In this document: positions 1 through 64,000 of the stretch, in pieces
Layout of the letters: every line of letters starts with the position of its first letter
Numbering within the stretch: position 1 is the first letter of the stretch
Source of the DNA: Hymenobacter cellulosivorans
GTDB taxonomy: Bacteria; Bacteroidota; Bacteroidia; Cytophagales; Hymenobacteraceae
DNA length: 64,000 nt
NCBI RefSeq assembly: GCF_022919135.1
Contig: NZ_CP095049.1
Location: 3,848,501 to 3,912,500 of the forward strand
Reading direction: 5' to 3'
Program-made: the position numbers and the translations under genes
Notes under the pieces: generated by a model
Told to the model about the DNA's origin: nothing
The model's database searches: none
The model's input: the letters and a program-made list of their open reading frames with translations, nothing else

Positions 1-1562
1 GTGACGTACACGTTGGGCGCGTCCCAGACCTGGTTGTGAGCGTTGAGCACCGACGTTTTCGGGTCGCGGCCCATGCGGGCGGTACCCATTTCGTGGATGC
101 CGCCGCCCATGGCGTAGCCGTTGTTGTAGGTCTTCACGTTTTTGAGCCCGGCCTTTTCCAGCATTTCCTGGGCATCCTGCATCATGTCGATGCGCATTTT
201 CTGCTCGTTGTCCCGGATGCTGGCGTCGAGAGCCAGCACGGGTAGGCCCCACTTGTCCTTCTTGTCTTTGTCGAGGAAGGCGCGGTTGTCGTGGTAGGGC
301 AGGGTTTCGCCGAAGGCGCCCAGGCCCATCGTCCAGTTGCCGGGTTCCGACAGAGCGTCTTTCAGGTCGCCGCCGATGCTCATTTCGGCAATTTCCCGGC
401 TCCAGCCTTCCCGCCCGGCGCCGCCCTGGTAGCCGAAGCCGCGGATGTAGTCGCGCTTGTCGCCAAAGAGGTTGCGGAAGCGGGGCACATAAATACCGTT
501 GGCCCGGCGGCCAAACACGTACTTGTCTTCGTAGCCGGGCATCTCGCCGTGGGCCCCCACCCGGAAGTGGTGGTCCATCAGGTTGTGGCCCAGCTGCCCG
601 CTGCTGCTGCCCAGCCCCTCGGGCCACACGTCGGTGGCCGAGTTCATCAGCACCCAGGCTGAGTTCAGGGTGGAGGCGTTGAGAAACACGATTTTGGCGA
701 AGTACTCGTAGGTCTGGTTGGTTTCTGCGTCCAGCACTTCTACGCCCTTGGCCCGCTTGGTGTCCTTGTCGTAAAGGATTTTGGTCACGATGGAAAACGG
801 CCGCAGCGTGAGGTTGCCGGTGGCTACGGCGGCGGGTAAGGAGGCGGCCTGGGTGCTGTAGTAAGCCCCGAATGGGCAGCCCAGCCAGCACTTGTTGCGG
901 TACTGGCAGTTGGTGCGGTTGTTATGGGCCACGGTGATGTTGGCCGTGCGCCCAATCACCATGTGGCGGTCCTTGTAGTTCTTTTTGATGCGGGCCGCCA
1001 CGTCCTTTTCCACGCAGTTCATTTCCATGGGCGGCATAAAGTCGCCGTCGGGTAGCTGGGGCAGGCCGTCCCGGTTGCCGCTGATGCCCGCGAATTTCTC
1101 CACGTAGCTGTACCAGGGGGCCAGGTCCTTGTAGCGGATAGGCCAGTCGACGGCCACCCCGTCCTTGGCGTTGGCCTCGAAGTCGTAGTCGCTCCAGCGG
1201 TAGCTCTGCCGGCCCCACATCAGGCTGCGGCCGCCCACCTGGTAGCCCCGGAACCAGTCGAAGGGCTTGACCTCCACGTAGGGGCTTTCCCGCTCATCGA
1301 CCCAGAACTCCAGGTTGCTTTCGTTGAGGGTATAGTCGCGCTTGAGCACGGGATGGTCGGCCATCATCTGCTGGGTTTTACCCCCGCGGTGGGGCAACTC
1401 CCAGGGCGCCTTGTTGGCATTCACATAGTCCTTGATGTGCTCCACGTTGCGGCCCCGCTCCAGCAAGATAGTTTTCAGGCCTTTTTCCGTCAATTCCTTG
1501 GCAGCCAGGCCGCCCGAAATACCGGAACCAATGACAATAGCGTCGTAGGTATTCTTTTCCAT
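1..1562 (-). CDS. GMC-family FAD oxidoreductase (3' end cut by window edge)
   Basis: Partial gene: 520 residues are visible and the C-terminus lies beyond base 1. The N-terminus has the FAD-binding glycine motif GSGISGG near residue 10, followed by a typical LLERG strand end. Near the visible end is the GMC signature HEMGTARMG (His489, GTARMG 492-497), followed by SVLN and QVWDAPNVYVT, so perhaps 40-60 residues are missing. The family oxidises alcohol groups of sugars or sterols. The bacterial subfamily with this tail is often encoded next to TIM-barrel proteins, as here (1667-2554, same strand, upstream in transcription). Start is the ATG at 1562, which leads directly into the FAD motif. Substrate unknown; sugar C3 oxidation is an inference from the neighbour. 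Confidence 0.9.
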   Translation of the reverse strand, partial: MEKNTYDAIVIGSGISGGLAAKELTEKGLKTILLERGRNVEHIKDYVNANKAPWELPHRGGKTQQMMADHPVLKRDYTLNESNLEFWVDERESPYVEVKPFDWFRGYQVGGRSLMWGRQSYRWSDYDFEANAKDGVAVDWPIRYKDLAPWYSYVEKFAGISGNRDGLPQLPDGDFMPPMEMNCVEKDVAARIKKNYKDRHMVIGRTANITVAHNNRTNCQYRNKCWLGCPFGAYYSTQAASLPAAVATGNLTLRPFSIVTKILYDKDTKRAKGVEVLDAETNQTYEYFAKIVFLNASTLNSAWVLMNSATDVWPEGLGSSSGQLGHNLMDHHFRVGAHGEMPGYEDKYVFGRRANGIYVPRFRNLFGDKRDYIRGFGYQGGAGREGWSREIAEMSIGGDLKDALSEPGNWTMGLGAFGETLPYHDNRAFLDKDKKDKWGLPVLALDASIRDNEQKMRIDMMQDAQEMLEKAGLKNVKTYNNGYAMGGGIHEMGTARMGRDPKTSVLNAHNQVWDAPNVYV

Positions 1563-1594
1563 AAAAAGGGTGGGGAATGGTAGGGCGGATTTCT

Positions 1595-1668
1595 AGTTGT
1601 TCGTTGTCAGTTGTTAGGTTGCTCGAACCTTCTTTTCACTGACAACTGACAACGAAGAACGAGCAACT
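1595..1668. repeat. Intergenic inverted repeat, family A (copy 1)
   Basis: Imperfect hairpin built from the words AGTTGTTCGTTGTCAGTTGTT on the left and its complement-like form with GACAACTGACAACGA on the right. Three further copies lie at 32281, 36465 and 61520. The right arm runs into the stop codon of the TIM-barrel gene (TAG at 1667-1669, minus strand), so the element sits exactly at that gene's 3' end and could act as its terminator or mRNA 3'-end stabiliser. Confidence 0.8.
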
Positions 1669-2554
1669 ACACCAGCGTGCGCTTGATGTGGGTGATGCTC
1701 TTCTGGATGCTGTCGAAGGGGGAGCCGGGCGTTTGATCCTGCTCAACGAAGAAATACTTCAGGCCCGCTTTATTAGCCTGAGCGAAGATGCGCTTGAAGT
1801 CGATGGTGCCGCTGCCGACTTCGGTGAAGTTCTGCTTGGGTGTGTTGTCCATGTCCTTCACGTGCCAGAGCGGGAAGCGGCCGGGGTGCTTCGTGAACAG
1901 GGCCACCGGGTCGTGGCCGGCCTTGGTGGCCCAGTAGAGGTCCAGCTCCATCTGCACCAGATTTTTGTCGGTGCTGCTGAGCAGCAAATCGTAGGGCAGC
2001 TGGCCGTTCTGGGCCGCGAATTCGAAGTCGTGGTTGTGGTAGCAGAGCTGGATGCCGGCCTTTTTGCTTCGCTCCCCGGCTTTGTTGAGCTGCTCGGCCA
2101 CATACTTATAGTGGTCCAGGCCACCGCGCTCGGCGTCCGAGAGGTAGGCGCACACCATGTACTTCACGCCGGCTTGAGCCGCGTCGTCCACGGCCTTGTC
2201 CCAGCCGTGGAGCATGGTGCCCTGCACGGGCTGGCCTTTTTCCTGCTCCTCGCCCAGACGGTAGTGGCTGCTGGGCATAATCAGGCCGTTTTGCTTGAGC
2301 AGCTTGGCAAAGGCGGCGGGCTCCATGCCGTAAAATTTCTGGCTGCCGGTATACGTAGCGCCTTCCACCGAGGTGTAGCCCAGCTTGGCAATGCGGGCCA
2401 GCGTGCCGGCCGGGTCTTTTTGCATGTCCTCGCGCACGGTGTAGAGCTGCAGGCCAATGTACTGCTTGGGAGCCGCTAGCAAAGCAGGGGAAACCAATAC
2501 TCCGGCTGAGAGCAGGGCGGCAGATTTTACGAAAGCGCGGCGGGACGTTGTCAT
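1667..2554 (-). CDS. Tat-exported sugar phosphate isomerase/epimerase-like TIM-barrel protein
   Basis: 295 residues. The N-terminus is a twin-arginine signal (SRRAFVKS, residues 4-11) followed by a hydrophobic stretch ending in LLAAPK, so the protein should be exported folded, probably with a metal. The rest matches the xylose-isomerase-like TIM-barrel family: YIGLQLYTVREDM at the first strand, the YHNHDFEF segment, MELDLYWATKAGHD and WHVKDMD motifs that usually carry metal ligands. Such proteins act on sugars or keto-sugars. It precedes the GMC oxidoreductase on the same strand with about 100 bases between, mostly repeat. In Bacteroidota, GMC or Gfo/Idh oxidoreductases and TIM-barrel proteins co-occur in 3-keto-glycoside breakdown; that role here is inference. 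Confidence 0.88.
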   Translation of the reverse strand: MTTSRRAFVKSAALLSAGVLVSPALLAAPKQYIGLQLYTVREDMQKDPAGTLARIAKLGYTSVEGATYTGSQKFYGMEPAAFAKLLKQNGLIMPSSHYRLGEEQEKGQPVQGTMLHGWDKAVDDAAQAGVKYMVCAYLSDAERGGLDHYKYVAEQLNKAGERSKKAGIQLCYHNHDFEFAAQNGQLPYDLLLSSTDKNLVQMELDLYWATKAGHDPVALFTKHPGRFPLWHVKDMDNTPKQNFTEVGSGTIDFKRIFAQANKAGLKYFFVEQDQTPGSPFDSIQKSITHIKRTLV

Positions 2555-2963
2555 AGTCAGGATGGGTGGGGAAGGGTAAGGAGTGAAGGCCGGCTTAGGC
2601 CGAACTCAGGCGTAGAGCCGCCACGGGGTAGGTAAGATAATCGGTTGTGTAAGGCCCGAAGAATTGTTTTGGTGTACTCTTAGGCTTGTTTCCAGCCAGA
2701 AACAGCCGGGCTGATAAGGGTAATCCGCCCTAATTTATTGTTCCTGATTTGGAGAAAGCAAGCATTTGAATGGTATAAAAACCAGCAGATTGGCCTAAAA
2801 AGTAAACGCAATACACTTACGACACACGCAACGGCAGCCATTCCACCACCCAGCACCATAATTAGCCGGCTCCTGGCTTTCTCGTCCAACAGATAAAAAA
2901 CATGGTCGTGCCCAGACATCTTTTGGGCGCTTGGCGCAAAATCAGCGGCAAAGGGCCGGACAA
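2555..2963. other. Intergenic stretch with a weak 79-codon reading frame
   Basis: 409 bases between two minus-strand genes. The only candidate coding frame is 2680-2919 on the minus strand, whose product begins MSGHDHVFYLLDEKARS and has one possible membrane segment (about residues 19-42) and a basic tail. I do not recognise it, and its T-rich codons differ from the neighbours. I regard it as more likely the promoter region of the TIM-barrel gene than a gene. Confidence 0.3.
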
Positions 2964-3797
2964 CTAGTATTCGCCCGGCAGGCGGGGTTCGGGCTGGCGC
3001 AGGGCCTGATTGTTGGGCTGGGGCTGGGTAAACTGCAGGGGTGGATAGGCCCAGGGGGTGGTGTTACCCGAGGCATCCAGAAGGGCAAACGTTACCGAGT
3101 AGTCTGGGCCCTTGTCCAGCATAAACGGGCCGCCGCACATGCCCCGCCCAATGAAAAGAATGCCTTGCTTGTCCGGCATGACGTAATAGGTCGTTTGCTG
3201 GCCGCTGCTCAGGCTCCTCACGGTGGCCTTTACTATGTACTCCGATTCGTCCCGGACCGGGCACGTGAAGTCAACGGAAACATCCGGGCCACACCCGTAC
3301 TCGGTGTACTGCTGGCCTTTTTCGGTGGGCCGGGCCAGCCAGGCGGGAGGCGTCTGGTCCTGGCCCGGTACCACGGTGTAGAGCACCCGGCTGCGGTGGA
3401 GCTGGAAGACGAGGTTTTGCTTGGCCGTGCCTTTCTTCCGGGCTTCGGTAATCACCAGCTCGTACTGCCGGCCGACTTCCAGGCGGCGGCTTGGTTTGAG
3501 CACGGCCTGGGTAACGGCAAACTCGCCCAGCAACAGCTGCTGCACCTCCAGCGGAATCTGCTGGTCAGCTGCCTGCAAATAGATTTTGTAGGTGCTGCCC
3601 AATCCCCTGATTATTTCCTGGCTGGCCGAATAGCCATCCACAACGAATACCGGAGTTGCGTGCACCGTCCGGGCCTGGGGCCACACCCGCAGGCCACTGT
3701 TTATGCATTTGGCCCGAGCCGGCAATGTGGTACTGGCAAGGACAGCAAGTATGACCAGCGTTTTCGGGCCGGCGGCGGAAGGCTTTAGCTGAGGCAT
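2964..3797 (-). CDS. Hypothetical secreted protein
   Basis: 277 residues, not recognised. The N-terminus (TLVILAVLASTTLPARA, about residues 13-29) is a signal peptide with an AxA cleavage site. The mature part is beta-rich with four cysteines (after CIN near the new N-terminus; YGCGPDVSVDFTCPV mid-protein; GRGMCGGPF later), which suggests disulfides in the periplasm. A Pro/Gln-rich tail (PLQFTQPQPNNQALRQ) ends the protein. Divergent from the PhyH gene at 4068. An Ig-like or adhesin-like fold is possible but not shown. Confidence 0.7.
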   Translation of the reverse strand: MPQLKPSAAGPKTLVILAVLASTTLPARAKCINSGLRVWPQARTVHATPVFVVDGYSASQEIIRGLGSTYKIYLQAADQQIPLEVQQLLLGEFAVTQAVLKPSRRLEVGRQYELVITEARKKGTAKQNLVFQLHRSRVLYTVVPGQDQTPPAWLARPTEKGQQYTEYGCGPDVSVDFTCPVRDESEYIVKATVRSLSSGQQTTYYVMPDKQGILFIGRGMCGGPFMLDKGPDYSVTFALLDASGNTTPWAYPPLQFTQPQPNNQALRQPEPRLPGEY

Positions 3798-4067
3798 AGC
3801 GTGGAAATAGGAAGTACTCCAAGTTAAGAGTTCTGGCCGGAAAGCGTCGGAGTTCGGAGAAAAGGTAAACCAGACCGTGCGTTGCGTCGCTGCTGCAAGA
3901 GCCTGGAGCAGAGGCTGATTCAGGCTCTGCTGAGCTGAACGGTAGTACGCTTTGTGCCACCAAACCCGGCGTACATGCGTTAGAAACCAGGTGCCAGCCC
4001 GTTCCCCGAAGCCACGCTTGAGCTTGCCCCGGCTGGTAGTGTAGCTGAAATCCTAACGCAGATCTAT

Positions 4068-4913
4068 ATGAAAGCAGTGGAAGAAAATAAGCCCGTGACG
4101 GCCACCTACGACATTGCCCAGATTATGGGCGGCCTCTACGGCGACGGTATCATTGGTCTGAAAGGGGCCTTTAGCCGCGAATGGGCTCAGCAGTTGGGCG
4201 AGGATATTGCCGTGCTCTACCAGGAAGCTCTGCAGCGGCCCGGCGGTGCCTTGGGCCGGGGCCCCAAGCGGCACTACGTCGAAATTCACCCCGAAAGTAT
4301 CCGCGGCTTCCTGGAACTGGCTACCCACCCGTGGCTGACGGCCGTGTGCGAAGCCGTGCTGGGACCCGACTACAAAATCGTGGAAATCGGCTTCGACGTG
4401 CCCAATCCCGGAGCCATGAACCAGCCCTGGCACCGCGACTTTCCCGCCAACGAGGATACTATCCGGGGTCGGCGGCTCAACTCCCTGGCCTTCAACCTGA
4501 CTACTGTGGACGTGTACGAGGACATGGGCCCGTTTGAAATTGCGCCCGGTACCCAGTGGGATTTGCCCATCGGCTTTGAGCACGACATGTTTCCGCCCAA
4601 AACGAACAGCCCCCGCTACGAGGCCCGGGCCCAGCGCAAAATGCCCCAGATGGGCGACATTTCCGCCCGCTCGGCCCTGACCATTCACCGCGGCACGGCC
4701 AATAACTCGGATAAGTCGCGGCCAGCCCTGGTGCTGGGCGTGGACGCGCCCACGGCCAACAACGCCGAACGCCACGACCTGCAGCTCACCCACCGATTCT
4801 ACGCCACGCTGCCCGAGAGCCTGCGGCAGCACCTGACCTGCCGCCTCGTCGACGAGCTGGAGCCCATCATGCAGGGCCATACCATTGAAGGCCTGATGAT
4901 GGGCGAGGCCTAG
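4068..4913 (+). CDS. Phytanoyl-CoA dioxygenase (PhyH) family Fe(II)/2-oxoglutarate oxygenase
   Basis: 281 residues. The iron-binding facial triad is visible: His122 and Asp124 in QPWHRDFPA, and the distal His207 in LTIHRGTANNS, followed by Arg218 (DKSRPAL), the usual 2-oxoglutarate anchor. Family members hydroxylate small molecules or lipid-derived substrates in the cytoplasm; there is no signal peptide. Start ATG at 4068 follows a 270-base divergent spacer. The downstream gene, a GH43-like protein, is on the same strand but separated by a repeat-rich spacer, so a shared operon is uncertain. Substrate unknown. Confidence 0.88.
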   Translation: MKAVEENKPVTATYDIAQIMGGLYGDGIIGLKGAFSREWAQQLGEDIAVLYQEALQRPGGALGRGPKRHYVEIHPESIRGFLELATHPWLTAVCEAVLGPDYKIVEIGFDVPNPGAMNQPWHRDFPANEDTIRGRRLNSLAFNLTTVDVYEDMGPFEIAPGTQWDLPIGFEHDMFPPKTNSPRYEARAQRKMPQMGDISARSALTIHRGTANNSDKSRPALVLGVDAPTANNAERHDLQLTHRFYATLPESLRQHLTCRLVDELEPIMQGHTIEGLMMGEA

Positions 4914-5000
4914 AAAACGAGTGCTTAATTGGTAGAGCAGTCATCAAAACGTTATTCCGAGCCTGGCGAGAAATCCCGCGGGCCGAGGTTGTTTATGCTG

Positions 5001-5036
5001 TCATCCTTCGCTGGGCCTGCGTCAGATGAAGGATGA
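5001..5036. repeat. Palindromic repeat abutting a start codon
   Basis: Inverted repeat with 9-base arms TCATCCTTC (5001-5009) and GAAGGATGA (5028-5036). It is the right-hand part of a repeat-like spacer (about 4929-5036) that also contains CGAGAAATCCCGCGGG-type words often seen between genes in this clade. The right arm supplies the purine-rich stretch just before the ATG at 5040, so it may serve as, or interfere with, the ribosome binding site of the next gene. Confidence 0.6.
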
Positions 5037-5039
5037 GAG

Positions 5040-6092
5040 ATGAAACTAAGGCCTGAAGAACTACCCCAAACCATCCCACCCCGACCGCCCATGCCCACGC
5101 CCGACGACCATATCTACCAGGAAGCACAGCTGGCGCCCATGACCGTGGCCGAAATAAACGAGCTGACCCGCGCAGCTCGGGCCCAGCCGCCCAGCGCCGA
5201 CCAAACGCACGTGTTGGTGCCCGACGGCGAAGACCCCTGGGTGATTAGCCACGAAGGCCAGCTGTACTACTGCACCGTGGACCGGCTGAAGCGCAAAATT
5301 CTGGTGGCTAAGTTTTCCCGCCTAGAGGATATGGCCGCAGCCGAGCTGGTCGAAGTGTGGCCTGGTTTGCAAGGCGCCACGCCGGAGTTCGTGGAAATCT
5401 GGGCGCCCGAACTACAGCTCATCGACGGGCAGTGGTACGTGTACTTTGCCCTCTACAATGCCCGGCTCGGGGAGGAGCGGCTCTACGCCCTGCGGGGAAT
5501 TTCCGCCGACCCGCAGGGGGAGTACGAGTTTATGGGCCGGCTGGAAGTACCCACCGACCGGTGGGCCATCGACGGCACCGTGCTCCGCCTCGGTGACGGC
5601 CAGCTGTATTTTCTGTGGTCGGGATGGGAGGGTTTCGCCAACGTGAGCCAGAATATTTACATCGCCCGCCTGAGTAACCCCTGGACCATCAGCTCCGATA
5701 GGGTCTGCATCTCAAGGCCCGAGCACGACTGGGAAAGGCAGGGGTACCCCCACGTCAATGAAGGCCCGCAGGTACTGCAGCGCCAGGGCCGCACCTTTGT
5801 TATCTATTCCGCCTCCGGCAGCTGGACCGACGACTACTGCCTGGGCCAGCTCACCTACCTCGGCGGCGACCCGCTCAATCCGGCATCCTGGCGCAAGGAG
5901 CCTCGGCCGGTATTTGCCAAAACCGGCACCATCTTCGGCCCCGGCCATGCCTCGTTTGTTGAGGTCGAAGGGCAGGACTACATTATCTACCACGCCGCCC
6001 GCCGCAGCCAGGCCGGCTGGGCCCGGCAGATTCGCTACAAGCCCTTCACCTGGCACGCCGACGGCTCCCCAGACTTTGGCGAGCCGCTCTAA
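5040..6092 (+). CDS. Glycoside hydrolase family 43-like five-bladed beta-propeller
   Basis: 350 residues. The three acidic residues expected in GH43 are in place: Asp65 in EDPWVI (general base), Asp178 in WAIDGTVL (pKa modulator), and Glu241 in HVNEGPQVL (general acid). Other family marks are EIWAPEL and FGPGHASF. Members act on arabinose- or xylose-containing glycans. No signal peptide is evident, so it is either cytoplasmic or its true start differs. The ATG at 5040 lies against a palindromic repeat; the ATG at 5091 (MPTPDDHIYQE) is an alternative that would shorten the product by 17 residues and remove a proline-rich stretch. Exact specificity not readable. Confidence 0.85.
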   Translation: MKLRPEELPQTIPPRPPMPTPDDHIYQEAQLAPMTVAEINELTRAARAQPPSADQTHVLVPDGEDPWVISHEGQLYYCTVDRLKRKILVAKFSRLEDMAAAELVEVWPGLQGATPEFVEIWAPELQLIDGQWYVYFALYNARLGEERLYALRGISADPQGEYEFMGRLEVPTDRWAIDGTVLRLGDGQLYFLWSGWEGFANVSQNIYIARLSNPWTISSDRVCISRPEHDWERQGYPHVNEGPQVLQRQGRTFVIYSASGSWTDDYCLGQLTYLGGDPLNPASWRKEPRPVFAKTGTIFGPGHASFVEVEGQDYIIYHAARRSQAGWARQIRYKPFTWHADGSPDFGEPL

Positions 6093-6487
6093 GTGTGTTC
6101 CGGAAAGCTGCTGCGCTTATTAATTACCTGTGCGCAGTTGGTTGGCTTTCTGCTCCCGCGCGGCTGCTTTGAGCTGGTGGCGCTTGATTTCAAGGGGTTC
6201 CTGCTCCCGGATTTCACTGCGCAGGCCCTCGATTTCCATCGAGTTGCCCGAGGTAGAGAAGCTCCACTGCCGCCCGAACCGGAGTTGATAAGGGAGCAGG
6301 CAATGGTGGCGGGCAGACTCAGCAGCAAGCCCTTCCTACCGCTTTTCTAAATAACCTTGAGCGGGAACTAGCAATTTTAGGTGACAACACAAAGGTTGGT
6401 TACCTACTATGGCAGTTCGGTGAATAGGTATCTAAAAGCGCGAGATGCCCAAGATAATTAGCGAAATACCTTTCTTCTTATCCTGCC
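6093..6487. other. Intergenic region with decayed coding fragment
   Basis: 395 bases between convergent genes. It contains the short minus-strand fragment described at 6120-6239 and an AT-rich half (6340-6480) without a convincing hairpin. I see nothing else. Confidence 0.5.
6120..6239 (-). pseudogene. Possible C-terminal fragment of a charged coiled-coil protein
   Basis: A 39-codon frame beginning MEIEGLRSEIREQEPLEIKR and ending KANQLRTGN. The frame is open further upstream to about 6333 with protein-like composition (LPYQLRFGRQWSFSTSGNS) but no start codon, and a TAG closes it there. The amphipathic, Glu/Arg/Lys-rich character is unlike noise in this GC-rich genome. Either a very small gene starting at the ATG at 6239 or the remnant of a larger gene. 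Family not recognised. Confidence 0.35.
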
Positions 6488-7963
6488 TTACCTCGTCGGG
6501 CCCTTGTCCACCTGCGCCTCCAGCCGGGCCTGCACGTCCACGGGCAGCTTGCTGAGCAAATCCAGGCCGGTGGCGTTTTCGATGGCGTCGACCGAGACGC
6601 GGTACTGGCTCCAGTCGGCGCTGACACTGTTGTCGTTGGGCGTGTCGATGGCCAGGATGCGGGCCTGGCTAGGAATGCGGGCCAAATCGTCGGAGCCTTC
6701 GGGCAGAATTACCAGTACCTTCCAGACCCGGGCCGGCACGGTCACCTTGCCGCCATCCAGGGTAGTAGTGAAGCCCTTCGAGCCCGTACCGCCCTTGCCG
6801 TAGCTGCCCATAATGACGTAGATTTCCTGGCCCCGGTTTACCTGGGTGCGGCCCCACTCTTCGAGGCTGCTCCAGGTGCGCTGGTTGTTGTTGGGCGCCT
6901 GCGGAATCATGTTGGTCATCAGAAACGTGGCCGAGTTGTCGTCCAGGTCGGTGGTACGGTCGGCCGAGGGGCAGTTGTGGCCCTTGTCGAAGCCCGAGCC
7001 CGAGTAGCTGCGCGGCGTCACGGCGTAGAACCCGCGGGGCAGAGCCGGGTCGGGGCGGAAGTCGTCCTGCCGGGGTGCCGAGCCCATCCAGGTGCGGTTT
7101 AGGTGCCAGCTCACCCAGGTCGGGATGCCCCGGTTGGCGTTGTAGCCGATGCTGAACTGGGGCTTAACGAGCAGGTAGTTGGTCAGATTGTCGGGGCTGC
7201 TGGTGGCTCCGCTGGGGTTGCCCAGGGCCATGTTGTCGTCCCGGCTGGTCACCACGGCCGAAGCCTTGCGGGTGGTGGCCGGGGGCAGGGAAGTGCCCGG
7301 CGAAGCACCGCCGCTGCCCGTGGGTGTAGTGCCGGAAGTGCCACTAGAGCCGCTGTCGGTAGCTAGGCTGCCCGTCGTTTCGAGTTGCACATCGTCGATG
7401 TTGAGCCGGCCGCTGCCTCCGGTTTTGCGAATTTCCAGGCGGAGCCGGTTGGTAGTGCCCCCGGCAAAGGTATTCACCGCCAGGCGCGGGCCCTGGGTGC
7501 GCACCGGCTGCCCGATGCGGCGGAAGCTACGGCCCCCATCCACGCTGCCCCACAGCTCCCAGGTGCTGGCCGGGTCGTTGCCGTAGGCCGCCGCGCTGAT
7601 GCGGATGCTGCGCACCCCGGCCGGGGCGTCAAAGTTCATCCGGAGTTTGCCCTGATTGCGCAGCCGGGCCGCGTGCTGCCCGTTTTTGTGGTCTTCATCG
7701 GCCGAGCCAATCAAGGCGTCTTCGAAGTGCCAGGCTCCGGTAGTCAGGGTCTCGTCGGCCGTCGAATACGCGCCTTTGCTGCCCGCCTCGAAAGTTTCGG
7801 TCAGACCACTGCCGGTGGGCACCTGGGCCGCTGGGCCGCTGCTACCCGCCGATTCGACCGGAATAGCCGGGGGGCCGTCGGGCAGGGGCGGACGGGAAGT
7901 TTCGGGTTGCGACTGGGAGCAGGCCAGTAGGGCAGCGGGCAAAAGAAACAGCAGACGGGACAT
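6488..7963 (-). CDS. DNA/RNA non-specific endonuclease, lipoprotein
   Basis: 491 residues. Signal peptide with lipobox LLAC (Cys15), then a Pro/Ser-rich spacer. Residues about 65-195 form a beta-sandwich-like domain (LTTGAWHFEDALIG... NRLRLEIRKTGGSGRLNIDDVQLE), similar to carbohydrate-binding or discoidin-like modules in Bacteroidota nucleases. After a Gly/Ser/Thr linker the nuclease domain carries SGFDKGHNCPSADRT near residue 325, the DRGH-type motif with Lys in place of Arg, then the metal-binding Asn region MTNMIPQAPNNNQRTW and EEWGR. It should degrade extracellular nucleic acid for nutrient use. Monocistronic as far as I can see. Confidence 0.92.
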   Translation of the reverse strand: MSRLLFLLPAALLACSQSQPETSRPPLPDGPPAIPVESAGSSGPAAQVPTGSGLTETFEAGSKGAYSTADETLTTGAWHFEDALIGSADEDHKNGQHAARLRNQGKLRMNFDAPAGVRSIRISAAAYGNDPASTWELWGSVDGGRSFRRIGQPVRTQGPRLAVNTFAGGTTNRLRLEIRKTGGSGRLNIDDVQLETTGSLATDSGSSGTSGTTPTGSGGASPGTSLPPATTRKASAVVTSRDDNMALGNPSGATSSPDNLTNYLLVKPQFSIGYNANRGIPTWVSWHLNRTWMGSAPRQDDFRPDPALPRGFYAVTPRSYSGSGFDKGHNCPSADRTTDLDDNSATFLMTNMIPQAPNNNQRTWSSLEEWGRTQVNRGQEIYVIMGSYGKGGTGSKGFTTTLDGGKVTVPARVWKVLVILPEGSDDLARIPSQARILAIDTPNDNSVSADWSQYRVSVDAIENATGLDLLSKLPVDVQARLEAQVDKGPTR

Positions 7964-7997
7964 AGCGCGAAGGTAGCAGATCTGGGGCAGCTACCTA

Positions 7998-8582
7998 CTA
8001 GCCCTTGGCCGGCGGTAAGAGCCGCTGCAAAGCCGCAATTTCAAGGTCCAGGGCTTGAATTCGGGCATCGAGTTGGGCTTGGGGAACGGCGCCAAACCGG
8101 GTAAGCTGCCAACGGGCATCGGCCAGCAGGTCGGTGTACCAGCTCCGGTCCCGGGCATCAGGGTCCGGACTACCGTCGGTAGGCGCCGGGGGCAGGGCCG
8201 CCAGCACGGGCGTCAAAACCACGATGCGCCGACGCAAGGGCAACGCCTGTCGCCGCAGCTTTTCCAGCTGGTAGCGGATAGTATCGACTTCGTTCTGGCA
8301 CTGCCCGATTCGCTGGCGCACTTCCTTTAAACCCGGCGCCGCATCCGGGTGCTGCGAATTGGCTTCGACGTCGGCCAAGGGCGGCTCCTTATCAGTGCCA
8401 CCGTTGGCCGAATGCAGCGTAAGCAGGGGAGCCAGCCGAATCAGGGCTGGAGTGGGCAGCTGGCGGCGGTTAATTTCGACCTGGGCCAGCAGGTCGCGCG
8501 AAATGCGCAGGTGCACTGCCAGCTCCAGCTGAGTCAGGCCCAGCAGCTGTCGGAGGTTCCCTTCGCTCGATTGATTGGGCAT
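7998..8582 (-). CDS. XRE-like helix-turn-helix protein with coiled-coil tail
   Basis: 194 residues. Residues about 8-55 read as a Cro/C1-type HTH: LRQLLGLTQLELAVHLRISR then LLAQVEINRRQLPTPALIRL. The rest (80-190) is Glu/Gln/Arg-rich with heptad-like spacing (VRQRIGQCQNEVDTIRYQLE; LDARIQALDLEIAALQRLL), so a coiled-coil dimerisation or sensing region is likely. It is transcribed away from the DUF885 gene across a spacer that contains an array of TGTGACA/TGTCACA half-sites, which makes autoregulation or control of the neighbour a reasonable inference. Target unknown. Confidence 0.75.
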   Translation of the reverse strand: MPNQSSEGNLRQLLGLTQLELAVHLRISRDLLAQVEINRRQLPTPALIRLAPLLTLHSANGGTDKEPPLADVEANSQHPDAAPGLKEVRQRIGQCQNEVDTIRYQLEKLRRQALPLRRRIVVLTPVLAALPPAPTDGSPDPDARDRSWYTDLLADARWQLTRFGAVPQAQLDARIQALDLEIAALQRLLPPAKG

Positions 8583-8633
8583 ACGCTTGATAACCAGCCT
8601 AAAAATGGTAAAAAACAGTAGTAGTTACTGATT

Positions 8634-8783
8634 CGTCACAGAATACGATAAACTATAATATTTTGTGACAAGCACTGTCACAGACAGGTATGTCACAACT
8701 ATAAATGTGACTCCTGTGATTGTGACAATGGTTGTCACACTTTTCGCCGAGGCCTGATTTTAAGTGACAGATCCTGATCTGTC
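8634..8783. promoter_or_regulatory. Operator array: two TGTGACA-N5-TGTCACA palindromes plus half-sites
   Basis: Two palindromes of identical architecture: 8664-8682 and 8721-8739, each TGTGACA, five bases, TGTCACA. Extra half-sites: GTCACA 8635-8640, TGTCACA 8691-8697, TGTGAC 8706-8711, TGTGAT 8715-8720, GTGACA 8764-8769. A separate perfect palindrome, GACAGATC-CT-GATCTGTC, spans 8766-8783. The stretch is AT-rich and lies between the divergent XRE-like gene (7998-8582) and the DUF885 gene (8872). The regular spacing suggests cooperative binding of a dimeric regulator, most simply the adjacent HTH protein. Confidence 0.7.
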
Positions 8784-8871
8784 TCCTTGATACTGCTTGC
8801 GTGGCAACGTGGCGCGGGAAATAGAGTCATTGTAGCCTACCTTGCTTCTCTATTTCTCAGCACAAGTATAC

Positions 8872-10659
8872 ATGACCCCAACCTCTACTCCTAAATTGCT
8901 TTTCCTGGCCGCCAGTTGCGCGTCGGCCCTGTGGCTGGGCTCCTGCGGGCAGGAGCAGCACGCCGGCTCGGCCGAAACGCCTACCGCCGATGCCAACTTC
9001 GAACGGTTTAAAACCCAGTTTATTGATTCGCTCTGGTACTACAACCCCGAGTGGGCCAGCAGCCAGGGTTACCACCGCTACGACTCTTTGCTGGTGGTGC
9101 CCAACGCCGCTCGCCGGCAGGTGGAAGCCAAGGAGCAGGCCCGGGTGCGCAAGCAGCTGGCTACGATTCCGGTGGGGGAGCTGTCGGTAAATAACCAGAC
9201 CGACTTCCGCCTGATTGAAAACTACCTGAACAGTGCCCGTTGGTACGCCGACACGTTAAAGGAGTGGCAGTGGAACCCGGCTAACTACAACCTGGGCGGG
9301 TCGGTAGCCGAAATCCTGAATGGCCGCTACCAGCCCCTGGACCGCCGCCTGCGCAGCATTTCGTGGAAGCTTTCCCGGGCTACCGACTACTATGCTGCCG
9401 CCGAGGAAAACATCCAGAACCCTACCCGGGAGCATACCGAGCTGGCTATCCGCCAAACCAAGGGTGCCCTGGAGGTATTTGGGCCGGCCCTGTTGGATTC
9501 GTTGGGCCGCTCGGGCTTGTCGGAGCGGGAGAAAAAGGACTTCCGCGACCGGGTAGCCACTACCCGGCTGATGCTGGAAAACTACATCGGCTTTTTGCAA
9601 AACGAGGTGCTGCCCGCCGGCAAGTTCCGCAGCTTCCGCCTGGGCAAGGCCCTCTACGACCGCAAATTCAACTACGACATCCAGAGCAGCTACTCCGCCG
9701 ACCAAGTCTACCAGAAGGCCCAGCAGCACAGGCAGGAACTGTTGCGCGACATGAACAAGCGCGCCGCCCGGCTCTGGCCTAAGTACTTTGCCGGCCAGCC
9801 CCTGCCCACCGACTCCCTGGCCGCCGTCAAGCAGGTGATTAGCCGCCTTTCCCAGAACCACGCCACCCAGGCCGGCTTCGTGGCGGCGGTGAAAGCCCAG
9901 ATTCCGACCCTGGTCAAGTTTGTCAACGACAAAAAGCTGCTCACCCAGGACCCAACCAAGCCGCTGGTGGTGCGCGAAACCCCGGCCTACATGCGCGGCA
10001 GCGGGGCCGGGGCCTCCGTTTCGGCCCCGGGCCCCTACGACAAGGCCGCCGACACCTATTATAACGTGGAGCCCCTCGACGGGCAGCCGGCCGAGCAGGC
10101 CAACAGCTACCTGCGCGAGTACAATGAGTATACCCTGCAGATTCTCAACATTCACGAAGCCATTCCGGGGCACTACACCCAGCTCGTGTACGCCAACCGC
10201 TCACCTTCGCTCATCAAATCCATCTTCGGCAACGGAGCCATGATTGAGGGCTGGGCCGTGTACGCCGAGCGCATGATGCTGGAAAGCGGCTACGGTGGCA
10301 ACTCCGACGAAATGTGGCTGATGTGGGACAAGTGGAACATGCGCGTCACCCTGAACGCCATCATCGACCACGAAATTCAGGTCAACAACGCCTCCGAGGC
10401 CAGCATTGTGGCCCTGCTCACCCGCGACGGGTTCCAGGAGCAGTCGGAAGCTACCAACAAGTGGAGGCGGGCCACCCTGAGCCAGGTGCAGCTGGCCAGC
10501 TACTTTACCGGCTACACCGAAATCTACGATTTGCGCCAGGAGCTCAAAAAGGAGCAGGGCAGCAGCTTCGATCTGAAGGCGTTTAATGAGCAGTTTCTCA
10601 GCTACGGCAGCGCCCCGGTGCGCTACATCCGCAACATGATGCTGAAAAAGCCAGCGTAG
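8872..10659 (+). CDS. DUF885 family lipoprotein, putative zinc peptidase
   Basis: About 595 residues from the ATG at 8872 (an in-frame ATG at 8842 would put ten residues in front of the signal). Signal peptide KLLFLAASCASALWLGSC with lipobox LGSC. DUF885 proteins are thermolysin-like metallopeptidases: the HEAIPGH motif lies at about residues 428-434 and is followed by EGWAVYAERMM, the downstream Glu ligand region. The C-terminal DLRQELKKEQG and FLSYGSAPVRYIR are family-typical. Likely outer-membrane or periplasmic peptidase; substrate unknown. Preceded by the operator array, followed by a hairpin at 10696. Confidence 0.9.
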   Translation: MTPTSTPKLLFLAASCASALWLGSCGQEQHAGSAETPTADANFERFKTQFIDSLWYYNPEWASSQGYHRYDSLLVVPNAARRQVEAKEQARVRKQLATIPVGELSVNNQTDFRLIENYLNSARWYADTLKEWQWNPANYNLGGSVAEILNGRYQPLDRRLRSISWKLSRATDYYAAAEENIQNPTREHTELAIRQTKGALEVFGPALLDSLGRSGLSEREKKDFRDRVATTRLMLENYIGFLQNEVLPAGKFRSFRLGKALYDRKFNYDIQSSYSADQVYQKAQQHRQELLRDMNKRAARLWPKYFAGQPLPTDSLAAVKQVISRLSQNHATQAGFVAAVKAQIPTLVKFVNDKKLLTQDPTKPLVVRETPAYMRGSGAGASVSAPGPYDKAADTYYNVEPLDGQPAEQANSYLREYNEYTLQILNIHEAIPGHYTQLVYANRSPSLIKSIFGNGAMIEGWAVYAERMMLESGYGGNSDEMWLMWDKWNMRVTLNAIIDHEIQVNNASEASIVALLTRDGFQEQSEATNKWRRATLSQVQLASYFTGYTEIYDLRQELKKEQGSSFDLKAFNEQFLSYGSAPVRYIRNMMLKKPA

Positions 10660-10695
10660 GGGAGCCCTGGGCTATTGACTATAGCAACGTATAGA

Positions 10696-10726
10696 ACGTC
10701 ATGTCGACCAACGGGAGACATGACGT
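10696..10726. terminator. Hairpin after DUF885 gene (repeat family C)
   Basis: Ten-base arms ACGTCATGTC (10696-10705) and GACATGACGT (10717-10726) with an 11-base loop, followed by CTTT. The words ACGTCA.GTCGA recur in the long hairpin at 62945, so this is probably a member of the same dispersed family working as a terminator. Confidence 0.55.
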
Positions 10727-10798
10727 CTTTATGCCTGATCGGCGTACCCGGTTTTACCAGCTGCCCGTATACCCCTAGTTCCGCTTTTTACCCGTTTT

Positions 10799-11155
10799 AT
10801 GCAAGAGAAAGACCGTCAGCGCGTCTACCAAACCGACGATGAGGGCCTGCGCCGCTACACCCACGAGCACATGAAGGTGTTTGTCAAGTTTACCTCCGAT
10901 AACTGCGAGATTTGCGAAAGCCTGGCCCCGCCCTTCGAGAAATTTGCCAACGACGAGCCCTACGAAACCATCCTGTTTCTGCGCCTGGCCTCGGAGGAAA
11001 GTCCGGTGGCTAAAAAGCTGATGCAGCAGAAAGTGGCTCCCTTCTTTGTCAGCTACTGCCAGGGCCGTATTTTGGAGTGCGACACGCTCACGGCCGAAGC
11101 CGAAGTACAGGCCATGCTGGAGCGCCTGCGCGAGTGGCTGCCCCAAAACAACTAA
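10799..11155 (+). CDS. Thioredoxin-fold protein
   Basis: 118 residues, cytoplasmic. MKVFVKFTSDNCEICESLAP carries a CxxC pair (Cys36, Cys39) at the end of the first strand, as in thioredoxins, with CEIC instead of CGPC. VAPFFVSYCQG corresponds to the strand before the cis-proline (Val-Ala-Pro), and a third cysteine pair member follows (ILECDTL). About 20 N-terminal charged residues precede the fold. It could reduce disulfides or act as a thioredoxin-like partner; no partner is obvious nearby. ATG at 10799 is the only sensible start. Confidence 0.8.
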   Translation: MQEKDRQRVYQTDDEGLRRYTHEHMKVFVKFTSDNCEICESLAPPFEKFANDEPYETILFLRLASEESPVAKKLMQQKVAPFFVSYCQGRILECDTLTAEAEVQAMLERLREWLPQNN

Positions 11156-11166
11156 ATAGTCGGCGC

Positions 11167-11235
11167 ATGCGGCTTGGGCTACACAAGGATGCGGGGGTGC
11201 TGCTGACGTTTCTGCTGCTGTTTCTACTGATCTAG
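11167..11235 (+). CDS. Possible 22-residue membrane micro-protein
   Basis: A tiny frame, MRLGLHKDAGVLLTFLLLFL plus LI, starting 11 bases after the thioredoxin-like gene and ending 37 bases before the YdcF gene. It has a basic N-terminus and a single hydrophobic helix, the look of a small membrane protein or leader peptide. No family recognised and chance is a real alternative in Leu-rich, GC-rich DNA. Confidence 0.3.
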   Translation: MRLGLHKDAGVLLTFLLLFLLI

Positions 11236-11272
11236 GGCGGCTTCCCGCTAATTTCCTCCTAGCTTCGCGGCC

Positions 11273-12040
11273 GTGTTTTTCGTCGTTTCCAAAATTTTGC
11301 CCTACCTGCTGGAGCCCGCCATCTGGCTGCTGGCCCTGCTGGTAGGGGCTCTGCTGAGTCGCAAGCGGCCCGGCCGGCAGCGTGGGTTCGTGGTGGCTGC
11401 TCTAGTACTCATACTCATCGGTACCAATGGCGGGTTGGTCAACGAGGCCTGGCTGGCCTGGGAACTGCCGCCCGTGCCGCTGCGCACCATCGGGCCCCAC
11501 GACGCGGGCGTGCTGCTCACCGGCGTCACCAAGCCCCAGAAGTCGCCCCACGACCGGGTCTACCTTTCTGAAGGGGCCGACCGGGTCACGCACACCTTGT
11601 GGCTGTACCGGGCTGGGCGGATTCGCCGGATTATTATCAGCGGGGGCTCGGGATCGTTGCGGGAAGTGGCCCACACCGAAGCCCAGGACATTGCCACGCT
11701 GCTACGGCTGGCCGGCGTGCCGAGCCGGGATATTCTGCTGGAGGAGCGCAGCCGCAATACCCGCGAAAACGCCCAGTTTACCAAGGAATTACTGGCCCAA
11801 CACCCGGACATCAAGAGCCTGGTACTGGTTACCTCGGCCTTTCACCAGCGCCGGGCCTTGGGCTGCTTTGTCAAAGTCGGCCTGCACCCCACGCCCTTTC
11901 CCGTTGACTTTCGCACCGAAGACGGTGGCCCGGCTTCCCTCACTTACTGGCTCCCCGATGCCACTGCCCTGGGCCGCTGGAGCCACCTGCTCCACGAGCT
12001 GCTCGGATACGTGACCTATAAAGTGCTGGGGTATATTTAA
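11273..12040 (+). CDS. YdcF/ElyC-type DUF218 membrane protein
   Basis: 255 residues from a GTG start that gives the family-typical MFFVVSKILPYLLEPAIW. Two membrane segments (about 1-20 and 37-55) lead into a DUF218 domain with the motifs GVLLTGVT, IIISGGSG, ARL-like LLRLAGVPSRDILLE, RSRNTRENAQFT and LVTSAFHQRRA. ElyC and SanA relatives act in envelope glycan or lipid-carrier metabolism in proteobacteria; the biochemical reaction is not settled. A strong hairpin follows at 12135. Confidence 0.88.
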   Translation: MFFVVSKILPYLLEPAIWLLALLVGALLSRKRPGRQRGFVVAALVLILIGTNGGLVNEAWLAWELPPVPLRTIGPHDAGVLLTGVTKPQKSPHDRVYLSEGADRVTHTLWLYRAGRIRRIIISGGSGSLREVAHTEAQDIATLLRLAGVPSRDILLEERSRNTRENAQFTKELLAQHPDIKSLVLVTSAFHQRRALGCFVKVGLHPTPFPVDFRTEDGGPASLTYWLPDATALGRWSHLLHELLGYVTYKVLGYI

Positions 12041-12134
12041 TGTGGAGGAAAGTGAAAATTGAATACTCCTGTCCTTGCCAGGAAGAATGACAAAGCCATC
12101 CGTCCTCTAAAATGGGTGGAGCCTTTTAAAGTGA

Positions 12135-12168
12135 AAAGCCCTTTCCTGTTTGTGCGGGAAAGGGCTTT
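12135..12168 (+). terminator. Intrinsic terminator after YdcF gene
   Basis: Perfect 12-base arms AAAGCCCTTTCC (12135-12146) and GGAAAGGGCTTT (12157-12168) with a 10-base loop. Confidence 0.7.
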
Positions 12169-12240
12169 CTACTAGAAGAACGGGTCGTACTACGCCGGGG
12201 CCGGATGGCTCTGCTCTGCTCGTAAGGACAGCAAGGGCGT

Positions 12241-12268
12241 TAGCACCTGAGCACATTCAACCACATTT
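12241..12268. repeat. Partial copy of repeat family D
   Basis: Contains CACCTGAGCACATTCAACC, matching the right arm of the hairpin at 16440-16515 (CACCTTCAACCACATCAGCA) in scrambled order of the same words. It lies between the YdcF terminator and the end of the aldehyde dehydrogenase gene. Confidence 0.4.
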
Positions 12269-12284
12269 ATTACTTAAAAAAAAC

Positions 12285-13682
12285 CTACTCTACTTTCTTC
12301 TTCGCCACGGGCGCTTCGCCGGCTACCCAGATGCTTTTCTGGTTGACGAACTCCCGGATGCCGAGGTAGGATAGCTCCCGGCCGTAGCCCGACTTTTTGA
12401 CCCCGCCGAAGGGCATTTCCGGCGACGACTTGACCATGGCATTCACGAACACAGCGCCCGACTCGATGCGGCGGGCCACGGCCTCGCCGCGTTGCTGGTC
12501 GCGGGTCCAGACGGAGGCGCCCAGGCCGAAGGGCGAGTCATTGGCCAGGCGCACAGCGTCAGCTTCGTCGCGGGCTTCTAGGATGAGGGCTACCGGGCCA
12601 AAGAGTTCCTCGTAGTACGCCGGCTGCCCGGGCTTGATATTCGACAGAATCATGGGGCGGAACAGGGCGGTGCCGGGCTCTTTCTGCCCGCCGAACAGCT
12701 CGACTTTGGCTCCGGCTTTCACCGTGTCGTCTACCTGCTTGGTGAGCTCGTCGGCCAGGTCGGGGCGGGCCAGGGGGCCGTATTGGGTGGCCTCGTCGAG
12801 CGGGTCGCCGGTGCGCATAGCCAGCAGGTGGGTTTTAAGCTGGCTGATGAAGGGTTTTAGGATGGACTTATGGACAATAAAGCGCTTGGCGGCAATGCAG
12901 CTTTGCCCGGCATTGACCATACGGGCCTGGGCGGCGGTTTTGGCAGCCAGCTCCAGGTCGGCGTCGGCCAGCACTACGAAGGGGTCGGAGCCGCCCAGCT
13001 CCAGTACCGTCTTCTTGATCTGGGCCCCGGCCGTGGCGGCTACTTTCGAGCCGGCTAGTTCACTGCCCGTGAGCGTGGCAGCTTTTACCCGGTCGTCCTG
13101 CAGCAGCTTTTCCACCAGGTCGGAGCCGATGAGCAGGGTGCGGAAGGTAGCAGGGGGGAAGCCAGCGTCGTGGAAAATCTGTTCCAGGGCCAAGGCGCAC
13201 TGGGGCACGTTGGAGGCGTGTTTGAGCAACCCCACGTTGCCGGCCATCAGGGCCGGGGCCGCAAAGCGGATAACCTGCCAGAAGGGGAAGTTCCAGGGCA
13301 TAATGGCCAGCACCACGCCCAGGGGCTCGTAGGCAATAAAGCTGCGCCGGGCCTCGGTCTTGATTTGCTCATCGGCCAGAAATTCCTCGGCGTGGTCGGC
13401 GTAGTAGTCGCAGGTCAGGGCGCACTTCTGCACCTCAGCCCGGCCGTCGGTTACGGGCTTGCCCATTTCCAGGGCCATAAGGCGGGCCAGCTCGTTTTGC
13501 CGCTCACGCAGCAGGTCGGCGGCGCGGTGCATAAGGCGGCGGCGCTCGGCAAAGGAGCTTTCACGCCACTCAGTAGCGGCCCGGGCAGCTTGGGCCAGAA
13601 TCCGCTCGGTTTTGGTCCAGGAGAAGGTCCGGAAGCGCCGCAGCACCTTACCGGTATAAGGGTTAAAGGATTCGATAGCCAT
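12285..13682 (-). CDS. NAD(P)-dependent succinate-semialdehyde dehydrogenase, Sad/YneI-like
   Basis: 465 residues, full aldehyde dehydrogenase. Catalytic Cys262 in NAGQSCIAAKR, general-base Glu228 in LELGGSDPF, the oxyanion-type Asn131 in IMPWNFPFW, and LLKHASNV for cofactor binding. The sequence closely resembles E. coli Sad (YneI): short N-terminus, GSDPFVVLADADLELA, and FGGVKKSGYGRELS at the end. It would oxidise succinate semialdehyde to succinate, or a similar short aldehyde. No GABA transaminase neighbour is seen, so the physiological substrate is open. ATG 13682 gives the normal IESFNPYTG start. Confidence 0.92.
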   Translation of the reverse strand: MAIESFNPYTGKVLRRFRTFSWTKTERILAQAARAATEWRESSFAERRRLMHRAADLLRERQNELARLMALEMGKPVTDGRAEVQKCALTCDYYADHAEEFLADEQIKTEARRSFIAYEPLGVVLAIMPWNFPFWQVIRFAAPALMAGNVGLLKHASNVPQCALALEQIFHDAGFPPATFRTLLIGSDLVEKLLQDDRVKAATLTGSELAGSKVAATAGAQIKKTVLELGGSDPFVVLADADLELAAKTAAQARMVNAGQSCIAAKRFIVHKSILKPFISQLKTHLLAMRTGDPLDEATQYGPLARPDLADELTKQVDDTVKAGAKVELFGGQKEPGTALFRPMILSNIKPGQPAYYEELFGPVALILEARDEADAVRLANDSPFGLGASVWTRDQQRGEAVARRIESGAVFVNAMVKSSPEMPFGGVKKSGYGRELSYLGIREFVNQKSIWVAGEAPVAKKKVE

Positions 13683-13803
13683 GCAAAAAAAGAAAAAGTG
13701 CTTGGGAAGAGTACAAACAACTCTTGCTGCGTACTGTTAGGCAGAACATAGGTTTTAAGGAATACAGTGGGGGTGTAAGCTCCACCGTAGGCCCCAAACC
13801 CAG

Positions 13804-13811
13804 TACTTTTG
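13804..13811 (+). promoter_or_regulatory. TAnnTTTG-like -7 box upstream of ECF sigma gene
   Basis: TACTTTTG matches the Bacteroidota -7 consensus TAnnTTTG, about 110 bases before the GTG start of the sigma factor. A clear -33 TTG is not seen at the right spacing. A second similar box, TACTTTCG, lies near 13857. Confidence 0.35.
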
Positions 13812-13918
13812 CGCTGCCAAACCGAGGCTGCGCACTGCAGAATACGGTTTATAGTGTACTTTCGTCTTACCGCTGGGCGCGTAGCGTACGTGCTGTCGGC
13901 TTTTCAACGCTGTTGCCT

Positions 13919-14476
13919 GTGTCTCCCACCACTCCCGAATCACCGACATCCGTTACCGAAGAGCTGCTCGTGCAGCGCCTGCGCGACCGGGATGAGTCGG
14001 CCATGACGCTGTTCTACGATAAGTACTCAGCGGCTTTGTACGGCGTCATTCTGCGCATTGTCAAGAAGGAAGAAATTGCCGAGGACGTCCTGCAGGAAAG
14101 CCTGGTCAAAATCTGGAACTCTTTTCCCTCGTACGACGCCAGCAAAGGGCGGCTTTTTACCTGGGTTCTGAATGTTTCCCGGAATTTAGCAATTGACAAA
14201 ATCCGGTCTCGACAGTACCGCGTAGGTACTCGCACGCAGCCCATTGAAGAAAGTGCCGCGCTGCGCCAGGCTGCAACTCCCACGTTCCGGCCTGAGCACA
14301 TTGGTTTGCAGGAAATGACTGGTAAGCTTGCTCCGGAGCAAAAGCAAATCATTGACCTGCTTTATTTTGGTGGATTTACACAAAGCGAAGTGGCTGAAGA
14401 ACTCAACCTGCCGCTGGGAACGGTGAAAACCCGGGCCCGGGCGGCCATCAAAGTACTTGCAAAACTGATTCGATAG
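13919..14476 (+). CDS. ECF-type RNA polymerase sigma factor
   Basis: About 185 residues from the GTG at 13919 (MSPTTPESPTSVTEELLVQR). The frame extends upstream but that part does not look like protein. Region 2 is seen in ALYGVILRIVKKEEIAEDVLQESLVKIWNSF and the GRLFTWVLNVSRNLAIDKIRS block; region 4 in LAPEQKQIIDLLYFGGFTQSEVAEELNLPLGTVKTRAR, an HTH. It directs a dedicated regulon. The next gene begins 2 bases after its stop and encodes a matching anti-sigma factor, so the two are translationally coupled. Confidence 0.92.
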   Translation: MSPTTPESPTSVTEELLVQRLRDRDESAMTLFYDKYSAALYGVILRIVKKEEIAEDVLQESLVKIWNSFPSYDASKGRLFTWVLNVSRNLAIDKIRSRQYRVGTRTQPIEESAALRQAATPTFRPEHIGLQEMTGKLAPEQKQIIDLLYFGGFTQSEVAEELNLPLGTVKTRARAAIKVLAKLIR

Positions 14477-14478
14477 CC

Positions 14479-15342
14479 GTGAATATTCAGGAGTACATCG
14501 AATCTGGAATTCTGGAAGAATACGCCCTAGGCGTGCTCGACGAGGCGCAGCGCGCCGAAGTGGAGCGCTACGCCGCCGAATACCCAGAAGTTCGGCAGGA
14601 GCTCGACCTTGTGCAGCAAGGTTTAGACTCTTATGCTCAGGCACATACGCAAACAACTCCCGCCGGAATGCGGGAGCGGGTCCTGGCGGGGTGGCAGGCC
14701 GCCATCCGGCAGCAGGAAGCTCCTCAGGCGGCTCCGGAAGCTCCGGCTCCCGTGGCTGAAACCGTGGTCCGGCCCATCAGCTCGGCCCCGGTGGCCGAAG
14801 AAGCCCCGGCTTCCGGCTTTAATTGGATGATGGCGGCTTCCGTAGCCTTGCTGGTGCTAAGCGCCGCGGCCAACCTGATTTTGTACAACCGCTGGAAAGA
14901 CAGCGAAACCCAGCTCGTGGCCCTGCAGGCCGATCAGTCGCGCGTGGCCTCGACCATGCAGGCCGTGGAAAAGCGCCTAGACACCCGCACTCAGGAACTG
15001 GCTGTACTGCGTAGTGAGCAGTTTCGCTCCGTAGAGCTGGCCGGCACGCCCGCCGCGCCTAAGGCCAAAGCCCGGGTGCTCTACAACCCGGCTACCAAGG
15101 CTGTGTACGTAGATGTACGTAATCTGCCCGCTTTGCCCGAAGGCAAGCAATATCAGCTCTGGGCCCTGGATAAAGGCAAGCCCGTGGATGCTGGTATGCT
15201 CGCCGCCACCACCACCGCCGGCGACAGCCTGCAGCAGATGAAGGACGTGGCCAGCGCTGAGGCCTTCGCCATGACCGTAGAGCCCGCCGGCGGCAGTGAA
15301 AACCCGACCTTATCGACCATGACGGTTTTAGGGAAATTCTAA
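14479..15342 (+). CDS. Membrane anti-sigma factor, RskA/anti-sigma-K type
   Basis: 287 residues from GTG 14479 (NIQEYIESGILEEYALGVLD). Residues 1-75 form the cytosolic sigma-binding part, followed by an Ala/Pro-rich linker. One membrane helix lies at about 116-136 (MMAASVALLVLSAAANLILY), then a coiled coil (DSETQLVALQADQSRVASTM). The periplasmic C-terminus is an RskA-like domain (YNPATKAVYVDVRNLP; KQYQLWALDKGKPVDAGML; VEPAGGSENPTL). No zinc-binding HxxxCxxC is present in the N-terminal part. It should hold the upstream ECF sigma factor inactive until an envelope signal arrives. A long hairpin ends the operon. Confidence 0.9.
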   Translation: MNIQEYIESGILEEYALGVLDEAQRAEVERYAAEYPEVRQELDLVQQGLDSYAQAHTQTTPAGMRERVLAGWQAAIRQQEAPQAAPEAPAPVAETVVRPISSAPVAEEAPASGFNWMMAASVALLVLSAAANLILYNRWKDSETQLVALQADQSRVASTMQAVEKRLDTRTQELAVLRSEQFRSVELAGTPAAPKAKARVLYNPATKAVYVDVRNLPALPEGKQYQLWALDKGKPVDAGMLAATTTAGDSLQQMKDVASAEAFAMTVEPAGGSENPTLSTMTVLGKF

Positions 15343-15379
15343 GCCGCTCCGCACACCTAGTTGCTTACCCGCACTGTAC

Positions 15380-15446
15380 TGGTACTGGTACTTTCAGAAG
15401 AGAGCTTAACAATAAGCTGCTTCAGAGGGTATTAGTACCAGTACCA
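15380..15446 (+). terminator. Long hairpin ending the sigma/anti-sigma operon
   Basis: Outer arms TGGTACTGGTACT (15380-15392) and AGTACCAGTACCA (15434-15446) pair perfectly; an inner imperfect stem includes GAAGAGAGCTTA and TAAGCTGCTTC. A T-rich run (TTTTATTCCTTTTT) follows and leads directly to the H-NOX start at 15462. Confidence 0.75.
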
Positions 15447-15461
15447 TTTTATTCCTTTTTC

Positions 15462-16001
15462 GTGCACGGATCTATTTTCAACCTGCTCAAACGTTTCGTT
15501 CAAACCCAGTACGACTACAGCACCTGGCTGAAGCTGGTCGAGCTTTCGGGCCTGTCCAGCGCCGACTTCGACATGAACGAGGTGTACCCGGATGCGCAAA
15601 TTTATGCTCTGGTGGGTCAGGCGGCCAGTATGACCGGGATTCCGGCCGAGCAGCTACAGGAAAAGTTTGGCGAGTTTCTGGTGCCCGACCTGATGCTGGT
15701 GTACAAGCGCTATGTGCAGCCAGGGTGGGGCACGCTGGAAATGATTGAAAACACGGAGGAAGCCATGCACGGGGCCGTGCGCCGGGACGCGCCCGGCACG
15801 CGCCCACCGGTTTTGCACGTCACCCGCCTGTCGGATAAGGAGTTGGAGGTGCAGTATGAGTCGGAGCGGCGGATGGGCGCGCTGGCCGTGGGAATTATCC
15901 GGGGGCTGGCAACGTACTTCGATGAGGTCGACGAAATTGAAGTGGAGCCCCTGACCCGGGAAGACGAAGAAAAAGTTATTATCCGGGTTCGGCAGCGCTA
16001 A
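15462..16001 (+). CDS. Stand-alone H-NOX heme nitric oxide/oxygen-binding sensor
   Basis: 179 residues from GTG 15462, giving the family start MHGSIFNLLKRFV. The proximal heme ligand is His103 in ENTEEAMHGAVRRDAPGTRPP; its 12-residue distance to the PP motif is the same as for His102 in the Thermoanaerobacter H-NOX. The propionate-binding YxSxR motif is intact: Tyr132, Ser134, Arg136 in QYESERRM. The protein ends with the fold, with no fused output domain. H-NOX proteins bind NO (sometimes O2) and signal to kinases, cyclases or chemoreceptors, usually encoded next door. None is seen within this window's neighbourhood, so the partner is unknown. Confidence 0.92.
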   Translation: MHGSIFNLLKRFVQTQYDYSTWLKLVELSGLSSADFDMNEVYPDAQIYALVGQAASMTGIPAEQLQEKFGEFLVPDLMLVYKRYVQPGWGTLEMIENTEEAMHGAVRRDAPGTRPPVLHVTRLSDKELEVQYESERRMGALAVGIIRGLATYFDEVDEIEVEPLTREDEEKVIIRVRQR

Positions 16002-16096
16002 GCTAACTTGGCTTCTGTACGGTTGAGCTCATTGAGCATCGTATCGTTTAGTTTCTTTTCTTACCTGGGCTACAGCCCGCTACACGCAACCCCACC

Positions 16097-16435
16097 ATGG
16101 AAAAATCGACTTACTACAACCCTGCCGACCTGGCCAAATTTGGTAATATCTCGGAGTGGCAGCCCGAAATGGGCCGCAAGTTTTTCGAGTACTACGGTGA
16201 AGTTTTCAAGGAAGGCGCCCTGACCGAGCGCGAAAAAGCCCTCATTGCCTTGGCCGTGGCCCACGCCGTGCAGTGCCCGTACTGCATCGACGCCTACACC
16301 TCTGATTCGCTGCAAAAAGGTGCCGACGAAGCCCAGATGATGGAAGCCGTACACGTAGCCGCAGCCATCAAAGGCGGCGCGGCCCTGGTACACGGCGTGC
16401 AGATGATGAATAAGGCCAAGGAAATGAGCATGTAA
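16097..16435 (+). CDS. AhpD-like carboxymuconolactone decarboxylase family protein, arsenosugar-associated peroxidase-like
   Basis: 112 residues. The AhpD-type core EKALIALAVAHAVQCPYCIDAYT has the redox pair Cys60-x-x-Cys63. ADEAQMMEAVHVAAAIKGGAALVHGVQMMNK closes the helical fold. From memory the sequence matches the small peroxidase-like family found beside ArsM/ArsS arsenosugar genes; those genes are not in this window, so the arsenosugar link rests on family resemblance. It may reduce peroxides or alkylated substrates. A repeat-type hairpin lies just after the stop and before a rhodanese lipoprotein. Confidence 0.85.
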   Translation: MEKSTYYNPADLAKFGNISEWQPEMGRKFFEYYGEVFKEGALTEREKALIALAVAHAVQCPYCIDAYTSDSLQKGADEAQMMEAVHVAAAIKGGAALVHGVQMMNKAKEMSM

Positions 16436-16439
16436 TGGT

Positions 16440-16515
16440 AATGTGCTGATGCGGTTGAATGTGCCAAGGTGCCTTTGCCTTGGCTCATCAGCACCTTCAA
16501 CCACATCAGCACATT
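16440..16515. repeat. Intergenic inverted repeat, family D
   Basis: Outer arms AATGTGCTGATGCGGTTGAA (16440-16459) and TTCAACCACATCAGCACATT (16496-16515) pair with one mismatch; an inner GCCAAGG/CCTTGGC stem is nested in the loop. Could double as a terminator between the AhpD-like gene and the rhodanese gene. A related partial copy lies near 12241. Confidence 0.75.
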
Positions 16516-16534
16516 AGTTAGTAACTGGCGTGAT

Positions 16535-17050
16535 ATGAAACGACCCGCTTTGCTGGCCTGGGGGCTGCTGCTGTCGGCCTGCGGCTCCAATGCGCAGTCG
16601 GGCGACAATCCGGCTTACGACCGGCTGCTGCGCACGCTCTACAAGAACACCGTACCCGCCATTCGGCCTGCCGCCCTGGCCCAGGAGCTGCAGCAAAACC
16701 CGGCCGCAGTGATAGTACTCGACACGCGCACCCCGGCCGAGTACCAGGTCAGCCACCTACGCGGCGCCCGTTTCGTCGACTTCGATACCTACGACAAGGC
16801 CACCTTTGCCGACCTGCCCCGGGACCGGAAAGTGGTGGTGTACTGCTCCGTCGGGTACCGCAGTGAGCGGGTTGGGGAGCGGCTGCGGGCGTTGGGCTTT
16901 ACCCAGGTGCAAAACCTGTACGGCGGAATTTTCCAGTGGGTAAACGAAGGCCGGCCGGTGTACAACCAGCAGGGCCTAACCCAGAACGTGCACCCATATT
17001 CGGCCCTGTGGAGCCCCTGGCTTAGCAAGGGCAATAAGGTTTACGAATAA
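16535..17050 (+). CDS. Rhodanese-domain lipoprotein
   Basis: 171 residues from ATG 16535 (MKRPALLAWGLLLSACGS), which gives a proper signal peptide with lipobox LSAC (Cys16); the upstream in-frame extension lies in the repeat. The rhodanese domain has VIVLDTRTPAEYQVSHLRGA and the active-site loop CSVGYRSERVG with Cys104. A C-terminal extension (NVHPYSALWSPWLSKGNKVY) is unusual for plain rhodaneses. Anchored in the envelope, it could transfer sulfane sulfur or bind thiophilic anions. It follows the AhpD-like gene and is convergent with three glycosyltransferase genes, 12 bases apart. Confidence 0.88.
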   Translation: MKRPALLAWGLLLSACGSNAQSGDNPAYDRLLRTLYKNTVPAIRPAALAQELQQNPAAVIVLDTRTPAEYQVSHLRGARFVDFDTYDKATFADLPRDRKVVVYCSVGYRSERVGERLRALGFTQVQNLYGGIFQWVNEGRPVYNQQGLTQNVHPYSALWSPWLSKGNKVYE

Positions 17051-17061
17051 GCCGGTGGTGG

Positions 17062-18408
17062 CTACTCTGGGCGCGGCTCCGGGTTTGCCCGGAGTATTTC
17101 CCAGAGCAGCACGGCTCCTGCCACGGCATATTCCGCAGCCACCAGGCTCAGGTTCTCGGTGTAGGCGCTGGTTTGGTAGGCCGCGTAGGACAGCGGAATC
17201 AGGGCCGACCATACCAGGGCAAACCGGTAACGGGTAAAACTGCTCAGGGCTACCAGCGTGGTAATGTACCAGGGATGAACCGTGGTGGCCAGGGCAAAAT
17301 ACAGCGTGAGCGTAAATAACAAGGTGCCTGGCAGCGTGGCCAGTGTAGGGCGCTTTTCCGTGGCGGCTAGTAGCAGGGCCCCGAGACCGGTAGCAAGGGC
17401 CAGGAAAGTACCCAGGCGGGCAATCTGGTTGTAGCCCGTGTGCCAGTAGCCCACAGCCCGCAGCAGGTAGTACAGGCTAGCATTAAACTCGAACTTGTGG
17501 AAGTACAGGTCGAGGCTGCGGCCCAGGTTGCGCAGCAAATCGGCGGATACGAAAGGTGCAAACAGCACCAGCAGAAACACCACCGTAAGGCCGGCGTAGC
17601 GCAAGAATTGTGCCCAGCCCAGGCGGCGCAGCAACAGGGGCAGGGCCAGCACCGGCAGCAGCTTGGTAGCAATGGCGGCGGCCAGAGCCGCCGCCGCCAT
17701 TGCCCGGCGGTTTTGGGCCAGCAGCCACAGCGCCGCCAGCACACCGCAGATTAGCAAAGCTTCGAAGTGCAGGTTGCCAGTCAACTCCACAATCACCAAG
17801 GGGTTGAGCAGGTAGGTCAGTGCCCGGCTATCAGGCAACCCGAAGCGCGGCAGCAGCCGGAGCAACAGCAGGGCCGTGCCCGCCTCGGCCATCAGCAGCA
17901 CCAGCCGCAGCACGAGGACAAATCCTTGCTCACGGGTTGGAAACAACTTGCTGGCCAACCCAAAGGCCGCTTGGCAAACGGGCGGATACACGGAGTAGTA
18001 ATGCGGCGAATTAAGTTGGGTGTAGAGCTGCCGGGCTGCTTGCTTGGACAAAGGCGGCAGAGGACTAACTGTGGAATCGGCGGCCGGGGCCATCCTGTCA
18101 GCGGGGCGCAGCCGGTAGGGGTTTTGGCCGGCCGCCACCAGGGCTCCATCCCAGCGGAAGCGGAAATAATCGTCGGACAGCGCCGGTAGAGCAGGCAGCC
18201 AGAGTAGACGCAGGATTAGAGCCAGACCCAGACCGTAGCGCAGGGGCAGGGGACGGCGCAAGAGCAGGGCATAGCCGCCGAAGGCCACGGTATACAGCGC
18301 CAGCAACAGCCCGAAATCCGACCGGGGAATGGCGTAGGCCAGCCCCAAGTAAGCTGTGGCGCTCAAAACCGCCGCCAGCCCGTGCGCGCCGGTTAGCCGT
18401 GGGTTCAC
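17062..18408 (-). CDS. GT-C type membrane mannosyl/glycosyltransferase
   Basis: 448 residues with 10-12 predicted membrane helices. The first periplasmic loop has ALSDDYFRFRWDGALVAAGQNPYRL, the Asp-Asp motif of polyprenyl-phosphate-dependent GT-C enzymes. Later TTVHPWYITTLVAL is also shared with bacterial mannosyltransferases. It should transfer a sugar from a polyprenyl carrier at the outer face of the inner membrane. Its start overlaps the stop of the upstream GT2 gene by 4 bases, and with the GT2 at 19927 it forms a three-gene unit: one enzyme could load the carrier and the others use it. Confidence 0.85.
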   Translation of the reverse strand: MNPRLTGAHGLAAVLSATAYLGLAYAIPRSDFGLLLALYTVAFGGYALLLRRPLPLRYGLGLALILRLLWLPALPALSDDYFRFRWDGALVAAGQNPYRLRPADRMAPAADSTVSPLPPLSKQAARQLYTQLNSPHYYSVYPPVCQAAFGLASKLFPTREQGFVLVLRLVLLMAEAGTALLLLRLLPRFGLPDSRALTYLLNPLVIVELTGNLHFEALLICGVLAALWLLAQNRRAMAAAALAAAIATKLLPVLALPLLLRRLGWAQFLRYAGLTVVFLLVLFAPFVSADLLRNLGRSLDLYFHKFEFNASLYYLLRAVGYWHTGYNQIARLGTFLALATGLGALLLAATEKRPTLATLPGTLLFTLTLYFALATTVHPWYITTLVALSSFTRYRFALVWSALIPLSYAAYQTSAYTENLSLVAAEYAVAGAVLLWEILRANPEPRPE

Positions 18409-19877
18409 GAGGTAGCGCGGTTATGCTGCAGGGAATAGTAGAAGATCAGGCCGAAGCCGACCGTGAGCAGGCCGTGAAAGGGCAGCAGCCCGTAGCTGCG
18501 GAAGTACAGGCCCAACCCCAACCCAAACAGGAAATACAGCGCCAGCAGGCCTTCCAGCATGGTCAGGCCGTCCAGGCTACCGGTGCGGTAGCGGCGGCCC
18601 ACCCAGGTGCCCTGCCGCTTGATGAGCCCCATCTTCGGCGTCCGGATGAAGGCCGAGGGGCGCCGGGCCAGGCCGGCCAGCACCGCCCGGGAATTGTGCA
18701 GTGATAAGCCCATCGTGACGGCCAGAAACAGCAGGAACCGCGGCACAAATTGCCCCAAGCGCCCCGCCGGGCTGCCCACTCGCCAAGCTGTGTAGAAGTA
18801 ATAGGTCAGCGGCAAAAATCCCAGAACACAAACCGAGGCCAGGCGGAAAACGGGCTGAAACCGGGGCTCATATTCCCGAATGTAGAGCAGGGGCACGCTG
18901 AGCACAGCCATCAGCAGAATGGCCACGAATACAGTGCTGTTGAGCAAATGAAACGCGGCGTGGAGCTTGGTGCTGGTGCTCTGGCCCGAGCGCAGCACCT
19001 GGCGCAGGTGCTTGCGGGCCGTTTCGGCGGCGCCCTTGGTCCAGCGGTGCTGCTGCGACTTGAGAGCGGGCAAGGCAGCCGGTAGCTCGGCCGGGGCCTG
19101 CACCCCGGGCAAATACACGAAGCGCCAACCCCGCAGCTGGGCCCGGTAGCTCAGGTCCAGGTCTTCGGTGAGCGTATCGGCGTGCCAGCCGCCGGCGTCC
19201 TCGATGCACTTCCGCCGCCATACGCCGCCGGTGCCGTTGAAGTTGATGAAGTGCCCGCCCAGGTTGCGGCCCACCTGCTCCACCAGGAAGTGGGCATTGA
19301 GCCCGAAAGCCTGTAGCTCGGTGAGCAGAGAATATTCCTCGTTGAGGTGAGTCCAGCGGGTTTGCACCACACCCACTTCGGGGCCGGTGAAATACGGTAC
19401 CGTGCGGCGCAGGAAGTCGGGCTCGGGCACGAAGTCGGCGTCGAAAATGGCAATGAGCTCCCCGTCGGTTTCCCGCAGCCCGTAGGCCAGGGCCCCGGCT
19501 TTATACCCTTCCCGGGTCGGCCGCCGCACCTGGTCGATGCGCAAGCCTTGGGCGCGGTAACGGGCCACGGCAGCGGCGGCCAGCGTGACGGTTTCGTCGG
19601 TGGAGTCGTCGAGCACCTGGATGTGAAGCCGGTCGAGGGGGTAGTCGAGCCGGGCAGCGGCCTCGATGATGCGCTCTACCACGTAGAGTTCGTTGTAGAT
19701 GGGCAGCTGCACCGTCACGCGGGGCCATTCGGCCGGAGCCGGAGCTGGAGGCTGCGCCGGCCGCGCGTAAGCACGCCGGGCCAGGCGGGTCAGGTGGAAC
19801 TGAGTCAGACTAAAGCCCAGAATAAAAATCAGGCAGAGGCCGTAGAGAACCAGAAGAACTATTTCCAGTCCTTGCAT
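18405..19877 (-). CDS. Processive-type GT2 membrane glycosyltransferase (cellulose synthase-like)
   Basis: 490 residues. One N-terminal membrane helix (LEIVLLVLYGLCLIFILGF), a cytoplasmic GT2 domain and four or five C-terminal helices. The catalytic signature is complete: VLDDSTDE, FDADFVPE, TEDLDLSYRAQ, and QQHRW (the Q-x-x-R-W of processive enzymes). It would make a beta-linked glycan or glycolipid from a nucleotide sugar. Overlaps the following GT-C gene by 4 bases, so co-translation is likely. No PilZ domain is seen. Confidence 0.9.
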   Translation of the reverse strand: MQGLEIVLLVLYGLCLIFILGFSLTQFHLTRLARRAYARPAQPPAPAPAEWPRVTVQLPIYNELYVVERIIEAAARLDYPLDRLHIQVLDDSTDETVTLAAAAVARYRAQGLRIDQVRRPTREGYKAGALAYGLRETDGELIAIFDADFVPEPDFLRRTVPYFTGPEVGVVQTRWTHLNEEYSLLTELQAFGLNAHFLVEQVGRNLGGHFINFNGTGGVWRRKCIEDAGGWHADTLTEDLDLSYRAQLRGWRFVYLPGVQAPAELPAALPALKSQQHRWTKGAAETARKHLRQVLRSGQSTSTKLHAAFHLLNSTVFVAILLMAVLSVPLLYIREYEPRFQPVFRLASVCVLGFLPLTYYFYTAWRVGSPAGRLGQFVPRFLLFLAVTMGLSLHNSRAVLAGLARRPSAFIRTPKMGLIKRQGTWVGRRYRTGSLDGLTMLEGLLALYFLFGLGLGLYFRSYGLLPFHGLLTVGFGLIFYYSLQHNRATS

Positions 19878-19926
19878 TTAAACGGGCAACAAAGTCAATG
19901 TACAAATCAAAACAGGGCGGGGCGCG

Positions 19927-20637
19927 CTACAAATACTTGAAAATCGTCCACAAAATCTTGTAGCCGGCGCCCAAGGTACCTTTCACCGTGCCCGAAACCT
20001 TCGAAACCCCGATACGGCGGCGGTAGCGCACGGGCACTTCCTGGTTGCGCAGGCGCTGTTTGGCCGCCTTGAGCTGCATTTCCACCGTCCACCCATACGT
20101 GGTATCGGCCATGCCCAGATTGCGCAGGGCCTCGGCCCGGATGGCGCGGAAAGGACCCAGGTCGGTGAATCTTACCCCGTATAAGCTGCGCAGTAAGGTA
20201 GTCGCCAGCCAGTTGCCAAAGATTTGCTGGGGCAGCATCGAGCCGCTTTCCCGCTCGCCCAGGGCCCGGGAGCCAATAACCATATCGGCCTCGCCGCGCA
20301 GAATGGGGGCCAGCACGGCGGGCATGTCGGCGGGATAGTCGGAATGGTCGCCGTCGAGAAACACGATGATGTCGGCCTGCTCGGCGGCGGGCTTGCCGAA
20401 GCTGTAGGCCATGCCCGCCAGGCAGGCGTGGCCGTAGCCGGGCCGGTTTTCGCGCACCACCGTGGCCCCGGCCGCCCGCGCCACTTCCCCGGTGTTGTCG
20501 CGGGAATTGTTGTCCACCACGATTACCTCATCGACCAGCCCGGCCGGAATTTCAGCCAGCACCAGGGCAATGGACTGTTCTTCGTTGTAGGCCGGAATAA
20601 TGACGTGGATACGCGGCGTGGCGGGCAAATCGGGCAT
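19927..20637 (-). CDS. GT2 glycosyltransferase, dolichyl/polyprenyl-phosphate sugar synthase type
   Basis: 236 residues from ATG 20637 (MPDLPATPRIHVIIPAYNEE); an in-frame extension to 20715 has no protein character. Motifs: IPAYNEEQS, VVDNNSRDNTG, FLDGDHSDYP (DxD-type metal site), and GSRALGERESGSMLP. No C-terminal membrane anchor, though GAGYKILWTIFKYL may be amphipathic. Such enzymes load a lipid carrier with a single sugar. First gene of the 20637 to 17062 set, 49 bases before the processive GT2. Confidence 0.88.
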   Translation of the reverse strand: MPDLPATPRIHVIIPAYNEEQSIALVLAEIPAGLVDEVIVVDNNSRDNTGEVARAAGATVVRENRPGYGHACLAGMAYSFGKPAAEQADIIVFLDGDHSDYPADMPAVLAPILRGEADMVIGSRALGERESGSMLPQQIFGNWLATTLLRSLYGVRFTDLGPFRAIRAEALRNLGMADTTYGWTVEMQLKAAKQRLRNQEVPVRYRRRIGVSKVSGTVKGTLGAGYKILWTIFKYL

Positions 20638-20821
20638 GGATAGGGGTGGAGTCGGTGGGAGGGCCGGGCGAAAAAGGGAGCGGACCGGGCCCGACAGACC
20701 ACAAATCCTCCGCAAAGATGCACCTTCAGCGCGGTTATTCGTTTAACCCTAGTGCCGAGCTCAAACCTTCGGCGGGCCGGATAGGTTTCGGTCTATATTT
20801 CATTTTCCTTATTTCCCGCGC

Positions 20822-21280
20822 ATGCTTCAGGTTGGCGACCCAGCTCCCGATTTTACCCTCAAAACCACTTCCGGCGAAACGTTCCGCCTTTCCGACCAGC
20901 GCGGCAAGCGTAGCATCGTGCTGTATTTCTACCCCAAAGACGACACGCCCGGCTGCACGGCCGAAGCCTGCTCGTTTCGCGACCAGTACGAAGACTTTCT
21001 CGATTTGGGCGCTGAAGTAGTGGGCGTAAGCTCCGACTCGGAAGCCTCCCATCAGAAGTTTACCCAGAAGCACCGCTTGCCGTTTCCGCTGCTGGCCGAT
21101 GTGGGCGGGCAGGTGCGCAAGCTCTACGAAGTACCCCGGGCCCTGCTGGGCATCATTCCCGGCCGCGTTACCTTCGTTATTGACAAACAAGGGGTTATCC
21201 AGTACATCTTCAACTCCCTGAACCGGGCTACCGACCACGTCAGTACCGCCAAGGACGTACTAGCTGGCCTGGAAAAGTAA
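20822..21280 (+). CDS. bcp: Peroxiredoxin, Bcp/PrxQ type
   Basis: 152 residues, cytoplasmic. [20 protein letters not shown] holds the peroxidatic Cys45 and the resolving Cys50 five residues later, the atypical two-cysteine PrxQ pattern. It reduces hydroperoxides with thioredoxin. Divergent from the GT2 gene at 20637; the spacer has TATATTTC near 20793 as a weak promoter candidate. The next gene starts 4 bases after its stop. Confidence 0.95.
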
Positions 21281-21284
21281 ACCG

Positions 21285-21854
21285 ATGGGAGCCTTACTAA
21301 CCGACATGCTGCAGCGCGCCCAGCGCAGCCGCCGCGTAGTGGCCGTGCAAACCGGCGGCCCCATGCTGCTGGGCTATGTGCTCAGCCACAACGCCGAACT
21401 GCTCTTGCTGCGCACTCTTACCCGCCAGGGCCTGCCCACCGGCGTCCAGACCCTGAGCATGCACTCCGTGACCCAGGTGCATTTCGACGACCGGTACGTG
21501 CGCCTGATTGAGTTCAAGGAACACAACCCCGAGGTGGTGTACGGGCTGCCCGCCGTCCCCGACGGCATCAGCAGTGAAGACCTGAGCGTGGCGGCCCTGC
21601 TGCAAAAAGCCCACGAAACCCACCAGTTGCTCCAGCTCGAAACGTATTCGGATACCTCGTTCTACGGCTACGTGGCCCGCCTCACCGAAGACGAGCTGCT
21701 GCTGGAGGTCTACACCCAGTTTGCCGAGGCCGACGGCCACAGCGTGATGGACGTGGACAGTATCCGCAGCGTGGTGTGGAGCAACGAAGACACGCGCACC
21801 ATCGAGCTGCTGCGCAAGCAGCCGGGGGCGTTGGATAAGCTTGGCGAGGGGTAA
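21285..21854 (+). CDS. Hypothetical protein with two internal repeats
   Basis: 189 residues, no signal peptide, not recognised. Two halves align by eye: GYVLSHNAELLLLRTLTRQG with SMHSVTQVHFDDRYVRLIEF, and GYVARLTEDELLLEVYTQFA with DVDSIRSVVWSNEDTRTIEL. Each half reads as a short run of beta strands ending with an acidic turn and a hydrophobic strand. The pattern recalls small five-stranded barrels such as LSm or PilZ-like folds (inference only). It sits 4 bases after bcp and so is probably cotranscribed. Confidence 0.75.
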   Translation: MGALLTDMLQRAQRSRRVVAVQTGGPMLLGYVLSHNAELLLLRTLTRQGLPTGVQTLSMHSVTQVHFDDRYVRLIEFKEHNPEVVYGLPAVPDGISSEDLSVAALLQKAHETHQLLQLETYSDTSFYGYVARLTEDELLLEVYTQFAEADGHSVMDVDSIRSVVWSNEDTRTIELLRKQPGALDKLGEG

Positions 21855-21924
21855 TTGTTCGGCCCAGCGCAGCCTCTGGGGCCGATTCTGCGTAACCACG
21901 GGCAACTTACTGACCCATTTGCGC

Positions 21925-22914
21925 ATGTTTCGGTTCCTTTCTGTTCTGCTGCTGGCCCTGCTTTTCACGCACCCCGGCTTGGCCCAAAACACCGTCCTCA
22001 ACGCCACGCTGGATGGCTACGAGTATCCGTTTCCGGTTAAATACCTGCCCCTGAAGCTCGACGGGCAGGCCTTGCGCATGGCCTACATGGACGTGCCCGC
22101 CACTGCCAAAGCCAACGGCCGCACCGTAGTGCTGCTGCACGGCAAAAACTTTTTTGGGGCCTACTGGCGCGAAACCGTCAAGGCGCTGACGGGCGCGGGC
22201 TTCCGCGTGGTCGTGCCCGACCAGGTGGGTTTTGGCAAGTCCGACAAGCCCGATATTCATTATTCCTTTCATCAGCTGGCCCGCAATACCAAGCGCCTGC
22301 TCGATACGCTGGGCGTGCAAAAGGCCGTGGTAGTAGGCCACAGCATGGGCGGCATGCTGGCCACCCGCTTTGCGTTGCAGTATCCGGCCACGACCGAAAG
22401 GCTGGTCCTCGAAAACCCGATTGGCCTGGAGGATTACCGCGTCGGCGTACCGTTTCAGCCCATTGACCAGGCCGAGGCCACCGAGCGCAAAAGCACCGAA
22501 GAGAGTATTCGCAAGTACCACGCTACGTATTACCCCAGTGGCTACCCCAAGGCTCACGACGAGTGGCTGTTGCCGCTGGCGGCCCAAACCAAAAGCCCGG
22601 ACTTCCCCAAAGTAGCCCGCGCCAACGCCCTGACCTTCGACATGATTTACCAGCAGCCGGTCAGCTACGAGTTCAGCCGCATCCAGGTGCCCACGCTGCT
22701 CATCATCGGGCAGCAAGACCGCACGGTGGTGGGCAAGAACCTGATCAAAGACCCGAAAGTACTGGCTGCAATGGGCCAGTATCCGGAGCTCGGCCGGCGC
22801 ACCGCCGCCCAGATCAAGGGCGCCAAGCTGGTGGAGCTGGCCAACGTGGGCCACATTCCCCACCTGGAGGCGTTTGCTCAATTTCGGGAGGCGCTGCTGG
22901 CCTTTGTGAAGTAA
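21925..22914 (+). CDS. Secreted alpha/beta hydrolase
   Basis: 329 residues from ATG 21925 (MFRFLSVLLLALLFTHPGLA); the frame is open further 5' but that part overlaps the previous gene and lacks sense. Signal peptide cleaved after GLAQ. Catalytic triad visible: Ser140 in VVGHSMGGM, Asp265 in GQQDRTVVG, His310 in NVGHIPHLEAF; oxyanion region LLHGKNF. Family members hydrolyse esters, lactones or haloalkanes; the specificity is not readable. Convergent with the SUMF1 gene, 9 bases apart. Confidence 0.9.
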   Translation: MFRFLSVLLLALLFTHPGLAQNTVLNATLDGYEYPFPVKYLPLKLDGQALRMAYMDVPATAKANGRTVVLLHGKNFFGAYWRETVKALTGAGFRVVVPDQVGFGKSDKPDIHYSFHQLARNTKRLLDTLGVQKAVVVGHSMGGMLATRFALQYPATTERLVLENPIGLEDYRVGVPFQPIDQAEATERKSTEESIRKYHATYYPSGYPKAHDEWLLPLAAQTKSPDFPKVARANALTFDMIYQQPVSYEFSRIQVPTLLIIGQQDRTVVGKNLIKDPKVLAAMGQYPELGRRTAAQIKGAKLVELANVGHIPHLEAFAQFREALLAFVK

Positions 22915-22923
22915 GGTCTGGCG

Positions 22924-23988
22924 TTAGCGGCGGTTCGGAAACGAGACCTGGCAGACGCAGCGGAAGCCGATGGTCGGGGCCGGGCCGGTGTAGTGGCCCC
23001 GGGCTTTAAGCGTGCAGGCCTCCAGCGGGTCGTGGTAGCTGCCGCCTTTGGTCAGGCCCGGCTCCTGTACCAGCTCAGCCGCGTTGCCCAGCAGCTGGTA
23101 GGTGGCCAAATCGTTGGGCGGACCCTGCCAGACGTAGCCCGGAGTTCGCATCTGCAGAAAATAAGGCTCCGTCTGGCGATAATTAATCCAGCTGCGGGTG
23201 GGCTTGCTCCGGTTGTAGGTCTTAATATCTTCCTCTACCTGGGCCGCGCTTTTCGAAGTGCCCGAGCGCAGTTGCAGATACGTAGCTGCCTTCGGGTTCA
23301 CCTCCACCGGTAGATCAGTACACTTTGTGCCAAAGGGCTGCCCTCGTTCCACTAAGCCGGCGCTTTCCCACTCGGCCTCGGTGGGCAGGCGGTAGGTAAA
23401 TCGGATGTAGTTGGCGCTGAGCGTATCCGGCGCGGTAGGGCTGGAATTATAGGCTTGCATTACCACCTTGCTGCGCCATTTACAAAATGCCACCACCTGC
23501 TCGTAGCTGATGCCTACTACCGGAAATCGGTTGTAAAACGGATTAGTGTAGTAATCGGTAGTGGGCAGGGCCGAGGCCAGGGGCTGCATGCTGGCTGCCA
23601 CCGCGGGCGACGACCGGCTGAGCTGCTCCTGAAAGAATTTCCACTCCAGATTCGATACTTCGGCCTCGTCAATGCCCAAGCCATTTTCAGTAATGGGCAC
23701 AATGCCGGGCGGCTGAATCAGGCCGCTCTTTCTCCAGGCCGACCGTAGGGGAAAGCTAGGGGAGCCATACGGCTCGGTGCAGACCTTAGCGCTAGGCTTA
23801 AATCGGATAACGAGGTGGTCCTGCACGCCTACGGCCAGGTGCGTCAGGCGCGAGCCGGCGAAAGGCAGGGCCGTGGTAGCGCTGTAGCGCCCGGGCAGGA
23901 TGCTGGTCGGCGGCTGACTTGTATAACAGCCGGCCAAGGCGCAGGCCAACGCCAATAAGCCGCTCCGTAAGCAAAATTGAGTAGGCAT
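22924..23988 (-). CDS. SUMF1/formylglycine-generating-enzyme-like lipoprotein
   Basis: 354 residues from ATG 23988 (MPTQFCLRSGLLALACALAG); the frame continues 5' into the upstream gene without sense. Lipobox LAGC. The SUMF1 domain is seen in YPVVGISY-like FPVVGISYEQVVAFCKWRSK, YRLPTEAEWESAG, LLGNAAELVQEPGLTKGGSY and IGFRCVC. The two active cysteines of true FGE are not in the usual places, so it is probably a structural or binding domain as in the Gld lipoproteins. It is a tandem paralog of the gene at 24000 (11 bases between) and last in a five-gene same-strand set with redox genes. Confidence 0.87.
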   Translation of the reverse strand: MPTQFCLRSGLLALACALAGCYTSQPPTSILPGRYSATTALPFAGSRLTHLAVGVQDHLVIRFKPSAKVCTEPYGSPSFPLRSAWRKSGLIQPPGIVPITENGLGIDEAEVSNLEWKFFQEQLSRSSPAVAASMQPLASALPTTDYYTNPFYNRFPVVGISYEQVVAFCKWRSKVVMQAYNSSPTAPDTLSANYIRFTYRLPTEAEWESAGLVERGQPFGTKCTDLPVEVNPKAATYLQLRSGTSKSAAQVEEDIKTYNRSKPTRSWINYRQTEPYFLQMRTPGYVWQGPPNDLATYQLLGNAAELVQEPGLTKGGSYHDPLEACTLKARGHYTGPAPTIGFRCVCQVSFPNRR

Positions 23989-23999
23989 TGACAAGAAGA

Positions 24000-25199
24000 T
24001 TAGCGCTTCTGCGAGCTGGCCAGCGGGGCTTGGTTGGGAAACTCGATGTCGCACACGGCCCGGAAGCCGATGTGAGCCGCCGGGCCCTGGTAGCTGCCGC
24101 ACTCCTTGATGGCGCACTCCACGAGCCGGTCCTGGTAGCTGCCGCCCTTGGTCACGCCCTGTTCTTGCACCAGCTCGGCCACGTTGCCGGTCATGTGGTA
24201 GAGCCCCAGGCCGTTGACCGGCAAATCGTAGACGTAGCTGGGCGTGGAGGCCGCCAAAAAGTAAGGCGCTTCCCGGCGGCAGTTGAACATCACGATTTCG
24301 GAGCGTTGGCGGTTGAAGGCCAGAATGTCCTTGCGAATCTGGGCCGCCGAGTTGGGGCTGCCCGAGCGGTGCTGTAGGTATTCGGCCGCCTGCGGATTCA
24401 CCGTTACTTCCGCCGTCGATACCTCGTAGCCGTAGGGCAGCTGGGTGCCGTAGCGGGCCGCAAACTCCCATTCCGCCTCCGTAGGCAGCCGGTAGGTGAC
24501 GCGCACAAATTTGGGGTCCCGGGAGTTGCGGATGCTGCGGCCCTCGTTGAGCAGCCGGGTTACGGTGCGGCTGCGCCAGCGGCAGTATTCGAGCACCTGC
24601 TCGTAGCTGATGCCCACCACGGGGTAGAGGCGGTAAAAGGGGTTGGTGAAGTAGCCGCGCACGGGCTGCACCGTGGAGTCAGGCAGATACAGCCGGACTT
24701 CGGCCGCGGACTTGGTTGTGGACAGGCTGTGCAAAAACGTCTGCCATTCCACGTTGGGCACTTCTACCTCGTCCATCTGGAACCGGTCCCCAATCCAGAC
24801 CACGCCGGGCGGAAGTACGCCCTCGTCTTCGGCTTTCTGAATCTTGGGACTGGGCGGGGGCAGGGCCCGCAGGCGGGCCAGGGCCACGGTAGCCGTGTCG
24901 GCGGCAAAGCGCAAGCCTACCACCCGGGCATCGGAGAAGCCCTGGTAAGGCTGTAGCAGTTGAGCGTCGCCGGCCGGAGCTTCCTCGTCTTCGGCCCGCA
25001 CGATGCGCTGCACCTGCCGCTCATCCCAAAGCTGGAGCGGTACGCCGGTTTGGGCGCTGTAAGTGCCGGGTCGGGTGCTAGTGGGCGCTGTGCCACGCAG
25101 AGCCGTGGGAAATTGGTAGCGGATAAAGGCCGTTTGGCAGGCCCCAAGCCCGCCGAGCATACCTAGCAGCAGAAGCCGACTGCAACCGGAGCTTCGCAT
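24000..25199 (-). CDS. SUMF1/formylglycine-generating-enzyme-like lipoprotein (paralog)
   Basis: 399 residues. Lipobox LGAC after RLLLLGMLGG. The N-terminal 130 residues are a separate region also present in shorter form in the neighbour (RPGTYSAQTGVPLQLWDERQ against LPGRYSATTALPFAGSRL). SUMF1 part: MDEVEVPNVEWQTFLHSL, YPVVGISYEQVLEYCRWRS, YRLPTEAEWEFAARY, MTGNVAELVQEQGVTKGGSY, IGFRAVCDIEF. Only 5 bases separate it from the 4Fe-4S protein gene upstream, so it is almost surely cotranscribed. Exposed on the periplasmic side of a membrane; possible partner of the redox proteins (inference). Confidence 0.88.
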   Translation of the reverse strand: MRSSGCSRLLLLGMLGGLGACQTAFIRYQFPTALRGTAPTSTRPGTYSAQTGVPLQLWDERQVQRIVRAEDEEAPAGDAQLLQPYQGFSDARVVGLRFAADTATVALARLRALPPPSPKIQKAEDEGVLPPGVVWIGDRFQMDEVEVPNVEWQTFLHSLSTTKSAAEVRLYLPDSTVQPVRGYFTNPFYRLYPVVGISYEQVLEYCRWRSRTVTRLLNEGRSIRNSRDPKFVRVTYRLPTEAEWEFAARYGTQLPYGYEVSTAEVTVNPQAAEYLQHRSGSPNSAAQIRKDILAFNRQRSEIVMFNCRREAPYFLAASTPSYVYDLPVNGLGLYHMTGNVAELVQEQGVTKGGSYQDRLVECAIKECGSYQGPAAHIGFRAVCDIEFPNQAPLASSQKR

Positions 25200-25204
25200 A
25201 ACGA

Positions 25205-26590
25205 TTAAGAAAGTAGCCGCAGACTATCGGCGTGAATAAAGGAGGAGCCTTGGTAGCGGCCTTCCCGCGGCCCGTTTTCCAGGTTGAGCACGCCGCGGGG
25301 GCAGGCCGTGCTGCACATGCCGCAGCCCACGCAGGAAGCCCGAATGATGGGTTCTCCGCGCTGGGCGTACTGCTTCACGTCGATGCCCATCTCGCAGACG
25401 TTGGAGCAGTTGCCGCAGCTGATGCACTGGCCGCCGTTGGTGGTGATGCGGAAGCGGGAAAAGTGCTTTTGCAGCAAGCCCAGATAGGCCGCCATGGGGC
25501 AGCCAAAGCGGCACCACACCCGGTTGCCCAGAATCGGGTAGAAGCCCACGCCCACTACCCCCGAAAACACGGCTCCGATAACGAAGCCGTAGAACCGGTA
25601 AAGCCCGTCGGCCAAGGAGCCCAGGATGGCGCCGTGCAGCCAGTAGTTGAGCCACACCACGATGGTTACCAGAAGAATCAGGCCCAGAATCGGGTAAATC
25701 AGGCGCACTTCCCAGCGCCAGGCGGCCCGGCTCTTGTCGGAAAGCTGACGGTAGGGGTCCCCGGCGGTTTCGGCCAGGCCCCCGCAGCCGCACACCCAGG
25801 AGCAGTACCAGCGCTTGCCGTAGAAATAGGTAAGTACCGGCGTGGCCACAAACGACATAACCGCGCCCCAGACCACCATGAATACGCCCAGTGCCTGTCC
25901 GTCCCGAATCAGGTATTCAAAAGAGCTGGGAAACAGGTAGTCGTACTTCAGGGGCCAGAAATAAGTAAAATAGAACTCGGGCTGCTGAAAAAACTGCAGC
26001 ACACCGGGCAGCAAAAAAGCAAAGGCCAGCTGAAAAAACATGACCGATACGGTGCGCAGGCGCTGGTAGGGGGAGTGGCGGTATTTCCACAGAGCCCGCC
26101 CGCCCATGAGCAGAATGGCCAGGGTGTAAAACGTGCCGTAGAGAAACCACTGGTCGGCGGGGCGCTGCCGCAGCAGCTGGCTGAACGGGTCGAGGGTATG
26201 CACCAAGCCGTTGAGCAGGCCAAAATTGCCCTTGTCGTCGGGGGAGCTGTACCAATAGAGCAGCACGTAGAAGCCCGTCAGGACCACGGCCGTAACCCAG
26301 GCCACGGCCCCGCGGCTGGTGCTGCTGCGCAGCCAGAGGTTGTCGTGTTGCAGGCCGGCGGGCTGGCGGCCATACTTAAGCCAGGCCCATACCAACGTAC
26401 CGCCGCTTATCAGGCCCAAACCCGCGTACAGGCTAAGCTGGGCCCGGTAGGCATCCGCAGCGGCGGCAGCCACGAGCAGGGCCAGAAAGCCCAGGCCAAT
26501 GACGGTGAGCGTGGTTTTCTCGGGGGGGGAAACGGTGGGTAAGGGCGGCTGGGCCAGCGCCAGGCTAGCGGCCGCAGCAGAGGAAGGCAT
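25205..26590 (-). CDS. NapH/NosR/CcoG-like membrane protein with 4Fe-4S clusters
   Basis: 461 residues from ATG 26590 (MPSSAAAASLALAQPPLP). Six or seven membrane helices. Between helices are FYGKRWYCSWVCGCGG and NRVWCRFGCPMAAYLG, the Cys-rich CxxxC(P) motifs of NapH/NosR proteins. The C-terminus has two ferredoxin-type clusters: Cys389, 392, 395, 399 (CISCGNCSNVC) and Cys420, 423, 426, 430 (CVGCGMCSTAC). Relatives pass electrons across the inner membrane to periplasmic reductases. No nap, nos or cco gene is in the window; instead the partners appear to be a soluble FAD enzyme and two SUMF1 lipoproteins. Confidence 0.9.
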   Translation of the reverse strand: MPSSAAAASLALAQPPLPTVSPPEKTTLTVIGLGFLALLVAAAAADAYRAQLSLYAGLGLISGGTLVWAWLKYGRQPAGLQHDNLWLRSSTSRGAVAWVTAVVLTGFYVLLYWYSSPDDKGNFGLLNGLVHTLDPFSQLLRQRPADQWFLYGTFYTLAILLMGGRALWKYRHSPYQRLRTVSVMFFQLAFAFLLPGVLQFFQQPEFYFTYFWPLKYDYLFPSSFEYLIRDGQALGVFMVVWGAVMSFVATPVLTYFYGKRWYCSWVCGCGGLAETAGDPYRQLSDKSRAAWRWEVRLIYPILGLILLVTIVVWLNYWLHGAILGSLADGLYRFYGFVIGAVFSGVVGVGFYPILGNRVWCRFGCPMAAYLGLLQKHFSRFRITTNGGQCISCGNCSNVCEMGIDVKQYAQRGEPIIRASCVGCGMCSTACPRGVLNLENGPREGRYQGSSFIHADSLRLLS

Positions 26591-26688
26591 CGGAGAGAAG
26601 CGGTGAAGGGGGCAGCGGAGAGAGGTAGTTTGGCAAGCGGAGCAGTAAGATAAGCTATTGGCCGCAACCAAGCATGCGGCCCGGCCAC

Positions 26689-26916
26689 TTAATGGTGGTG
26701 GTGATGCCCTTCACTAGGCTTACCAAACAAGTTGAGCAGGGACCCTACTACGTACAGTCCCGCCCAGCACGCGTACAGCCAGGTGTAGCCCTCGGGCACA
26801 CGATGCACGAAGTAGTGCAGGATCAGGTGGGCAGCCCCGCTCATAATCAGGCCGGTAACGGCAATAAACTGGTAGCTGTTCAGGGCGCTGGGCCGGTAGA
26901 GCTTGGTGAAATCCAT
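26689..26916 (-). CDS. Small two-helix membrane protein with His-rich C-terminus
   Basis: 75 residues from ATG 26916 (MDFTKLYRPSALNSYQFIAV). Two membrane helices (about 15-35 and 47-64). His residues in AAHLILHYFVHRV within and after helix 1 and a C-terminal tail GKPSEGHHHHH could bind heme or metal. Not recognised as a named family. It lies between the FAD oxidoreductase and the 4Fe-4S membrane protein on the same strand, so it is a candidate redox-complex subunit. Confidence 0.75.
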   Translation of the reverse strand: MDFTKLYRPSALNSYQFIAVTGLIMSGAAHLILHYFVHRVPEGYTWLYACWAGLYVVGSLLNLFGKPSEGHHHHH

Positions 26917-27047
26917 GGGAAGCAAAAGGGGGTGAAGTAGCTACAAGCCCGTTCCGGGCGGAATGATTCGGGCGCGGCAGCAGAAAGTTAGCGGCTCTGC
27001 TGGGGAAAGTAGGGCGTCGCCAGCAAACCGACAGGGCCTTGTTCAGC

Positions 27048-28379
27048 TCAGAACCGGGAAAACAGCCCTTTGCGGCGCTGCAATACCGTGGCGTGCTGGG
27101 GAAACTGGGCATTGAACTGCCGGATCATGTCGGGCTCGTGCTGGCGGTAAAACTCTGGGTCGAAGTTGGCCGCGCCCAGCTGGGTCATTACCTCCCGAAT
27201 GGGTGTTTGGGCGCTGATCCACCGGGCACACACCTCGTGGCGCAGCCGCAAGCCCAGGGCGTTGAAGCCCGTCACGGCGAAGCCCGGCTCACTACTGAAG
27301 TTGATGCGCAATGCCAGCCGGCCGCTAGGGTGCTCCCAATAAAAGGAGTCGATGCCGGCTTCGGGTCGGGCGGGCACGCGGCCGTAGGTCTGGTATTCAA
27401 GGGCAAAGAACTTGGCCGAGTTAAACCACACCCCGCGCTGGTAGGTTGTGGGCTGCCCGCAGATGGAATGGGCCACGGTTTCGCCCTGCATGCGCCCGGT
27501 GTACCAGAGCTGCTCGATAGGCACCTCATCCGGACCCGGCTGCCGGTGCTGGGCACAGTCGCCGGCGGCATACACGTTCGGCACGCTGGTTTGCAGCTGG
27601 GCATCCACCAGAATACCCCGGTCGGTTTCCACGGCCGTGCCTTGCACCAGGCTCAGGTTGGGTGTTACGCCGGTGGCCAGGCCCACCCACTGGCAGGGCA
27701 GTTCCTCGCCAGCCGTGGTGCGCACGGCCCGCACCCGGCCCTGGTTGTCGCCCAGAATTTCCGCCAGCTCGGTCTGGTAGCGCACGGCCACGTGGTGTTC
27801 GGCCAACTGCTGATCCACGAGCCGGGCTTCCGGGGCAGGCAGCACCGAGCCCCAGTAATGCGCGTCGCGCACCAGTAGTGTGGTTTCGATGCCGCGCGAG
27901 TGCAGCATTTCGGCCAGCTCCACCCCAATCAGACCGCCGCCCACCACCACGGCCTGCCCGATGCCGTGGGTATCGCGCTCCATGCGGGCCAGGTCGGGCA
28001 GACCGTAGAGGCCCTGCACGCCGCCCAGCTCCTGGCCCGGCCAATCGGCCCGACGGCTCACCGAGCCGGTAGCTAGCAGCAGCTTGTCGTAGCCCAGCTG
28101 CCGGCCGTCGTGGAGGGTCACGGTTTGGCTTTCAGTATCGAGGCCGGTAGCGGTGGCCTCAACCAGCTCCAGGCGGTTTTCAGCCCAAAACCAGTCTTCG
28201 TAAGGCTTGATGTCCTGGTAGCGCAGGTGGCCCAGGTACACGTACATCAGCGCCGTGCGGGAATAGTGGTGGGCGCTTTCCCCCGACACCAGCGTAATCT
28301 GGGCCGCGGGCTGCAGACGGCGTACCGTCAGGGCCGCCGTGACGCCCGTTATGCCATTACCAATAATGAGGAGGCGCAT
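27048..28379 (-). CDS. FAD-dependent NAD(P)H oxidoreductase (pyridine nucleotide-disulfide family)
   Basis: 443 residues from ATG 28379 (MRLLIIGNGITGVTAALTVR). FAD-binding GNGITG at residues 7-12, NAD(P)-binding VVVGGGLIGVELAEML mid-protein, and the second FAD motif NVYAAGDCAQH. No redox-active disulfide CxxxxC is seen, so it resembles NAD(P)H:acceptor reductases such as nitrite reductase large subunit N-termini or rubredoxin reductases. A C-terminal extension of about 120 residues (from QLWYTGRMQGE) carries WFNSAKFFALEYQTYG. First gene of the same-strand redox set; 131 bases before the small membrane protein. Confidence 0.88.
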   Translation of the reverse strand: MRLLIIGNGITGVTAALTVRRLQPAAQITLVSGESAHHYSRTALMYVYLGHLRYQDIKPYEDWFWAENRLELVEATATGLDTESQTVTLHDGRQLGYDKLLLATGSVSRRADWPGQELGGVQGLYGLPDLARMERDTHGIGQAVVVGGGLIGVELAEMLHSRGIETTLLVRDAHYWGSVLPAPEARLVDQQLAEHHVAVRYQTELAEILGDNQGRVRAVRTTAGEELPCQWVGLATGVTPNLSLVQGTAVETDRGILVDAQLQTSVPNVYAAGDCAQHRQPGPDEVPIEQLWYTGRMQGETVAHSICGQPTTYQRGVWFNSAKFFALEYQTYGRVPARPEAGIDSFYWEHPSGRLALRINFSSEPGFAVTGFNALGLRLRHEVCARWISAQTPIREVMTQLGAANFDPEFYRQHEPDMIRQFNAQFPQHATVLQRRKGLFSRF

Positions 28380-28614
28380 ACGAAATAAGAAAAGAGGAGC
28401 CAGCCGGCGCCGACCGGTACTCAAATGTAGGCGGCTCAGTGCAAAATGCCGCTACGGGCGGTGGTTCGGGTAGAAGCTCTCCGTCTTTGTCAGCCCTTTA
28501 GCTGGGTCTGGGTCTGGCTTGACTCAGAACTCCGGCCAGCTGGCCCCAACCTCCCCGCCGCCAGTGCGTAAGCTAGTAGCAAATCCCACTATCATCACCA
28601 AAGCACCTACCCAC

Positions 28615-28992
28615 ATGGCTGTCGATAACGAAAACGAAGAAATCACCAAGACCCCCGGCACCAGCAAGAACGAGGGCCTGGAAAAAGAGCGGGAATACAA
28701 AGAAGGCGAAAGCAACGGCAAAGCCTCCGATGACCCCTCTGCTCACCGCAACATGGGCGCCAATGGCTACACCCAGCGCAGCGACCAGAAAGACCAACTT
28801 GAAAACCTGCACATCGGCGGCGACGACCTGACGCCCTACGGGGCCAACAACCATGCTACCCCAGGCGAACAGTCCCAAGGACCGGGCTTTGAGTCGGAAG
28901 GCAGCTACGAAAAGGATATGGACATCCGCACCCGTGAGCAGCAATTTGGCGAGAAAGCGCCGAGCGGCCCGCCCAAAACGCCCCGCGACTAG
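28615..28992 (+). CDS. Hydrophilic, probably disordered hypothetical protein
   Basis: 125 residues from ATG 28615 (MAVDNENEEITKTPGTSKNE); the frame is open upstream but that part overlaps a spacer. Rich in Glu, Lys, Gly, Asn and Ser with almost no hydrophobic residues (EREYKEGESNGKASDDPSAH). Such proteins in this clade are often stress-related, but no family is recognised. A strong terminator follows 25 bases downstream, which supports expression. Confidence 0.65.
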   Translation: MAVDNENEEITKTPGTSKNEGLEKEREYKEGESNGKASDDPSAHRNMGANGYTQRSDQKDQLENLHIGGDDLTPYGANNHATPGEQSQGPGFESEGSYEKDMDIRTREQQFGEKAPSGPPKTPRD

Positions 28993-29016
28993 CAGCGTGA
29001 ATAGTTTGCTATTTGT

Positions 29017-29049
29017 AAAAAGCCCCGTGCCTGGTGTGCGGGGCTTTTT
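29017..29049 (+). terminator. Intrinsic terminator
   Basis: Arms AAAAAGCCCC (29017-29026) and GGGGCTTTTT (29040-29049), 13-base loop, further T residues after. Confidence 0.85.
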
Positions 29050-29226
29050 TTGTGGAGTAGTGGCCCTACCCGGCCTGAAAGAAGGCGAGGAAAAGGCTGG
29101 ATACCGGCCAATCAACTGCTCAGAGGCCTAGGGTCTTACAGGTAAACTAAATAGGCTAGGGTGGCTGCTACGGCAAGTGTAACCGCGGGGTTACGAAAAT
29201 GTTAGGAGCGTGTATGACTATTTATA

Positions 29227-29234
29227 TATCTTTA
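29227..29234 (+). promoter_or_regulatory. Candidate promoter box in an AT-rich spacer
   Basis: TATCTTTA within TATTTATATATCTTTAGAAA resembles the Bacteroidota -7 box; ATGTTAGG about 22 bases upstream could be the -33 region. The AT-rich patch stands out from the GC-rich surroundings and lies 104 bases before the ATG at 29338. Confidence 0.4.
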
Positions 29235-29337
29235 GAAACCCGAATTAAAGCTACAAGTAAACAGGCCGCAACCCGGCACCCTTGACGGCTTTAGCTGGCC
29301 TACCGATCAACTTTTTACAACCCCAATTCTCACATCT

Positions 29338-30039
29338 ATGAGCACTTCTACTCCTTCTAATGATTCACAAACTGACGAGGCTGCGCTGCTGGCCAGTGCG
29401 GAGGAAGAGTATTCTTCCTCCGGTAATGGTAAGCTGGCCATCATCGTGGGCGCTATTGTGTTATTTGCCGGCCTGGGGTATGCCTTCGTGCCCGTCAAGA
29501 CGGCAAAAACAGCTATTTCCAGCGTAATGCCCTCTTTCGTACTCGGCGATGCCACCGTAACCGGCAGCCGACCGGTAGAGGAAGAGCCCGCCGAAGAAAC
29601 GGCCACCGAATCGGCCGCGGCTACTGAGCCCGTCGCCACGGCGGCTAAGCCCGCCGCCCGCCCGGTTGCCACAGCCGCCGTGGCAGCGCAACCCGTGCGG
29701 CCCGCCGAAATGACCACGACCGAAGTTGCGCCGGTACCGGAAGCCGCCGCGCCGGAAGTAGCCGCCGCTCCTGTCGAGCCGGCCAATGTGACGCTTTCGG
29801 GCCGCATTCTGGATGAAAACGGTCGGCCCCTGGCTGGGGCTACCGTGCTGGTGAAAGGCTCGCGCAAGGGTACCGGCACCGATGCCAATGGCAACTACAC
29901 CCTGGAAGTGCCCGCCGGCGACAATACGCTGGTGTATGGCTACGGCGGTTACCAGGACCAGGAAATGCGGGCCCGCGGCGGCCAGCCCCTCAATGTGACG
30001 CTGACTCCTTCTGAGGGTGGCAAACGCCGGCGCCGCTAG
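29338..30039 (+). CDS. Membrane-anchored carboxypeptidase-regulatory-like domain protein
   Basis: 233 residues. A single membrane helix at about 32-50 (LAIIVGAIVLFAGLGYAFVP) after an acidic Ser-rich N-terminus; then an Ala/Pro/Glu/Thr-rich spacer (about 75-150); then a CarboxypepD_reg-like beta-sandwich (VTLSGRILDENGRPLAGATV, GTGTDANGNYTLEVPAGD, VYGYGGYQDQEMR). It ends in a basic KRRRR run. This domain is common at the start of TonB-dependent receptors, but no receptor follows; here it stands alone on a linker, which suggests an envelope spacer or tether. Confidence 0.8.
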   Translation: MSTSTPSNDSQTDEAALLASAEEEYSSSGNGKLAIIVGAIVLFAGLGYAFVPVKTAKTAISSVMPSFVLGDATVTGSRPVEEEPAEETATESAAATEPVATAAKPAARPVATAAVAAQPVRPAEMTTTEVAPVPEAAAPEVAAAPVEPANVTLSGRILDENGRPLAGATVLVKGSRKGTGTDANGNYTLEVPAGDNTLVYGYGGYQDQEMRARGGQPLNVTLTPSEGGKRRRR

Positions 30040-30059
30040 TCGGCTACGCTACCGAAGCC

Positions 30060-30093
30060 AAAAAAGGCCGCCCAGTACTAGGCGGCCTTTTTT
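30060..30093. terminator. Bidirectional terminator between convergent genes
   Basis: Perfect 13-base arms AAAAAAGGCCGCC (30060-30072) and GGCGGCCTTTTTT (30081-30093), 8-base loop. Serves the gene at 29338 on the plus strand and the permease on the minus strand. Confidence 0.9.
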
Positions 30094-30115
30094 GCGTTTT
30101 GAGACAGGCGGAGCG

Positions 30116-31603
30116 TTACGCTGCCGGATTGTTGGCGAAGCGCTTGCCAAACAGGAAGAAGACCGGCACGCCCAGGGCTACCAGCATCAGGCCACGGCGC
30201 GAGAAAAGGGCCGTGTCTTCGGCTACCAGCAGGATGATGCAGAAGATGGAGGCCAGCACCACGTAGATAATGGGTAGCACGGGGTAGCCCCAGGCCCGGT
30301 AGGGCCGGGGGGCGTCGGGGCGGGTGCGGCGCAACACGAAAATGCCGATGATGGTAATGACGTAAAACAGGATTACCGAGAACATGACGTAGTTGAGCAA
30401 CTGCCCATACGAGCCGCTTAGGCAGAGCAGGCAGGCCCACAGGCACTGGGCCCACAGGGCGCGGGCCGGCACGCCAGCGGCATTAAGGCGGGCCAGGCCG
30501 GGAAAAAATAGTCCGTCCTTAGCCATGGCGTAGTAGGCCCGGGCACCCGAGAGAATGATGCCGTTGTTGGCGCCAAAGGTGCTGAGCATGATCAGGACGG
30601 CCATAACTACGGCTCCCACCGGGCCCAGCACGTGTTCGGCTACGGCGGTGGCTACCCGGTCATCGGTGGCGTACTGAATGCCCCGGCCGGCTATAGTCGT
30701 GGCGTCCGGCGAGCCTACCAGGGGCAGGGCCAGCAGATACACCACGTTAACCAGAATGTAGAGGGCCGTGACGATGGCCGTACCGATGGCCATGCTGCGC
30801 ACCAGGGTCCGTTCGGGGTTCACGATTTCCTCGCCGGCAAAGCCGATGTTGTTCCAGGAGTCGGAGGAAAACAGGGAGCCGGTCATGGCCATGCCGATGG
30901 CTACCACCAGGCCGCTCAGGCTCAGTGGGAGCGGGGCCGCCGTCACGCCGGGAGCCGGGTAGCGCACGGCCGTCCACAGGTCGTGGAAGTTGGCCTGCAC
31001 GGCTTCAGCATTGAGGCCCAGGGCCAGGCCCCCGAGGATGAGCAAGGCCAGGGCTACGAGCTTGGTACTGCTGAGCACATTCTGAATCAGCTTGCCGGCC
31101 CGCACACCCCGGGCGTTGATGGCCGTGATGCCCACGATGAGCAGAATGGCCAGCAGCTGCACACTGCTGAACTCAAAAGCGTAGTCGCCGACCAGCGGGC
31201 CGGTTTTGAACAGGACGTTCTTGACGCTGAACCAGGGGATGAGCACGCCGGTAAACTTGGCGAAGGCCACGCCCACGGCCGCAATTACGCCGGTCTGGAT
31301 TACCAGAAACAGCGTCCAGCCGTAGAGAAAGGCCACCAGCTTATTATAGGCCTCGCGCAGATACACGTACTGCCCGCCCACTTTCGGGAACATGGAGGCC
31401 AGCTCGCCGTAGCTCACGGCCCCGGCCAGGGTAATGACGCCGGTGAGCAGCCACACCACCAGCAGCCAGCCGCTGGAGCCTACCTGCCGGGAAATGTCGG
31501 CGGACACGATAAAGATACCGGAGCCAATCATGCTGCCGGTCACGATCATGACGGCGTCGAAAAGGGTAATGGCGCGCTGAAAGTGGCCTTGTTGTTCGGG
31601 CAT
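30116..31603 (-). CDS. APC-superfamily amino acid permease
   Basis: 495 residues from ATG 31603 (MPEQQGHFQRAITLFDAVMI); the frame continues to 31912 through a terminator and another gene, which rules out the longer form. Twelve membrane helices. Helix 1 carries the substrate-binding GSMIGSGIF motif and VSADI, helix 6 the GEEIVNPERT segment, both as in LAT/SteT-type exchangers. Imports or exchanges neutral amino acids at the inner membrane; the specific substrate cannot be read. Convergent with the gene at 29338. Confidence 0.92.
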   Translation of the reverse strand: MPEQQGHFQRAITLFDAVMIVTGSMIGSGIFIVSADISRQVGSSGWLLVVWLLTGVITLAGAVSYGELASMFPKVGGQYVYLREAYNKLVAFLYGWTLFLVIQTGVIAAVGVAFAKFTGVLIPWFSVKNVLFKTGPLVGDYAFEFSSVQLLAILLIVGITAINARGVRAGKLIQNVLSSTKLVALALLILGGLALGLNAEAVQANFHDLWTAVRYPAPGVTAAPLPLSLSGLVVAIGMAMTGSLFSSDSWNNIGFAGEEIVNPERTLVRSMAIGTAIVTALYILVNVVYLLALPLVGSPDATTIAGRGIQYATDDRVATAVAEHVLGPVGAVVMAVLIMLSTFGANNGIILSGARAYYAMAKDGLFFPGLARLNAAGVPARALWAQCLWACLLCLSGSYGQLLNYVMFSVILFYVITIIGIFVLRRTRPDAPRPYRAWGYPVLPIIYVVLASIFCIILLVAEDTALFSRRGLMLVALGVPVFFLFGKRFANNPAA

Positions 31604-31648
31604 AGAGAAAGAATGAGGGCGTTTGGAGGCCGGAAGATAGAAAAGAAA

Positions 31649-31670
31649 AGCCCGCGGCAAGCAGCGGGCT
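31649..31670 (-). terminator. Intrinsic terminator for lipoprotein gene at 31714
   Basis: On the minus strand AGCCCGC-loop-GCGGGCT (arms 31664-31670 and 31649-31655) followed by TTTTCTTTTCT. Lies 43 bases past the stop at 31714 and before the permease start. Confidence 0.75.
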
Positions 31671-31713
31671 TCTTCTAAGACAGTAGCGCTTTGGGGGCCG
31701 CAGACAGTTGAAA

Positions 31714-32274
31714 TCAAAACTCGCTCCGGTCGTACCAGCTGCGCATGCGCCACGGGTCCTGGCGGCTTTTGCGTACCAGCACCAGGCGGGCACTGCCGGC
31801 CCCGGTAAAGGTCTGGTTGTCGCGCTGCTCGATGGTCAGGCTGAAGGAGCGCTCCACGTAGGCCAGCGTATCGGAAAAGGCTGTGTCGGAGGTGGGCAAA
31901 TACTGGGTCCACTGCAGGTTGGCGGTGCGCGCAGCCTGAAACAGGCGGTAGGTCGTGTTTACTTCCACGTCGCGGTTCCAGGAACGGTCCACGTTGTTGG
32001 CAAAGTCGCGGAAGGTGAAGGTAAACGGGCGGGCCAGCAGCTGCCCGTACAGCGTCGAGTCGCGCAATTGGTAGCTGGCCCGAAACCGCTCGAAAAAGCC
32101 CTGTACCGTGACCGGGTTGCCCAGCAGCTTATTGGGGTCGGTGGGTACGTCGTCGAGGGCCGGGGCGAAGGGGTTGCAGGCCGCCAAGAGCAGCACGCCC
32201 GCCGTAGCCAGCGCTCCGCGCCGCCCTGGGCTCAGCTCTACCATTTCCGCCATAAAAACCCGAAGCCGTTGCAT
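31714..32274 (-). CDS. Hypothetical lipoprotein, paralog of the next gene
   Basis: About 186 residues from ATG 32274 (MQRLRVFMAEMVELSPGRRG) or 179 from the ATG at 32253; the longer frame runs into a repeat. Lipobox LAAC after GALATAGVLLLAAC. The mature part (VQGFFERFRASYQLRDSTLY; RPFTFTFRDFANN; SRQDPWRMRSWYDRS) has the look of an NTF2-like fold with a final W-x-I/R-x-x-W strand. It resembles the upstream neighbour at 32359 in length and strand order. Function unknown. Confidence 0.75.
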   Translation of the reverse strand: MQRLRVFMAEMVELSPGRRGALATAGVLLLAACNPFAPALDDVPTDPNKLLGNPVTVQGFFERFRASYQLRDSTLYGQLLARPFTFTFRDFANNVDRSWNRDVEVNTTYRLFQAARTANLQWTQYLPTSDTAFSDTLAYVERSFSLTIEQRDNQTFTGAGSARLVLVRKSRQDPWRMRSWYDRSEF

Positions 32275-32280
32275 GTTATT

Positions 32281-32352
32281 AGTTGTCAGTTGCTCGTTGT
32301 CCGTCGTTAGTTCTTGCTGGCGGCTGCTACTAACAACGAACAACTGACAACT
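32281..32352. repeat. Intergenic inverted repeat, family A (copy 2)
   Basis: Left arm from AGTTGTCAGTTGCTCGTTGT (32281) pairs with a right arm ending ACAACTGACAACT (32352). It fills nearly all the space between the two lipoprotein genes; its right arm ends 7 bases before the stop of the upstream gene. Confidence 0.8.
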
Positions 32353-32358
32353 ACATTC

Positions 32359-32928
32359 TTAGTGCGTTATAAAGTACTTCTTGACGTCGGTCCAGGTGCC
32401 GCGGGCGGAGGTGCGCTGGTCACGCCAGCCGGCAATTTTCCACTCGTTGTTGCGCCGGCGTACCAGCAGCCGGATGTTGCCCTCAACCAGGTTGGTTCGA
32501 AATGCCGTGTCCTGCTGGGTTAGGCGCAACTGATACAGCGCCGACACTTCGGCTGAGTCGGCCGTGAAGAGCTGGTCGCGCCGGTCGGTGAGGGTGAGCT
32601 GGTTGGTGGCAGAAGGAGTCATGCGGCGGCGTAGGCTGTTGAAATAGTCGCGCTCCTCGCTCACGCTCCAGTTGGCAAACAACGAAGTGGCCGTGCCCGC
32701 AGCCGTGGGGTCGGGCACGAAGCGGTAGGCCGGACCGCTGAAGCACCGCTCGTAATTGGTTACGTTGGCCCGCTGCACAGCCGCCGTGAAGTTGGCGAGC
32801 AGAATGTCAATCTGCGTGGGGCTGATCCAGTCGCTGACGGCGTCGGCGGGCTCGGGCTCCCGAATCTGGAAGCAGGCCGCGCACAGCAGCGGCAGAGCAA
32901 GCAGCAAAAGCCAACGACGACGGAGCAT
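32359..32928 (-). CDS. Hypothetical lipoprotein, paralog of the gene at 31714
   Basis: 189 residues from ATG 32928 (MLRRRWLLLLALPLLCAACF), lipobox CAAC. Mature region: IDILLANFTAAVQRANVTNY, ERCFSGPAYRFVPDP, a long central strand set with LYQLRLTQQDTAFRTNLVEG, and the closing NNEWKIAGWRDQR. The last motif (W-K-I-x-x-W) is typical of NTF2-like/Cif-like folds. Together with the paralog it forms a two-gene envelope unit split by repeat A. Divergent from the gene at 33012. Confidence 0.77.
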   Translation of the reverse strand: MLRRRWLLLLALPLLCAACFQIREPEPADAVSDWISPTQIDILLANFTAAVQRANVTNYERCFSGPAYRFVPDPTAAGTATSLFANWSVSEERDYFNSLRRRMTPSATNQLTLTDRRDQLFTADSAEVSALYQLRLTQQDTAFRTNLVEGNIRLLVRRRNNEWKIAGWRDQRTSARGTWTDVKKYFITH

Positions 32929-33011
32929 AGCGCGCGAAACAGTGTATCTTGTCCAAGATACGATTCGTACCCGGACTAGCCGCACGGCTGGGCCCTAGGA
33001 GCTTGTTTTCT

Positions 33012-33683
33012 ATGTCACTTCGTTACGTACTATTTCTGGGCTGCCTGCAGCTGGCTGCCTTGCCTGGGGCCGCCCAGCGCCAGGAGCGCCCCCGGGTTCC
33101 GGCCCGGCAGTTGGCCTGCACCATTGAGCCCATCGCAAAGGAATATTACCAAGGAGAGCCAATTATCTTCCGGGTACGGATTCAGAACAAGGCCGACTCC
33201 GCCCTGACACTGGTATACGCGCTGGATGGCTCCGAAGCCCTTTTTCGGGCCCCGGCGGCGTATTTTATGGCCCGGCAGCTCCGGCCCGCCCAGTTGCCGG
33301 CCGCTGGTAGCCGGTGCGGCATTTTGAACAGCCTCGATTCCACCGACTTTATTAAGCTGCAGCCCCAGGCCAGTTTCAACCCGCTGCTCAAAGTGGCCCA
33401 GGTTGAGTTTCAGATTCCTCAGGTTTACCCCACGCTGCCGGCCGGCGACTACGAAATAACCTTTCATTATTCCACCCTGGAGCCGGAGCAGAAGCGGTGG
33501 ATGGGCGACAATAATTACTGGCCCCAGCACGCCGGACAAACCCAGGAAAGCCTCCGGGCCCAGCACTGGAGCGCCATGCAGCGGCAACTGCGCCGCGTGC
33601 CCCGCGTAAGTCTGGTCAGCAATGCCGTGCGGGTGCACGTGCAGCAGGCTCGGCCCGCGGCCGCGCAGTTGGGCGGCGAATAG
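33012..33683 (+). CDS. Hypothetical secreted protein
   Basis: 223 residues from ATG 33012 (MSLRYVLFLGCLQLAALPGA), signal peptide cleaved after GAAQ. The mature part begins with an Ig-like strand pattern (IEPIAKEYYQGEPIIFRVRI; SALTLVYALDG) as in intracellular-proteinase-inhibitor or cohesin-like sandwiches, and has LPAGDYEITFHYSTLEPEQK. Not recognised. The next gene's promoter box lies directly after its stop. Confidence 0.7.
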   Translation: MSLRYVLFLGCLQLAALPGAAQRQERPRVPARQLACTIEPIAKEYYQGEPIIFRVRIQNKADSALTLVYALDGSEALFRAPAAYFMARQLRPAQLPAAGSRCGILNSLDSTDFIKLQPQASFNPLLKVAQVEFQIPQVYPTLPAGDYEITFHYSTLEPEQKRWMGDNNYWPQHAGQTQESLRAQHWSAMQRQLRRVPRVSLVSNAVRVHVQQARPAAAQLGGE

Positions 33684-33684
33684 C

Positions 33685-33692
33685 TATTTTTG
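33685..33692 (+). promoter_or_regulatory. TAnnTTTG -7 box
   Basis: TATTTTTG matches the Bacteroidota -7 consensus, 30 bases before the ATG at 33722. A TTGGG at 33669 is a possible but closely spaced -33 element. Confidence 0.4.
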
Positions 33693-33721
33693 CCGCCCGC
33701 CCATTCTCCCGCCACCGCGTA

Positions 33722-36457
33722 ATGTCGCAAAAGCTTCTGGTGTTCCTGATAGGCTTGCTGCTGGTTTCGGCCCTCGGCTCCTATGTATACTATCGCCGCG
33801 CCGTGGCCAGCGTGCCCGTCGACCCATGGTCGTTGGTGCCCGACGACGCGGTGTTTGTGGTAGCCACCCGCGACCATGCCACGCTGGTGCGCCACCTGAA
33901 GGAAACCCAGCTCTGGGACAACCTGACGGCCGTGCGCTACTTTCAGCAGGTGGAGGAGCACGTGGGCCTGGTCGACAGCATCACCGGCACGCCCAATGTG
34001 GTGCTGCGGTTTCTGGGTACTAAAAAAGTGCTGACCTCGGTGCACGTTACCGGCAAACGCACCTTCGATGTGCTCCTGCAGGTGCCCATCGGCAGCGTGC
34101 GGGAGTACCGGCAGGTGCGGACCCTGGTAGATGGCCTGACCCGTGACCCGCACTACCAGGTTAGTACCCGCGAGTATCTGGGTGAGCAGCTGACCAGCAT
34201 CCGGGAGCGGGATACCGACGAGGGCGTTACGTTTTTCAACTACCGCAACCATCTGGTGCTAAGTGCCAGTGCCCCACTGGTCGAGGCCGTAGTTCAGCGC
34301 CTGCAGCACCCCAGCCTGCCCTCGGTAGCCGCCGATTTTCAGAGCACCGATTTCCTGCAGCTCAAGGACGTGGATGCTACGCTGCTCATCAACTACCGGC
34401 GGCTGCCCCAGTTTCTGAGCGTGTTTTTCCGTCCCGAAGCCCAGCCCGGTATCAGCACCGTCACCAGCCTGGCCCGCAACGGGCAGTTTGAAATGAAGCT
34501 GGCTGGTAACAAGGTTGTTTTTAACGGCTTTGCTAACCCTGAAACGGCCCGCGACGCGCTCCAGCAGCGTCTGCGCCTGCAGCCCACCCAGCGCCTGCGC
34601 ATGGCCGAGGTACTGTCGTTGCGCACGGCCATGCTGGTGCACCTGGGCCTGGGACCAGTGCAGGTGCTACGCCCGGCCCGGCCCGCCGCTACCGATTCGC
34701 TGGACCAGCAAAACCAGCCCCTGCTGGATAGTCTGGCCGCCGGCTTGCGCGAGGAAGCGGCCCTGTGCTACCTGGCCACGCCCTCCGCCCGGATTCGGCC
34801 GGCCAAGCTGGCCTTGGTGTATTGCGCCAACCCGGGCAAGGCCGCCATCCTATTGGGCCAACTGCGGCGGCAAAACGGAGCTACTCCCGCCTTTGAGCGG
34901 GTGGGCCCCTACCAGATTTACCAGACCGGCGTAGCGGAGTTGCCGGCGCAATTGCTGGGGCCGCTGTTCCGCGGCTTTGCCCTGCCCGCCGTGGCCCAGG
35001 TGGGCAATTACCTCGCCTTCGGGGAAGAAGCCGCCGACCTGCGGCTCTGGCTTACGGATGTGGCAGCCGGGGAAGTGTGGAGCCGCTCGCCCACGCAGGT
35101 GGCTTTTTTGCAGGAAACCCAGCCCCTGGCCCGGATGCGGGTACTCATCGACACGCGCAACAGCTGGAACGTGCTGCTGCGCGGCCTGGTGGAAGAGCGG
35201 CGGGCCGGCCTGCTGCGCAACGAAACCCTGTTTCAGCGCTTTCCCCAGATTGCCCTGCAGTTTGTACCGCCGGCTAACGAAGCCGAGCCCGGTGCCCAAT
35301 ATTTCACTCAGCTGGTATTGCGCCACCCCGCCATTGGGCCAGCCGTAGCCAAGCCCCAGTCGGCCAACGGGACGGGCGTGGCGCTGGCTTTCAAAACGCC
35401 CCTGACCAGTGCCCCAGTTCTGGTACCCGTAACGGGGGCCCGCGTGCCCGGCGTACTGGTGCAGGACAATCAGCAAGTGCTGCACTACGTGACGCCCGAC
35501 AACGTGGTAGCCTGGTCCGATTCGTTGCCCGGGCCGCTGGTGGGCTCGGTACAGCGCCTCACGACGGGCCCAGCGCAAGGGTATTTGTTTGCCACGCCCG
35601 GCCGGGTACACTTGCTGGATGAGAGCGGCCGGGAGCGGCCCGACTTCCCCCTGAACCTGCCCGACAGTGTGCAGGCCTCATCCCTGACTATTTCGCCGGT
35701 AACGGGGCGGCTGGCGCCGCGGCTGCTGGTGGGCGGCGGGGGCGGCAATCTGTTCTTGTACGATACCAACGGCCGCGCTTACCCGGGCTGGCAGCCCAAG
35801 CGCATGGAATTCGGGCTGGCCGCCCCGCCGCAGTACCTGGTAATAGGAGGCCGCGACGTGATTGTGGTGCTGCTCGAAAACGGCTATATCTACGCCTTCG
35901 ATGAGCAGGGTAGTGTGTATCCGGGCTTCCCCATCAGCGTGGGGGCGCGGCTGCACTCGGGGGCTTTCGTGGAGAGCGGACCCACCTTGCGCCGCACCCG
36001 ACTCACAGTAGTTAGCCAGCACGGGGAGCGGGTGAGCTTCACGCTGAGCGGCGAAATCGTGGGACGCAACCGGGTGGCGACCTGGAGCCGCAGCTCGGTA
36101 TTTGGAATGGTTCCTGACCAGGCCCAGCGCCGGTATGTAATAGCGCGTCAGGATGGGGGGCACCTGCACCTATTTGAGCCCACCGGCCGGCAGCTGCTCA
36201 GCCAAAGCTTTGTGACTTCCGGTCCCAAGCCCGTGCAGTTCCTGAGCTTCGGTCCCGGCCGCGACGCCTACGTGCTGACCGAGCCCGGCCCGCACAAAGC
36301 CTATATCTACGACACCCAGGGCCGCCTAGTGGGCGGGCAGCCCTTCGACAGCAGCGCCCCCAGCGTTGGCCTTTCCTATGACGCCGGCACCAACACTTAC
36401 CAGCTCTACCGCATCATCGGCAACGAGCTCCGCCGCACGGTGTTGAAGTTTAATTAA
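33722..36457 (+). CDS. Large membrane-anchored protein: DUF3352-like region plus beta-propeller-like C-terminus
   Basis: 911 residues. One N-terminal membrane helix (LLVFLIGLLLVSALGSYVYY). Residues about 35-500 resemble DUF3352-type proteins (SLVPDDAVFVVATRDHATLV; SPSLPSV-like LQHPSLPSVAADFQ; VDATLLINYRRLPQF). Residues about 560-905 contain repeated WD/PQQ-like blade motifs of the form LFLYDTNGRAYPGWQPKR, IYAFDEQGSVYPGFPI, LHLFEPTGRQLLSQ and AYIYDTQGRLVGGQPF. It probably sits on the periplasmic side of the inner membrane. Function unknown; a scaffold or quality-control role is speculation. Confidence 0.8.
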   Translation: MSQKLLVFLIGLLLVSALGSYVYYRRAVASVPVDPWSLVPDDAVFVVATRDHATLVRHLKETQLWDNLTAVRYFQQVEEHVGLVDSITGTPNVVLRFLGTKKVLTSVHVTGKRTFDVLLQVPIGSVREYRQVRTLVDGLTRDPHYQVSTREYLGEQLTSIRERDTDEGVTFFNYRNHLVLSASAPLVEAVVQRLQHPSLPSVAADFQSTDFLQLKDVDATLLINYRRLPQFLSVFFRPEAQPGISTVTSLARNGQFEMKLAGNKVVFNGFANPETARDALQQRLRLQPTQRLRMAEVLSLRTAMLVHLGLGPVQVLRPARPAATDSLDQQNQPLLDSLAAGLREEAALCYLATPSARIRPAKLALVYCANPGKAAILLGQLRRQNGATPAFERVGPYQIYQTGVAELPAQLLGPLFRGFALPAVAQVGNYLAFGEEAADLRLWLTDVAAGEVWSRSPTQVAFLQETQPLARMRVLIDTRNSWNVLLRGLVEERRAGLLRNETLFQRFPQIALQFVPPANEAEPGAQYFTQLVLRHPAIGPAVAKPQSANGTGVALAFKTPLTSAPVLVPVTGARVPGVLVQDNQQVLHYVTPDNVVAWSDSLPGPLVGSVQRLTTGPAQGYLFATPGRVHLLDESGRERPDFPLNLPDSVQASSLTISPVTGRLAPRLLVGGGGGNLFLYDTNGRAYPGWQPKRMEFGLAAPPQYLVIGGRDVIVVLLENGYIYAFDEQGSVYPGFPISVGARLHSGAFVESGPTLRRTRLTVVSQHGERVSFTLSGEIVGRNRVATWSRSSVFGMVPDQAQRRYVIARQDGGHLHLFEPTGRQLLSQSFVTSGPKPVQFLSFGPGRDAYVLTEPGPHKAYIYDTQGRLVGGQPFDSSAPSVGLSYDAGTNTYQLYRIIGNELRRTVLKFN

Positions 36458-36464
36458 TTAGGCG

Positions 36465-36549
36465 TTTAGTTGTCAGTTGCTCGTTGTCAGTTGTTCTGAT
36501 TCTGATTCCGAACGACCTAACAACTGACAACGAGCAACGAACAACTAAA
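36465..36549. repeat. Intergenic inverted repeat, family A (copy 3)
   Basis: The longest copy: 31-base arms (36465-36495 and 36519-36549) differ at only about two positions. It lies between the convergent genes 33722 and corA, 8 bases after one stop and 3 bases from the other, and could end transcription from both sides. Confidence 0.85.
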
Positions 36550-36551
36550 AC

Positions 36552-37751
36552 TCACCGGTTCGTCAGCCAGCCTTTGCGGTAGAAGTAGATGAGTTGGCCG
36601 GCCACGATGACGGCTAATAGGCCCAGCAGGGCAGGATAGCCCCAGGGCGTGTAAAGCTCGGGCATGTTGAGGTGGTTGATGGTGCCGTCGGGGTTTTCCC
36701 GTTGGAAGTTCATGCCGTAGAGACCCACCACGAAGCTCAAGGGGATGAAAATACTGCTGATGATGGTCAGCACTTTCATGACCTCGTTCATGCGGTTGCT
36801 TTGGTCGGAGAGGTAGAGGTCCATCAGGCTGCTGATGGATTCGCGGTAGCTCTCGGCCAGGTCCATGGCCTGAATGGCGTGGTCGTAGCAGTCCTTGAAG
36901 TACACCTTGATATCCTCGGGAATGACCTGCTCGGGCATGCGCAGAATTTCGGCAATCTTTTCCCGTTCCGGGTACACCAGGCGGCGAAAACGCACAATGT
37001 CTTTCTTGATCTGCAGAATGCGGCTAAGCAAACGGCGATTGGGGCGGCCGTTGAAAATCCGGTCTTCCAGGACTTCGATATAGTCGCCGATGGCGGCCAT
37101 GGTGGGGTAGTAGTGGTCAAGCACTACGTCGGTCAGGGCGTAGGCCAGGTACAGCGACGACTTGCGCCGGATCATGCTGAAGCCCGAGCGCAGGCGGTTG
37201 CGCACCGAGTCGAGGCAGTCGTCGTAATCGTCCTGAAACGACACCACGAAGTTGGAGCCCGTCACGAGGGAGAGCTGGTCGTCGTCGATTTCCAGCGAGG
37301 AGGTGAAGTCGGTCATCCGCGACACCAGAAACAGGCGGCTTTCATCAAAGACGTCCACTTTAGCGCGCTGGTAGTCGCCCAGTACGTCTTCCATGTGCAG
37401 GGCGTGGATGCCGAAATCCTGCATCAGGCGCTGCATCAGGGCCAGGTCGTTGTAGCCGCGCACGTCGAGCCAGTGCTTGAGCTGCGGGTTGGCCTGAAAA
37501 TACGCCCACAGGTCGTCGTAATTGCGGTATTCCGCTTCCGTGAAAAACGAGTCGCTGTAGGAAATCAAAAACAGGCGGGGCGGTAGGGAGCCTTCCCGGA
37601 TGGTGAGCGTGCCGGGCCGCTGCCCCACTTGCTGCTCGCGCGCCTGTTGGGTGGCTGCCCGGTCGGAAATACCGGCCCGCGGAGCTTCAGATTCGGTTTC
37701 CTGCGACAGGTCGGGAGCAGTGGGCAGCGGTAGGGAAGAGTCGGCAGTCAT
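36552..37751 (-). CDS. corA: CorA-family magnesium/cobalt transporter
   Basis: 399 residues from ATG 37751 (MTADSSLPLPTAPDLSQETE). The large cytoplasmic funnel domain is followed by two C-terminal helices with the signature FVVGLYGMNFQ (GMN filter) and the short periplasmic acidic loop ENPDGTINHLNMPELY. PALLGLLAVIVAGQLIYFYRK is the last helix, with the basic KGWLTNR end. Forms a pentameric Mg2+ channel. The disordered 45-residue N-terminus is longer than in many homologs. Confidence 0.93.
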   Translation of the reverse strand: MTADSSLPLPTAPDLSQETESEAPRAGISDRAATQQAREQQVGQRPGTLTIREGSLPPRLFLISYSDSFFTEAEYRNYDDLWAYFQANPQLKHWLDVRGYNDLALMQRLMQDFGIHALHMEDVLGDYQRAKVDVFDESRLFLVSRMTDFTSSLEIDDDQLSLVTGSNFVVSFQDDYDDCLDSVRNRLRSGFSMIRRKSSLYLAYALTDVVLDHYYPTMAAIGDYIEVLEDRIFNGRPNRRLLSRILQIKKDIVRFRRLVYPEREKIAEILRMPEQVIPEDIKVYFKDCYDHAIQAMDLAESYRESISSLMDLYLSDQSNRMNEVMKVLTIISSIFIPLSFVVGLYGMNFQRENPDGTINHLNMPELYTPWGYPALLGLLAVIVAGQLIYFYRKGWLTNR

Positions 37752-37903
37752 GAGCAAAAAAGTAAGGCGCAGCTAAGGCAGCAGGGAAGGGGGCGGGCCT
37801 CCGCCAACGGAAAAGTAGGGCTTCCGGCGTGGGGTTTCAATGAAGAAGCTGTGAAGTAGACGTTTTTTTGGCCGGACAGGCAAACCAGAGAGCCAGATAA
37901 ACG

Positions 37904-37939
37904 CGTCGCCCACCGAAACACAGAATTCGATGGGCGACG
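37904..37939 (-). terminator. Hairpin after EamA transporter
   Basis: Arms CGTCGCCCA (37904-37912) and TGGGCGACG (37931-37939) with an 18-base loop, 25 bases past the stop at 37965 (minus strand). No strong T tract follows, so function is uncertain. Confidence 0.4.
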
Positions 37940-37964
37940 AGGAGGGCACAAGTAACGGCTTTGG

Positions 37965-38888
37965 TTAGAAGACGGCCACGATTTCCTGGTAGGAAATCAG
38001 CATCAGGGCCACGACGGCCGTGGCCAGGCCCAGGCGGCCCCGGAGGCCAAGCTGCTCCCGGAACAACAAGCCCGCGCCCACGGCTCCCAGCAGAATTGTG
38101 GCCACGTTGGCGACGGGGTAGACGAAGGCCCCGTCGTTGCCGAAGTTGCCCAGGGCCAGGATCAGAAAGTAAATCGAGAAGTAGTTGGGAATGCCCAAAA
38201 TCATGCCTGCAACCAGGTTTTTGGAAGCAAACTGCTGGCCGCCCTGCGCCACGCGGACCAGCAGCAGCACCAGGCCAATTGCGCCGGCCGTCCCGAAGGT
38301 CACGAGCGGAAACAGCGTGCGGGTGGCCGCATCGGGCAGCAGCGTGGAGCTGGCAAAGTTCAGCAGGGAGTCGCCGGCCCCACTGGACACAAACAGCAGC
38401 ACGGGCAGCCACCAGCCGGCCGCGGGCGTAGTGGGAGGAGCGTTGGAATCAGCGGCTGGAGCCACGGTGCGGCGGGGCAGGGCCGTGAGCAGAATGGCCA
38501 GCAGGGCCAGCGCCATGCCGGCGTAGTTGATGAAGGTGTAGGGCCGCTGGGAGAGGCGCAACACCAGTAAGTTGAACAGCACGGGCAAAATCAGCGACAT
38601 TTTATTGGCCACTGAGGCCGCACTCACACCCACGCGCTGGGCTGTGAGGGCCACCAGGTAGAACGTGCCGATAAACAAGCCGCCCAACGCCACGGCCGCG
38701 CCAAGCCAGGGGCCGCCAGCCAGCAGCGGGGCCAGGCTGGGCCGCCCCGAGGCCAGCCAGCCCACCACCACGCAGGTTACGTAGTTGACAATCAGGGCCT
38801 GGAAAGTGTCGACGCCGAAGCGGGCAAAGTATTTGAAAATGAAAACAATAGTAACCGAGCAAAGAACCGAGAGGAAAAGTGCGAGCAT
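37965..38888 (-). CDS. EamA/DMT-superfamily transporter
   Basis: 307 residues from ATG 38888 (MLALFLSVLCSVTIVFIFKY), with ten membrane helices in two five-helix halves; the second half begins near WWLPVLLFVSSGAGDSLLNF after an Ala/Pro-rich loop (TVAPAADSNAPPTTPAAG). GVSAASVANKMSLILPVL and YPVANVATILLGAVGAGLLF are the repeated EamA core motifs. Exports or imports small metabolites or sugars' nucleotides; substrate unknown. Confidence 0.88.
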   Translation of the reverse strand: MLALFLSVLCSVTIVFIFKYFARFGVDTFQALIVNYVTCVVVGWLASGRPSLAPLLAGGPWLGAAVALGGLFIGTFYLVALTAQRVGVSAASVANKMSLILPVLFNLLVLRLSQRPYTFINYAGMALALLAILLTALPRRTVAPAADSNAPPTTPAAGWWLPVLLFVSSGAGDSLLNFASSTLLPDAATRTLFPLVTFGTAGAIGLVLLLVRVAQGGQQFASKNLVAGMILGIPNYFSIYFLILALGNFGNDGAFVYPVANVATILLGAVGAGLLFREQLGLRGRLGLATAVVALMLISYQEIVAVF

Positions 38889-39033
38889 GCGGGAATTAAA
38901 GCGGTGAAGGGGAGGGGAACGGCAAAAGGGCCGCAAAAATACGACGCGGCGGTGGGCTTTGCAGCCGGCACCCCAATTTTACTTGTACTTTCGCCCTCCC
39001 AGCCCCGTTTGTCGCCTTTTTCCCTTGTCCCGC

Positions 39034-40037
39034 ATGCCCCTTGCCTTCCCTCAGCTGCTGCCTTTGCCCGTGGAAGGAAGCCGGTACGTGGTGCGGTGGC
39101 AGTCCGGGCCGGGCCCGGAAGTGGCGACTCCCCCGGTGCTGCCCTTGGCTTTTGAGCCCCACCTGTACCTGCGGCCCGAGCACCAGGCGCTGCAACGCTT
39201 TGCCGGCGAGCAGCTCACTTTTTACCTCGAAGATCAGGCCCGGCAGCTCACCGTGGCCCAGCTGCACGTAGCCGCCGACGCGGCCCAAGGCTGGGGCTAC
39301 AGCCCGTGGCAGGCCCCGTTTGGGGCGGTGCAGTTGGTCCCGGAGCTGCCAGCGGCGGTACTGCGGGCCTTTCTGGAACAGGTGCACGCTGAGCTGGCCA
39401 CCCGGGGCTGGACCGCGTGCGTTTGCGCAGTCACCCGTTTGTCTACGACCCGGCCGGTAGCGCCTTGCTGACCCACACCCTGCAGCAGCTGGGCTACCGG
39501 GTGGCCCTGGCTGAAATAAACCACCACCTGCCCCTGAACGAGGATTTTCGGGCGCGGCTGCATCCTTCGGAGCAGCGCCGTCTGCGCAAGTGCAAGCAGC
39601 AGGGCTTTGTCTTTGAGCAGGAAACCCCGCTGTATCTGCCCCTGGCCTACGAATTCCTGAGCCGCTGCCGCCAGGAAAAGGGCCAGGCGCTGTCGTTGAG
39701 TCTGGAGCGGCTGCAGGAGCTGTTCCGGCTCTTTCCCCAGGACCACTTCCTGTTTTCGGTGCGCACCCCCGGCGGCGACTGGGCGGCCCTGACCATTGCC
39801 ATCCGGGTCAACAGCCGGGTGCTCTACAACTTTTACCCAGCCAGCCCCTTGGCCTACAACACCTTTAGCCCGGTGGTGCTGCTCAACGAGGGCTTGCACG
39901 CCTTCGGGCGCGCCAACGGGCAGCAGCTCCTGGATTTGGGCACCTCCACGCTACCTGAGGGCCTGAACAGCTCGTTGCTGCAGTTCAAGCGCCACCTCGG
40001 CGGCGTGCCCAGCCTTAAACTCACCTTTGAGCGGTAG
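39034..40037 (+). pseudogene. FemAB/GNAT-like acyltransferase split by a -1-type frameshift
   Basis: Two overlapping frames encode one protein. Frame one (from ATG 39034, MPLAFPQLLPLPVEGSRYVV) has GYSPWQAPFGAVQLVPELP and ends nonsensically after GWTACVCAV. Frame two picks up at about 39417 (VRLRSHPFVYDPAGSALLTH), the continuation expected of the family, and runs to LKLTFER at 40037. Adding one base in the ACCGCGTGCG stretch near 39409-39418 restores a product of about 334 residues. Family members add amino acids or acyl groups to envelope glycans. It heads a polysaccharide locus. The break may be a real mutation, a programmed shift or a sequencing error; no slippery heptamer is obvious. Confidence 0.8.
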
Positions 40038-40200
40038 CGGCGCGCCCCGCCAGGGTTCTCCGGTTGGTATCGGCAGTGCTGAAGAAGGACCGAAAAGGGC
40101 TCTTCACAGGTGAAGGACGCCTGCCACGGACTTGGTAGGCTCTCTACACCGGCGTAGGGCCGTGCTCTGGCCCCGGGGCGGCCCGTGCCCGAACATCCGC

Positions 40201-40208
40201 TACTTTTG
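40201..40208 (+). promoter_or_regulatory. TAnnTTTG -7 box just before flippase start
   Basis: TACTTTTG matches the Bacteroidota -7 consensus and ends only 6 bases before the ATG at 40215, which would give an almost leaderless transcript if used with that start. Confidence 0.35.
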
Positions 40209-40214
40209 CCGACC

Positions 40215-41519
40215 ATGGAAGCCCCCGACTCGCCCCAACCTGCCGCCGTTGCTGGCACTGCTCCCCCCGTGGCGAGTGGGGCCCGGCGTTTTCTGCGCGG
40301 GGCGCTGGGCTCAGGCCTGGCCGTGGGGGCGCGCACGGCCGGGGCCCTGCTGCTCAACAAGCTGCTGGCCGTGTACGGCGGGCCGGGCGGCCTCACGCTG
40401 CTGGCTCACTTCCAGAACCTGATGGCCCTGTTTACGACCCTGCCCAATGAGGGCACGCACGTGGGCCTCGTCAAGTATCTGGCCCCGCTGCGGGCCGGCT
40501 CGGGGCGGTACCGGGCCTGGCTGGGAGCGGGGCTGCTGCTCAACGGCCTGGCTTTGCTGCTGGGCACGGTAGTACTGGTGGCTGGCAGGCAGGCGCTGGT
40601 GAGCATTTTCGCGCCTTCCCTAACCTGGGTGGCGCTGTTTGCCGCCGGCATCGGGCTGCTCACGGCCAACACGTTCTGGGTAGCCGTGCTGCTGGCCGCC
40701 GGCCGGCTGCGGGCTTACGTCTGGCTGACGGTGGTGCTGAGCGCGGTGGGCGTGGGCGGGGTAGGAGCGGCCCTGTATGCGGGATTGCCGGTGGAAAACG
40801 TGCTGTTGGCCTACCTGCTGGCCCAGGGCGCTACCCTGCTGCCCACGCTGGGCCTGTGTGCCCGCTACGGGCTGCTGCCGCCGCTGCGGGGGCGCCTCAG
40901 CCGCGGGGCCGCGCGGGATTTGGGGCGGTTTCTGCTCATGGCCGTCAGCGTGCTGGTGTTTAGCAAGGCCGTGGACTTCGTGATGCGCGACGTGCTGATT
41001 CGGTATTTCAGTCTGTACCAAACCGGGCTTTGGCAGGCTGTAGCCAAGCTTTCTGACAACTATACCATGGTGTTTTCGGCCGTGATGGGCAGCGTGTTTT
41101 ACCCCCGCCTCTCGGCCCTGATTGGGCAGCCGGGCCCGCTACGACGCTACGTGCGTACCGTGCTGCTGGTGCTGGCCCCCGGGGCAGCCCTGGGGCTGGG
41201 GCTGCTCTATCTGGTGCGCGACTGGCTGCTGCCTCTGCTTTTCGACGCCCAGTTTGGCGCCGCCCGCGACCTGCTGGCCCCGCAGTTTATCGGCGACTGG
41301 GCCAAGTTTCTGACCTGGACGCTGCTGTTTCTGCTCATGGCCCAGGCCCGGGTGGGGCGCTACGTGGCGGTGCAGGCGGGCTCGGCCGTATTGTATGCCG
41401 GGCTGTTGGCCGTGCTACTGCCCCGCTACGGTTTGCTGGGTGCTCCCCTGGCCCACGCTGCCCGGTTTGGCATCCTGCTGCTGGGCTGCCTGATGTATTT
41501 CCGGCCGTACTGGCGCTGA
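40215..41519 (+). CDS. Wzx-type polysaccharide flippase
   Basis: 434 residues from ATG 40215 (MEAPDSPQPAAVAGTAPPVA); a GTG at 40185 is the alternative. Twelve to fourteen membrane helices of the MOP superfamily, with LRGALGSGLAVGARTAGALL in helix 1, FQNLMALFTTLPNEGTHVGL, and the mid-protein VDFVMRDVLIRYFSLYQTGL-WQAVAKLSDNYTMVFS segment typical of O-antigen translocases. It would flip lipid-linked glycans across the inner membrane. The GT2 gene follows with 6 bases between stop and ATG, so they are coupled. Confidence 0.9.
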   Translation: MEAPDSPQPAAVAGTAPPVASGARRFLRGALGSGLAVGARTAGALLLNKLLAVYGGPGGLTLLAHFQNLMALFTTLPNEGTHVGLVKYLAPLRAGSGRYRAWLGAGLLLNGLALLLGTVVLVAGRQALVSIFAPSLTWVALFAAGIGLLTANTFWVAVLLAAGRLRAYVWLTVVLSAVGVGGVGAALYAGLPVENVLLAYLLAQGATLLPTLGLCARYGLLPPLRGRLSRGAARDLGRFLLMAVSVLVFSKAVDFVMRDVLIRYFSLYQTGLWQAVAKLSDNYTMVFSAVMGSVFYPRLSALIGQPGPLRRYVRTVLLVLAPGAALGLGLLYLVRDWLLPLLFDAQFGAARDLLAPQFIGDWAKFLTWTLLFLLMAQARVGRYVAVQAGSAVLYAGLLAVLLPRYGLLGAPLAHAARFGILLLGCLMYFRPYWR

Positions 41520-41525
41520 TTGACT

Positions 41526-42491
41526 ATGAAAGCAGTTGCAGTGAACCATGCAGAACCCCAAGGCCCGCCCCCAGGAGCAGAAACCCTGCCGCTGGTGACC
41601 ATCGTGGCCTTGTGCTACAACCACGCCCCGTTTCTGGCCGCCGCCCTGGATTCCATTCTGGCCCAGACCTACCCCCACCTGGAAGTGCTGCTCGTGGACG
41701 ATGCCAGTACCGATGGCAGCGCCACCATTCTGCGCGACTACGCCGCCCGCAACCCCGCCTGGGAGCTGCACCTGCTGCCCGAAAACCAGGGCAACTGCCG
41801 GGCTTTCAACCAGGCCTTTCGTAGGTCCCGCGGCGAGTTTGTCGTGGACTTTGCCACCGACGACGTATTGCTGCCCGAGCGCATAGCCCAGCAAGTAGCC
41901 TGCTTCCAGCGCCTGGAGCCCGATTATGGCGTAGTCTTTACCGATGCCGAGCTCATCGACGAGGCTTCCCGCTTCGTGCGCCGCCACTACCGGCGCGACG
42001 CGGCCGGCCTGCACCCGCGCCCGGCCTCAGGCTGGGTGTTTGCCGATGTACTTAGCCGCTACTTCATCAGCACGCCCACCATGCTCATGCGCCGGGCTAC
42101 CCTGGAACAGCTCGGCGGCTACGACGAAACCCTGGCCTACGAGGACTTCGACTTCTGGGTGCGGGCCGCCCGGCACTGGCGCTTTTACTTTCTGGACCAG
42201 GTCACGACCCAGAAGCGGCTGCACCCGAGCTCTATGTCGCGGCGGGGCTACCGACCCAACGACCCGTTTCTGGCTTCCACCATCCGGGTTTGTGAAAAAG
42301 CCCTGGCCTTGTGCCGCACCCCCGAAGAGCGGTCCGCCTTGGCCGTGCGCCTGCGCTGGGAGCTGCGCCAGGCCGTGCGTTGGGGCAATTTCCGCGAGGG
42401 CCAAGACCTGTATCAACTACTCCAACAAACCCGGGCCGTGCGCCCCCTGGACTGGCTACTGAGTTGCTACGCCGCCCTGCGCCGGCGCTAG
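41526..42491 (+). CDS. GT2 family glycosyltransferase
   Basis: 321 residues from ATG 41526 (a TTG at 41520 is possible). GT-A fold: VTIVALCYNHAPFLAAALDS, VLLVDDASTDGSATI, VDFATDDVLLPER (DxD-like TDD), and DETLAYEDFDFWVRAARHW for the acceptor region. No membrane helices. Adds a sugar in surface polysaccharide assembly. Its last 4 bases overlap the end of the convergent GT-C gene. Confidence 0.92.
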   Translation: MKAVAVNHAEPQGPPPGAETLPLVTIVALCYNHAPFLAAALDSILAQTYPHLEVLLVDDASTDGSATILRDYAARNPAWELHLLPENQGNCRAFNQAFRRSRGEFVVDFATDDVLLPERIAQQVACFQRLEPDYGVVFTDAELIDEASRFVRRHYRRDAAGLHPRPASGWVFADVLSRYFISTPTMLMRRATLEQLGGYDETLAYEDFDFWVRAARHWRFYFLDQVTTQKRLHPSSMSRRGYRPNDPFLASTIRVCEKALALCRTPEERSALAVRLRWELRQAVRWGNFREGQDLYQLLQQTRAVRPLDWLLSCYAALRRR

Positions 42492-44143
42492 TCGGCGGGC
42501 GGCAACTCTACCCGGTAGAGCCGTACCTGCTGGTCCTGGGTCAACAGGCGGCGGCGCGGAAAGCGGGCCAGCACCTCGGCCTCGGAGGAGCGAATCAGCT
42601 TGCGGGTCAGCTCGGGGTTGGTCAGCGTGCGGCTGTTGACCAGCAGCCAGGCCTGTTCTCCGGGGCCCACCTGTACCGAGTCGGCGGCGGTGTAGCGCCG
42701 GAACCGCAGCCCGGCCGGCACCTGGAAGCCATAGTAGAAGTCGTAGTTACCCACCAGAAAGTTATCCACGAACACCACGCCTCGGGCCGGGGCCGCCAGT
42801 TGCTGGCTGATAACGCGCTGCTGGGCAAAGTGGGCCGATACGCGGGGCTTACCCATAAAATACACCGGCCGGATGCTTAGAGCCAACGCCAACGTGCCCA
42901 GGGCCAGCCTGGCGAAACGCCCCGTACCCGGCCGCCAGCTTGACTCGGTGGCCCGCGCTGCCCACCAGGTAGCCCCGGCAAAATACAGCGCCAGCAGGCC
43001 GTAGATAACCGAAACGCTGTTGTGCAGCCAGGCGGCGGCCGCCAGCAGGAGCAGGGTCAGCCAGTAGCCGCCCCGGCCCGAGTCCAAGAAGGAGCGCAGC
43101 CCGAAGCCGGCGGCCAGACATAGGGGCGGCAGCAGGGGCGTGCTCATGCGCGGCAGCAGCGTAATGGGGTTGTATTGGCTCAGTGATGTGCTGCCCAGCC
43201 AGTAAAAGGCCAGCGTGGTAAACGTGAGCAGGAGCCAGAAACGCGCATCCGGGCTTAGCCACAGGCGGCGTTGCAGCCCGGCCGCTCCGGCCAATACCAA
43301 CGCCCCGGCCAGCCCGGTGCCAACGAAAAAAACCAGGGGCAGATAGGTCAGGCGGGCCAGCAGCGCTCCACGGTTGCCACCCAGGAAGTTGCCTTCCTTC
43401 AGGTACTCATTGGTGTGCTCAATCAGGTGAATCCGGTACAGCGCGTCGTTGGTGTAGGCTTGATAAAAGGCCAGATATGCCCCCAGCATTACCACGCCCA
43501 CGCCGGCCGCGGCCAGCCAGAACCGCGCGTGGCGCCGTCGGAAAACGTCCACGGCCAGCAGGGCCAGGTAGCAAGGCAGGTAGTACACAATGGTTTCCTT
43601 GCTGAGCAGGGCCGCGAAGTTGAGCAAGGCAAAACCCGCGCCCCAGCGCCATGGCCGCCGCGCGGCCTGCCGGCCTTTGAGCAAGGCAACGCCGCAGCAC
43701 AGGCACCAGAACATCAGAATATTGTCCGGGTAGAGATAGTTCGTCAGGTTCAGCGTGAAGTAGTGCAGGCCCAGCAGCAGCATGGCCCCGGCTGCCACCA
43801 CCGGCTCGTGGCGGCGGTAGGTGGCCCAGATGACCAGGGAGCAGCCCAGTGTAGCCAGCAGCGGCCAGAGCGTGGTGGTGATGATGCCGATGCCGAACAC
43901 GCGGTAGAGCAAAGCTACTGGCCCGAAAATCAGCCACCGTTCCTTGAGCGGGTCGTGGAGCAAGCCCAGTGGGTCGGGCTCTACCCGAAACGTGCCGCTG
44001 GCCAGTTGGTGGGCGTAGCGGGCGTAGAAATAATCGTCCAGGTCGTAGAGCCCTTCGTGCGTCAGCAGAAAGTAAGCCACGGTCAGCAGCAGCACGAAAG
44101 CCAGCGTCAGGTCGGGCAGGCGGGAGGAATATAGGGGCTTCAC
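42488..44143 (-). CDS. ArnT/PMT-like GT-C membrane glycosyltransferase
   Basis: 551 residues. Around ten or eleven helices, then a C-terminal periplasmic domain of about 150 residues. The first loop has HEGLYDLDDYFYARYAHQLA, the acidic pair of polyprenyl-phosphate sugar transferases, followed by PDPLGLLHDPLKERWLIFGP. The C-terminal domain reads VVFVDNFLVGNYDFYYGFQV and LLTQDQQVRLYRVELP. Transfers sugars from a lipid carrier in the periplasm. Divergent from the membrane protein at 44297. Confidence 0.85.
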   Translation of the reverse strand: MKPLYSSRLPDLTLAFVLLLTVAYFLLTHEGLYDLDDYFYARYAHQLASGTFRVEPDPLGLLHDPLKERWLIFGPVALLYRVFGIGIITTTLWPLLATLGCSLVIWATYRRHEPVVAAGAMLLLGLHYFTLNLTNYLYPDNILMFWCLCCGVALLKGRQAARRPWRWGAGFALLNFAALLSKETIVYYLPCYLALLAVDVFRRRHARFWLAAAGVGVVMLGAYLAFYQAYTNDALYRIHLIEHTNEYLKEGNFLGGNRGALLARLTYLPLVFFVGTGLAGALVLAGAAGLQRRLWLSPDARFWLLLTFTTLAFYWLGSTSLSQYNPITLLPRMSTPLLPPLCLAAGFGLRSFLDSGRGGYWLTLLLLAAAAWLHNSVSVIYGLLALYFAGATWWAARATESSWRPGTGRFARLALGTLALALSIRPVYFMGKPRVSAHFAQQRVISQQLAAPARGVVFVDNFLVGNYDFYYGFQVPAGLRFRRYTAADSVQVGPGEQAWLLVNSRTLTNPELTRKLIRSSEAEVLARFPRRRLLTQDQQVRLYRVELPPAD

Positions 44144-44296
44144 AACTGCAAAGCAACCGATTTGGCGCTAATTGCCCGCCGCCAGGCCAGTTGTGCTACG
44201 CTATGCACCCCCGTCAGCGCTGGGAAACCCGGCGGGTTTCTCATCTTTACCGCGGCGCGGCCTTCATTCCCGCTTCCGCGCCGCCCGCCTGCCCCG

Positions 44297-45919
44297 ATGC
44301 TCCACTCCCGATTCCTGCGCGTTGTCGTGCTGCCGGCCCTGCTGCTGGTGCTGGCCGGCCTGGGCCTAGGCTGTTACTACGAAACCAACGACGACGTGAG
44401 CATCACGCTGCTGCTGCAGGGCAGCACGGCCGCCGCGCCCGTCACCGACCTGCACCTGTACTTTCACGGGCTGGCCCCAGTGCTGGCGGGTTTGTACCAG
44501 CACTGGCCCGGGCTGCCTTGGTATGGGCTGCTGCTCTACGCGCTGCTGTACCTAGCCACGGTGCTCAGCTTTGCCGTGCTCGATAAGCTGCTGCGGGGCC
44601 GGCTCGCCGGAACCCGGATTTTTCTTGTATTACTCTGCTTTTTTGGGTTGGCCTGGCTGGAGCACGGGCTCTGGTTCAATTACGTGCGGGTGCCGGTACT
44701 GCTGGCGGGCACGGCGCTGCTGTTAGCGGCCCAGCGGCCCACTCGCCGCCGCGTGCTAGCCGTGGCCGTGTTGGCCCTGGCCCTGGCCTGGCTGATTCGG
44801 CCCAGCGCGGCCCTGCTGGGCCTGGTGGCCGCCGGGCCGGGGGCCTTATGGTTGGCCGGCCGCCGCGGGGCTTCCCTGGCGGGCGCGGGCCTGGCGCTGC
44901 TGTTGCTAGCCTCGGCCAGCCTGCTGCTCACGCGCACCCCGGCCGAGGCTAGCTACCGCACCCTGGATGTCCTCAAGTCCAACGTCAACGACTACGAGCT
45001 TTACCGTACCACGCCTGCCACCTCCGCCGATACGCTGGGCCTGCAAGCCCTGGCGCACTGGGCCCTCGGCGACTCCACTCTGGTCAACGCCGGACTGTTT
45101 GGGCGCGCCACTCGGTTTGAGGCGGGTCACTTTCTGAGCCAGGTGGCGCCGGGTAAGTTGCAGGTTTGGGGCAGCTTGCTCGGGCGGGATTATTTTGCGT
45201 TGCTCATACTGCTGGCGGTGGGGTGGCTGCTGGTGGCCCGTAGCCGTCGTTACCCGCAGCGCCAAAGCTTCTGGCTCGTGCAGCTCTTTTTCGGGGGCCT
45301 GCTGCTCGGGCTGGGGGTAGTCCTCAAGTTGCCGCCCCGGCTGGGAATGCCCGTGTTCAGCCTCTGGACGCTGACCACGCTCATATACTTTCTGCGCGAC
45401 ACCCGCCGGCCCTTGCCCCGGCTGGCCCCGGCTTTTTTCGCCGTGCTGACCCTGCTGCTGATTGCCTACGCCTTCAAAACCGCGCACCGGCGCCAGGTGT
45501 TGCGCCAGGAGCGGGAGCAAGGCCTGACTGTGCTGCTGCCCGCCCAGGCGGCCACCCAGCGGGGCGCGGTACTCGTAACAGCCGGGTTGGAAGCTGCTTA
45601 TAAGTCCCAGTCCCCGTTTCGGGTGCTGCGGTTTGCGCCCCACTCCGTGCTCAGCCTCACCGGCTGGCCCACCCTCGACCCATCCCAGCCCGCCTTGCGG
45701 GCCCGGCTCACCGGCCGCCGGGCGCTGGTTCCGGCTTTGGTACAGCTGGCGCAGCGGCCCACCACGCACTGGTGGCTGGCCCCCGAAACGGTGCCATGGC
45801 TGTCGGCTTATCTGGCCGCGCAGGGTTGGCGAATGAGTGTCCGGCCCCGGTCGGCCGGAACGGCTCCAGCTACGGGCCTGCCTCAGCCGTATGCCGTGGA
45901 TGTGGAAAAGATGAAATAA
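44297..45919 (+). CDS. Polytopic membrane protein of polysaccharide locus
   Basis: 540 residues from ATG 44297 (MLHSRFLRVVVLPALLLVLA); the frame is open upstream without protein character. Ten or so helices, first periplasmic loop with CYYETNDDVSITLLLQGS, where Asn-Asp-Asp could be the acidic GT-C motif, then a C-terminal soluble part of about 120 residues (RRQVLRQEREQGLTVLLPAQ). Similar layout to the opposing GT-C gene, so probably another carrier-dependent glycosyltransferase; the exact family is not certain. Confidence 0.8.
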   Translation: MLHSRFLRVVVLPALLLVLAGLGLGCYYETNDDVSITLLLQGSTAAAPVTDLHLYFHGLAPVLAGLYQHWPGLPWYGLLLYALLYLATVLSFAVLDKLLRGRLAGTRIFLVLLCFFGLAWLEHGLWFNYVRVPVLLAGTALLLAAQRPTRRRVLAVAVLALALAWLIRPSAALLGLVAAGPGALWLAGRRGASLAGAGLALLLLASASLLLTRTPAEASYRTLDVLKSNVNDYELYRTTPATSADTLGLQALAHWALGDSTLVNAGLFGRATRFEAGHFLSQVAPGKLQVWGSLLGRDYFALLILLAVGWLLVARSRRYPQRQSFWLVQLFFGGLLLGLGVVLKLPPRLGMPVFSLWTLTTLIYFLRDTRRPLPRLAPAFFAVLTLLLIAYAFKTAHRRQVLRQEREQGLTVLLPAQAATQRGAVLVTAGLEAAYKSQSPFRVLRFAPHSVLSLTGWPTLDPSQPALRARLTGRRALVPALVQLAQRPTTHWWLAPETVPWLSAYLAAQGWRMSVRPRSAGTAPATGLPQPYAVDVEKMK

Positions 45920-45988
45920 GGGTAAAATGCCAAAATTTTGTAGGCGTCGGACAGGGGTGGTTTTACGTATCTGTGCAAGGTGAATGCC

Positions 45989-45996
45989 TACATTTG
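45989..45996 (+). promoter_or_regulatory. TAnnTTTG -7 box for acyl-ACP desaturase
   Basis: TACATTTG fits the consensus exactly and lies 27 bases before the ATG at 46024. GGTTTTACG about 25 bases upstream is a weak -33 candidate. Confidence 0.5.
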
Positions 45997-46023
45997 ACCC
46001 AAATTCCTCCTTTTTCTCTTCCT

Positions 46024-47001
46024 ATGATTGCAACTGTGGCCTCCCGCGGGGAGGTGCTTCAGCATCTCGAATCCTTTCTAAAAGAAAATCTGGACGGCTT
46101 TCTTAGAAAGGTCGAGGACAGCTGGCAACCCGCCGACTTTCTGCCCGACTCCCGCTCGGAAACCTTCTTCGACGAAGTGCGCGAACTGCGCGAACGAGCT
46201 AAAGGATTGAGCTACGACCTGTTAGCGGTGCTGATTGGCGACACTATCACGGAAGAGGCTCTGCCCAACTACGAGGCTTGGTTTCACCAGCTCGACGACC
46301 TGAACCGCGACCCCAACAACGGCTGGGCGCAGTGGATTCGGGGCTGGACGGCCGAGGAAAACCGCCACGGTGATTTGCTCAACCGCTACCTCTACCTGTC
46401 GGGCCGCGTGAATATGCGCGAGTTCGAAACCAGCACCCAGTACCTGATTGCCGACGGCTTCGATCTGGGCACGGCCCACGACCCGTACCGGGCTTTCATT
46501 TACACCAGCTACCAGGAAGCGGCTACTAACCTTTCGCACCGCCGCGTGGGCACCCTGGCCCGCAAGGCCGGCGACGCGCAACTGTCCAAAATCTGCGGCA
46601 TGATTGCCGGCGACGAAACCCGCCACGCCCGCGTCTACCAGACGTTTGTCGACAAGATCTTCGAAGTGGACCCTTCGGAAATGATGCTGGCCTTCGAGGA
46701 CATGATGCGCAAGAAAATCGTGATGCCGGCCCACTACATGCGCGAGCTGGGCGTGGAAATGGGCAAAACCTTCGGCCACTTCACCGATGCGGCCCAGCGC
46801 CTGGGTGTGTACACCAGCCAAGACTACACCGACATTCTGGAAGGTCTGATTACTACCTGGAAGCTGGAGCACATTACGGGCCTGAATGGCGCCGCCGAGA
46901 AAGCCCGCGACTACATCATGGCCCTGCCCAACCGCCTGCGCCGCGTCGCCGACCGCATGCCGGTGCCCAAGCTCGAATACAAGTTCAAGTGGATTGAGTA
47001 G
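46024..47001 (+). CDS. Acyl-ACP desaturase (soluble diiron, stearoyl-ACP delta-9 type)
   Basis: 325 residues from ATG 46024 (MIATVASRGEVLQHLESFLK); the frame is open upstream only by chance. The two diiron ExxH motifs are intact: Glu112-x-x-His115 in WTAEENRHGD and Glu198-x-x-His201 in AGDETRHARV, with further carboxylates near residue 79 and 164. It inserts a double bond into ACP-bound fatty acids, adjusting membrane fluidity, and needs a ferredoxin for electrons. Own promoter and a strong terminator suggest a single-gene unit. Confidence 0.95.
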   Translation: MIATVASRGEVLQHLESFLKENLDGFLRKVEDSWQPADFLPDSRSETFFDEVRELRERAKGLSYDLLAVLIGDTITEEALPNYEAWFHQLDDLNRDPNNGWAQWIRGWTAEENRHGDLLNRYLYLSGRVNMREFETSTQYLIADGFDLGTAHDPYRAFIYTSYQEAATNLSHRRVGTLARKAGDAQLSKICGMIAGDETRHARVYQTFVDKIFEVDPSEMMLAFEDMMRKKIVMPAHYMRELGVEMGKTFGHFTDAAQRLGVYTSQDYTDILEGLITTWKLEHITGLNGAAEKARDYIMALPNRLRRVADRMPVPKLEYKFKWIE

Positions 47002-47025
47002 GTAGGTGTAGAACCCTGCTACGCT

Positions 47026-47075
47026 AAAAAGCAAAGAGGCCAGGTGGAGTAATCCACTTGGCCTCTTTGCTTTTT
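47026..47075 (+). terminator. Strong intrinsic terminator after desaturase
   Basis: 23-base arms (47026-47048 and 47053-47075) pair with a single G-T wobble; loop GTAA; U-rich end. Confidence 0.92.
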
Positions 47076-47281
47076 CGGCACTATCTACACCCTCTCGCAG
47101 ATAGTGCCAATAGCGCTTGTTAATAAATGTAGCACAGACCTGAGCCCATTAGATTTTGCCAGGCAACACAAGTATGTTTACCGCATGGCTGAGCTTCCTG
47201 AGCTCATTTCGTGTGCCTGTTAAATCAGCTTGGTTTCGATTTTCTCCTACTACACCTATTGTTCACTTCTACCACTGCCTT

Positions 47282-49066
47282 ATGCATTCTTTTCTCTACC
47301 GTCCAGCTAGCTGGCTAGGTTTAGCATTCTACCTTGTGGGCAGCGTGGCGCACGCCCAGACCCTGACCGTAAATAGTGGCGCGCTGAGCCCGGTGCGCAA
47401 CGCCCGCGCTGCCAGTGCTACGGCGCCGCTCGTTATTCCTTTTTCGCAGAGCATTGACCCTGCCACGGCCAACAGTATCAAGATTTTTAGCAACCAATAC
47501 CGCGGGCAGCGGACGGCTACCGCCGTTACGACAGGCAATACCGTTACCCTGACTCCCACGGCGCCGGCGGCCGCCACGGCCGCCTTCAGGCCCGGTGAGA
47601 CCGTGCATGTTAGCGTGCCCGCCTCTGTCCAAAGCAGCACCGGCAGCAGCGCGGTGCCGTATGTGTACGGCTTCACTGTGGCCAGCCGCGGTGGCAGCGG
47701 CACTTACCTGGTCGATTCGCAAATTAGCACTGGCCCTGCCTATGAGTCTCCCAGTGGGGCTGTCACGGGTGACATTGATAGTGATGGCGACTTGGACCTG
47801 CTTATTGCTCACCGTGGTGGTAACTTGGTAAATGTTCAGCTTAATGATGGTAAAGCCAAGTTCAGCGCCGGGGTCCCCGTAACAAATATCGGAGGGGGAG
47901 GAGATCTGGTCCTAGGTGACATCGATGGGGATCATGACCTGGACCTACTAGTGCTCAGCTTCTATGGCACTACGGCCCGCATATGGCTCAACAACGGCAG
48001 CGGAACATTCACTGCCACCGCCCCTGACGTGGAAATTGGTACTTATCCCAAAGATCCGGTTCTGGCTGATATCGATGGCGACGCGGATCTGGACCTACTG
48101 GTTGCCAACTATCCTAGTGGAGTTGTTAGCATACGCCTCAACAATGGGCGTGGAAGTTTTTCCAATGGCGGAAGCTTAGCAGTAGTTCAGTACCAAAGGG
48201 ACATGATAATAGAGGATGTTGACAACGATGGTGACCTAGACATGGTTGTGAGCAGTCAAGGAAATGGCAGTCCCAATACTACCTCGTACCCGATAAGTGT
48301 GCGCCTCAACGACGGCAATGGTCGCTTTAGTGGTACGACAGAGCTGGACGTCCCAACCCGCTTTAACAAAATGGCTATGGGCGACATCGATGCTGACGGA
48401 GACCTGGATTTGCTGATGTGTGGTGCATTTACGGTGCTAAGCATTCCTAATACTGGTAATGGTAGTTTTGGCTCCGCTACTGTAGTCAACAATCTGGGCG
48501 GTTCTATTGACTTGGTGCCGAGTGATGTCGATGGAGATGGGGACCTGGATTTGCTAGTCAGTGGTGGTGGTGGTGTTAGACAAGAAGTTAGGCCGCTGCT
48601 GAACAATGGCGTGGGTAGCTTCTCCGCTGGTGCCACCGTAAGTGCCCCCATCTCCGGTGCCCCTAACTTTCTGCTGAGCGGAGACCTGGACGGAGACGAC
48701 GATTTGGATATTCTGGCGGTTAGATCGAATATCAATACGGTGACCACGGTAACCAGTGTTCTGCTGAATCAGAATAGCGTAGCAACCAGTACTATAAACG
48801 CTGATTCTGAGCAGCTCAACGTTTTTCCTAACCCAGTTGAAACAACCGTCGGCGTGCAAGTAGGATGGCCTGTTGGTGCCGATGTAAAACAGGTGCAGGC
48901 CAGTATCCTCAACGCCTTGGGCCAAGTGCAAGTTAGAACCCTACTGCCGGTGCAAAGTGGTAAGGCAAGTGGAATACTGTCGACTCAGGGCTTGGCCGCC
49001 GGCGTATATATAGTGCGTCTGCAAGCCGGTACGGAGATAGTTACAAAGCAGCTTGTGGTGTTATAA
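47282..49066 (+). CDS. T9SS-exported FG-GAP/VCBS repeat protein
   Basis: 594 residues from ATG 47282 (MHSFLYRPASWLGLAFYLVG), signal peptide ending VAHAQ. Residues about 27-150 are an Ig-like (Big_5-like) domain (VPYVYGFTVASRGG). Then seven calcium-binding FG-GAP blades, each with a motif like GDIDSDGDLDLL, GDIDGDHDLDLL, EDVDNDGDLDMV, SDVDGDGDLDLL. The last 80 residues are a type A T9SS sorting domain (LNVFPNPVETTVGVQV ... GVYIVRLQAGTEIVTKQLVV). It should be secreted and attached to the cell surface. The FG-GAP part uses many A/T-ending codons, unlike neighbours. Confidence 0.93.
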   Translation: MHSFLYRPASWLGLAFYLVGSVAHAQTLTVNSGALSPVRNARAASATAPLVIPFSQSIDPATANSIKIFSNQYRGQRTATAVTTGNTVTLTPTAPAAATAAFRPGETVHVSVPASVQSSTGSSAVPYVYGFTVASRGGSGTYLVDSQISTGPAYESPSGAVTGDIDSDGDLDLLIAHRGGNLVNVQLNDGKAKFSAGVPVTNIGGGGDLVLGDIDGDHDLDLLVLSFYGTTARIWLNNGSGTFTATAPDVEIGTYPKDPVLADIDGDADLDLLVANYPSGVVSIRLNNGRGSFSNGGSLAVVQYQRDMIIEDVDNDGDLDMVVSSQGNGSPNTTSYPISVRLNDGNGRFSGTTELDVPTRFNKMAMGDIDADGDLDLLMCGAFTVLSIPNTGNGSFGSATVVNNLGGSIDLVPSDVDGDGDLDLLVSGGGGVRQEVRPLLNNGVGSFSAGATVSAPISGAPNFLLSGDLDGDDDLDILAVRSNINTVTTVTSVLLNQNSVATSTINADSEQLNVFPNPVETTVGVQVGWPVGADVKQVQASILNALGQVQVRTLLPVQSGKASGILSTQGLAAGVYIVRLQAGTEIVTKQLVVL

Positions 49067-49082
49067 GTGTTGCCTTCCGGCT

Positions 49083-49120
49083 AGAAATGGCGGGCTGCTC
49101 CTGAGCAGCCCGCCATTTCT
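49083..49120. terminator. Bidirectional terminator between convergent genes
   Basis: Perfect 18-base arms AGAAATGGCGGGCTGCTC (49083-49100) and its complement (49103-49120), with the centre CT. Confidence 0.9.
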
Positions 49121-49132
49121 GTTTATCCGGTT

Positions 49133-49972
49133 CTACACCGTGGTTTGTTCCGGATTTTGCTGGGCCATTTCCCAACCCACCAGGGCCACCTTGCGCGTAG
49201 CACCCCAGCGGTACTGGCCCAGCTCTCCGCCCTGGCGAATCACGCGGTGGCAGGGTATCAGGTAGCCCACGGGGTTGGCGCCGATGGCCGTGCCTACAGC
49301 CCGTACGGCTAGTCCGCAGCCAGCCTGGGTGGCCAGCCCGGCGTAAGTCGTGAGCCGGCCTTCGGGAATCCGCAGCAGAGACTCCCACACTTTGAGCTGG
49401 AAATCGGTGCCCTTCAAGTGCAGGTGCAGCCGGTCGGTGGGGCCAAACTCGCGGGCAAAGAAGCGGGCCACCTGGGCATGCTCCGGCGCGGCCTGTTCCA
49501 GCAGCGTGGCTTGGGGCCATTCCTGGCGCAGCTCGGCCAGGGCCAGTTCGGCGTCATCGGCAAAGTGCAGACGGCAGATGCCCTTGGCGGTAGACGCCAC
49601 CAGGTAGGGTCCAAACCGGCTTTCCCCGAAGCTGTAACGGATGGTTAGGGCCGCGCCGCCCTGCCGGTACTCGCCCGGCGTCATGGCTTCCAGGGTTACG
49701 AACAGGTCGTGGAGGCGGCCGGGGCCCGAGAGGCCGGTTTCGTAGGTAGCTTCGGCCACGGAAAGCTGCTGCTGAAGCAGGCGTTTGGCGTGCTCTACAC
49801 TAATGTACTGCAGAAACTTCTTGGGGCTTACTCCCGCCCACTCCTGGAACTTGCGCTGAAAATGAAATGGACTCCAGTGGGCCTGCCCGGCAATTTGCTC
49901 CAGTGTGGGCTGGGCGCGAAAATTGTCCCGGATGTAGCCGATGGCGGCGGCAATGCGTTGGTAGTCAGTCAT
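49133..49972 (-). CDS. AraC-type regulator fused to methylated-DNA--protein-cysteine methyltransferase
   Basis: 279 residues. Residues 1-105 are an AraC HTH (YIRDNFRAQPTLEQIAGQAH ... HFQRKFQEWAGVSPKKFLQY). Residues about 115-275 form the Ogt-type methyltransferase: DFQLKVWESLLRIPEGRLTT and the active-site Cys241 in YLIPCHRVIRQGGELG. The metal-binding N-terminal Ada domain that repairs phosphotriesters is absent, so it repairs O6-alkylguanine and may regulate genes through the HTH. Single gene between terminators. Confidence 0.93.
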   Translation of the reverse strand: MTDYQRIAAAIGYIRDNFRAQPTLEQIAGQAHWSPFHFQRKFQEWAGVSPKKFLQYISVEHAKRLLQQQLSVAEATYETGLSGPGRLHDLFVTLEAMTPGEYRQGGAALTIRYSFGESRFGPYLVASTAKGICRLHFADDAELALAELRQEWPQATLLEQAAPEHAQVARFFAREFGPTDRLHLHLKGTDFQLKVWESLLRIPEGRLTTYAGLATQAGCGLAVRAVGTAIGANPVGYLIPCHRVIRQGGELGQYRWGATRKVALVGWEMAQQNPEQTTV

Positions 49973-50057
49973 GGCAGAAGCAGATTAGTTTTCAAAGCTA
50001 CACGCCGGCCTGCCCGGCCGAAACCCGATTCTTGCGCACTTGCCCCCGAAAAAACAA

Positions 50058-50087
50058 AAAGCCGTTGCCCGAATGAGCAACGGCTTT
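50058..50087 (-). terminator. Intrinsic terminator after lipoprotein gene at 50107
   Basis: Arms AAAGCCGTTGC (50058-50068) and GCAACGGCTTT (50077-50087); on the minus strand a T-rich tract follows. Confidence 0.8.
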
Positions 50088-50106
50088 GCCAAGTAGTATC
50101 AGCCAC

Positions 50107-50745
50107 TTATTGCACGGCCGGAGCTTCGTTTACCACGCTGGTTTGCCGGAACGTCAGGCTTTTTTCGGGCAACACGTAGCGGATGGTGCGGGTGCCGCCG
50201 CTGGGGCAGCAGTTAGGGTCGGTTTCCTGGTAAATCGGGAAGGAGCGCACTACTTCCTTGCCCTGGAGCCGAAATTTGTCCTGGCCCTGGTAGCCGCGGG
50301 CGGCCGGGCCCGTCAGCTTGGGCATGCTCATTCGTTCCCAGTCTTTGCCGCCAAACCAGTAGCCGCGCACTTCGCCGTAGGAGCCGCTGCCGGCGCCTTC
50401 CACGAACACCAGCAGCTCGGAGCCGGGTCCCGCGGTCAGCTTGACCAGCTGGGCATCTTTCACTTCGCCCAAAATCGAGTCCTGGGCCGTAGTGAGCTCC
50501 TGCCCGTCCTGCTCGGCCCGCACCAGGAGCCGGCGCTGGCCTAGCTGTCCGGTCGAGCTGACCACAAACGTATAGGGCGCGGCCGTCAGGGTTTTGTTGA
50601 AGCCAGGCGGTGGGGCCGGAGCAGCTTCGGGCGCGGCGGAAGTAGTAGGGTTGGGCTGACCGGTGGTAGTTTCACGGGCACTGTCGCAGCCGGCGGCCGT
50701 GGCCAGCAGGGAAGCCGCCAGAAGGAGGCGGGAAGAGGTACGCAT
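50107..50745 (-). CDS. Lipoprotein, possibly PliI-like lysozyme inhibitor
   Basis: 212 residues. Lipobox AAGC after RLLLAASLLATAAGC. A Thr/Pro/Ala-rich linker (residues about 24-48) is followed by a compact beta domain: APYTFVVSSTGQLGQRRLLV, DSILGEVKDAQLVKLTAGPG, ELLVFVEGAGSGSYGEVRGY. NCCPSGGTRTIRYVLP near the end holds two adjacent cysteines. The beta domain recalls proteins annotated as PliI inhibitors of I-type lysozyme in Bacteroidota; I offer this as an alternative at low certainty. Otherwise unrecognised. Confidence 0.7.
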   Translation of the reverse strand: MRTSSRLLLAASLLATAAGCDSARETTTGQPNPTTSAAPEAAPAPPPGFNKTLTAAPYTFVVSSTGQLGQRRLLVRAEQDGQELTTAQDSILGEVKDAQLVKLTAGPGSELLVFVEGAGSGSYGEVRGYWFGGKDWERMSMPKLTGPAARGYQGQDKFRLQGKEVVRSFPIYQETDPNCCPSGGTRTIRYVLPEKSLTFRQTSVVNEAPAVQ

Positions 50746-50814
50746 ACAACGGGTAAAAAAGGGTATAGCCGCCTATACGGCAAGCGTAGCCGTGAAGATA
50801 GACGGGCAGGCCGC

Positions 50815-51096
50815 TTATTCCACCACTTTTACGCCTTTCCAGAACGCCACCCGGTTTTTGATCTGCTGGGCCGCGTCCTTGGGCTCGGGGTAGTACCAGG
50901 CCGCATCCTTGTTCAGTTCCCCATTCACGCGCAGGGAATAGTAGCTGGCCCGGCCTTTCCAGGGGCAGGAGGTTTGGGCAATGCTGTCCTCGAAAAACTC
51001 GCGCTTGATGGCGTCGGCAGGGAAATAATGGTTATTTTCGACTACCACCGTGTCGTTGCTTTCCGCAATTACGGTATCGTTCCAAATGGCTTTCAT
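50815..51096 (-). CDS. DUF427 domain protein
   Basis: 93 residues, full length for the family. MKAIWNDTVIAESNDTVVVE, NNHYFPADAIKREFF, SCPWKGRASYYSLRV and AAWYYPEPKDAA are the recurrent DUF427 motifs (W-x-x-x-IA-S; YFP; CPWKG-AxYY; W-YP-P). Small beta protein with unknown reaction. Its start is 13 bases before a large repeat-type hairpin. Confidence 0.92.
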   Translation of the reverse strand: MKAIWNDTVIAESNDTVVVENNHYFPADAIKREFFEDSIAQTSCPWKGRASYYSLRVNGELNKDAAWYYPEPKDAAQQIKNRVAFWKGVKVVE

Positions 51097-51108
51097 GGTG
51101 GGATAGTG

Positions 51109-51192
51109 GCGCGAAGCTCCAGCTTCGCGTATCGGTGAACGACGGTATTGCCCTGGCTTCAGGCAACAATACGCGAAGCTGGAGCTTCGCGC
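51109..51192. repeat. Intergenic palindrome, family B (copy 1)
   Basis: 24-base arms 51109-51132 and 51169-51192 pair perfectly, and each arm is itself palindromic around GCGAAGCTCCAGCTTCGC (left) and GCGAAGCTGGAGCTTCGC (right). Inner loop has a small GCC..GGC hairpin. A second member with different core lies at 58514. Confidence 0.85.
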
Positions 51193-51247
51193 TACGGATG
51201 AACATTGCCGCCCGCCGCTTTGTTATCAGACTTCAACTCCCAGAATT

Positions 51248-52351
51248 ATGTCCGCAGGTTTTCGTTTCCGGGATTTCGTGCCCGAAGAGTCGTCCGAGAA
51301 AGGCTTCGAGACACTGTTTAAGCTATTCATGCAACTGGTTACCATCACGTCGGGCGACGTGGCCGAGGCCTTGTCGTGGCTTAATGAGCTCGACAAGCAG
51401 TACGGCCTGACCGACAACGACTACGGGATGGGCAATTTCATCGAAGACCTGAAGAAAAAAGGCTATATCGATGAGAACGAGCAGGAGCGGGGCGCCTTCA
51501 AGATTACATCCAAAACCGAGCAGGGCATCCGCAAGAGCGCCCTGGAGGAAATCTTCGGCAAGCTCAAGAAGGGTAACACCGGCAACCACCGCACGCCCCA
51601 GACCGGGCAGGGCGACGAGCTGAGCACCGACGTCCGCGACTTCCGCTTCGGCGACTCGCTGGAGCAGATTTCGATGACCGAGAGCATTCGCAACGCCCAG
51701 CTTAATCACGGCTTGTCGGATGACTTCATGCTGGCCGAAGGCGACCTGGAAGTGCGCGAAACCGAGCACAAGACCCAGACCAGTACCGTGTTGATGATTG
51801 ACATCTCGCACTCGATGATCCTCTACGGTGAGGACCGCATCACGCCCGCCAAGAAGGTGGCCATGGCCCTGGCCGAGCTGGTAAAGCAGAAGTACCCCAA
51901 AGACTTCCTCGACGTCATCGTGTTCGGCAACGACGCCTGGCCCATTACCATCAAGGATTTGCCCTACCTGGAAGTCGGGCCCTACCACACCAATACGGTG
52001 GCCGGCCTGGAGCTGGCCTTGGATCTGCTGCGCAAGCGCAAGACGGCCAACAAGCAGATTTTCATGATAACCGACGGCAAGCCGACCTGCCTGAAGGAAG
52101 GCAACGGCTACTACAAAAACAGCTTCGGCCTAGACCGCAAAGTGGTTAATAAGACGCTGAACCTAGCCGCCGCCGCCCGCCGCCTCAAAGTGCCCATCAC
52201 TACTTTCATGATTGCCTCCGACCCGTATCTGCAGCAGTTTGTGGAGGAGTTTACCCAGGTCAATCAGGGCAAAGCCTACTACAGTAGCCTCAAAGGCCTG
52301 GGTCACCTGGTGTTCGAGGACTACAAGCGCAACCGCCGCAAGACGCTGTAA
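51248..52351 (+). CDS. VWA-domain protein, partner type of MoxR/ChlI-like AAA+
   Basis: 367 residues. N-terminal helical part (about 1-165: FRDFVPEESSEKGFETLFKL; EALSWLNELDKQYGLTDNDY). The VWA domain has a full MIDAS: DISHS at 185-189, the Thr in HTNTVAG near 248-250, and MITDGKPT with Asp276. No signal peptide. This matches VWA partners of the AAA+ family encoded at 56986; the two genes flank a three-gene export operon on the opposite strand. Such pairs act as metal-insertion or remodelling machines; the client is unknown. Confidence 0.9.
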   Translation: MSAGFRFRDFVPEESSEKGFETLFKLFMQLVTITSGDVAEALSWLNELDKQYGLTDNDYGMGNFIEDLKKKGYIDENEQERGAFKITSKTEQGIRKSALEEIFGKLKKGNTGNHRTPQTGQGDELSTDVRDFRFGDSLEQISMTESIRNAQLNHGLSDDFMLAEGDLEVRETEHKTQTSTVLMIDISHSMILYGEDRITPAKKVAMALAELVKQKYPKDFLDVIVFGNDAWPITIKDLPYLEVGPYHTNTVAGLELALDLLRKRKTANKQIFMITDGKPTCLKEGNGYYKNSFGLDRKVVNKTLNLAAAARRLKVPITTFMIASDPYLQQFVEEFTQVNQGKAYYSSLKGLGHLVFEDYKRNRRKTL

Positions 52352-52363
52352 ACAGCGGGTATA

Positions 52364-52416
52364 GCCACACAACAAAAGGCCGTTCTGCTCAGCAGAACGG
52401 CCTTTTGTTGTGTGGC
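52364..52416. terminator. 53-base near-perfect palindromic terminator
   Basis: Arms of 26 bases each (52364-52389 and 52391-52416) pair without mismatch around a single central C, with U-rich ends on both strands. Serves the convergent VWA and TolC genes. Confidence 0.9.
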
Positions 52417-52452
52417 TACTTCGGGGCGTGCAGAAGCTACTGCTAGTTGGTG

Positions 52453-53994
52453 CTACTGTGCCCCCAGCGTCCGGGTGCCGGCGTAGTAGTAGAGCTCGGC
52501 CCGGGTTTTTTCGTAGCTGGCCCGCAGACTTTCCTGCTTGATGCGCAGCTCAATCAGCTTGGATTCGCGGGCGTTGATGAGGAAAATAGTGCTTTCGCCC
52601 AACTCAAACTTTTGCAGCTCGGCTTGCAGCAACGTGCGTTGGTTGGCAATGGTCTGCTCCTGCAACGCCAACTGTCGCTCGTAAGCCAGCAGCGTGTTGT
52701 AGACGGCCTGTACCTGGTTGACGATGGTACGGCGGCTCTGCTGCTGCTCCAGGGTGGCGTCCTGCACCTTCAGACGGGTTTGCTGAAGCTTACCGCGCTC
52801 TTGGCGCAAAAACAGCGGGAAGGCGAAATCCACGCCCAGCTTGTAGTTGTTCCGGCCAAAGTCGTAGTAGGCGGGCATCTCAGGGCGGTAAAAGTCGCCG
52901 CGGCTGAGCAGCATGCCACTCACGCTAAGCTTGGGCTTGAGCATTTCCCGGCGGTAGCGCTCCTCTACGCCCAGCTGCCGGATTTTGGCGTCGAGCTTGA
53001 TAAGCGTAGGGTGCGACACAGCCGCCTGGCTTTGCAGCTGGCCAAACTGGGCCGTATCCACCCGCACCAGCGTCGGGCGCTGGGGTACGGCGTAGGCAGG
53101 CAGCTCCACGGGCTGGGCGTCCTTGTTCCAGAGGTGGTTAGACAGCAGCAAGCGGGCGTTGAGCAACTCCACGCTGAGCTGCTCGGCCTGTAGCTGCCGG
53201 TCCTGCACCGTGATGCGCGCCTCCACCGAGTCGATAGGAGCCTGGTCGCCGAGCAGGGCGCGGCGGCTGGTAGCCTGAAAGCGGGTATCGGCCAGGGCTA
53301 CGCCCTCACGCACGAGGTTGGCCTGCTGGGTGGCGTAGTACCAGTTCCAGTAGTCCTTGACGGCCTGCAACCATACCTCGTTGATCTGCTTGACCTGGTC
53401 GGCTTCGGCGGCCGTCACCATGATGCGGGCCTGGCGCAACGTGCTGCGGCGGGCATCAATCAGCAAGCCGGCCCCCAGCGGTACCGACAGGCCCACGCCG
53501 GCCAGCCCGTCGAGCGGGGTGCGGTACTCGGGGTTGACGTAGGTGCCCACCATCCGGTCGTAGCCGGCCTTCAAATCGATACCACCGGGTAAGATGGGTA
53601 CTTTCAGCTCGTTGGCCCACTTGTTATAATAGTCGGTGCCGCCGAACAGCTTCCGGTCGAAACCCGAACCCAGTTTAGGGTCGAAGCCGCCGCGGGCGGC
53701 CAGCACCTGGGCCTGGGCGTCGGCACTGAGCAGGGCGGCCTGCTTTACCATGGGGTGGTTGGCAAACACCAGATCAGCCAGATCCTGCAGGGAAAACACC
53801 CGGGCCGTATCAACAGCCGGGCGGTCGGCGGCCAGCTGCCGGGTCTGGAGCGGAGCCGGGTCGAGGCCCGGGGCCCGGCGGGGCAGGGTGGGCGTTTGGG
53901 CGTGGGCCACCGGCGCAGTGCTCAATAAGAGCAAGCCCAGCAGCAGCCAGGCCCGCGCCCGGCGGCCGATGGCAAGAAAAGATACCGTCGTCAT
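52453..53994 (-). CDS. TolC-family outer membrane efflux protein
   Basis: 513 residues. Signal peptide ending VAHAQTPT (near residue 32). The long helical hairpins are typical: ARGGFDPKLGSGFDRKLFGG, VGLSVPLGAGLLIDARRSTL, EQQQSRRTIVNQVQAVYNTL, LLQAELQKFELGESTIFLIN. Forms the outer-membrane channel-tunnel. Last gene of the operon, 4 bases after the HlyD stop. Confidence 0.93.
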   Translation of the reverse strand: MTTVSFLAIGRRARAWLLLGLLLLSTAPVAHAQTPTLPRRAPGLDPAPLQTRQLAADRPAVDTARVFSLQDLADLVFANHPMVKQAALLSADAQAQVLAARGGFDPKLGSGFDRKLFGGTDYYNKWANELKVPILPGGIDLKAGYDRMVGTYVNPEYRTPLDGLAGVGLSVPLGAGLLIDARRSTLRQARIMVTAAEADQVKQINEVWLQAVKDYWNWYYATQQANLVREGVALADTRFQATSRRALLGDQAPIDSVEARITVQDRQLQAEQLSVELLNARLLLSNHLWNKDAQPVELPAYAVPQRPTLVRVDTAQFGQLQSQAAVSHPTLIKLDAKIRQLGVEERYRREMLKPKLSVSGMLLSRGDFYRPEMPAYYDFGRNNYKLGVDFAFPLFLRQERGKLQQTRLKVQDATLEQQQSRRTIVNQVQAVYNTLLAYERQLALQEQTIANQRTLLQAELQKFELGESTIFLINARESKLIELRIKQESLRASYEKTRAELYYYAGTRTLGAQ

Positions 53995-53998
53995 GCGC

Positions 53999-55372
53999 CT
54001 ACTTCTTGTCAGCTTTCGCCTTGATGGGAGTCTCGTCGGGGGCGGTCTGCAGCGTGGGCGGGAAGCCGTTGAGCTGCCGCCAGATTTCGTACCACACCGG
54101 CACCGAGTCCAGAATTACCCAGCCGTACACACCTGAGCCCAGGCGCAGCTGGGCCGGCCAGCTCGGGTCTTGCTCGTTGTGGCGGTCGGGGCGCACCAGC
54201 AGGCGGTACTTGCCGTCGGTAGTGCTCACCACGTCAATCACCGTGACGGTACCCCCGAAGGTGCCGACGGCGGCCGAGGGCCAGCCCGAAAACTGGATGG
54301 CGGGCCACCCGTCGAACTGCAGACGCACTGGCCGGCCCCGCTGAATCAGGGGCACGTCCATGGCCCGCACGTACATTTCCACGGCCAGCACGGGCGCGTC
54401 GGGCTGCAGCGTGGCAATGGATTCGCCTTCCTTAATGGTTTCGCCGATACCGGCCTTGAGCGTACGCACAACGTAGCCGGCCTGCGGGGCCCGCACCACG
54501 TACAGGCCACGGCGCACTTCCACGTTGCTGATCTTGTTGCGCAGGGCTGCTACCTCGCCCTCCGAGGATGACCGGCTCGACACGGCCGAGCTGCGGTCCG
54601 ACAGCGTTTTGGCCAAATCCTGCCCGTATTTGGCGCGCAGGTTGCTGAGCTCGATGCTGGCGTTGGCCAAGGACTGCTTGGAGTTCAGCAGCTTGTTGCG
54701 CTGGGCCGTGACTTTGGCCAGATCTTCCTGTAGCTTGAGCCGGCGGGTTTCAATGTCGGTCAGGGAGAACAGGCCGTTTTTGTAGCCTTCCTCGTAGCGG
54801 GCCAGCCGGGACTGGGCCACCTGGAAGGCGTTGTTGACGGCCACTAGGTCGGCGCTGTCGATGCGCACGGTGTTGCGGGCCTGGGTCACGCGGTTTCGGG
54901 CCGCGTCGAGCTGCACGTTCAGCGTAAGGCGCAGGGCCTCAATTTGCTGGTCGGTGGCCTGAATCTTGGCCGCGTTGGCGGCTACGTTGCCCTGCTTGGC
55001 AGTCAGCTGCTCGCGCAGGCGCTCGGGCAGGTTGGGGTCGAAGTACTCGTCCTTGATTTCGGAAATGGTCAGCAGCGTGTCGCCCTGCTGTACGAGCTGG
55101 CCCTCTCGCACGGCCCAGCGCTCAATGCGGCCCGCAATGGCGTTCTGCACCGTTTGGGGGCGGTCCTGGGGGCTTAGAGTGGTCAGGGAGCCGGAGCCCT
55201 CGATGGTTTGGCGCCAGGGCAAAAAGAGAATAATCACGAAGATCAGGCCCACGGCCGTCAGCACCCGGCCCAGTAGGCGGGCACCCTTGGGCTCAAGCAG
55301 CTCCTGGCGCGAGCGGTCCAGATCCTCGTGCCATACCGATTCGTCGACGCCTTGGTTAGATAGATTAAGCAT
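53999..55372 (-). CDS. HlyD-family membrane fusion protein
   Basis: 457 residues. One inner-membrane helix at about 36-54 (LTAVGLIFVIILFLPWRQ); lipoyl half-motifs before and after a long coiled coil (residues about 105-290: NAAKIQATDQQIEALRLTLN ... LRAKYGQDLAKTLSDRSSAV); RAPQAGYVVRTLKAGIGETI is the second lipoyl half; beta-barrel near VEMYVRAMDVPLIQRGRPVR. Links the inner-membrane component to TolC. Its start overlaps the end of the ABC membrane gene by 8 bases. Confidence 0.92.
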   Translation of the reverse strand: MLNLSNQGVDESVWHEDLDRSRQELLEPKGARLLGRVLTAVGLIFVIILFLPWRQTIEGSGSLTTLSPQDRPQTVQNAIAGRIERWAVREGQLVQQGDTLLTISEIKDEYFDPNLPERLREQLTAKQGNVAANAAKIQATDQQIEALRLTLNVQLDAARNRVTQARNTVRIDSADLVAVNNAFQVAQSRLARYEEGYKNGLFSLTDIETRRLKLQEDLAKVTAQRNKLLNSKQSLANASIELSNLRAKYGQDLAKTLSDRSSAVSSRSSSEGEVAALRNKISNVEVRRGLYVVRAPQAGYVVRTLKAGIGETIKEGESIATLQPDAPVLAVEMYVRAMDVPLIQRGRPVRLQFDGWPAIQFSGWPSAAVGTFGGTVTVIDVVSTTDGKYRLLVRPDRHNEQDPSWPAQLRLGSGVYGWVILDSVPVWYEIWRQLNGFPPTLQTAPDETPIKAKADKK

Positions 55373-56381
55373 GGCTGGCGGCGGAATGAGGTTCTTCTAC
55401 GAGGGGCAGATCAGTCACGGCAGCCAGTTTCTCCACGCCGGTCAGCATGTCGAACACGGTGGCCAGGCCGGTCATCAGCTTTTCAATTGAGCTGCTGATC
55501 TGCACGATGAGTACTTCGGCGGCCACAAACTGGCCCAGGGTCATTTGCCGCGACACTACAAACAAAGTACCCGCAATCAGCAGGCCGCCGGTGAGCAGGG
55601 TGCGCAGGGCAATGCCCCAGCCGTAGTAGCTTTTCAGGACGCTGAAATGGCTGTTGCGGGCGCGCAAATACTGGGCCGTCAGCTCGTCGGTGTGGTCCAG
55701 AACCTGCTGTTGGGCAGTGGGGTTATTGCGGTAGCTGGGCAGTGTTCCGGCTACTTTTTCCAGCCATTCCACAGCCTCGTATTTATGGGCCGATTCCTCG
55801 ATGCTGGTGCGCAGCGCCCGGCGGTAATTCATGAAGTAAATCAAGCCGAGCAGCACCAGAATCGTCAGGCCCAGGCCCACGAAAACGGGGTGGTAAAACG
55901 ACAGTACGATGACGCCAAACAGAATCTGGATGCCGGCAAACATCAAGTCAATCAGTAGCTTGGTCAGGCCCTTCTGCACAGTCAGGATGTCGAAGAAGCG
56001 GTTGACCAGCTCCGGCGGGTTTTCGCCTTCCAGGGCCTTGGGGTCGATGCGCGGCAGGCGGTAGGCATACTCGATGGCCGCCTTGGCAAACAGGCGCTGT
56101 TCCATGGCCTCTACCAGCGTAAACTGCCCGATCAGCAGCAAACCGGCCAGCAGCACGCCCAGCACCACGACGCTAATCAGGATGTAAGTGGAGCCGAACA
56201 CGGCCCCGGTCGAAACGAGGTTGAACACGGCCTGGGTACCCAGCGGTAGGGTCAGGCTAATCAGGCCGGTGGCAATGGCGTAGAAAAGAATGTAGCGGAT
56301 GGAGCGGCGCTCCGGTTCGAGCATGCGGGTCAGCCGCTGCCAGGGGGTAGGTGGGGGCAGAGCCAGTTGTTTTGAGGCCAT
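55365..56381 (-). CDS. ABC-transporter transmembrane domain protein without ATPase domain
   Basis: 338 residues. Six membrane helices of the exporter type I fold: IRYILFYAIATGLISLTLPL, STYILISVVVLGVLLAGLLL, LIDLMFAGIQILFGVIVLSF, VFVGLGLTILVLLGLIYFMN, GIALRTLLTGGLLIAGTLFV. The protein stops at LPLVEEPHSAASHA, where the linker to a nucleotide-binding domain would begin; there is no Walker A, LSGGQ or Walker B motif, and no such domain in the neighbouring genes. Coupled to HlyD and TolC genes by overlap and a 4-base gap. It may use an ATPase from elsewhere or another energy source. Confidence 0.88.
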   Translation of the reverse strand: MASKQLALPPPTPWQRLTRMLEPERRSIRYILFYAIATGLISLTLPLGTQAVFNLVSTGAVFGSTYILISVVVLGVLLAGLLLIGQFTLVEAMEQRLFAKAAIEYAYRLPRIDPKALEGENPPELVNRFFDILTVQKGLTKLLIDLMFAGIQILFGVIVLSFYHPVFVGLGLTILVLLGLIYFMNYRRALRTSIEESAHKYEAVEWLEKVAGTLPSYRNNPTAQQQVLDHTDELTAQYLRARNSHFSVLKSYYGWGIALRTLLTGGLLIAGTLFVVSRQMTLGQFVAAEVLIVQISSSIEKLMTGLATVFDMLTGVEKLAAVTDLPLVEEPHSAASHA

Positions 56382-56985
56382 GAGAGCAAAGGGTGTTCGT
56401 CAACTAGCGCGGTGCTCCGCCCGGCCGCGGGGCCTTCGGGAACAGCTGCGCTACTCGATGAGTGTGTGGTGATAAGCTCAACGGTGGGATGCCAGTGAGG
56501 TTTTGACGTACTGAGCCAGGAGCTACCTGGCCCGGCCTTTCGGCAGGCCGTCTACCCGCCCGAAGCGCCATTAGAGCGAATGGAATTCTATTCAGGGGGC
56601 AAAATTATAGTCGAATAAGAAGCGCCTACTTAAAACTGGATTAAATCGTCCAGGAAGAGTAAATTTTTAATTTGAGTTTAATATTGCCCTGCTGTTGGCC
56701 GTTGGCCAGGGTACCAGGGCACATGAGGCGAAGCGCGAAAACCGTTCGACCGATATGCTGAGCCTGACAGTTACCATTGCCTGCAAGATGACTCGCGGGA
56801 CTCAACAGGACGTTTTCCTTTGCTTGGGGATTCTACAGTTCGAGCCAACATCCGTACGATTTTTGCCTGACCCGCAGCCTGCGTCCGAACCAACTACCCG
56901 GTTGGCTAGTTGTACCATTTGATGCCCGGCCCGAGCGCCAACCGCCCCGGTTTTGCGTAGGTCCGGTACACTCCCTATCCCTGAT
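56382..56985. other. 604-base divergent spacer
   Basis: Lies between the export operon (minus) and the AAA+ gene (plus). The stretch 56590-56690 is AT-rich against a GC-rich background (AAATTTTTAATTTGAGTTTAA) and is the likely promoter zone. No convincing gene: a 75-codon frame at 56695-56922 has no protein character. Confidence 0.55.
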
Positions 56986-58509
56986 ATGAAATCAACTGAC
57001 ATCCGTACCCTCGGTGACTTGAAGAAGTCCGGCTACCAGCCCCGTTCCGTGAAGCAGGAGCTGCGCGACAACCTGATTGCCAAGCTCCAGGCCAAAGAAG
57101 AAGTGTTTCCCGGCATCTACGGCTACGAGGAAACCGTTATTCCCGACCTGCAGCGCGCCATTCTGAGCATGCACCACATCAATCTGCTAGGACTCCGCGG
57201 GCAGGCCAAAACCCGCATTGCCCGCCTCATGGTCGACTTGCTCGATGAGTACATCCCGGTAGTGGAAGGCTCGGAGCTCAACGACGACCCGCTGGAGCCC
57301 CTGAGCATTTATGCTAAAAACCTCATTGCCGAGAAAGGCGACGCCACGCCCGTTTCGTGGCTGCACCGCTCGGAGCGCTATACCGAGAAGCTGGCCACGC
57401 CCGACGTATCGGTGGCCGACCTCATCGGCGACGCCGACCCCATCAAGGCCGCCACGCTGAAGCTGCCCTACTCCGACGAGCGGGTAATTCACTTCGGTTT
57501 GATTCCCCGCTCGCACCGCGGCATTTTCGTGATTAACGAGTTGCCCGACTTGCAGGCCCGCATCCAGGTGTCCTTGTTCAACATCCTGCAGGAAGGCGAC
57601 ATTCAGATCCGGGGCTTCAAGGTGCGCCTGCCGCTCGACATTCAGTTCGTGTTTACGGCCAACCCCGAGGACTATACCAACCGCGGCTCCATCGTGACTC
57701 CGCTCAAGGACCGGATTGACTCCCAGATTATCACGCACTACCCCAAGAGCATCGAAATCGGGAAGCGCATCACCAAGCAGGAGGCCCGCATCAAGCCCGA
57801 GCAGAAGGGCATGGTGGTTAGCAACGAAATCATTCACGACCTGGTGGAGCAGGTGGCCGTTGAGGCCCGGGGCTCGGAGTTCGTCGATGCTAAGAGCGGC
57901 GTATCCGCCCGCCTGACCATTGCCGCCTACGAAAGCCTGGTGAGTGCCGCCGAGCGCCGCGCCTTGATTAATGGTGAAAAGAAAACCTACGTGCGCATCG
58001 CCGATTTCCTGGCCGCCGTGCCCGCTCTCACCGGCAAGGTGGAGCTGGTATATGAAGGTGAGCAGGAGGGAGCCGGCATCGTGGCCGAGAAGCTGATGGG
58101 CAAAGCCATCCGCACCTTGTTCCTAAACTACTTCCCCGACCCCGACAAGCAGAAGAAAAAGAAGAACATCCCGAACCCCTACAAGGAGGTGCAGGACTGG
58201 TTCGGGGCCGGCAACACCGTCGACGTGCTCAACGACGGCTCCGACAAGGACTACCACGCCGCCCTGGAGCAGGTACCCGGCCTGCGCAACATCGTGACCT
58301 TCCTGCACCCCAACGAGGACGCGGATACGACCTGGTTCCTGATGGAGTTCTGCCTGCACGGCCTGGCCGAGCACAGCCTGATTTCGCGCAACCGCGTCAC
58401 GGCCGGCACCCAGTTCAAGGACCTCTTGTCGTCGATGTTCACTATGCCCAGCTTCGGCGGGGATGACGACGAGGACGAAGAAGATACCAAGCCCCGCCGC
58501 CGGCGCTAA
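56986..58509 (+). CDS. MoxR/ChlI-like AAA+ ATPase
   Basis: 507 residues from ATG 56986 (MKSTDIRTLGDLKKSGYQPR). Walker A is GLRGQAKT at 69-76. The Walker B strand reads GIFVINELPDL, with Asn184-Glu185 instead of Asp-Glu, a change I recall as common in this subfamily. FTANPEDYTNRGSIVTPLKD holds sensor 1 and the arginine finger region. A C-terminal Lys/Asp/Glu-rich tail (GDDDEDEEDTKPRRRR) ends the protein. It should drive the VWA protein encoded at 51248 as a chelatase- or chaperone-like machine. The two genes are separated by 4.6 kb of opposite-strand export genes. Confidence 0.9.
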   Translation: MKSTDIRTLGDLKKSGYQPRSVKQELRDNLIAKLQAKEEVFPGIYGYEETVIPDLQRAILSMHHINLLGLRGQAKTRIARLMVDLLDEYIPVVEGSELNDDPLEPLSIYAKNLIAEKGDATPVSWLHRSERYTEKLATPDVSVADLIGDADPIKAATLKLPYSDERVIHFGLIPRSHRGIFVINELPDLQARIQVSLFNILQEGDIQIRGFKVRLPLDIQFVFTANPEDYTNRGSIVTPLKDRIDSQIITHYPKSIEIGKRITKQEARIKPEQKGMVVSNEIIHDLVEQVAVEARGSEFVDAKSGVSARLTIAAYESLVSAAERRALINGEKKTYVRIADFLAAVPALTGKVELVYEGEQEGAGIVAEKLMGKAIRTLFLNYFPDPDKQKKKKNIPNPYKEVQDWFGAGNTVDVLNDGSDKDYHAALEQVPGLRNIVTFLHPNEDADTTWFLMEFCLHGLAEHSLISRNRVTAGTQFKDLLSSMFTMPSFGGDDDEDEEDTKPRRRR

Positions 58510-58513
58510 GGTG

Positions 58514-58603
58514 TAGCGCGAACTTTGTAGTTCGCGTACCCCGCGCCGGTAGCGCCGCTACAGCAATTGTCTTTCCTGTACGCGAACTATACAATTCGCG
58601 CTA
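58514..58603. repeat. Intergenic palindrome, family B (copy 2)
   Basis: Arms TAGCGCGAACTTTGTAGTTC.. (58514-58539) and ..ACAATTCGCGCTA (58578-58603) pair imperfectly; each arm is a GCGCGAA...TTCGCG mini-hairpin. Same outer frame as the element at 51109 (TAGCGCGAA and TTCGCGTA ends) with a different core. Confidence 0.8.
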
Positions 58604-58611
58604 GTGCCAAA

Positions 58612-58645
58612 AACGCCCCGCGTATCGAAAGATGCGCGGGGCGTT
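58612..58645 (+). terminator. Intrinsic terminator after AAA+ gene
   Basis: Arms AACGCCCCGCG (58612-58622) and CGCGGGGCGTT (58635-58645), 12-base loop. An AT-rich stretch with TATATATAC follows and may hold the next promoter. Confidence 0.8.
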
Positions 58646-58779
58646 CGTATGTAGAAAGCTTTAAAAACACTATATATACAATCCTGCTACTTTAGCCGCA
58701 GCTAGTTGCGCTGGTAGTGGAAAAGCCAGGTCCTATAGCTAATGCAGTAACAACGTTTCTGGGTTTGAAAATTAATGCA

Positions 58780-59250
58780 ATGAGAATAGTAACTATAGTT
58801 GCCCTCACCGCTGTATGTGGCAGCTTCCTTTCTTGCACGTCGGAAACGGAAACCTCTCGCAAAGCCAGTAAAATGCCTATCACGGGTACTTGGCAGCTGG
58901 TCAACCGAACCGTTATTGAGAAGGGAGATACGGTGACCACGGCCAGCAGCAAAAACGAATCGTTTATCAAAGTCATTAATGACACCCACTTCGCCTTTTT
59001 ACAGCACGACCTGCACAAAGGCAAGGATTCCGCGGCGGTGTTTGTGGCCGGGGGCGGCAAGTATTCCCTCCAAGACAGCCTCTACAGCGAGCACCTAGAG
59101 TATTGCAGCGCCCGCAACTGGGAGGATAATGATTTTGTATTCACCGTCACCTTAAAAAACGATACCCTCACGCAAAGTGGTGTGGAGAAGGTAGCAAGTG
59201 CGGGCGTGGACCGGGTTAATATTGAGCGCTACGTAAGGCTGAAACCGTAG
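58780..59250 (+). CDS. Lipocalin-like lipoprotein
   Basis: 156 residues from ATG 58780 (MRIVTIVALTAVCGSFLSCT), lipobox LSC. The mature protein begins ITGTWQLVNRTVIEKGDTVT, the G-x-W start of lipocalin-like domains, and has alternating strands (NESFIKVINDTHFAFLQHDL; GGGKYSLQDSLYSEHLEY; NDFVFTVTLKNDTLTQSG). Similar proteins in Bacteroidota are of unknown ligand. Codons are more AT-rich than average. Confidence 0.8.
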   Translation: MRIVTIVALTAVCGSFLSCTSETETSRKASKMPITGTWQLVNRTVIEKGDTVTTASSKNESFIKVINDTHFAFLQHDLHKGKDSAAVFVAGGGKYSLQDSLYSEHLEYCSARNWEDNDFVFTVTLKNDTLTQSGVEKVASAGVDRVNIERYVRLKP

Positions 59251-59327
59251 CGGCTACTTGCTAAAGTGAAGCAGGTGCACGCTCAGCATAGCTTCAGGTA
59301 GCGGTGTCGTTTATTTGAGTTGGACGC

Positions 59328-60014
59328 ATGAAAGGCAAGAAAATCGGGTTGGTCGGCGGCATCAGCTGGGTTTCCACCCTGGACTATTACCGGCTCATCA
59401 ACGAAGGCGTAAATAGCCGGCTGGGCGGGCTCCACTTTGCCGAGCTGCTTATCTATTCCCTCAACTTTGCCGACGTGCAGGCTGCCACCTGGGAACACGC
59501 CTACAACCTGCTGCGCGACGCCTGCCTAAGTCTCAAGGACGCTGATGCCACGGCCCTTGCTCTTTGCGCCAACACCGCCCACTTGTTTGCCGACCAGCTG
59601 GAGAAGGAGCTGGAGTTGCCCCTCATCCACATCGTGACCGAGACGGCGAAAGTGCTGCGGCGGGAAGGCCACACGACCATTGGACTGCTGGGCACCAAAT
59701 TCACCATGGAAATGCCCTTCTACCGGGAGCGGCTGGAGGCGTTTGGCATCACCGTACTAACGCCCCCAGCGCAGGAAACCCGGGACTACGTGCAGCATAC
59801 TGTCAAGGAGGAACTGGGTCGGGGAGTTATCAACCCCGAAACCAAGGCGCGCTACATCTCCATTGCGCAGGCGTTAGTCAGCAGCGGAGCCACGGCCGTG
59901 GTGCTGGGCTGTACCGAAATTCCGTTGCTCATCAGCCAAGCCGATTTTTCCGTGCCCGTGTTCGATACGGTACAAATCCATTCAGCGGCCATCGTCGACT
60001 ATCTCGTGGCGTGA
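59328..60014 (+). CDS. Aspartate/glutamate racemase family protein
   Basis: 228 residues. The two catalytic cysteines are in place: LALCANTAHLFADQ (near residue 83) and VVLGCTEIPLLIS (near residue 197). N-terminus GLVGGISWVSTLDYYRLINE is typical of the RacX/YgeA group. Converts L-amino acids to D-forms, for cell wall or signalling use; the specific amino acid is not readable. A terminator follows. Confidence 0.92.
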   Translation: MKGKKIGLVGGISWVSTLDYYRLINEGVNSRLGGLHFAELLIYSLNFADVQAATWEHAYNLLRDACLSLKDADATALALCANTAHLFADQLEKELELPLIHIVTETAKVLRREGHTTIGLLGTKFTMEMPFYRERLEAFGITVLTPPAQETRDYVQHTVKEELGRGVINPETKARYISIAQALVSSGATAVVLGCTEIPLLISQADFSVPVFDTVQIHSAAIVDYLVA

Positions 60015-60088
60015 GCCGCTCCCGTCGCCGGCCCGCACTAGGGTTGACTTGTGATGATGCTTCTCTTCGCCTCGTGCTACCCTTAAAA

Positions 60089-60122
60089 AAAGCCCCGTCG
60101 GCTACGCAGCCAGCGGGGCTTT
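60089..60122. terminator. Bidirectional terminator
   Basis: Arms AAAGCCCC (60089-60096) and GGGGCTTT (60115-60122), with an inner GGCT...AGCC stem; lies between convergent genes 59328 and 60128. Confidence 0.8.
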
Positions 60123-60127
60123 CTGGT

Positions 60128-60823
60128 TTACAGCAGGTTGCGGGCTACCCGAAACCCTAAATCATCAATGGCAAACTTGGTGGGGTGGCTGCGGCGGCGG
60201 TTGGTGGCCAGGCAGCCGCGGGGCTCGTCGCTCCAGCCCCCGCCCCGCATGATGCGGTAGGAGCCGTAGACCGAGGCGTCGTAGATGTCGGAGCACCATT
60301 CCCAGACGTTGCCCAGCATATCGTGCAGGCCCCAGGCATTGGGCTGCTTCCGGCCGACGGGCTGAGTCTGCCCGTCGGCGTTGTCTTTGTACCAGGCTAT
60401 GGCCGCCAACTCTCCGTACCGGCTCCCGGTACTGCCCGCCTTGCAGGCATATTCCCATTCGGCCTCGGTAGGCAAGCGGTACCCGTTGGCGCCGGGCGCA
60501 AAGCAGATGGTTTCGGTGCCCGCAGCCATTTCATAGCAAGGCTGCAGGCCCTCAGTACGGGAAAGCTGATTGCAAAACTGCACGGCCTGCTGCCACGATA
60601 CCGACTCCACCGGGTGCTCGTCGCCGCTGAAGCTGCTCGGCGACTCCCCCGTGACGGCCCGGTAGAGCCCTTGCGTTACCGGAAACCTGGCCAGCCAGAA
60701 AGGGGCAATTTCTACCCGCCACTGCTGTTTCAGCCGGTCGTCGCGCAGCATGATTTCTCCGCCTGGAATGGCTACTAACTGGACGGCGGTAGGAGCAGAG
60801 GGTAGAATACCAAGGGAGGACAT
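60128..60823 (-). CDS. Cytoplasmic SUMF1/formylglycine-generating-enzyme-like protein
   Basis: 231 residues from ATG 60823 (MSSLGILPSAPTAVQLVAIP), no signal peptide. SUMF1 marks: IPGGEIMLRD, FWLARFPVTQGLYRAVTGES, HPVESVSWQQAVQFCNQLSR, YRLPTEAEWEYACKAGSTG, GLHDMLGNVWEWCSD, MRGGGWSDEPRGCLATNRR, DLGFRVARN. Only one of the two FGE active cysteines is present (in PRGCLAT), so it is probably not a sulfatase-maturing enzyme. No sulfatase nearby. Different subfamily from the two lipoproteins at 22924-25199. Confidence 0.88.
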   Translation of the reverse strand: MSSLGILPSAPTAVQLVAIPGGEIMLRDDRLKQQWRVEIAPFWLARFPVTQGLYRAVTGESPSSFSGDEHPVESVSWQQAVQFCNQLSRTEGLQPCYEMAAGTETICFAPGANGYRLPTEAEWEYACKAGSTGSRYGELAAIAWYKDNADGQTQPVGRKQPNAWGLHDMLGNVWEWCSDIYDASVYGSYRIMRGGGWSDEPRGCLATNRRRSHPTKFAIDDLGFRVARNLL

Positions 60824-61206
60824 AAACCGGAGCGCTTGAACGGGGAAGGAAAGCAAGATACTCGTGGGTGCTTATTCTGGCGGCAATGCCTTGCCAACCA
60901 AGGTACGGCCCCCTTAGGCCGCCACCAGGCCGCGCTGGCGGAGAGCTTGGTTACGGGTAAGAAAAGCAGTTGGGTACTCGGTAAAGCTGCTGCCAAGCTC
61001 ATCGAACCTAGGAAAATTTTGGGCTTATTACCAGGGGCCTAAATCCGCTCACGAAGGAATATCGTTCATTCACCAACGAAAGCTCGCCCTCGGGCGAAAC
61101 TTTCGCAACGGCAGGAACCGGTAGTGTTGCTTTGTATCATTCCAACGGCCAAACGGGCTACGGAAAGACCTGAAACGACACTTCTACGCTCCATCCTTTT
61201 TCTGCC
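60824..61206. other. 383-base divergent spacer with hairpin
   Basis: Between the SUMF1 gene and the small secreted protein. It contains a nested hairpin at 61077-61105 (CGAAAG and CTTTCG outer arms with TCGCCC/GGGCGA inside). No coding frame I trust. Confidence 0.45.
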
Positions 61207-61401
61207 ATGAACGCTTCCCTTATTGCCCGCCTCGCCTCGCTGCTCCTCGTTATCACCCTGTTGGTGCCGAGCGCCCCGGCTGCCGCGGCTGGTCGGGTTC
61301 CGTTTGTGCGGAGCGTAAGCAAAGGCCGGCCCACCATGCACCGTCCCAATTACAAGCAATACAATCCCAACGGCAGCCGTTGGTTTTTCCAGCGCTGGTA
61401 G
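61207..61401 (+). CDS. Small secreted basic protein
   Basis: 64 residues. Signal peptide LIARLASLLLVITLLVPSAPAAAA, then a mature segment of about 35 residues that is rich in Arg, Asn, Pro and aromatics (SKGRPTMHRPNYKQYNPNGS, RWFFQRW). Followed 70 bases later by a strong terminator, which supports a real gene. Not recognised. Confidence 0.6.
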   Translation: MNASLIARLASLLLVITLLVPSAPAAAAGRVPFVRSVSKGRPTMHRPNYKQYNPNGSRWFFQRW

Positions 61402-61470
61402 GCCGCTGCTCCTTCATAGAATTTGTGGAAGGAGAAATAACTACTGGTTTTTTTACACACCGACCTGCGC

Positions 61471-61516
61471 AACAACAGAAGAGCCAGCTGATAATTCAGC
61501 TGGCTCTTCTGTTGTT
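61471..61516. terminator. Bidirectional terminator
   Basis: Perfect 20-base arms (61471-61490 and 61497-61516) around ATAATT. Confidence 0.88.
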
Positions 61517-61519
61517 AGT

Positions 61520-61598
61520 AGTTATCAGTTGCTCGTTGTCCGTTATTAGAAGCAGCCGTCAGCACGATTTAATAACGGACAACGAACAGTGGACAACT
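61520..61598. repeat. Intergenic inverted repeat, family A (copy 4)
   Basis: Arms AGTTATCAGTTGCTCGTTGT.. (61520-61548) and ..GGACAACT (61570-61598). Ends 5 bases before the stop of the cyclophilin gene on the minus strand. Confidence 0.8.
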
Positions 61599-61603
61599 AA
61601 AAA

Positions 61604-62062
61604 CTACGCCTCGGCTACCACGATTTTTTTAATCTCGTCGTTGGCTTTGATCTGGTCGATGATGTCCAGGCCCTCTACCACTTTGCCGAATACGGTGTGG
61701 TTGCGGTCAAGGTGGGCGGTGTTGTCGCGGCTATGCACGATGAAGAACTGGCTGCCGCCAGTGTTGCGGCCAGCGTGGGCCATGCTCAGCACACCACGGT
61801 CGTGGTACTGGTTGCCGCCCTTCAGCTCGCAGTCGATTTTGTAGCCGGGGCCGCCGGTGCCGGGCGTGCCTTTAGCGCCCTCGCGGGTATTGGGGCAACC
61901 GCCCTGCACGACGAAATTGGGGATTACGCGGTGAAATTTCAGGCCGTCGTAGAAGCCTTTCTGGGCCAGGTCGGTGAAGTTCTTTACCGTGTTAGGAGCG
62001 TCTTGCTCGAAGAACTCAACTTTCATCACGCCGTGCGTGGTGTGGATTTCGGCAGTTTTCAT
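61604..62062 (-). CDS. Cyclophilin-type peptidyl-prolyl cis-trans isomerase
   Basis: 152 residues, no signal peptide, so cytoplasmic. FHRVIPNFVVQGG holds the catalytic Arg and Phe, GGSQFFIV and LDRNHTVFGKV complete the active site. HDRGVLSMAHAGRNTGGSQF is typical of PpiB. Speeds proline isomerisation in folding proteins. Its stop lies against repeat A. Confidence 0.95.
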   Translation of the reverse strand: MKTAEIHTTHGVMKVEFFEQDAPNTVKNFTDLAQKGFYDGLKFHRVIPNFVVQGGCPNTREGAKGTPGTGGPGYKIDCELKGGNQYHDRGVLSMAHAGRNTGGSQFFIVHSRDNTAHLDRNHTVFGKVVEGLDIIDQIKANDEIKKIVVAEA

Positions 62063-62282
62063 GCAGTGGGAAAGAGAATAGGTGGAAGGTTACAAAGCGT
62101 TGAAGGCCGGAAAAGGTTTCGGACGCTGGGCAAAGGTAACCAAATCGGCTCCCGGCAAAACATCCGTCGGGCGGCCGAGTTGCGTACACGCAAGCCACAA
62201 TGCCGGAAGCTGAATATTTCGATATTGCCCCGACCTTACTTGCCTTCCCTCAAGCCAATCCCTAACCCCGTTCCGCGTCCCG

Positions 62283-62921
62283 ATGAAGAAGACCCTAAGA
62301 AACGCCACCGTTGCCCTGTGCGCCGCCGCGCTGGCCACCGCCAGCCTGAGCAGCTGCTCCTCCGACAACAAGACTACCGAAAAAGCCACCACCGAAACCG
62401 AGGCCATTGCCACCGTTGACTCGGCCGCTATGCTGACCGACTCGGCCCGCATGGGCAAGCCCGAGGGTGTAATGGTGGATGGCGTGGCCATGACCCCCGA
62501 CAAAAACATCATTCAGAACGCGGTGCAGGCCAGTAGCGTTAGCACCCTGGTGCGGGCCATATCGGCCGCCGACCTGGGTGGTACGCTCAGCGGACCCGGC
62601 CCGTTCACGGTGTTTGCACCCACCAACTCGGCCTTTATCCAGCTGCCCAAGGGCGCTATGGCCGGCCTGATGAAGCCCGAAAGCAAGGAAAAGCTCAAGG
62701 GCGTGCTCACTTACCACGTCATTGCCGGCCGCCTCGTAGCCTCCGACCTCAAAGACGGGCAGGAGCTGACCACCGTGAATGGTGAGAAAGTAAAAATCTC
62801 CGTTAAAGGCGGCAAGATTATGGTCAACAACGCCACCATTCAGATTCCCGACGTCATTTCCAGCAACGGCGTGACCCACGTAGTCGACCAGGTGCTGCTG
62901 CCTCCCGCGCCGAACATTTAG
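62283..62921 (+). CDS. Fasciclin (FAS1) domain lipoprotein
   Basis: 212 residues. Lipobox SSC within LATASLSSCSS. After a Thr/Glu-rich spacer, residues about 75-210 form one FAS1 domain with the H1 motif FTVFAPTNSAFIQL and the H2 motif VLTYHVIAGRLVASDL, ending THVVDQVLLPP. Surface adhesion or matrix role is usual. Terminated by the long hairpin at 62945. Confidence 0.92.
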   Translation: MKKTLRNATVALCAAALATASLSSCSSDNKTTEKATTETEAIATVDSAAMLTDSARMGKPEGVMVDGVAMTPDKNIIQNAVQASSVSTLVRAISAADLGGTLSGPGPFTVFAPTNSAFIQLPKGAMAGLMKPESKEKLKGVLTYHVIAGRLVASDLKDGQELTTVNGEKVKISVKGGKIMVNNATIQIPDVISSNGVTHVVDQVLLPPAPNI

Positions 62922-62944
62922 CAGTAGTCTAGCAATTCACACAA

Positions 62945-62994
62945 AACGTCAGGTCGAGCCCAGCGAAACATCTCGCTGGGCTCGACCTGACGTT
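62945..62994. terminator. Long terminator hairpin, repeat family C
   Basis: Perfect 22-base arms (62945-62966 and 62973-62994) around AACATC, followed by CTTTTT. The core GAGCCCAGCGA..TCGCTGGGCTC and outer ACGTCA.GTCGA words mark it as a dispersed repeat. Confidence 0.88.
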
Positions 62995-63018
62995 CTTTTT
63001 ATAGCATCTCAGGCGGGC

Positions 63019-63945
63019 CTAGTGCCGGTTGTCCTCGTCGTTGAGCATGCTCACGTAGCTATCGTAGCGGGGAAGGGCAATTTTGCCTTTCTCTACGGCC
63101 TCACGCACGGCGCAGCCGGGCTCGTGCACGTGCTGGCAGTTGTGGTAGCGGCACTGGTTGAGCAAGGCGCGCATTTCGGGAAAGAAGTGGGCCAGCTGCC
63201 CGGGCGGAATATCTACCAGACCCAGCTCCTTGATGCCGGGCGTGTCGATGAGGTAGGTGCCAGGGCGTACTTCCAGCATTTCGGCGAAAGTAGTGGTATG
63301 CACACCCTTGTCGGAAAACTCACTGATTTCCTGGGTTTTCAAGTCCAGGTCGGGTACCAGGGCGTTGATGAGCGTGCTTTTGCCCACGCCCGAGTGGCCC
63401 GAAAGCAAGGATACTTTCCCGTCGAGCAGGGCGTCTACGTCGGCCACGCCCACGCCCGTTTCGGCCGAGCAGCGCAGGCCCGGGTAGCCCGTGCGCTTGT
63501 ACATTTTGAGAATCTGATCTTGGTAGTCGGACAAATCCTCATCGTAGAGGTCGGTCTTGTTGAAGACAAGGGTCACCGGAATGCTATACGCCTCGGCCGT
63601 GACCAGAAACCGGTCGATAAACCCGAATGAGGTGGCCGGCGACACGAGCGTCACGACCAGCAACGCCTGGTCGAGGTTGGCGGCCACAATGTGGGCATGC
63701 TCGGCCTTGTGCACCGAGCGGCGGATAATGTAGTTGCGCCGGGGCTCAATGTGGTGAATTACGCCCGCCCCTTCAGTTTGTTCCTCCACCGTGAAGTCCA
63801 CCTGGTCGCCGACGGCCAGCGGGTTGCTCACCTTCAGGTTCTTGTTCTTAAACTTGCCCCGCAGCCGGCAGCGGTGCAGCTTGCCCGTCGCCGTTTCGCG
63901 CACCAGGTACCAAGAGCCCGTCGATTTAACTACAATACCAGTCAT
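63019..63945 (-). CDS. rsgA: Ribosome small subunit-dependent GTPase A
   Basis: 308 residues from ATG 63945 (MTGIVVKSTGSWYLVRETAT); an upstream frame lies in tandem repeat DNA. Domain order: OB fold (1-70), circularly permuted GTPase with G4 NKTD before G1 GHSGVGKST and G3 DTPGIKEL, then a C-terminal zinc module with the Cys/His set CRYHNCQHVHEPGC. Assists late 30S maturation in the cytoplasm. Confidence 0.95.
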   Translation of the reverse strand: MTGIVVKSTGSWYLVRETATGKLHRCRLRGKFKNKNLKVSNPLAVGDQVDFTVEEQTEGAGVIHHIEPRRNYIIRRSVHKAEHAHIVAANLDQALLVVTLVSPATSFGFIDRFLVTAEAYSIPVTLVFNKTDLYDEDLSDYQDQILKMYKRTGYPGLRCSAETGVGVADVDALLDGKVSLLSGHSGVGKSTLINALVPDLDLKTQEISEFSDKGVHTTTFAEMLEVRPGTYLIDTPGIKELGLVDIPPGQLAHFFPEMRALLNQCRYHNCQHVHEPGCAVREAVEKGKIALPRYDSYVSMLNDEDNRH

Positions 63946-64000
63946 AGAGTGAATGAGTGAGTTGGTGAATGAGTGAATTGATGGATAAGTACACAAGTGA
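63946..64000. repeat. GAATGAGTGA-type tandem/interspersed repeat
   Basis: Short words GTGAATGAGTGA and TTGGTGAATGAGTGAATT recur in the 55 bases before rsgA and run into the window edge. A fifth repeat type for this window. Confidence 0.55.

Follow-up and report, generated by a model that had tools for sequence, protein, structure and literature searches.

A flavoprotein and a membrane 4Fe-4S protein of Hymenobacter cellulosivorans as a widely conserved, proposed electron-transfer pair, with a small protein and two lipoproteins that look like local neighbours

Background

The question raised by this locus is whether five adjacent genes, encoding a flavoprotein (FAD), a small membrane protein, a membrane 4Fe-4S protein (FES) and two lipoproteins (SUMF1-a and SUMF1-b), form a single redox unit, and if they do not, which of them belong together and what they might serve. 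A preliminary description of the window, the whole stretch of 64,000 nucleotides analysed here, had seen in them one set that could carry electrons from NAD(P)H through the membrane to the lipoproteins. In this study we compared the five genes, and others close to them (Table 1), with their relatives in genomes of the same order and phylum.

Table 1. Genes of the window considered in this study
Gene	Product	Position	Strand	Length	Supporting match or feature	Assignment
TIGR04169	AhpD-like arsenosugar-associated peroxidase-like protein	16097..16435	+	112 aa	198 bits, cut-off 120	
NF045521	rhodanese-domain protein	16535..17050	+	171 aa	176.5 bits, cut-off 145	
PMTl	polytopic protein	17062..18408	-	448 aa	nine hydrophobic segments	
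cGT	cellulose-synthase-like GT2 glycosyltransferase	18405..19877	-		Glyco_tranf_2_3 2.2e-33	
pGT2	GT2 glycosyltransferase like polyprenyl-phosphate sugar synthases	19927..20715	-		AglJ 126 of 325 bits; TIGR04283 42 of 182	
SUMF1-b	second GldK-like lipoprotein	22924..23988	-	354 aa	FGE-sulfatase 4.7e-16	lineage-specific neighbour
SUMF1-a	GldK/GldJ-like lipoprotein	24000..25199	-	399 aa	FGE-sulfatase 3.6e-24	lineage-specific neighbour
FES	membrane 4Fe-4S protein	25205..26590	-	461 aa	Fer4_5 and Fer4_9 (Pfam)	core of unit
small protein	membrane protein ending HHHHH	26689..26916	-	75 aa	without Pfam, NCBIfam or PHROGs match	judged bystander
FAD	NAD(P)H-type flavoprotein	27048..28379	-	443 aa	Pyr_redox_2 1.3e-48 (Pfam)	core of unit

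Results

Layout and conservation of the five genes

The ORF coordinates agree with the order first given for the five genes, all on the minus strand, and yield the same intergenic gaps of 131, 98, 5 and 11 bases; the ORF of SUMF1-b has an in-frame ATG at 23988. Promoter and terminator scans returned numbers at chance level; upstream of FAD, at 28429, there is a single weak TANNTTTG, which we take to be the -7 motif of Bacteroidota. Among those ORFs of the window that were annotated, no genes for nitrate or N2O metabolism or for oxidase maturation were found.

Homologues were drawn from one scan comprising the best 80 matches and another in which 8000 candidates were scored, and neighbourhood counts refer to two sets of loci (n = 80 and n = 39). 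Among 146 genomes of the order, FES was found in 40 and FAD in 40, with both in 39 and each alone in one, matches to FES weaker than E 1e-50 (four genomes) being excluded. In 79 of 80 loci the gene immediately upstream of FES is a relative of FAD. The two genes also co-occur where they are unlinked, on different contigs in four genomes and 54 kb apart in a fifth, and one genome carries two FES, two FAD and two copies of the arsenosugar gene ArsS, paired within 13-16 kb. FAD and FES are a true unit, inherited together. In five fetched loci (L219-L223), two of which are arsenosugar operons, a FES domain is fused to a flavin reductase of another, unrelated kind; this flavin half is YpdA/thioredoxin-reductase-like, and CxxC is absent from the three that were checked.

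The other three genes behave differently. The small protein occurs in 37 of the 146 genomes, yet outside the family to which the window belongs, the 23 genomes that have it and the 27 that have FES do not overlap. We judge it to be a bystander that does not follow FAD-FES. As the small protein is near FES in only 27/80 loci and is unshared with it outside that family, and only 8/80 loci (and 1/39 of the second set) have lipoprotein genes at most 10.5 kb from FES, the five genes are rejected as one conserved set, by the very criterion of the preliminary description, whether homologues stay together. The proposed route from NAD(P)H to the membrane survives in its first part, given the flavoprotein-FES link and the flavin-FES fusions, but not with the lipoproteins as its end partners.

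Relationship of FAD and FES to known families

Like the NapH/NosR-type proteins, as these appear in passages of PMC5928378, FES has several helices, a CX3CP motif and a C-terminal double 4Fe-4S domain, but its partner is a flavoprotein. Thirteen cysteines are invariant over 61 aligned rows, in CX3CGC, CX3CP and two 4Fe-4S motifs; the first motif reads C263-x3-C267-G-C269, and in the second C360-x3-C364-P is invariant. Two CX3CP motifs are a trait of NapH/MauN, whereas the first motif of FES is CX3CGC, and its score with the NapH/MauN model TIGR02163 is 68.3 bits against a curated cut-off of 213. An FMN-binding domain, which in NosR precedes the membrane part, is absent from its Pfam matches to E 0.01. 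The CcoG/FixG/RdxA proteins are typically defined by Fer4_18 and FixG C-terminal domains; FES reaches 18.4 bits with the former (cut-off 27) and does not match the latter. The predicted structure has eight long helices (mean pLDDT 70.8).

FAD shares the Pyr_redox_2 fold with ferredoxin and rubredoxin reductases, NirB and PadH-type flavoproteins, and in the PDB it matches ferredoxin and putidaredoxin reductases. Unlike all of these, its partner is a polytopic membrane protein, and its scores with PadH (155 bits, cut-off 475) and NirB (149 bits, cut-off 578) are far under the cut-offs.

The two lipoproteins

Both lipoproteins carry a lipobox with Cys21 (LGAC and LAGC). They resemble GldK/PorK and GldJ of the type IX secretion and gliding apparatus in this lipobox, in the FGE-sulfatase domain and in a PorK match in the PDB (9e-14 for SUMF1-a), but they score only 84 bits (SUMF1-a) and 60 bits (SUMF1-b) with GldK, the equivalog cut-offs for GldK/GldJ being 350, 383 and 458. 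One cysteine follows the GGS motif in each (GGSYQDRLVEC and GGSYHDPLEAC); it presumably stands at the position of the second FGE cysteine, and there is none at the presumed position of the first. A close full-length relative of SUMF1-a was found in one other of the 146 genomes, and such GldK/GldJ-like lipoproteins join FAD-FES in few Hymenobacter.

Association with arsenosugar and glycosyltransferase genes

The recurrent neighbours of FAD-FES are the radical-SAM arsenosugar genes ArsS, TIGR04169, TIGR04282 and TIGR04283 with the rhodanese NF045521, and the three glycosyltransferase-like genes pGT2, cGT and PMTl. The window resembles ArsS arsenosugar loci in carrying TIGR04169 and NF045521, both over their cut-offs, and these two, with pGT2, cGT and PMTl, lie 4.5-9 kb from FES. 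It differs from ArsS (rSAM/selenodomain) loci in that ArsS (TIGR04167) is not in the same locus as FES, and many ArsS loci are without FAD-FES. ArsS, TIGR04282 and TIGR04283 are over cut-off elsewhere in the same genome, and the distance to ArsS, about 740 kb, counts against an arsenosugar function. PMTl has no match in Pfam or NCBIfam and is taken as a putative glycosyltransferase-C-like gene by resemblance only. In the two sets, pGT2 is near FES in 37/80 and 17/39 loci, cGT in 33/80 and 17/39, and PMTl in 28/80 and 16/39.

Across the order (n = 146), FES is present in 40 genomes, ArsS in 35 and both in 31 (p 2e-19); across the phylum (n = 296) the figures are 66, 121 and 46 (p 9e-8), FES being counted there at E 1e-40, so that diverged or fused forms may be missed. 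Because the genomes are related, these p values overstate independence. When FES and ArsS share a contig, 22 of 33 pairs, compiled by hand like the genome lists, lie within 25 kb, in six families, whereas about 0.8 would be expected for genomes of 4.3 Mb. ArsS is within 10.5 kb of FES in 10/80 loci and in 2/39 of the others. Compact runs of AhpD-ArsS-TIGR04282-FAD-FES occur in L214-L217, though in L217 a gap separates ArsS from TIGR04282, and tight arsenosugar operons also in L219-L220; L214-L233 were picked mostly for a nearby ArsS or an odd form, and linkage there is not a sample. In Hymenobacter G144, FES (by the E 1e-50 threshold), FAD and ArsS are all absent. Counting in the other direction, 75 of the 121 phylum genomes with ArsS are without FES at E 1e-40, and FES is absent at all 15 fetched ArsS loci of genomes chosen as FES-negative; a further fetched locus (L249) comes from an FES-positive genome and is outside this count.

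Discussion

The counts above show FAD-FES to be a two-gene unit and show its linkage to other genes. We suggest, tentatively and with confidence just short of evenly balanced, that it is an inner-membrane electron-transfer unit which in Bacteroidota became associated, more than once, with the ArsS pathway and a glycosyltransferase arm, and that its most likely role there is to supply electrons to one of the steps of that pathway. The direction of electron flow, the acceptor and the chemistry that we infer are as follows. Soluble FAD would accept hydride from NAD(P)H; the electrons would then reach the pair of [4Fe-4S] clusters in FES and, at the membrane, its conserved cysteines of the CX3CGC and CX3CP motifs. 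Within the pathway, the acceptor may be the radical-SAM cluster of ArsS, an intermediate (arsenic(V) or thiol), or a membrane step coupled to quinone. This explanation has no need of the small protein or of the two lipoproteins. Against it stand the many ArsS genomes without FES, and also the expectation that a pair of 4Fe-4S clusters poised at the potential usual for NADPH would not readily reduce a radical-SAM cluster. A stronger version, in which Bacteroidota have a membrane reductase of the NAD(P)H-flavin-polyferredoxin type dedicated to driving the radical-SAM arsenosugar pathway and coupling it to a polyprenyl-phosphate glycosyltransferase arm, so that an arsenic-containing glycolipid is built at the membrane, with two kinds of flavin reductase recruited to the same membrane protein, we regard as unlikely.

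It is also conceivable, though somewhat unlikely, that FAD-FES acts broadly as a membrane NAD(P)H dehydrogenase, delivering electrons to the quinone pool or keeping NAD(P)H in balance, and that its proximity to arsenosugar genes reflects co-transfer or a shared redox need rather than a dedicated role. The unit stands alone in many lineages: in a tree of the last 420 residues of FES (133 of 139 loci, rows of 400-860 aa), 67 of 133 rows lack markers of both kinds, arsenosugar and glycosyltransferase, in the 10.5 kb around FES, and such lineages include, among the matches listed, Pontibacter, Rhodothermota, Dadabacteria and Gemmatimonadota. Of the 66 phylum genomes with FES, 20 are without ArsS. 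Both counts weigh against the arsenosugar reading. An NAD kinase adjoins FAD in eight loci, two of them confirmed by Pfam, the neighbour genes behind this count and some others being mechanical ORF picks. NapH is described as quinol-oxidising in PMC5928378. A general role would sit poorly, however, with the proximity of FES and ArsS in six families, the tight operons in L214-L217 and L219-L220, and the loss of both genes in Hymenobacter G144.

That the unit serves pGT2, cGT and PMTl in the making of an arsenic-free glycolipid or glycan, ArsS sharing only the glycosyltransferases or the neighbourhood, seems to us improbable. At least one of these three genes is near FES in 38/80 and 17/39 loci, more than for arsenosugar markers (24 and 14), and genomes G033 and G047 have the run rhodanese-DUF547-FAD-FES-cGT-pGT2-PMTl (L129 and L127) with ArsS not above cut-off. 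Against this, FAD-FES in L214-L217 accompanies AhpD, ArsS and TIGR04282, and the fetched stretches hold no such glycosyltransferase. The original route, from NAD(P)H through FAD, the small protein and FES to the two lipoproteins, is very improbable. Its attraction lies in the gaps of 5 and 11 bases, which suggest that FES, SUMF1-a and SUMF1-b are on one transcript, and one could conceive of a reductant for a lipoprotein of this kind, since GldK, to which they are related, is joined to its client proteins by disulfides according to PMC12635249. It is opposed by the scarcity of the lipoprotein genes near FES and the separate distribution of the small protein, and by a report (PMC12421860) that PorK, GldK and GldJ are structural FGE folds without the active-site cysteines. 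Electron supply to a step of the ArsS pathway is the reading that we prefer.

A search of open-licence papers turned up nothing on where ArsS obtains its electrons, nor on the FAD-FES pair. A co-inherited candidate pair, which occurs in operons in nature and has a natural fusion as its counterpart, renders the question of the ArsS electron source testable. The preferred reading, if true, would let proteins that now appear, among the 8000 candidates scored, as 4Fe-4S binding protein or NapH receive a name linked to function.

The presence of selenocysteine in FES was considered and rejected: an in-frame TGA was listed for two genomes (G243 and G247), and the FES frame is open in both (L214 and L215). 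At L215 one alignment overran the natural stop of FES.

FAD and FES as a conserved pair

Re-reading of the sequence bore out the five open reading frames of the preliminary description, with their order, strand and gaps of 131, 98, 5 and 11 bases. Comparison with other genomes reduced this set to two genes, the flavoprotein FAD and the membrane 4Fe-4S protein FES. Among the best 80 FES loci of the wide contig search, FES lies immediately downstream of FAD in 79, the exception being L046, with about 2 kb between them; the same arrangement is found in 29 of the 39 order loci. Each gene is present in 40 of the 146 order genomes and both in 39 (FAD scored at E 1e-60 or better), and the two genomes that break the pairing, G134 and G041, are fragmented assemblies. 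Five genomes have both genes though these are unlinked, either on different contigs (G010, G042, G092, G143) or 54 kb apart (G104).

In five loci of families f34 and f52 a single frame of 826-830 aa unites an N-terminal flavin domain resembling YpdA and thioredoxin reductase with a C-terminal FES domain (HMM scans on L219, which L220-L223 match by tblastn). No CxxC motif occurs in the flavin parts of the three fusions checked (L219, L220 and L221). A joining of this kind suggests that electrons are transferred directly. The fusions in L219 and L220 head operons containing TIGR04283, TIGR04282, DUF547, TIGR04169, ArsS (TIGR04167) and a GT2 gene.

Features of the window and of compared loci
Feature	Location	Strand	Remark
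TIGR04169 gene	window 16097-16435		over cut-off (HMM)
Rhodanese	window 16535-17050		over cut-off (HMM)
PMTl	window 17062-18408	-	448 aa, polytopic
cGT	window 18405-19877	-	glycosyltransferase-like
pGT2	window 19927-20715	-	glycosyltransferase-like
SUMF1-b	window 22924-23988	-	lipoprotein
SUMF1-a	window 24000-25199	-	lipoprotein
FES	window 25205-26590	-	461 aa
Small protein	window 26689-26916	-	75 aa
FAD	window 27048-28379	-	443 aa
Hydrophilic ORF	window 28519-28992	+	157 aa
Flavin-FES fusion	L219:6988-9468
Flavin-FES fusion	L220:7528-10008
Flavin-FES fusion	L221:6662-9148
Flavin-FES fusion	L222
Flavin-FES fusion	L223
Small-protein relative	L166:1498-1719		His-rich C-terminus
Small-protein relative	L168:1492-1695		His-rich C-terminus
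Own-genome ArsS locus	L114:594-7905

Association with arsenosugar and glycosyltransferase genes

Neighbour clustering and tblastn reference searches, with HMM checks in L110, L087 and L034, identified as recurrent neighbours of the pair ArsS, TIGR04169, TIGR04282, TIGR04283, rhodanese NF045521, DUF547, purine nucleoside phosphorylase and three glycosyltransferase-like genes. Among the best 80 loci, 24 have one or more of the first five within 10.5 kb of FES, and 38 have one or more of the glycosyltransferase-like genes there; among the 39 order loci the figures are 14 and 17. In the window, TIGR04169, rhodanese and all three glycosyltransferase-like genes are grouped at 16-21 kb. Elsewhere in the same genome (C1:3.13 Mb), ArsS, TIGR04282, TIGR04283 and a DUF547-like gene cluster with an arsenite-methyltransferase-like gene (186 bits against a cut-off of 263).

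FES and ArsS occur together in 31 of 146 order genomes (FES 40, ArsS 35; Fisher p 2e-19) and 46 of 296 phylum genomes (66 and 121; p 9e-8), in 15 of 79 order genera (21 and 18; p 6e-9) and 33 of 139 phylum genera (43 and 49; p 1e-11), and, with family f1 removed from the order, in 18 genomes (27 and 22; p 4e-12), although these p values overstate independence because the genomes are related. When both are on the same contig, the two genes are no more than 25 kb apart in 22 of 33 pairs, which come from 21 genomes of six families (f1, f25, f42, f34, f46, f17); the expectation for the 72 genomes that have both is about 0.8 such pairs. Of the 133 rows of the FES tree, 47, partly picked for their linkage, bear the arsenosugar-marker label; the label changes there a minimum of 15-19 times, and the linkage has therefore been gained or lost repeatedly. 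Against the association, ArsS is found without FES in 75 phylum and four order genomes, and FES without ArsS in 20 and nine; in FES-negative genomes, FES was absent from all 15 ArsS loci examined. FES is an accessory of the arsenosugar pathway and not a constant part of it.

PMTl, which has no Pfam or NCBIfam match, recurs next to FAD-FES and the two GT2 genes; it is possible that it represents an unnamed glycosyltransferase family. The own-genome ArsS locus adjoins putative heavy-metal efflux genes, apparently a 1091-aa RND-type pump and its partners.

The two proteins and a proposed electron route

FAD is a Pyr_redox_2 flavoprotein (Pfam), closest, of the named families, to PadH, NirB and ferredoxin-type reductases, with matches also in the PDB; it falls under every cut-off among the matches listed (25 of 64). 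A NAD kinase-like gene adjoins FAD, in divergent orientation, in L075, L079, L081, L082, L095, L100, L108 and L109, eight of the 58 loci that lack arsenosugar and glycosyltransferase markers (Pfam-confirmed in L079 and L082), a hint that NADP(H) may be used.

FES is polytopic, with a double ferredoxin domain (Pfam) at its C-terminal end, preceded by eight long helices in an AlphaFold2 model (mean pLDDT 70.8). Thirteen cysteines are invariant in 61 homologues, namely C263, C267, C269, C360, C364 and eight in the ferredoxin part. The best-kept histidine, H172, is shared by 44 of these homologues, and with none invariant the comparison gives no indication of a conserved haem ligand. Loop charges, and the description of related proteins in PMC5928378, suggest that the cysteine motifs and ferredoxin domain face the cytoplasm. 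Relatives of about 590-600 aa, against 461 aa in the window, occur in L135, L140-L142, L145, L146, L148 and L150; the L145 protein owes its greater length to an N-terminal region without a Pfam match.

The probable route of electrons runs from NAD(P)H to FAD and on to the clusters of FES, which would then serve an inner-membrane step. ArsS, according to a review (PMC12159101), adenosylates arsenic during arsenosugar synthesis as a radical-SAM enzyme, and therefore needs an electron donor. Other candidate steps would be reduction of arsenic(V) or of thiols, or a glycosyltransferase-linked lipid step. No description of a FAD-FES pair was found in the open-licence arsenosugar and ArsS literature, absence from which is weak evidence.

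The small protein and the lipoproteins

The preliminary description had also counted the His-ended small protein as a member of the set, which its distribution does not support. It is found in 37 of 146 genomes; outside f1 it occurs in 23 and FES in 27, with none shared, and G144 carries the small protein but neither FES nor FAD. In Hymenobacter relatives with FAD-FES elsewhere it keeps the same neighbours, for example an alpha/beta hydrolase in L161 and L166 (8 of 30 loci inspected by eye). Distant relatives near housekeeping-like genes retain the His-rich C-terminus (DDHHHH, DDHHHHH), which may bind metal.

Nor did the two SUMF1 lipoproteins hold up as partners, being near FES in eight of the best 80 loci and one of the 39 order loci. 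Their matches to the GldK and GldJ models are far under cut-off, and SUMF1-a matches PorK in the PDB. One other of the 146 genomes encodes a protein closely related to SUMF1-a over its full length (79%); weaker matches, taken together and with GldK/GldJ-like proteins among them, occur in 139. Structural FGE folds are described for PorK, GldK and GldJ (PMC12421860), and disulfide bonds to clients for GldK (PMC12635249). Upstream of FAD, the hydrophilic ORF, which has no Pfam or NCBIfam match, has relatives in the corresponding position in further Hymenobacter loci.
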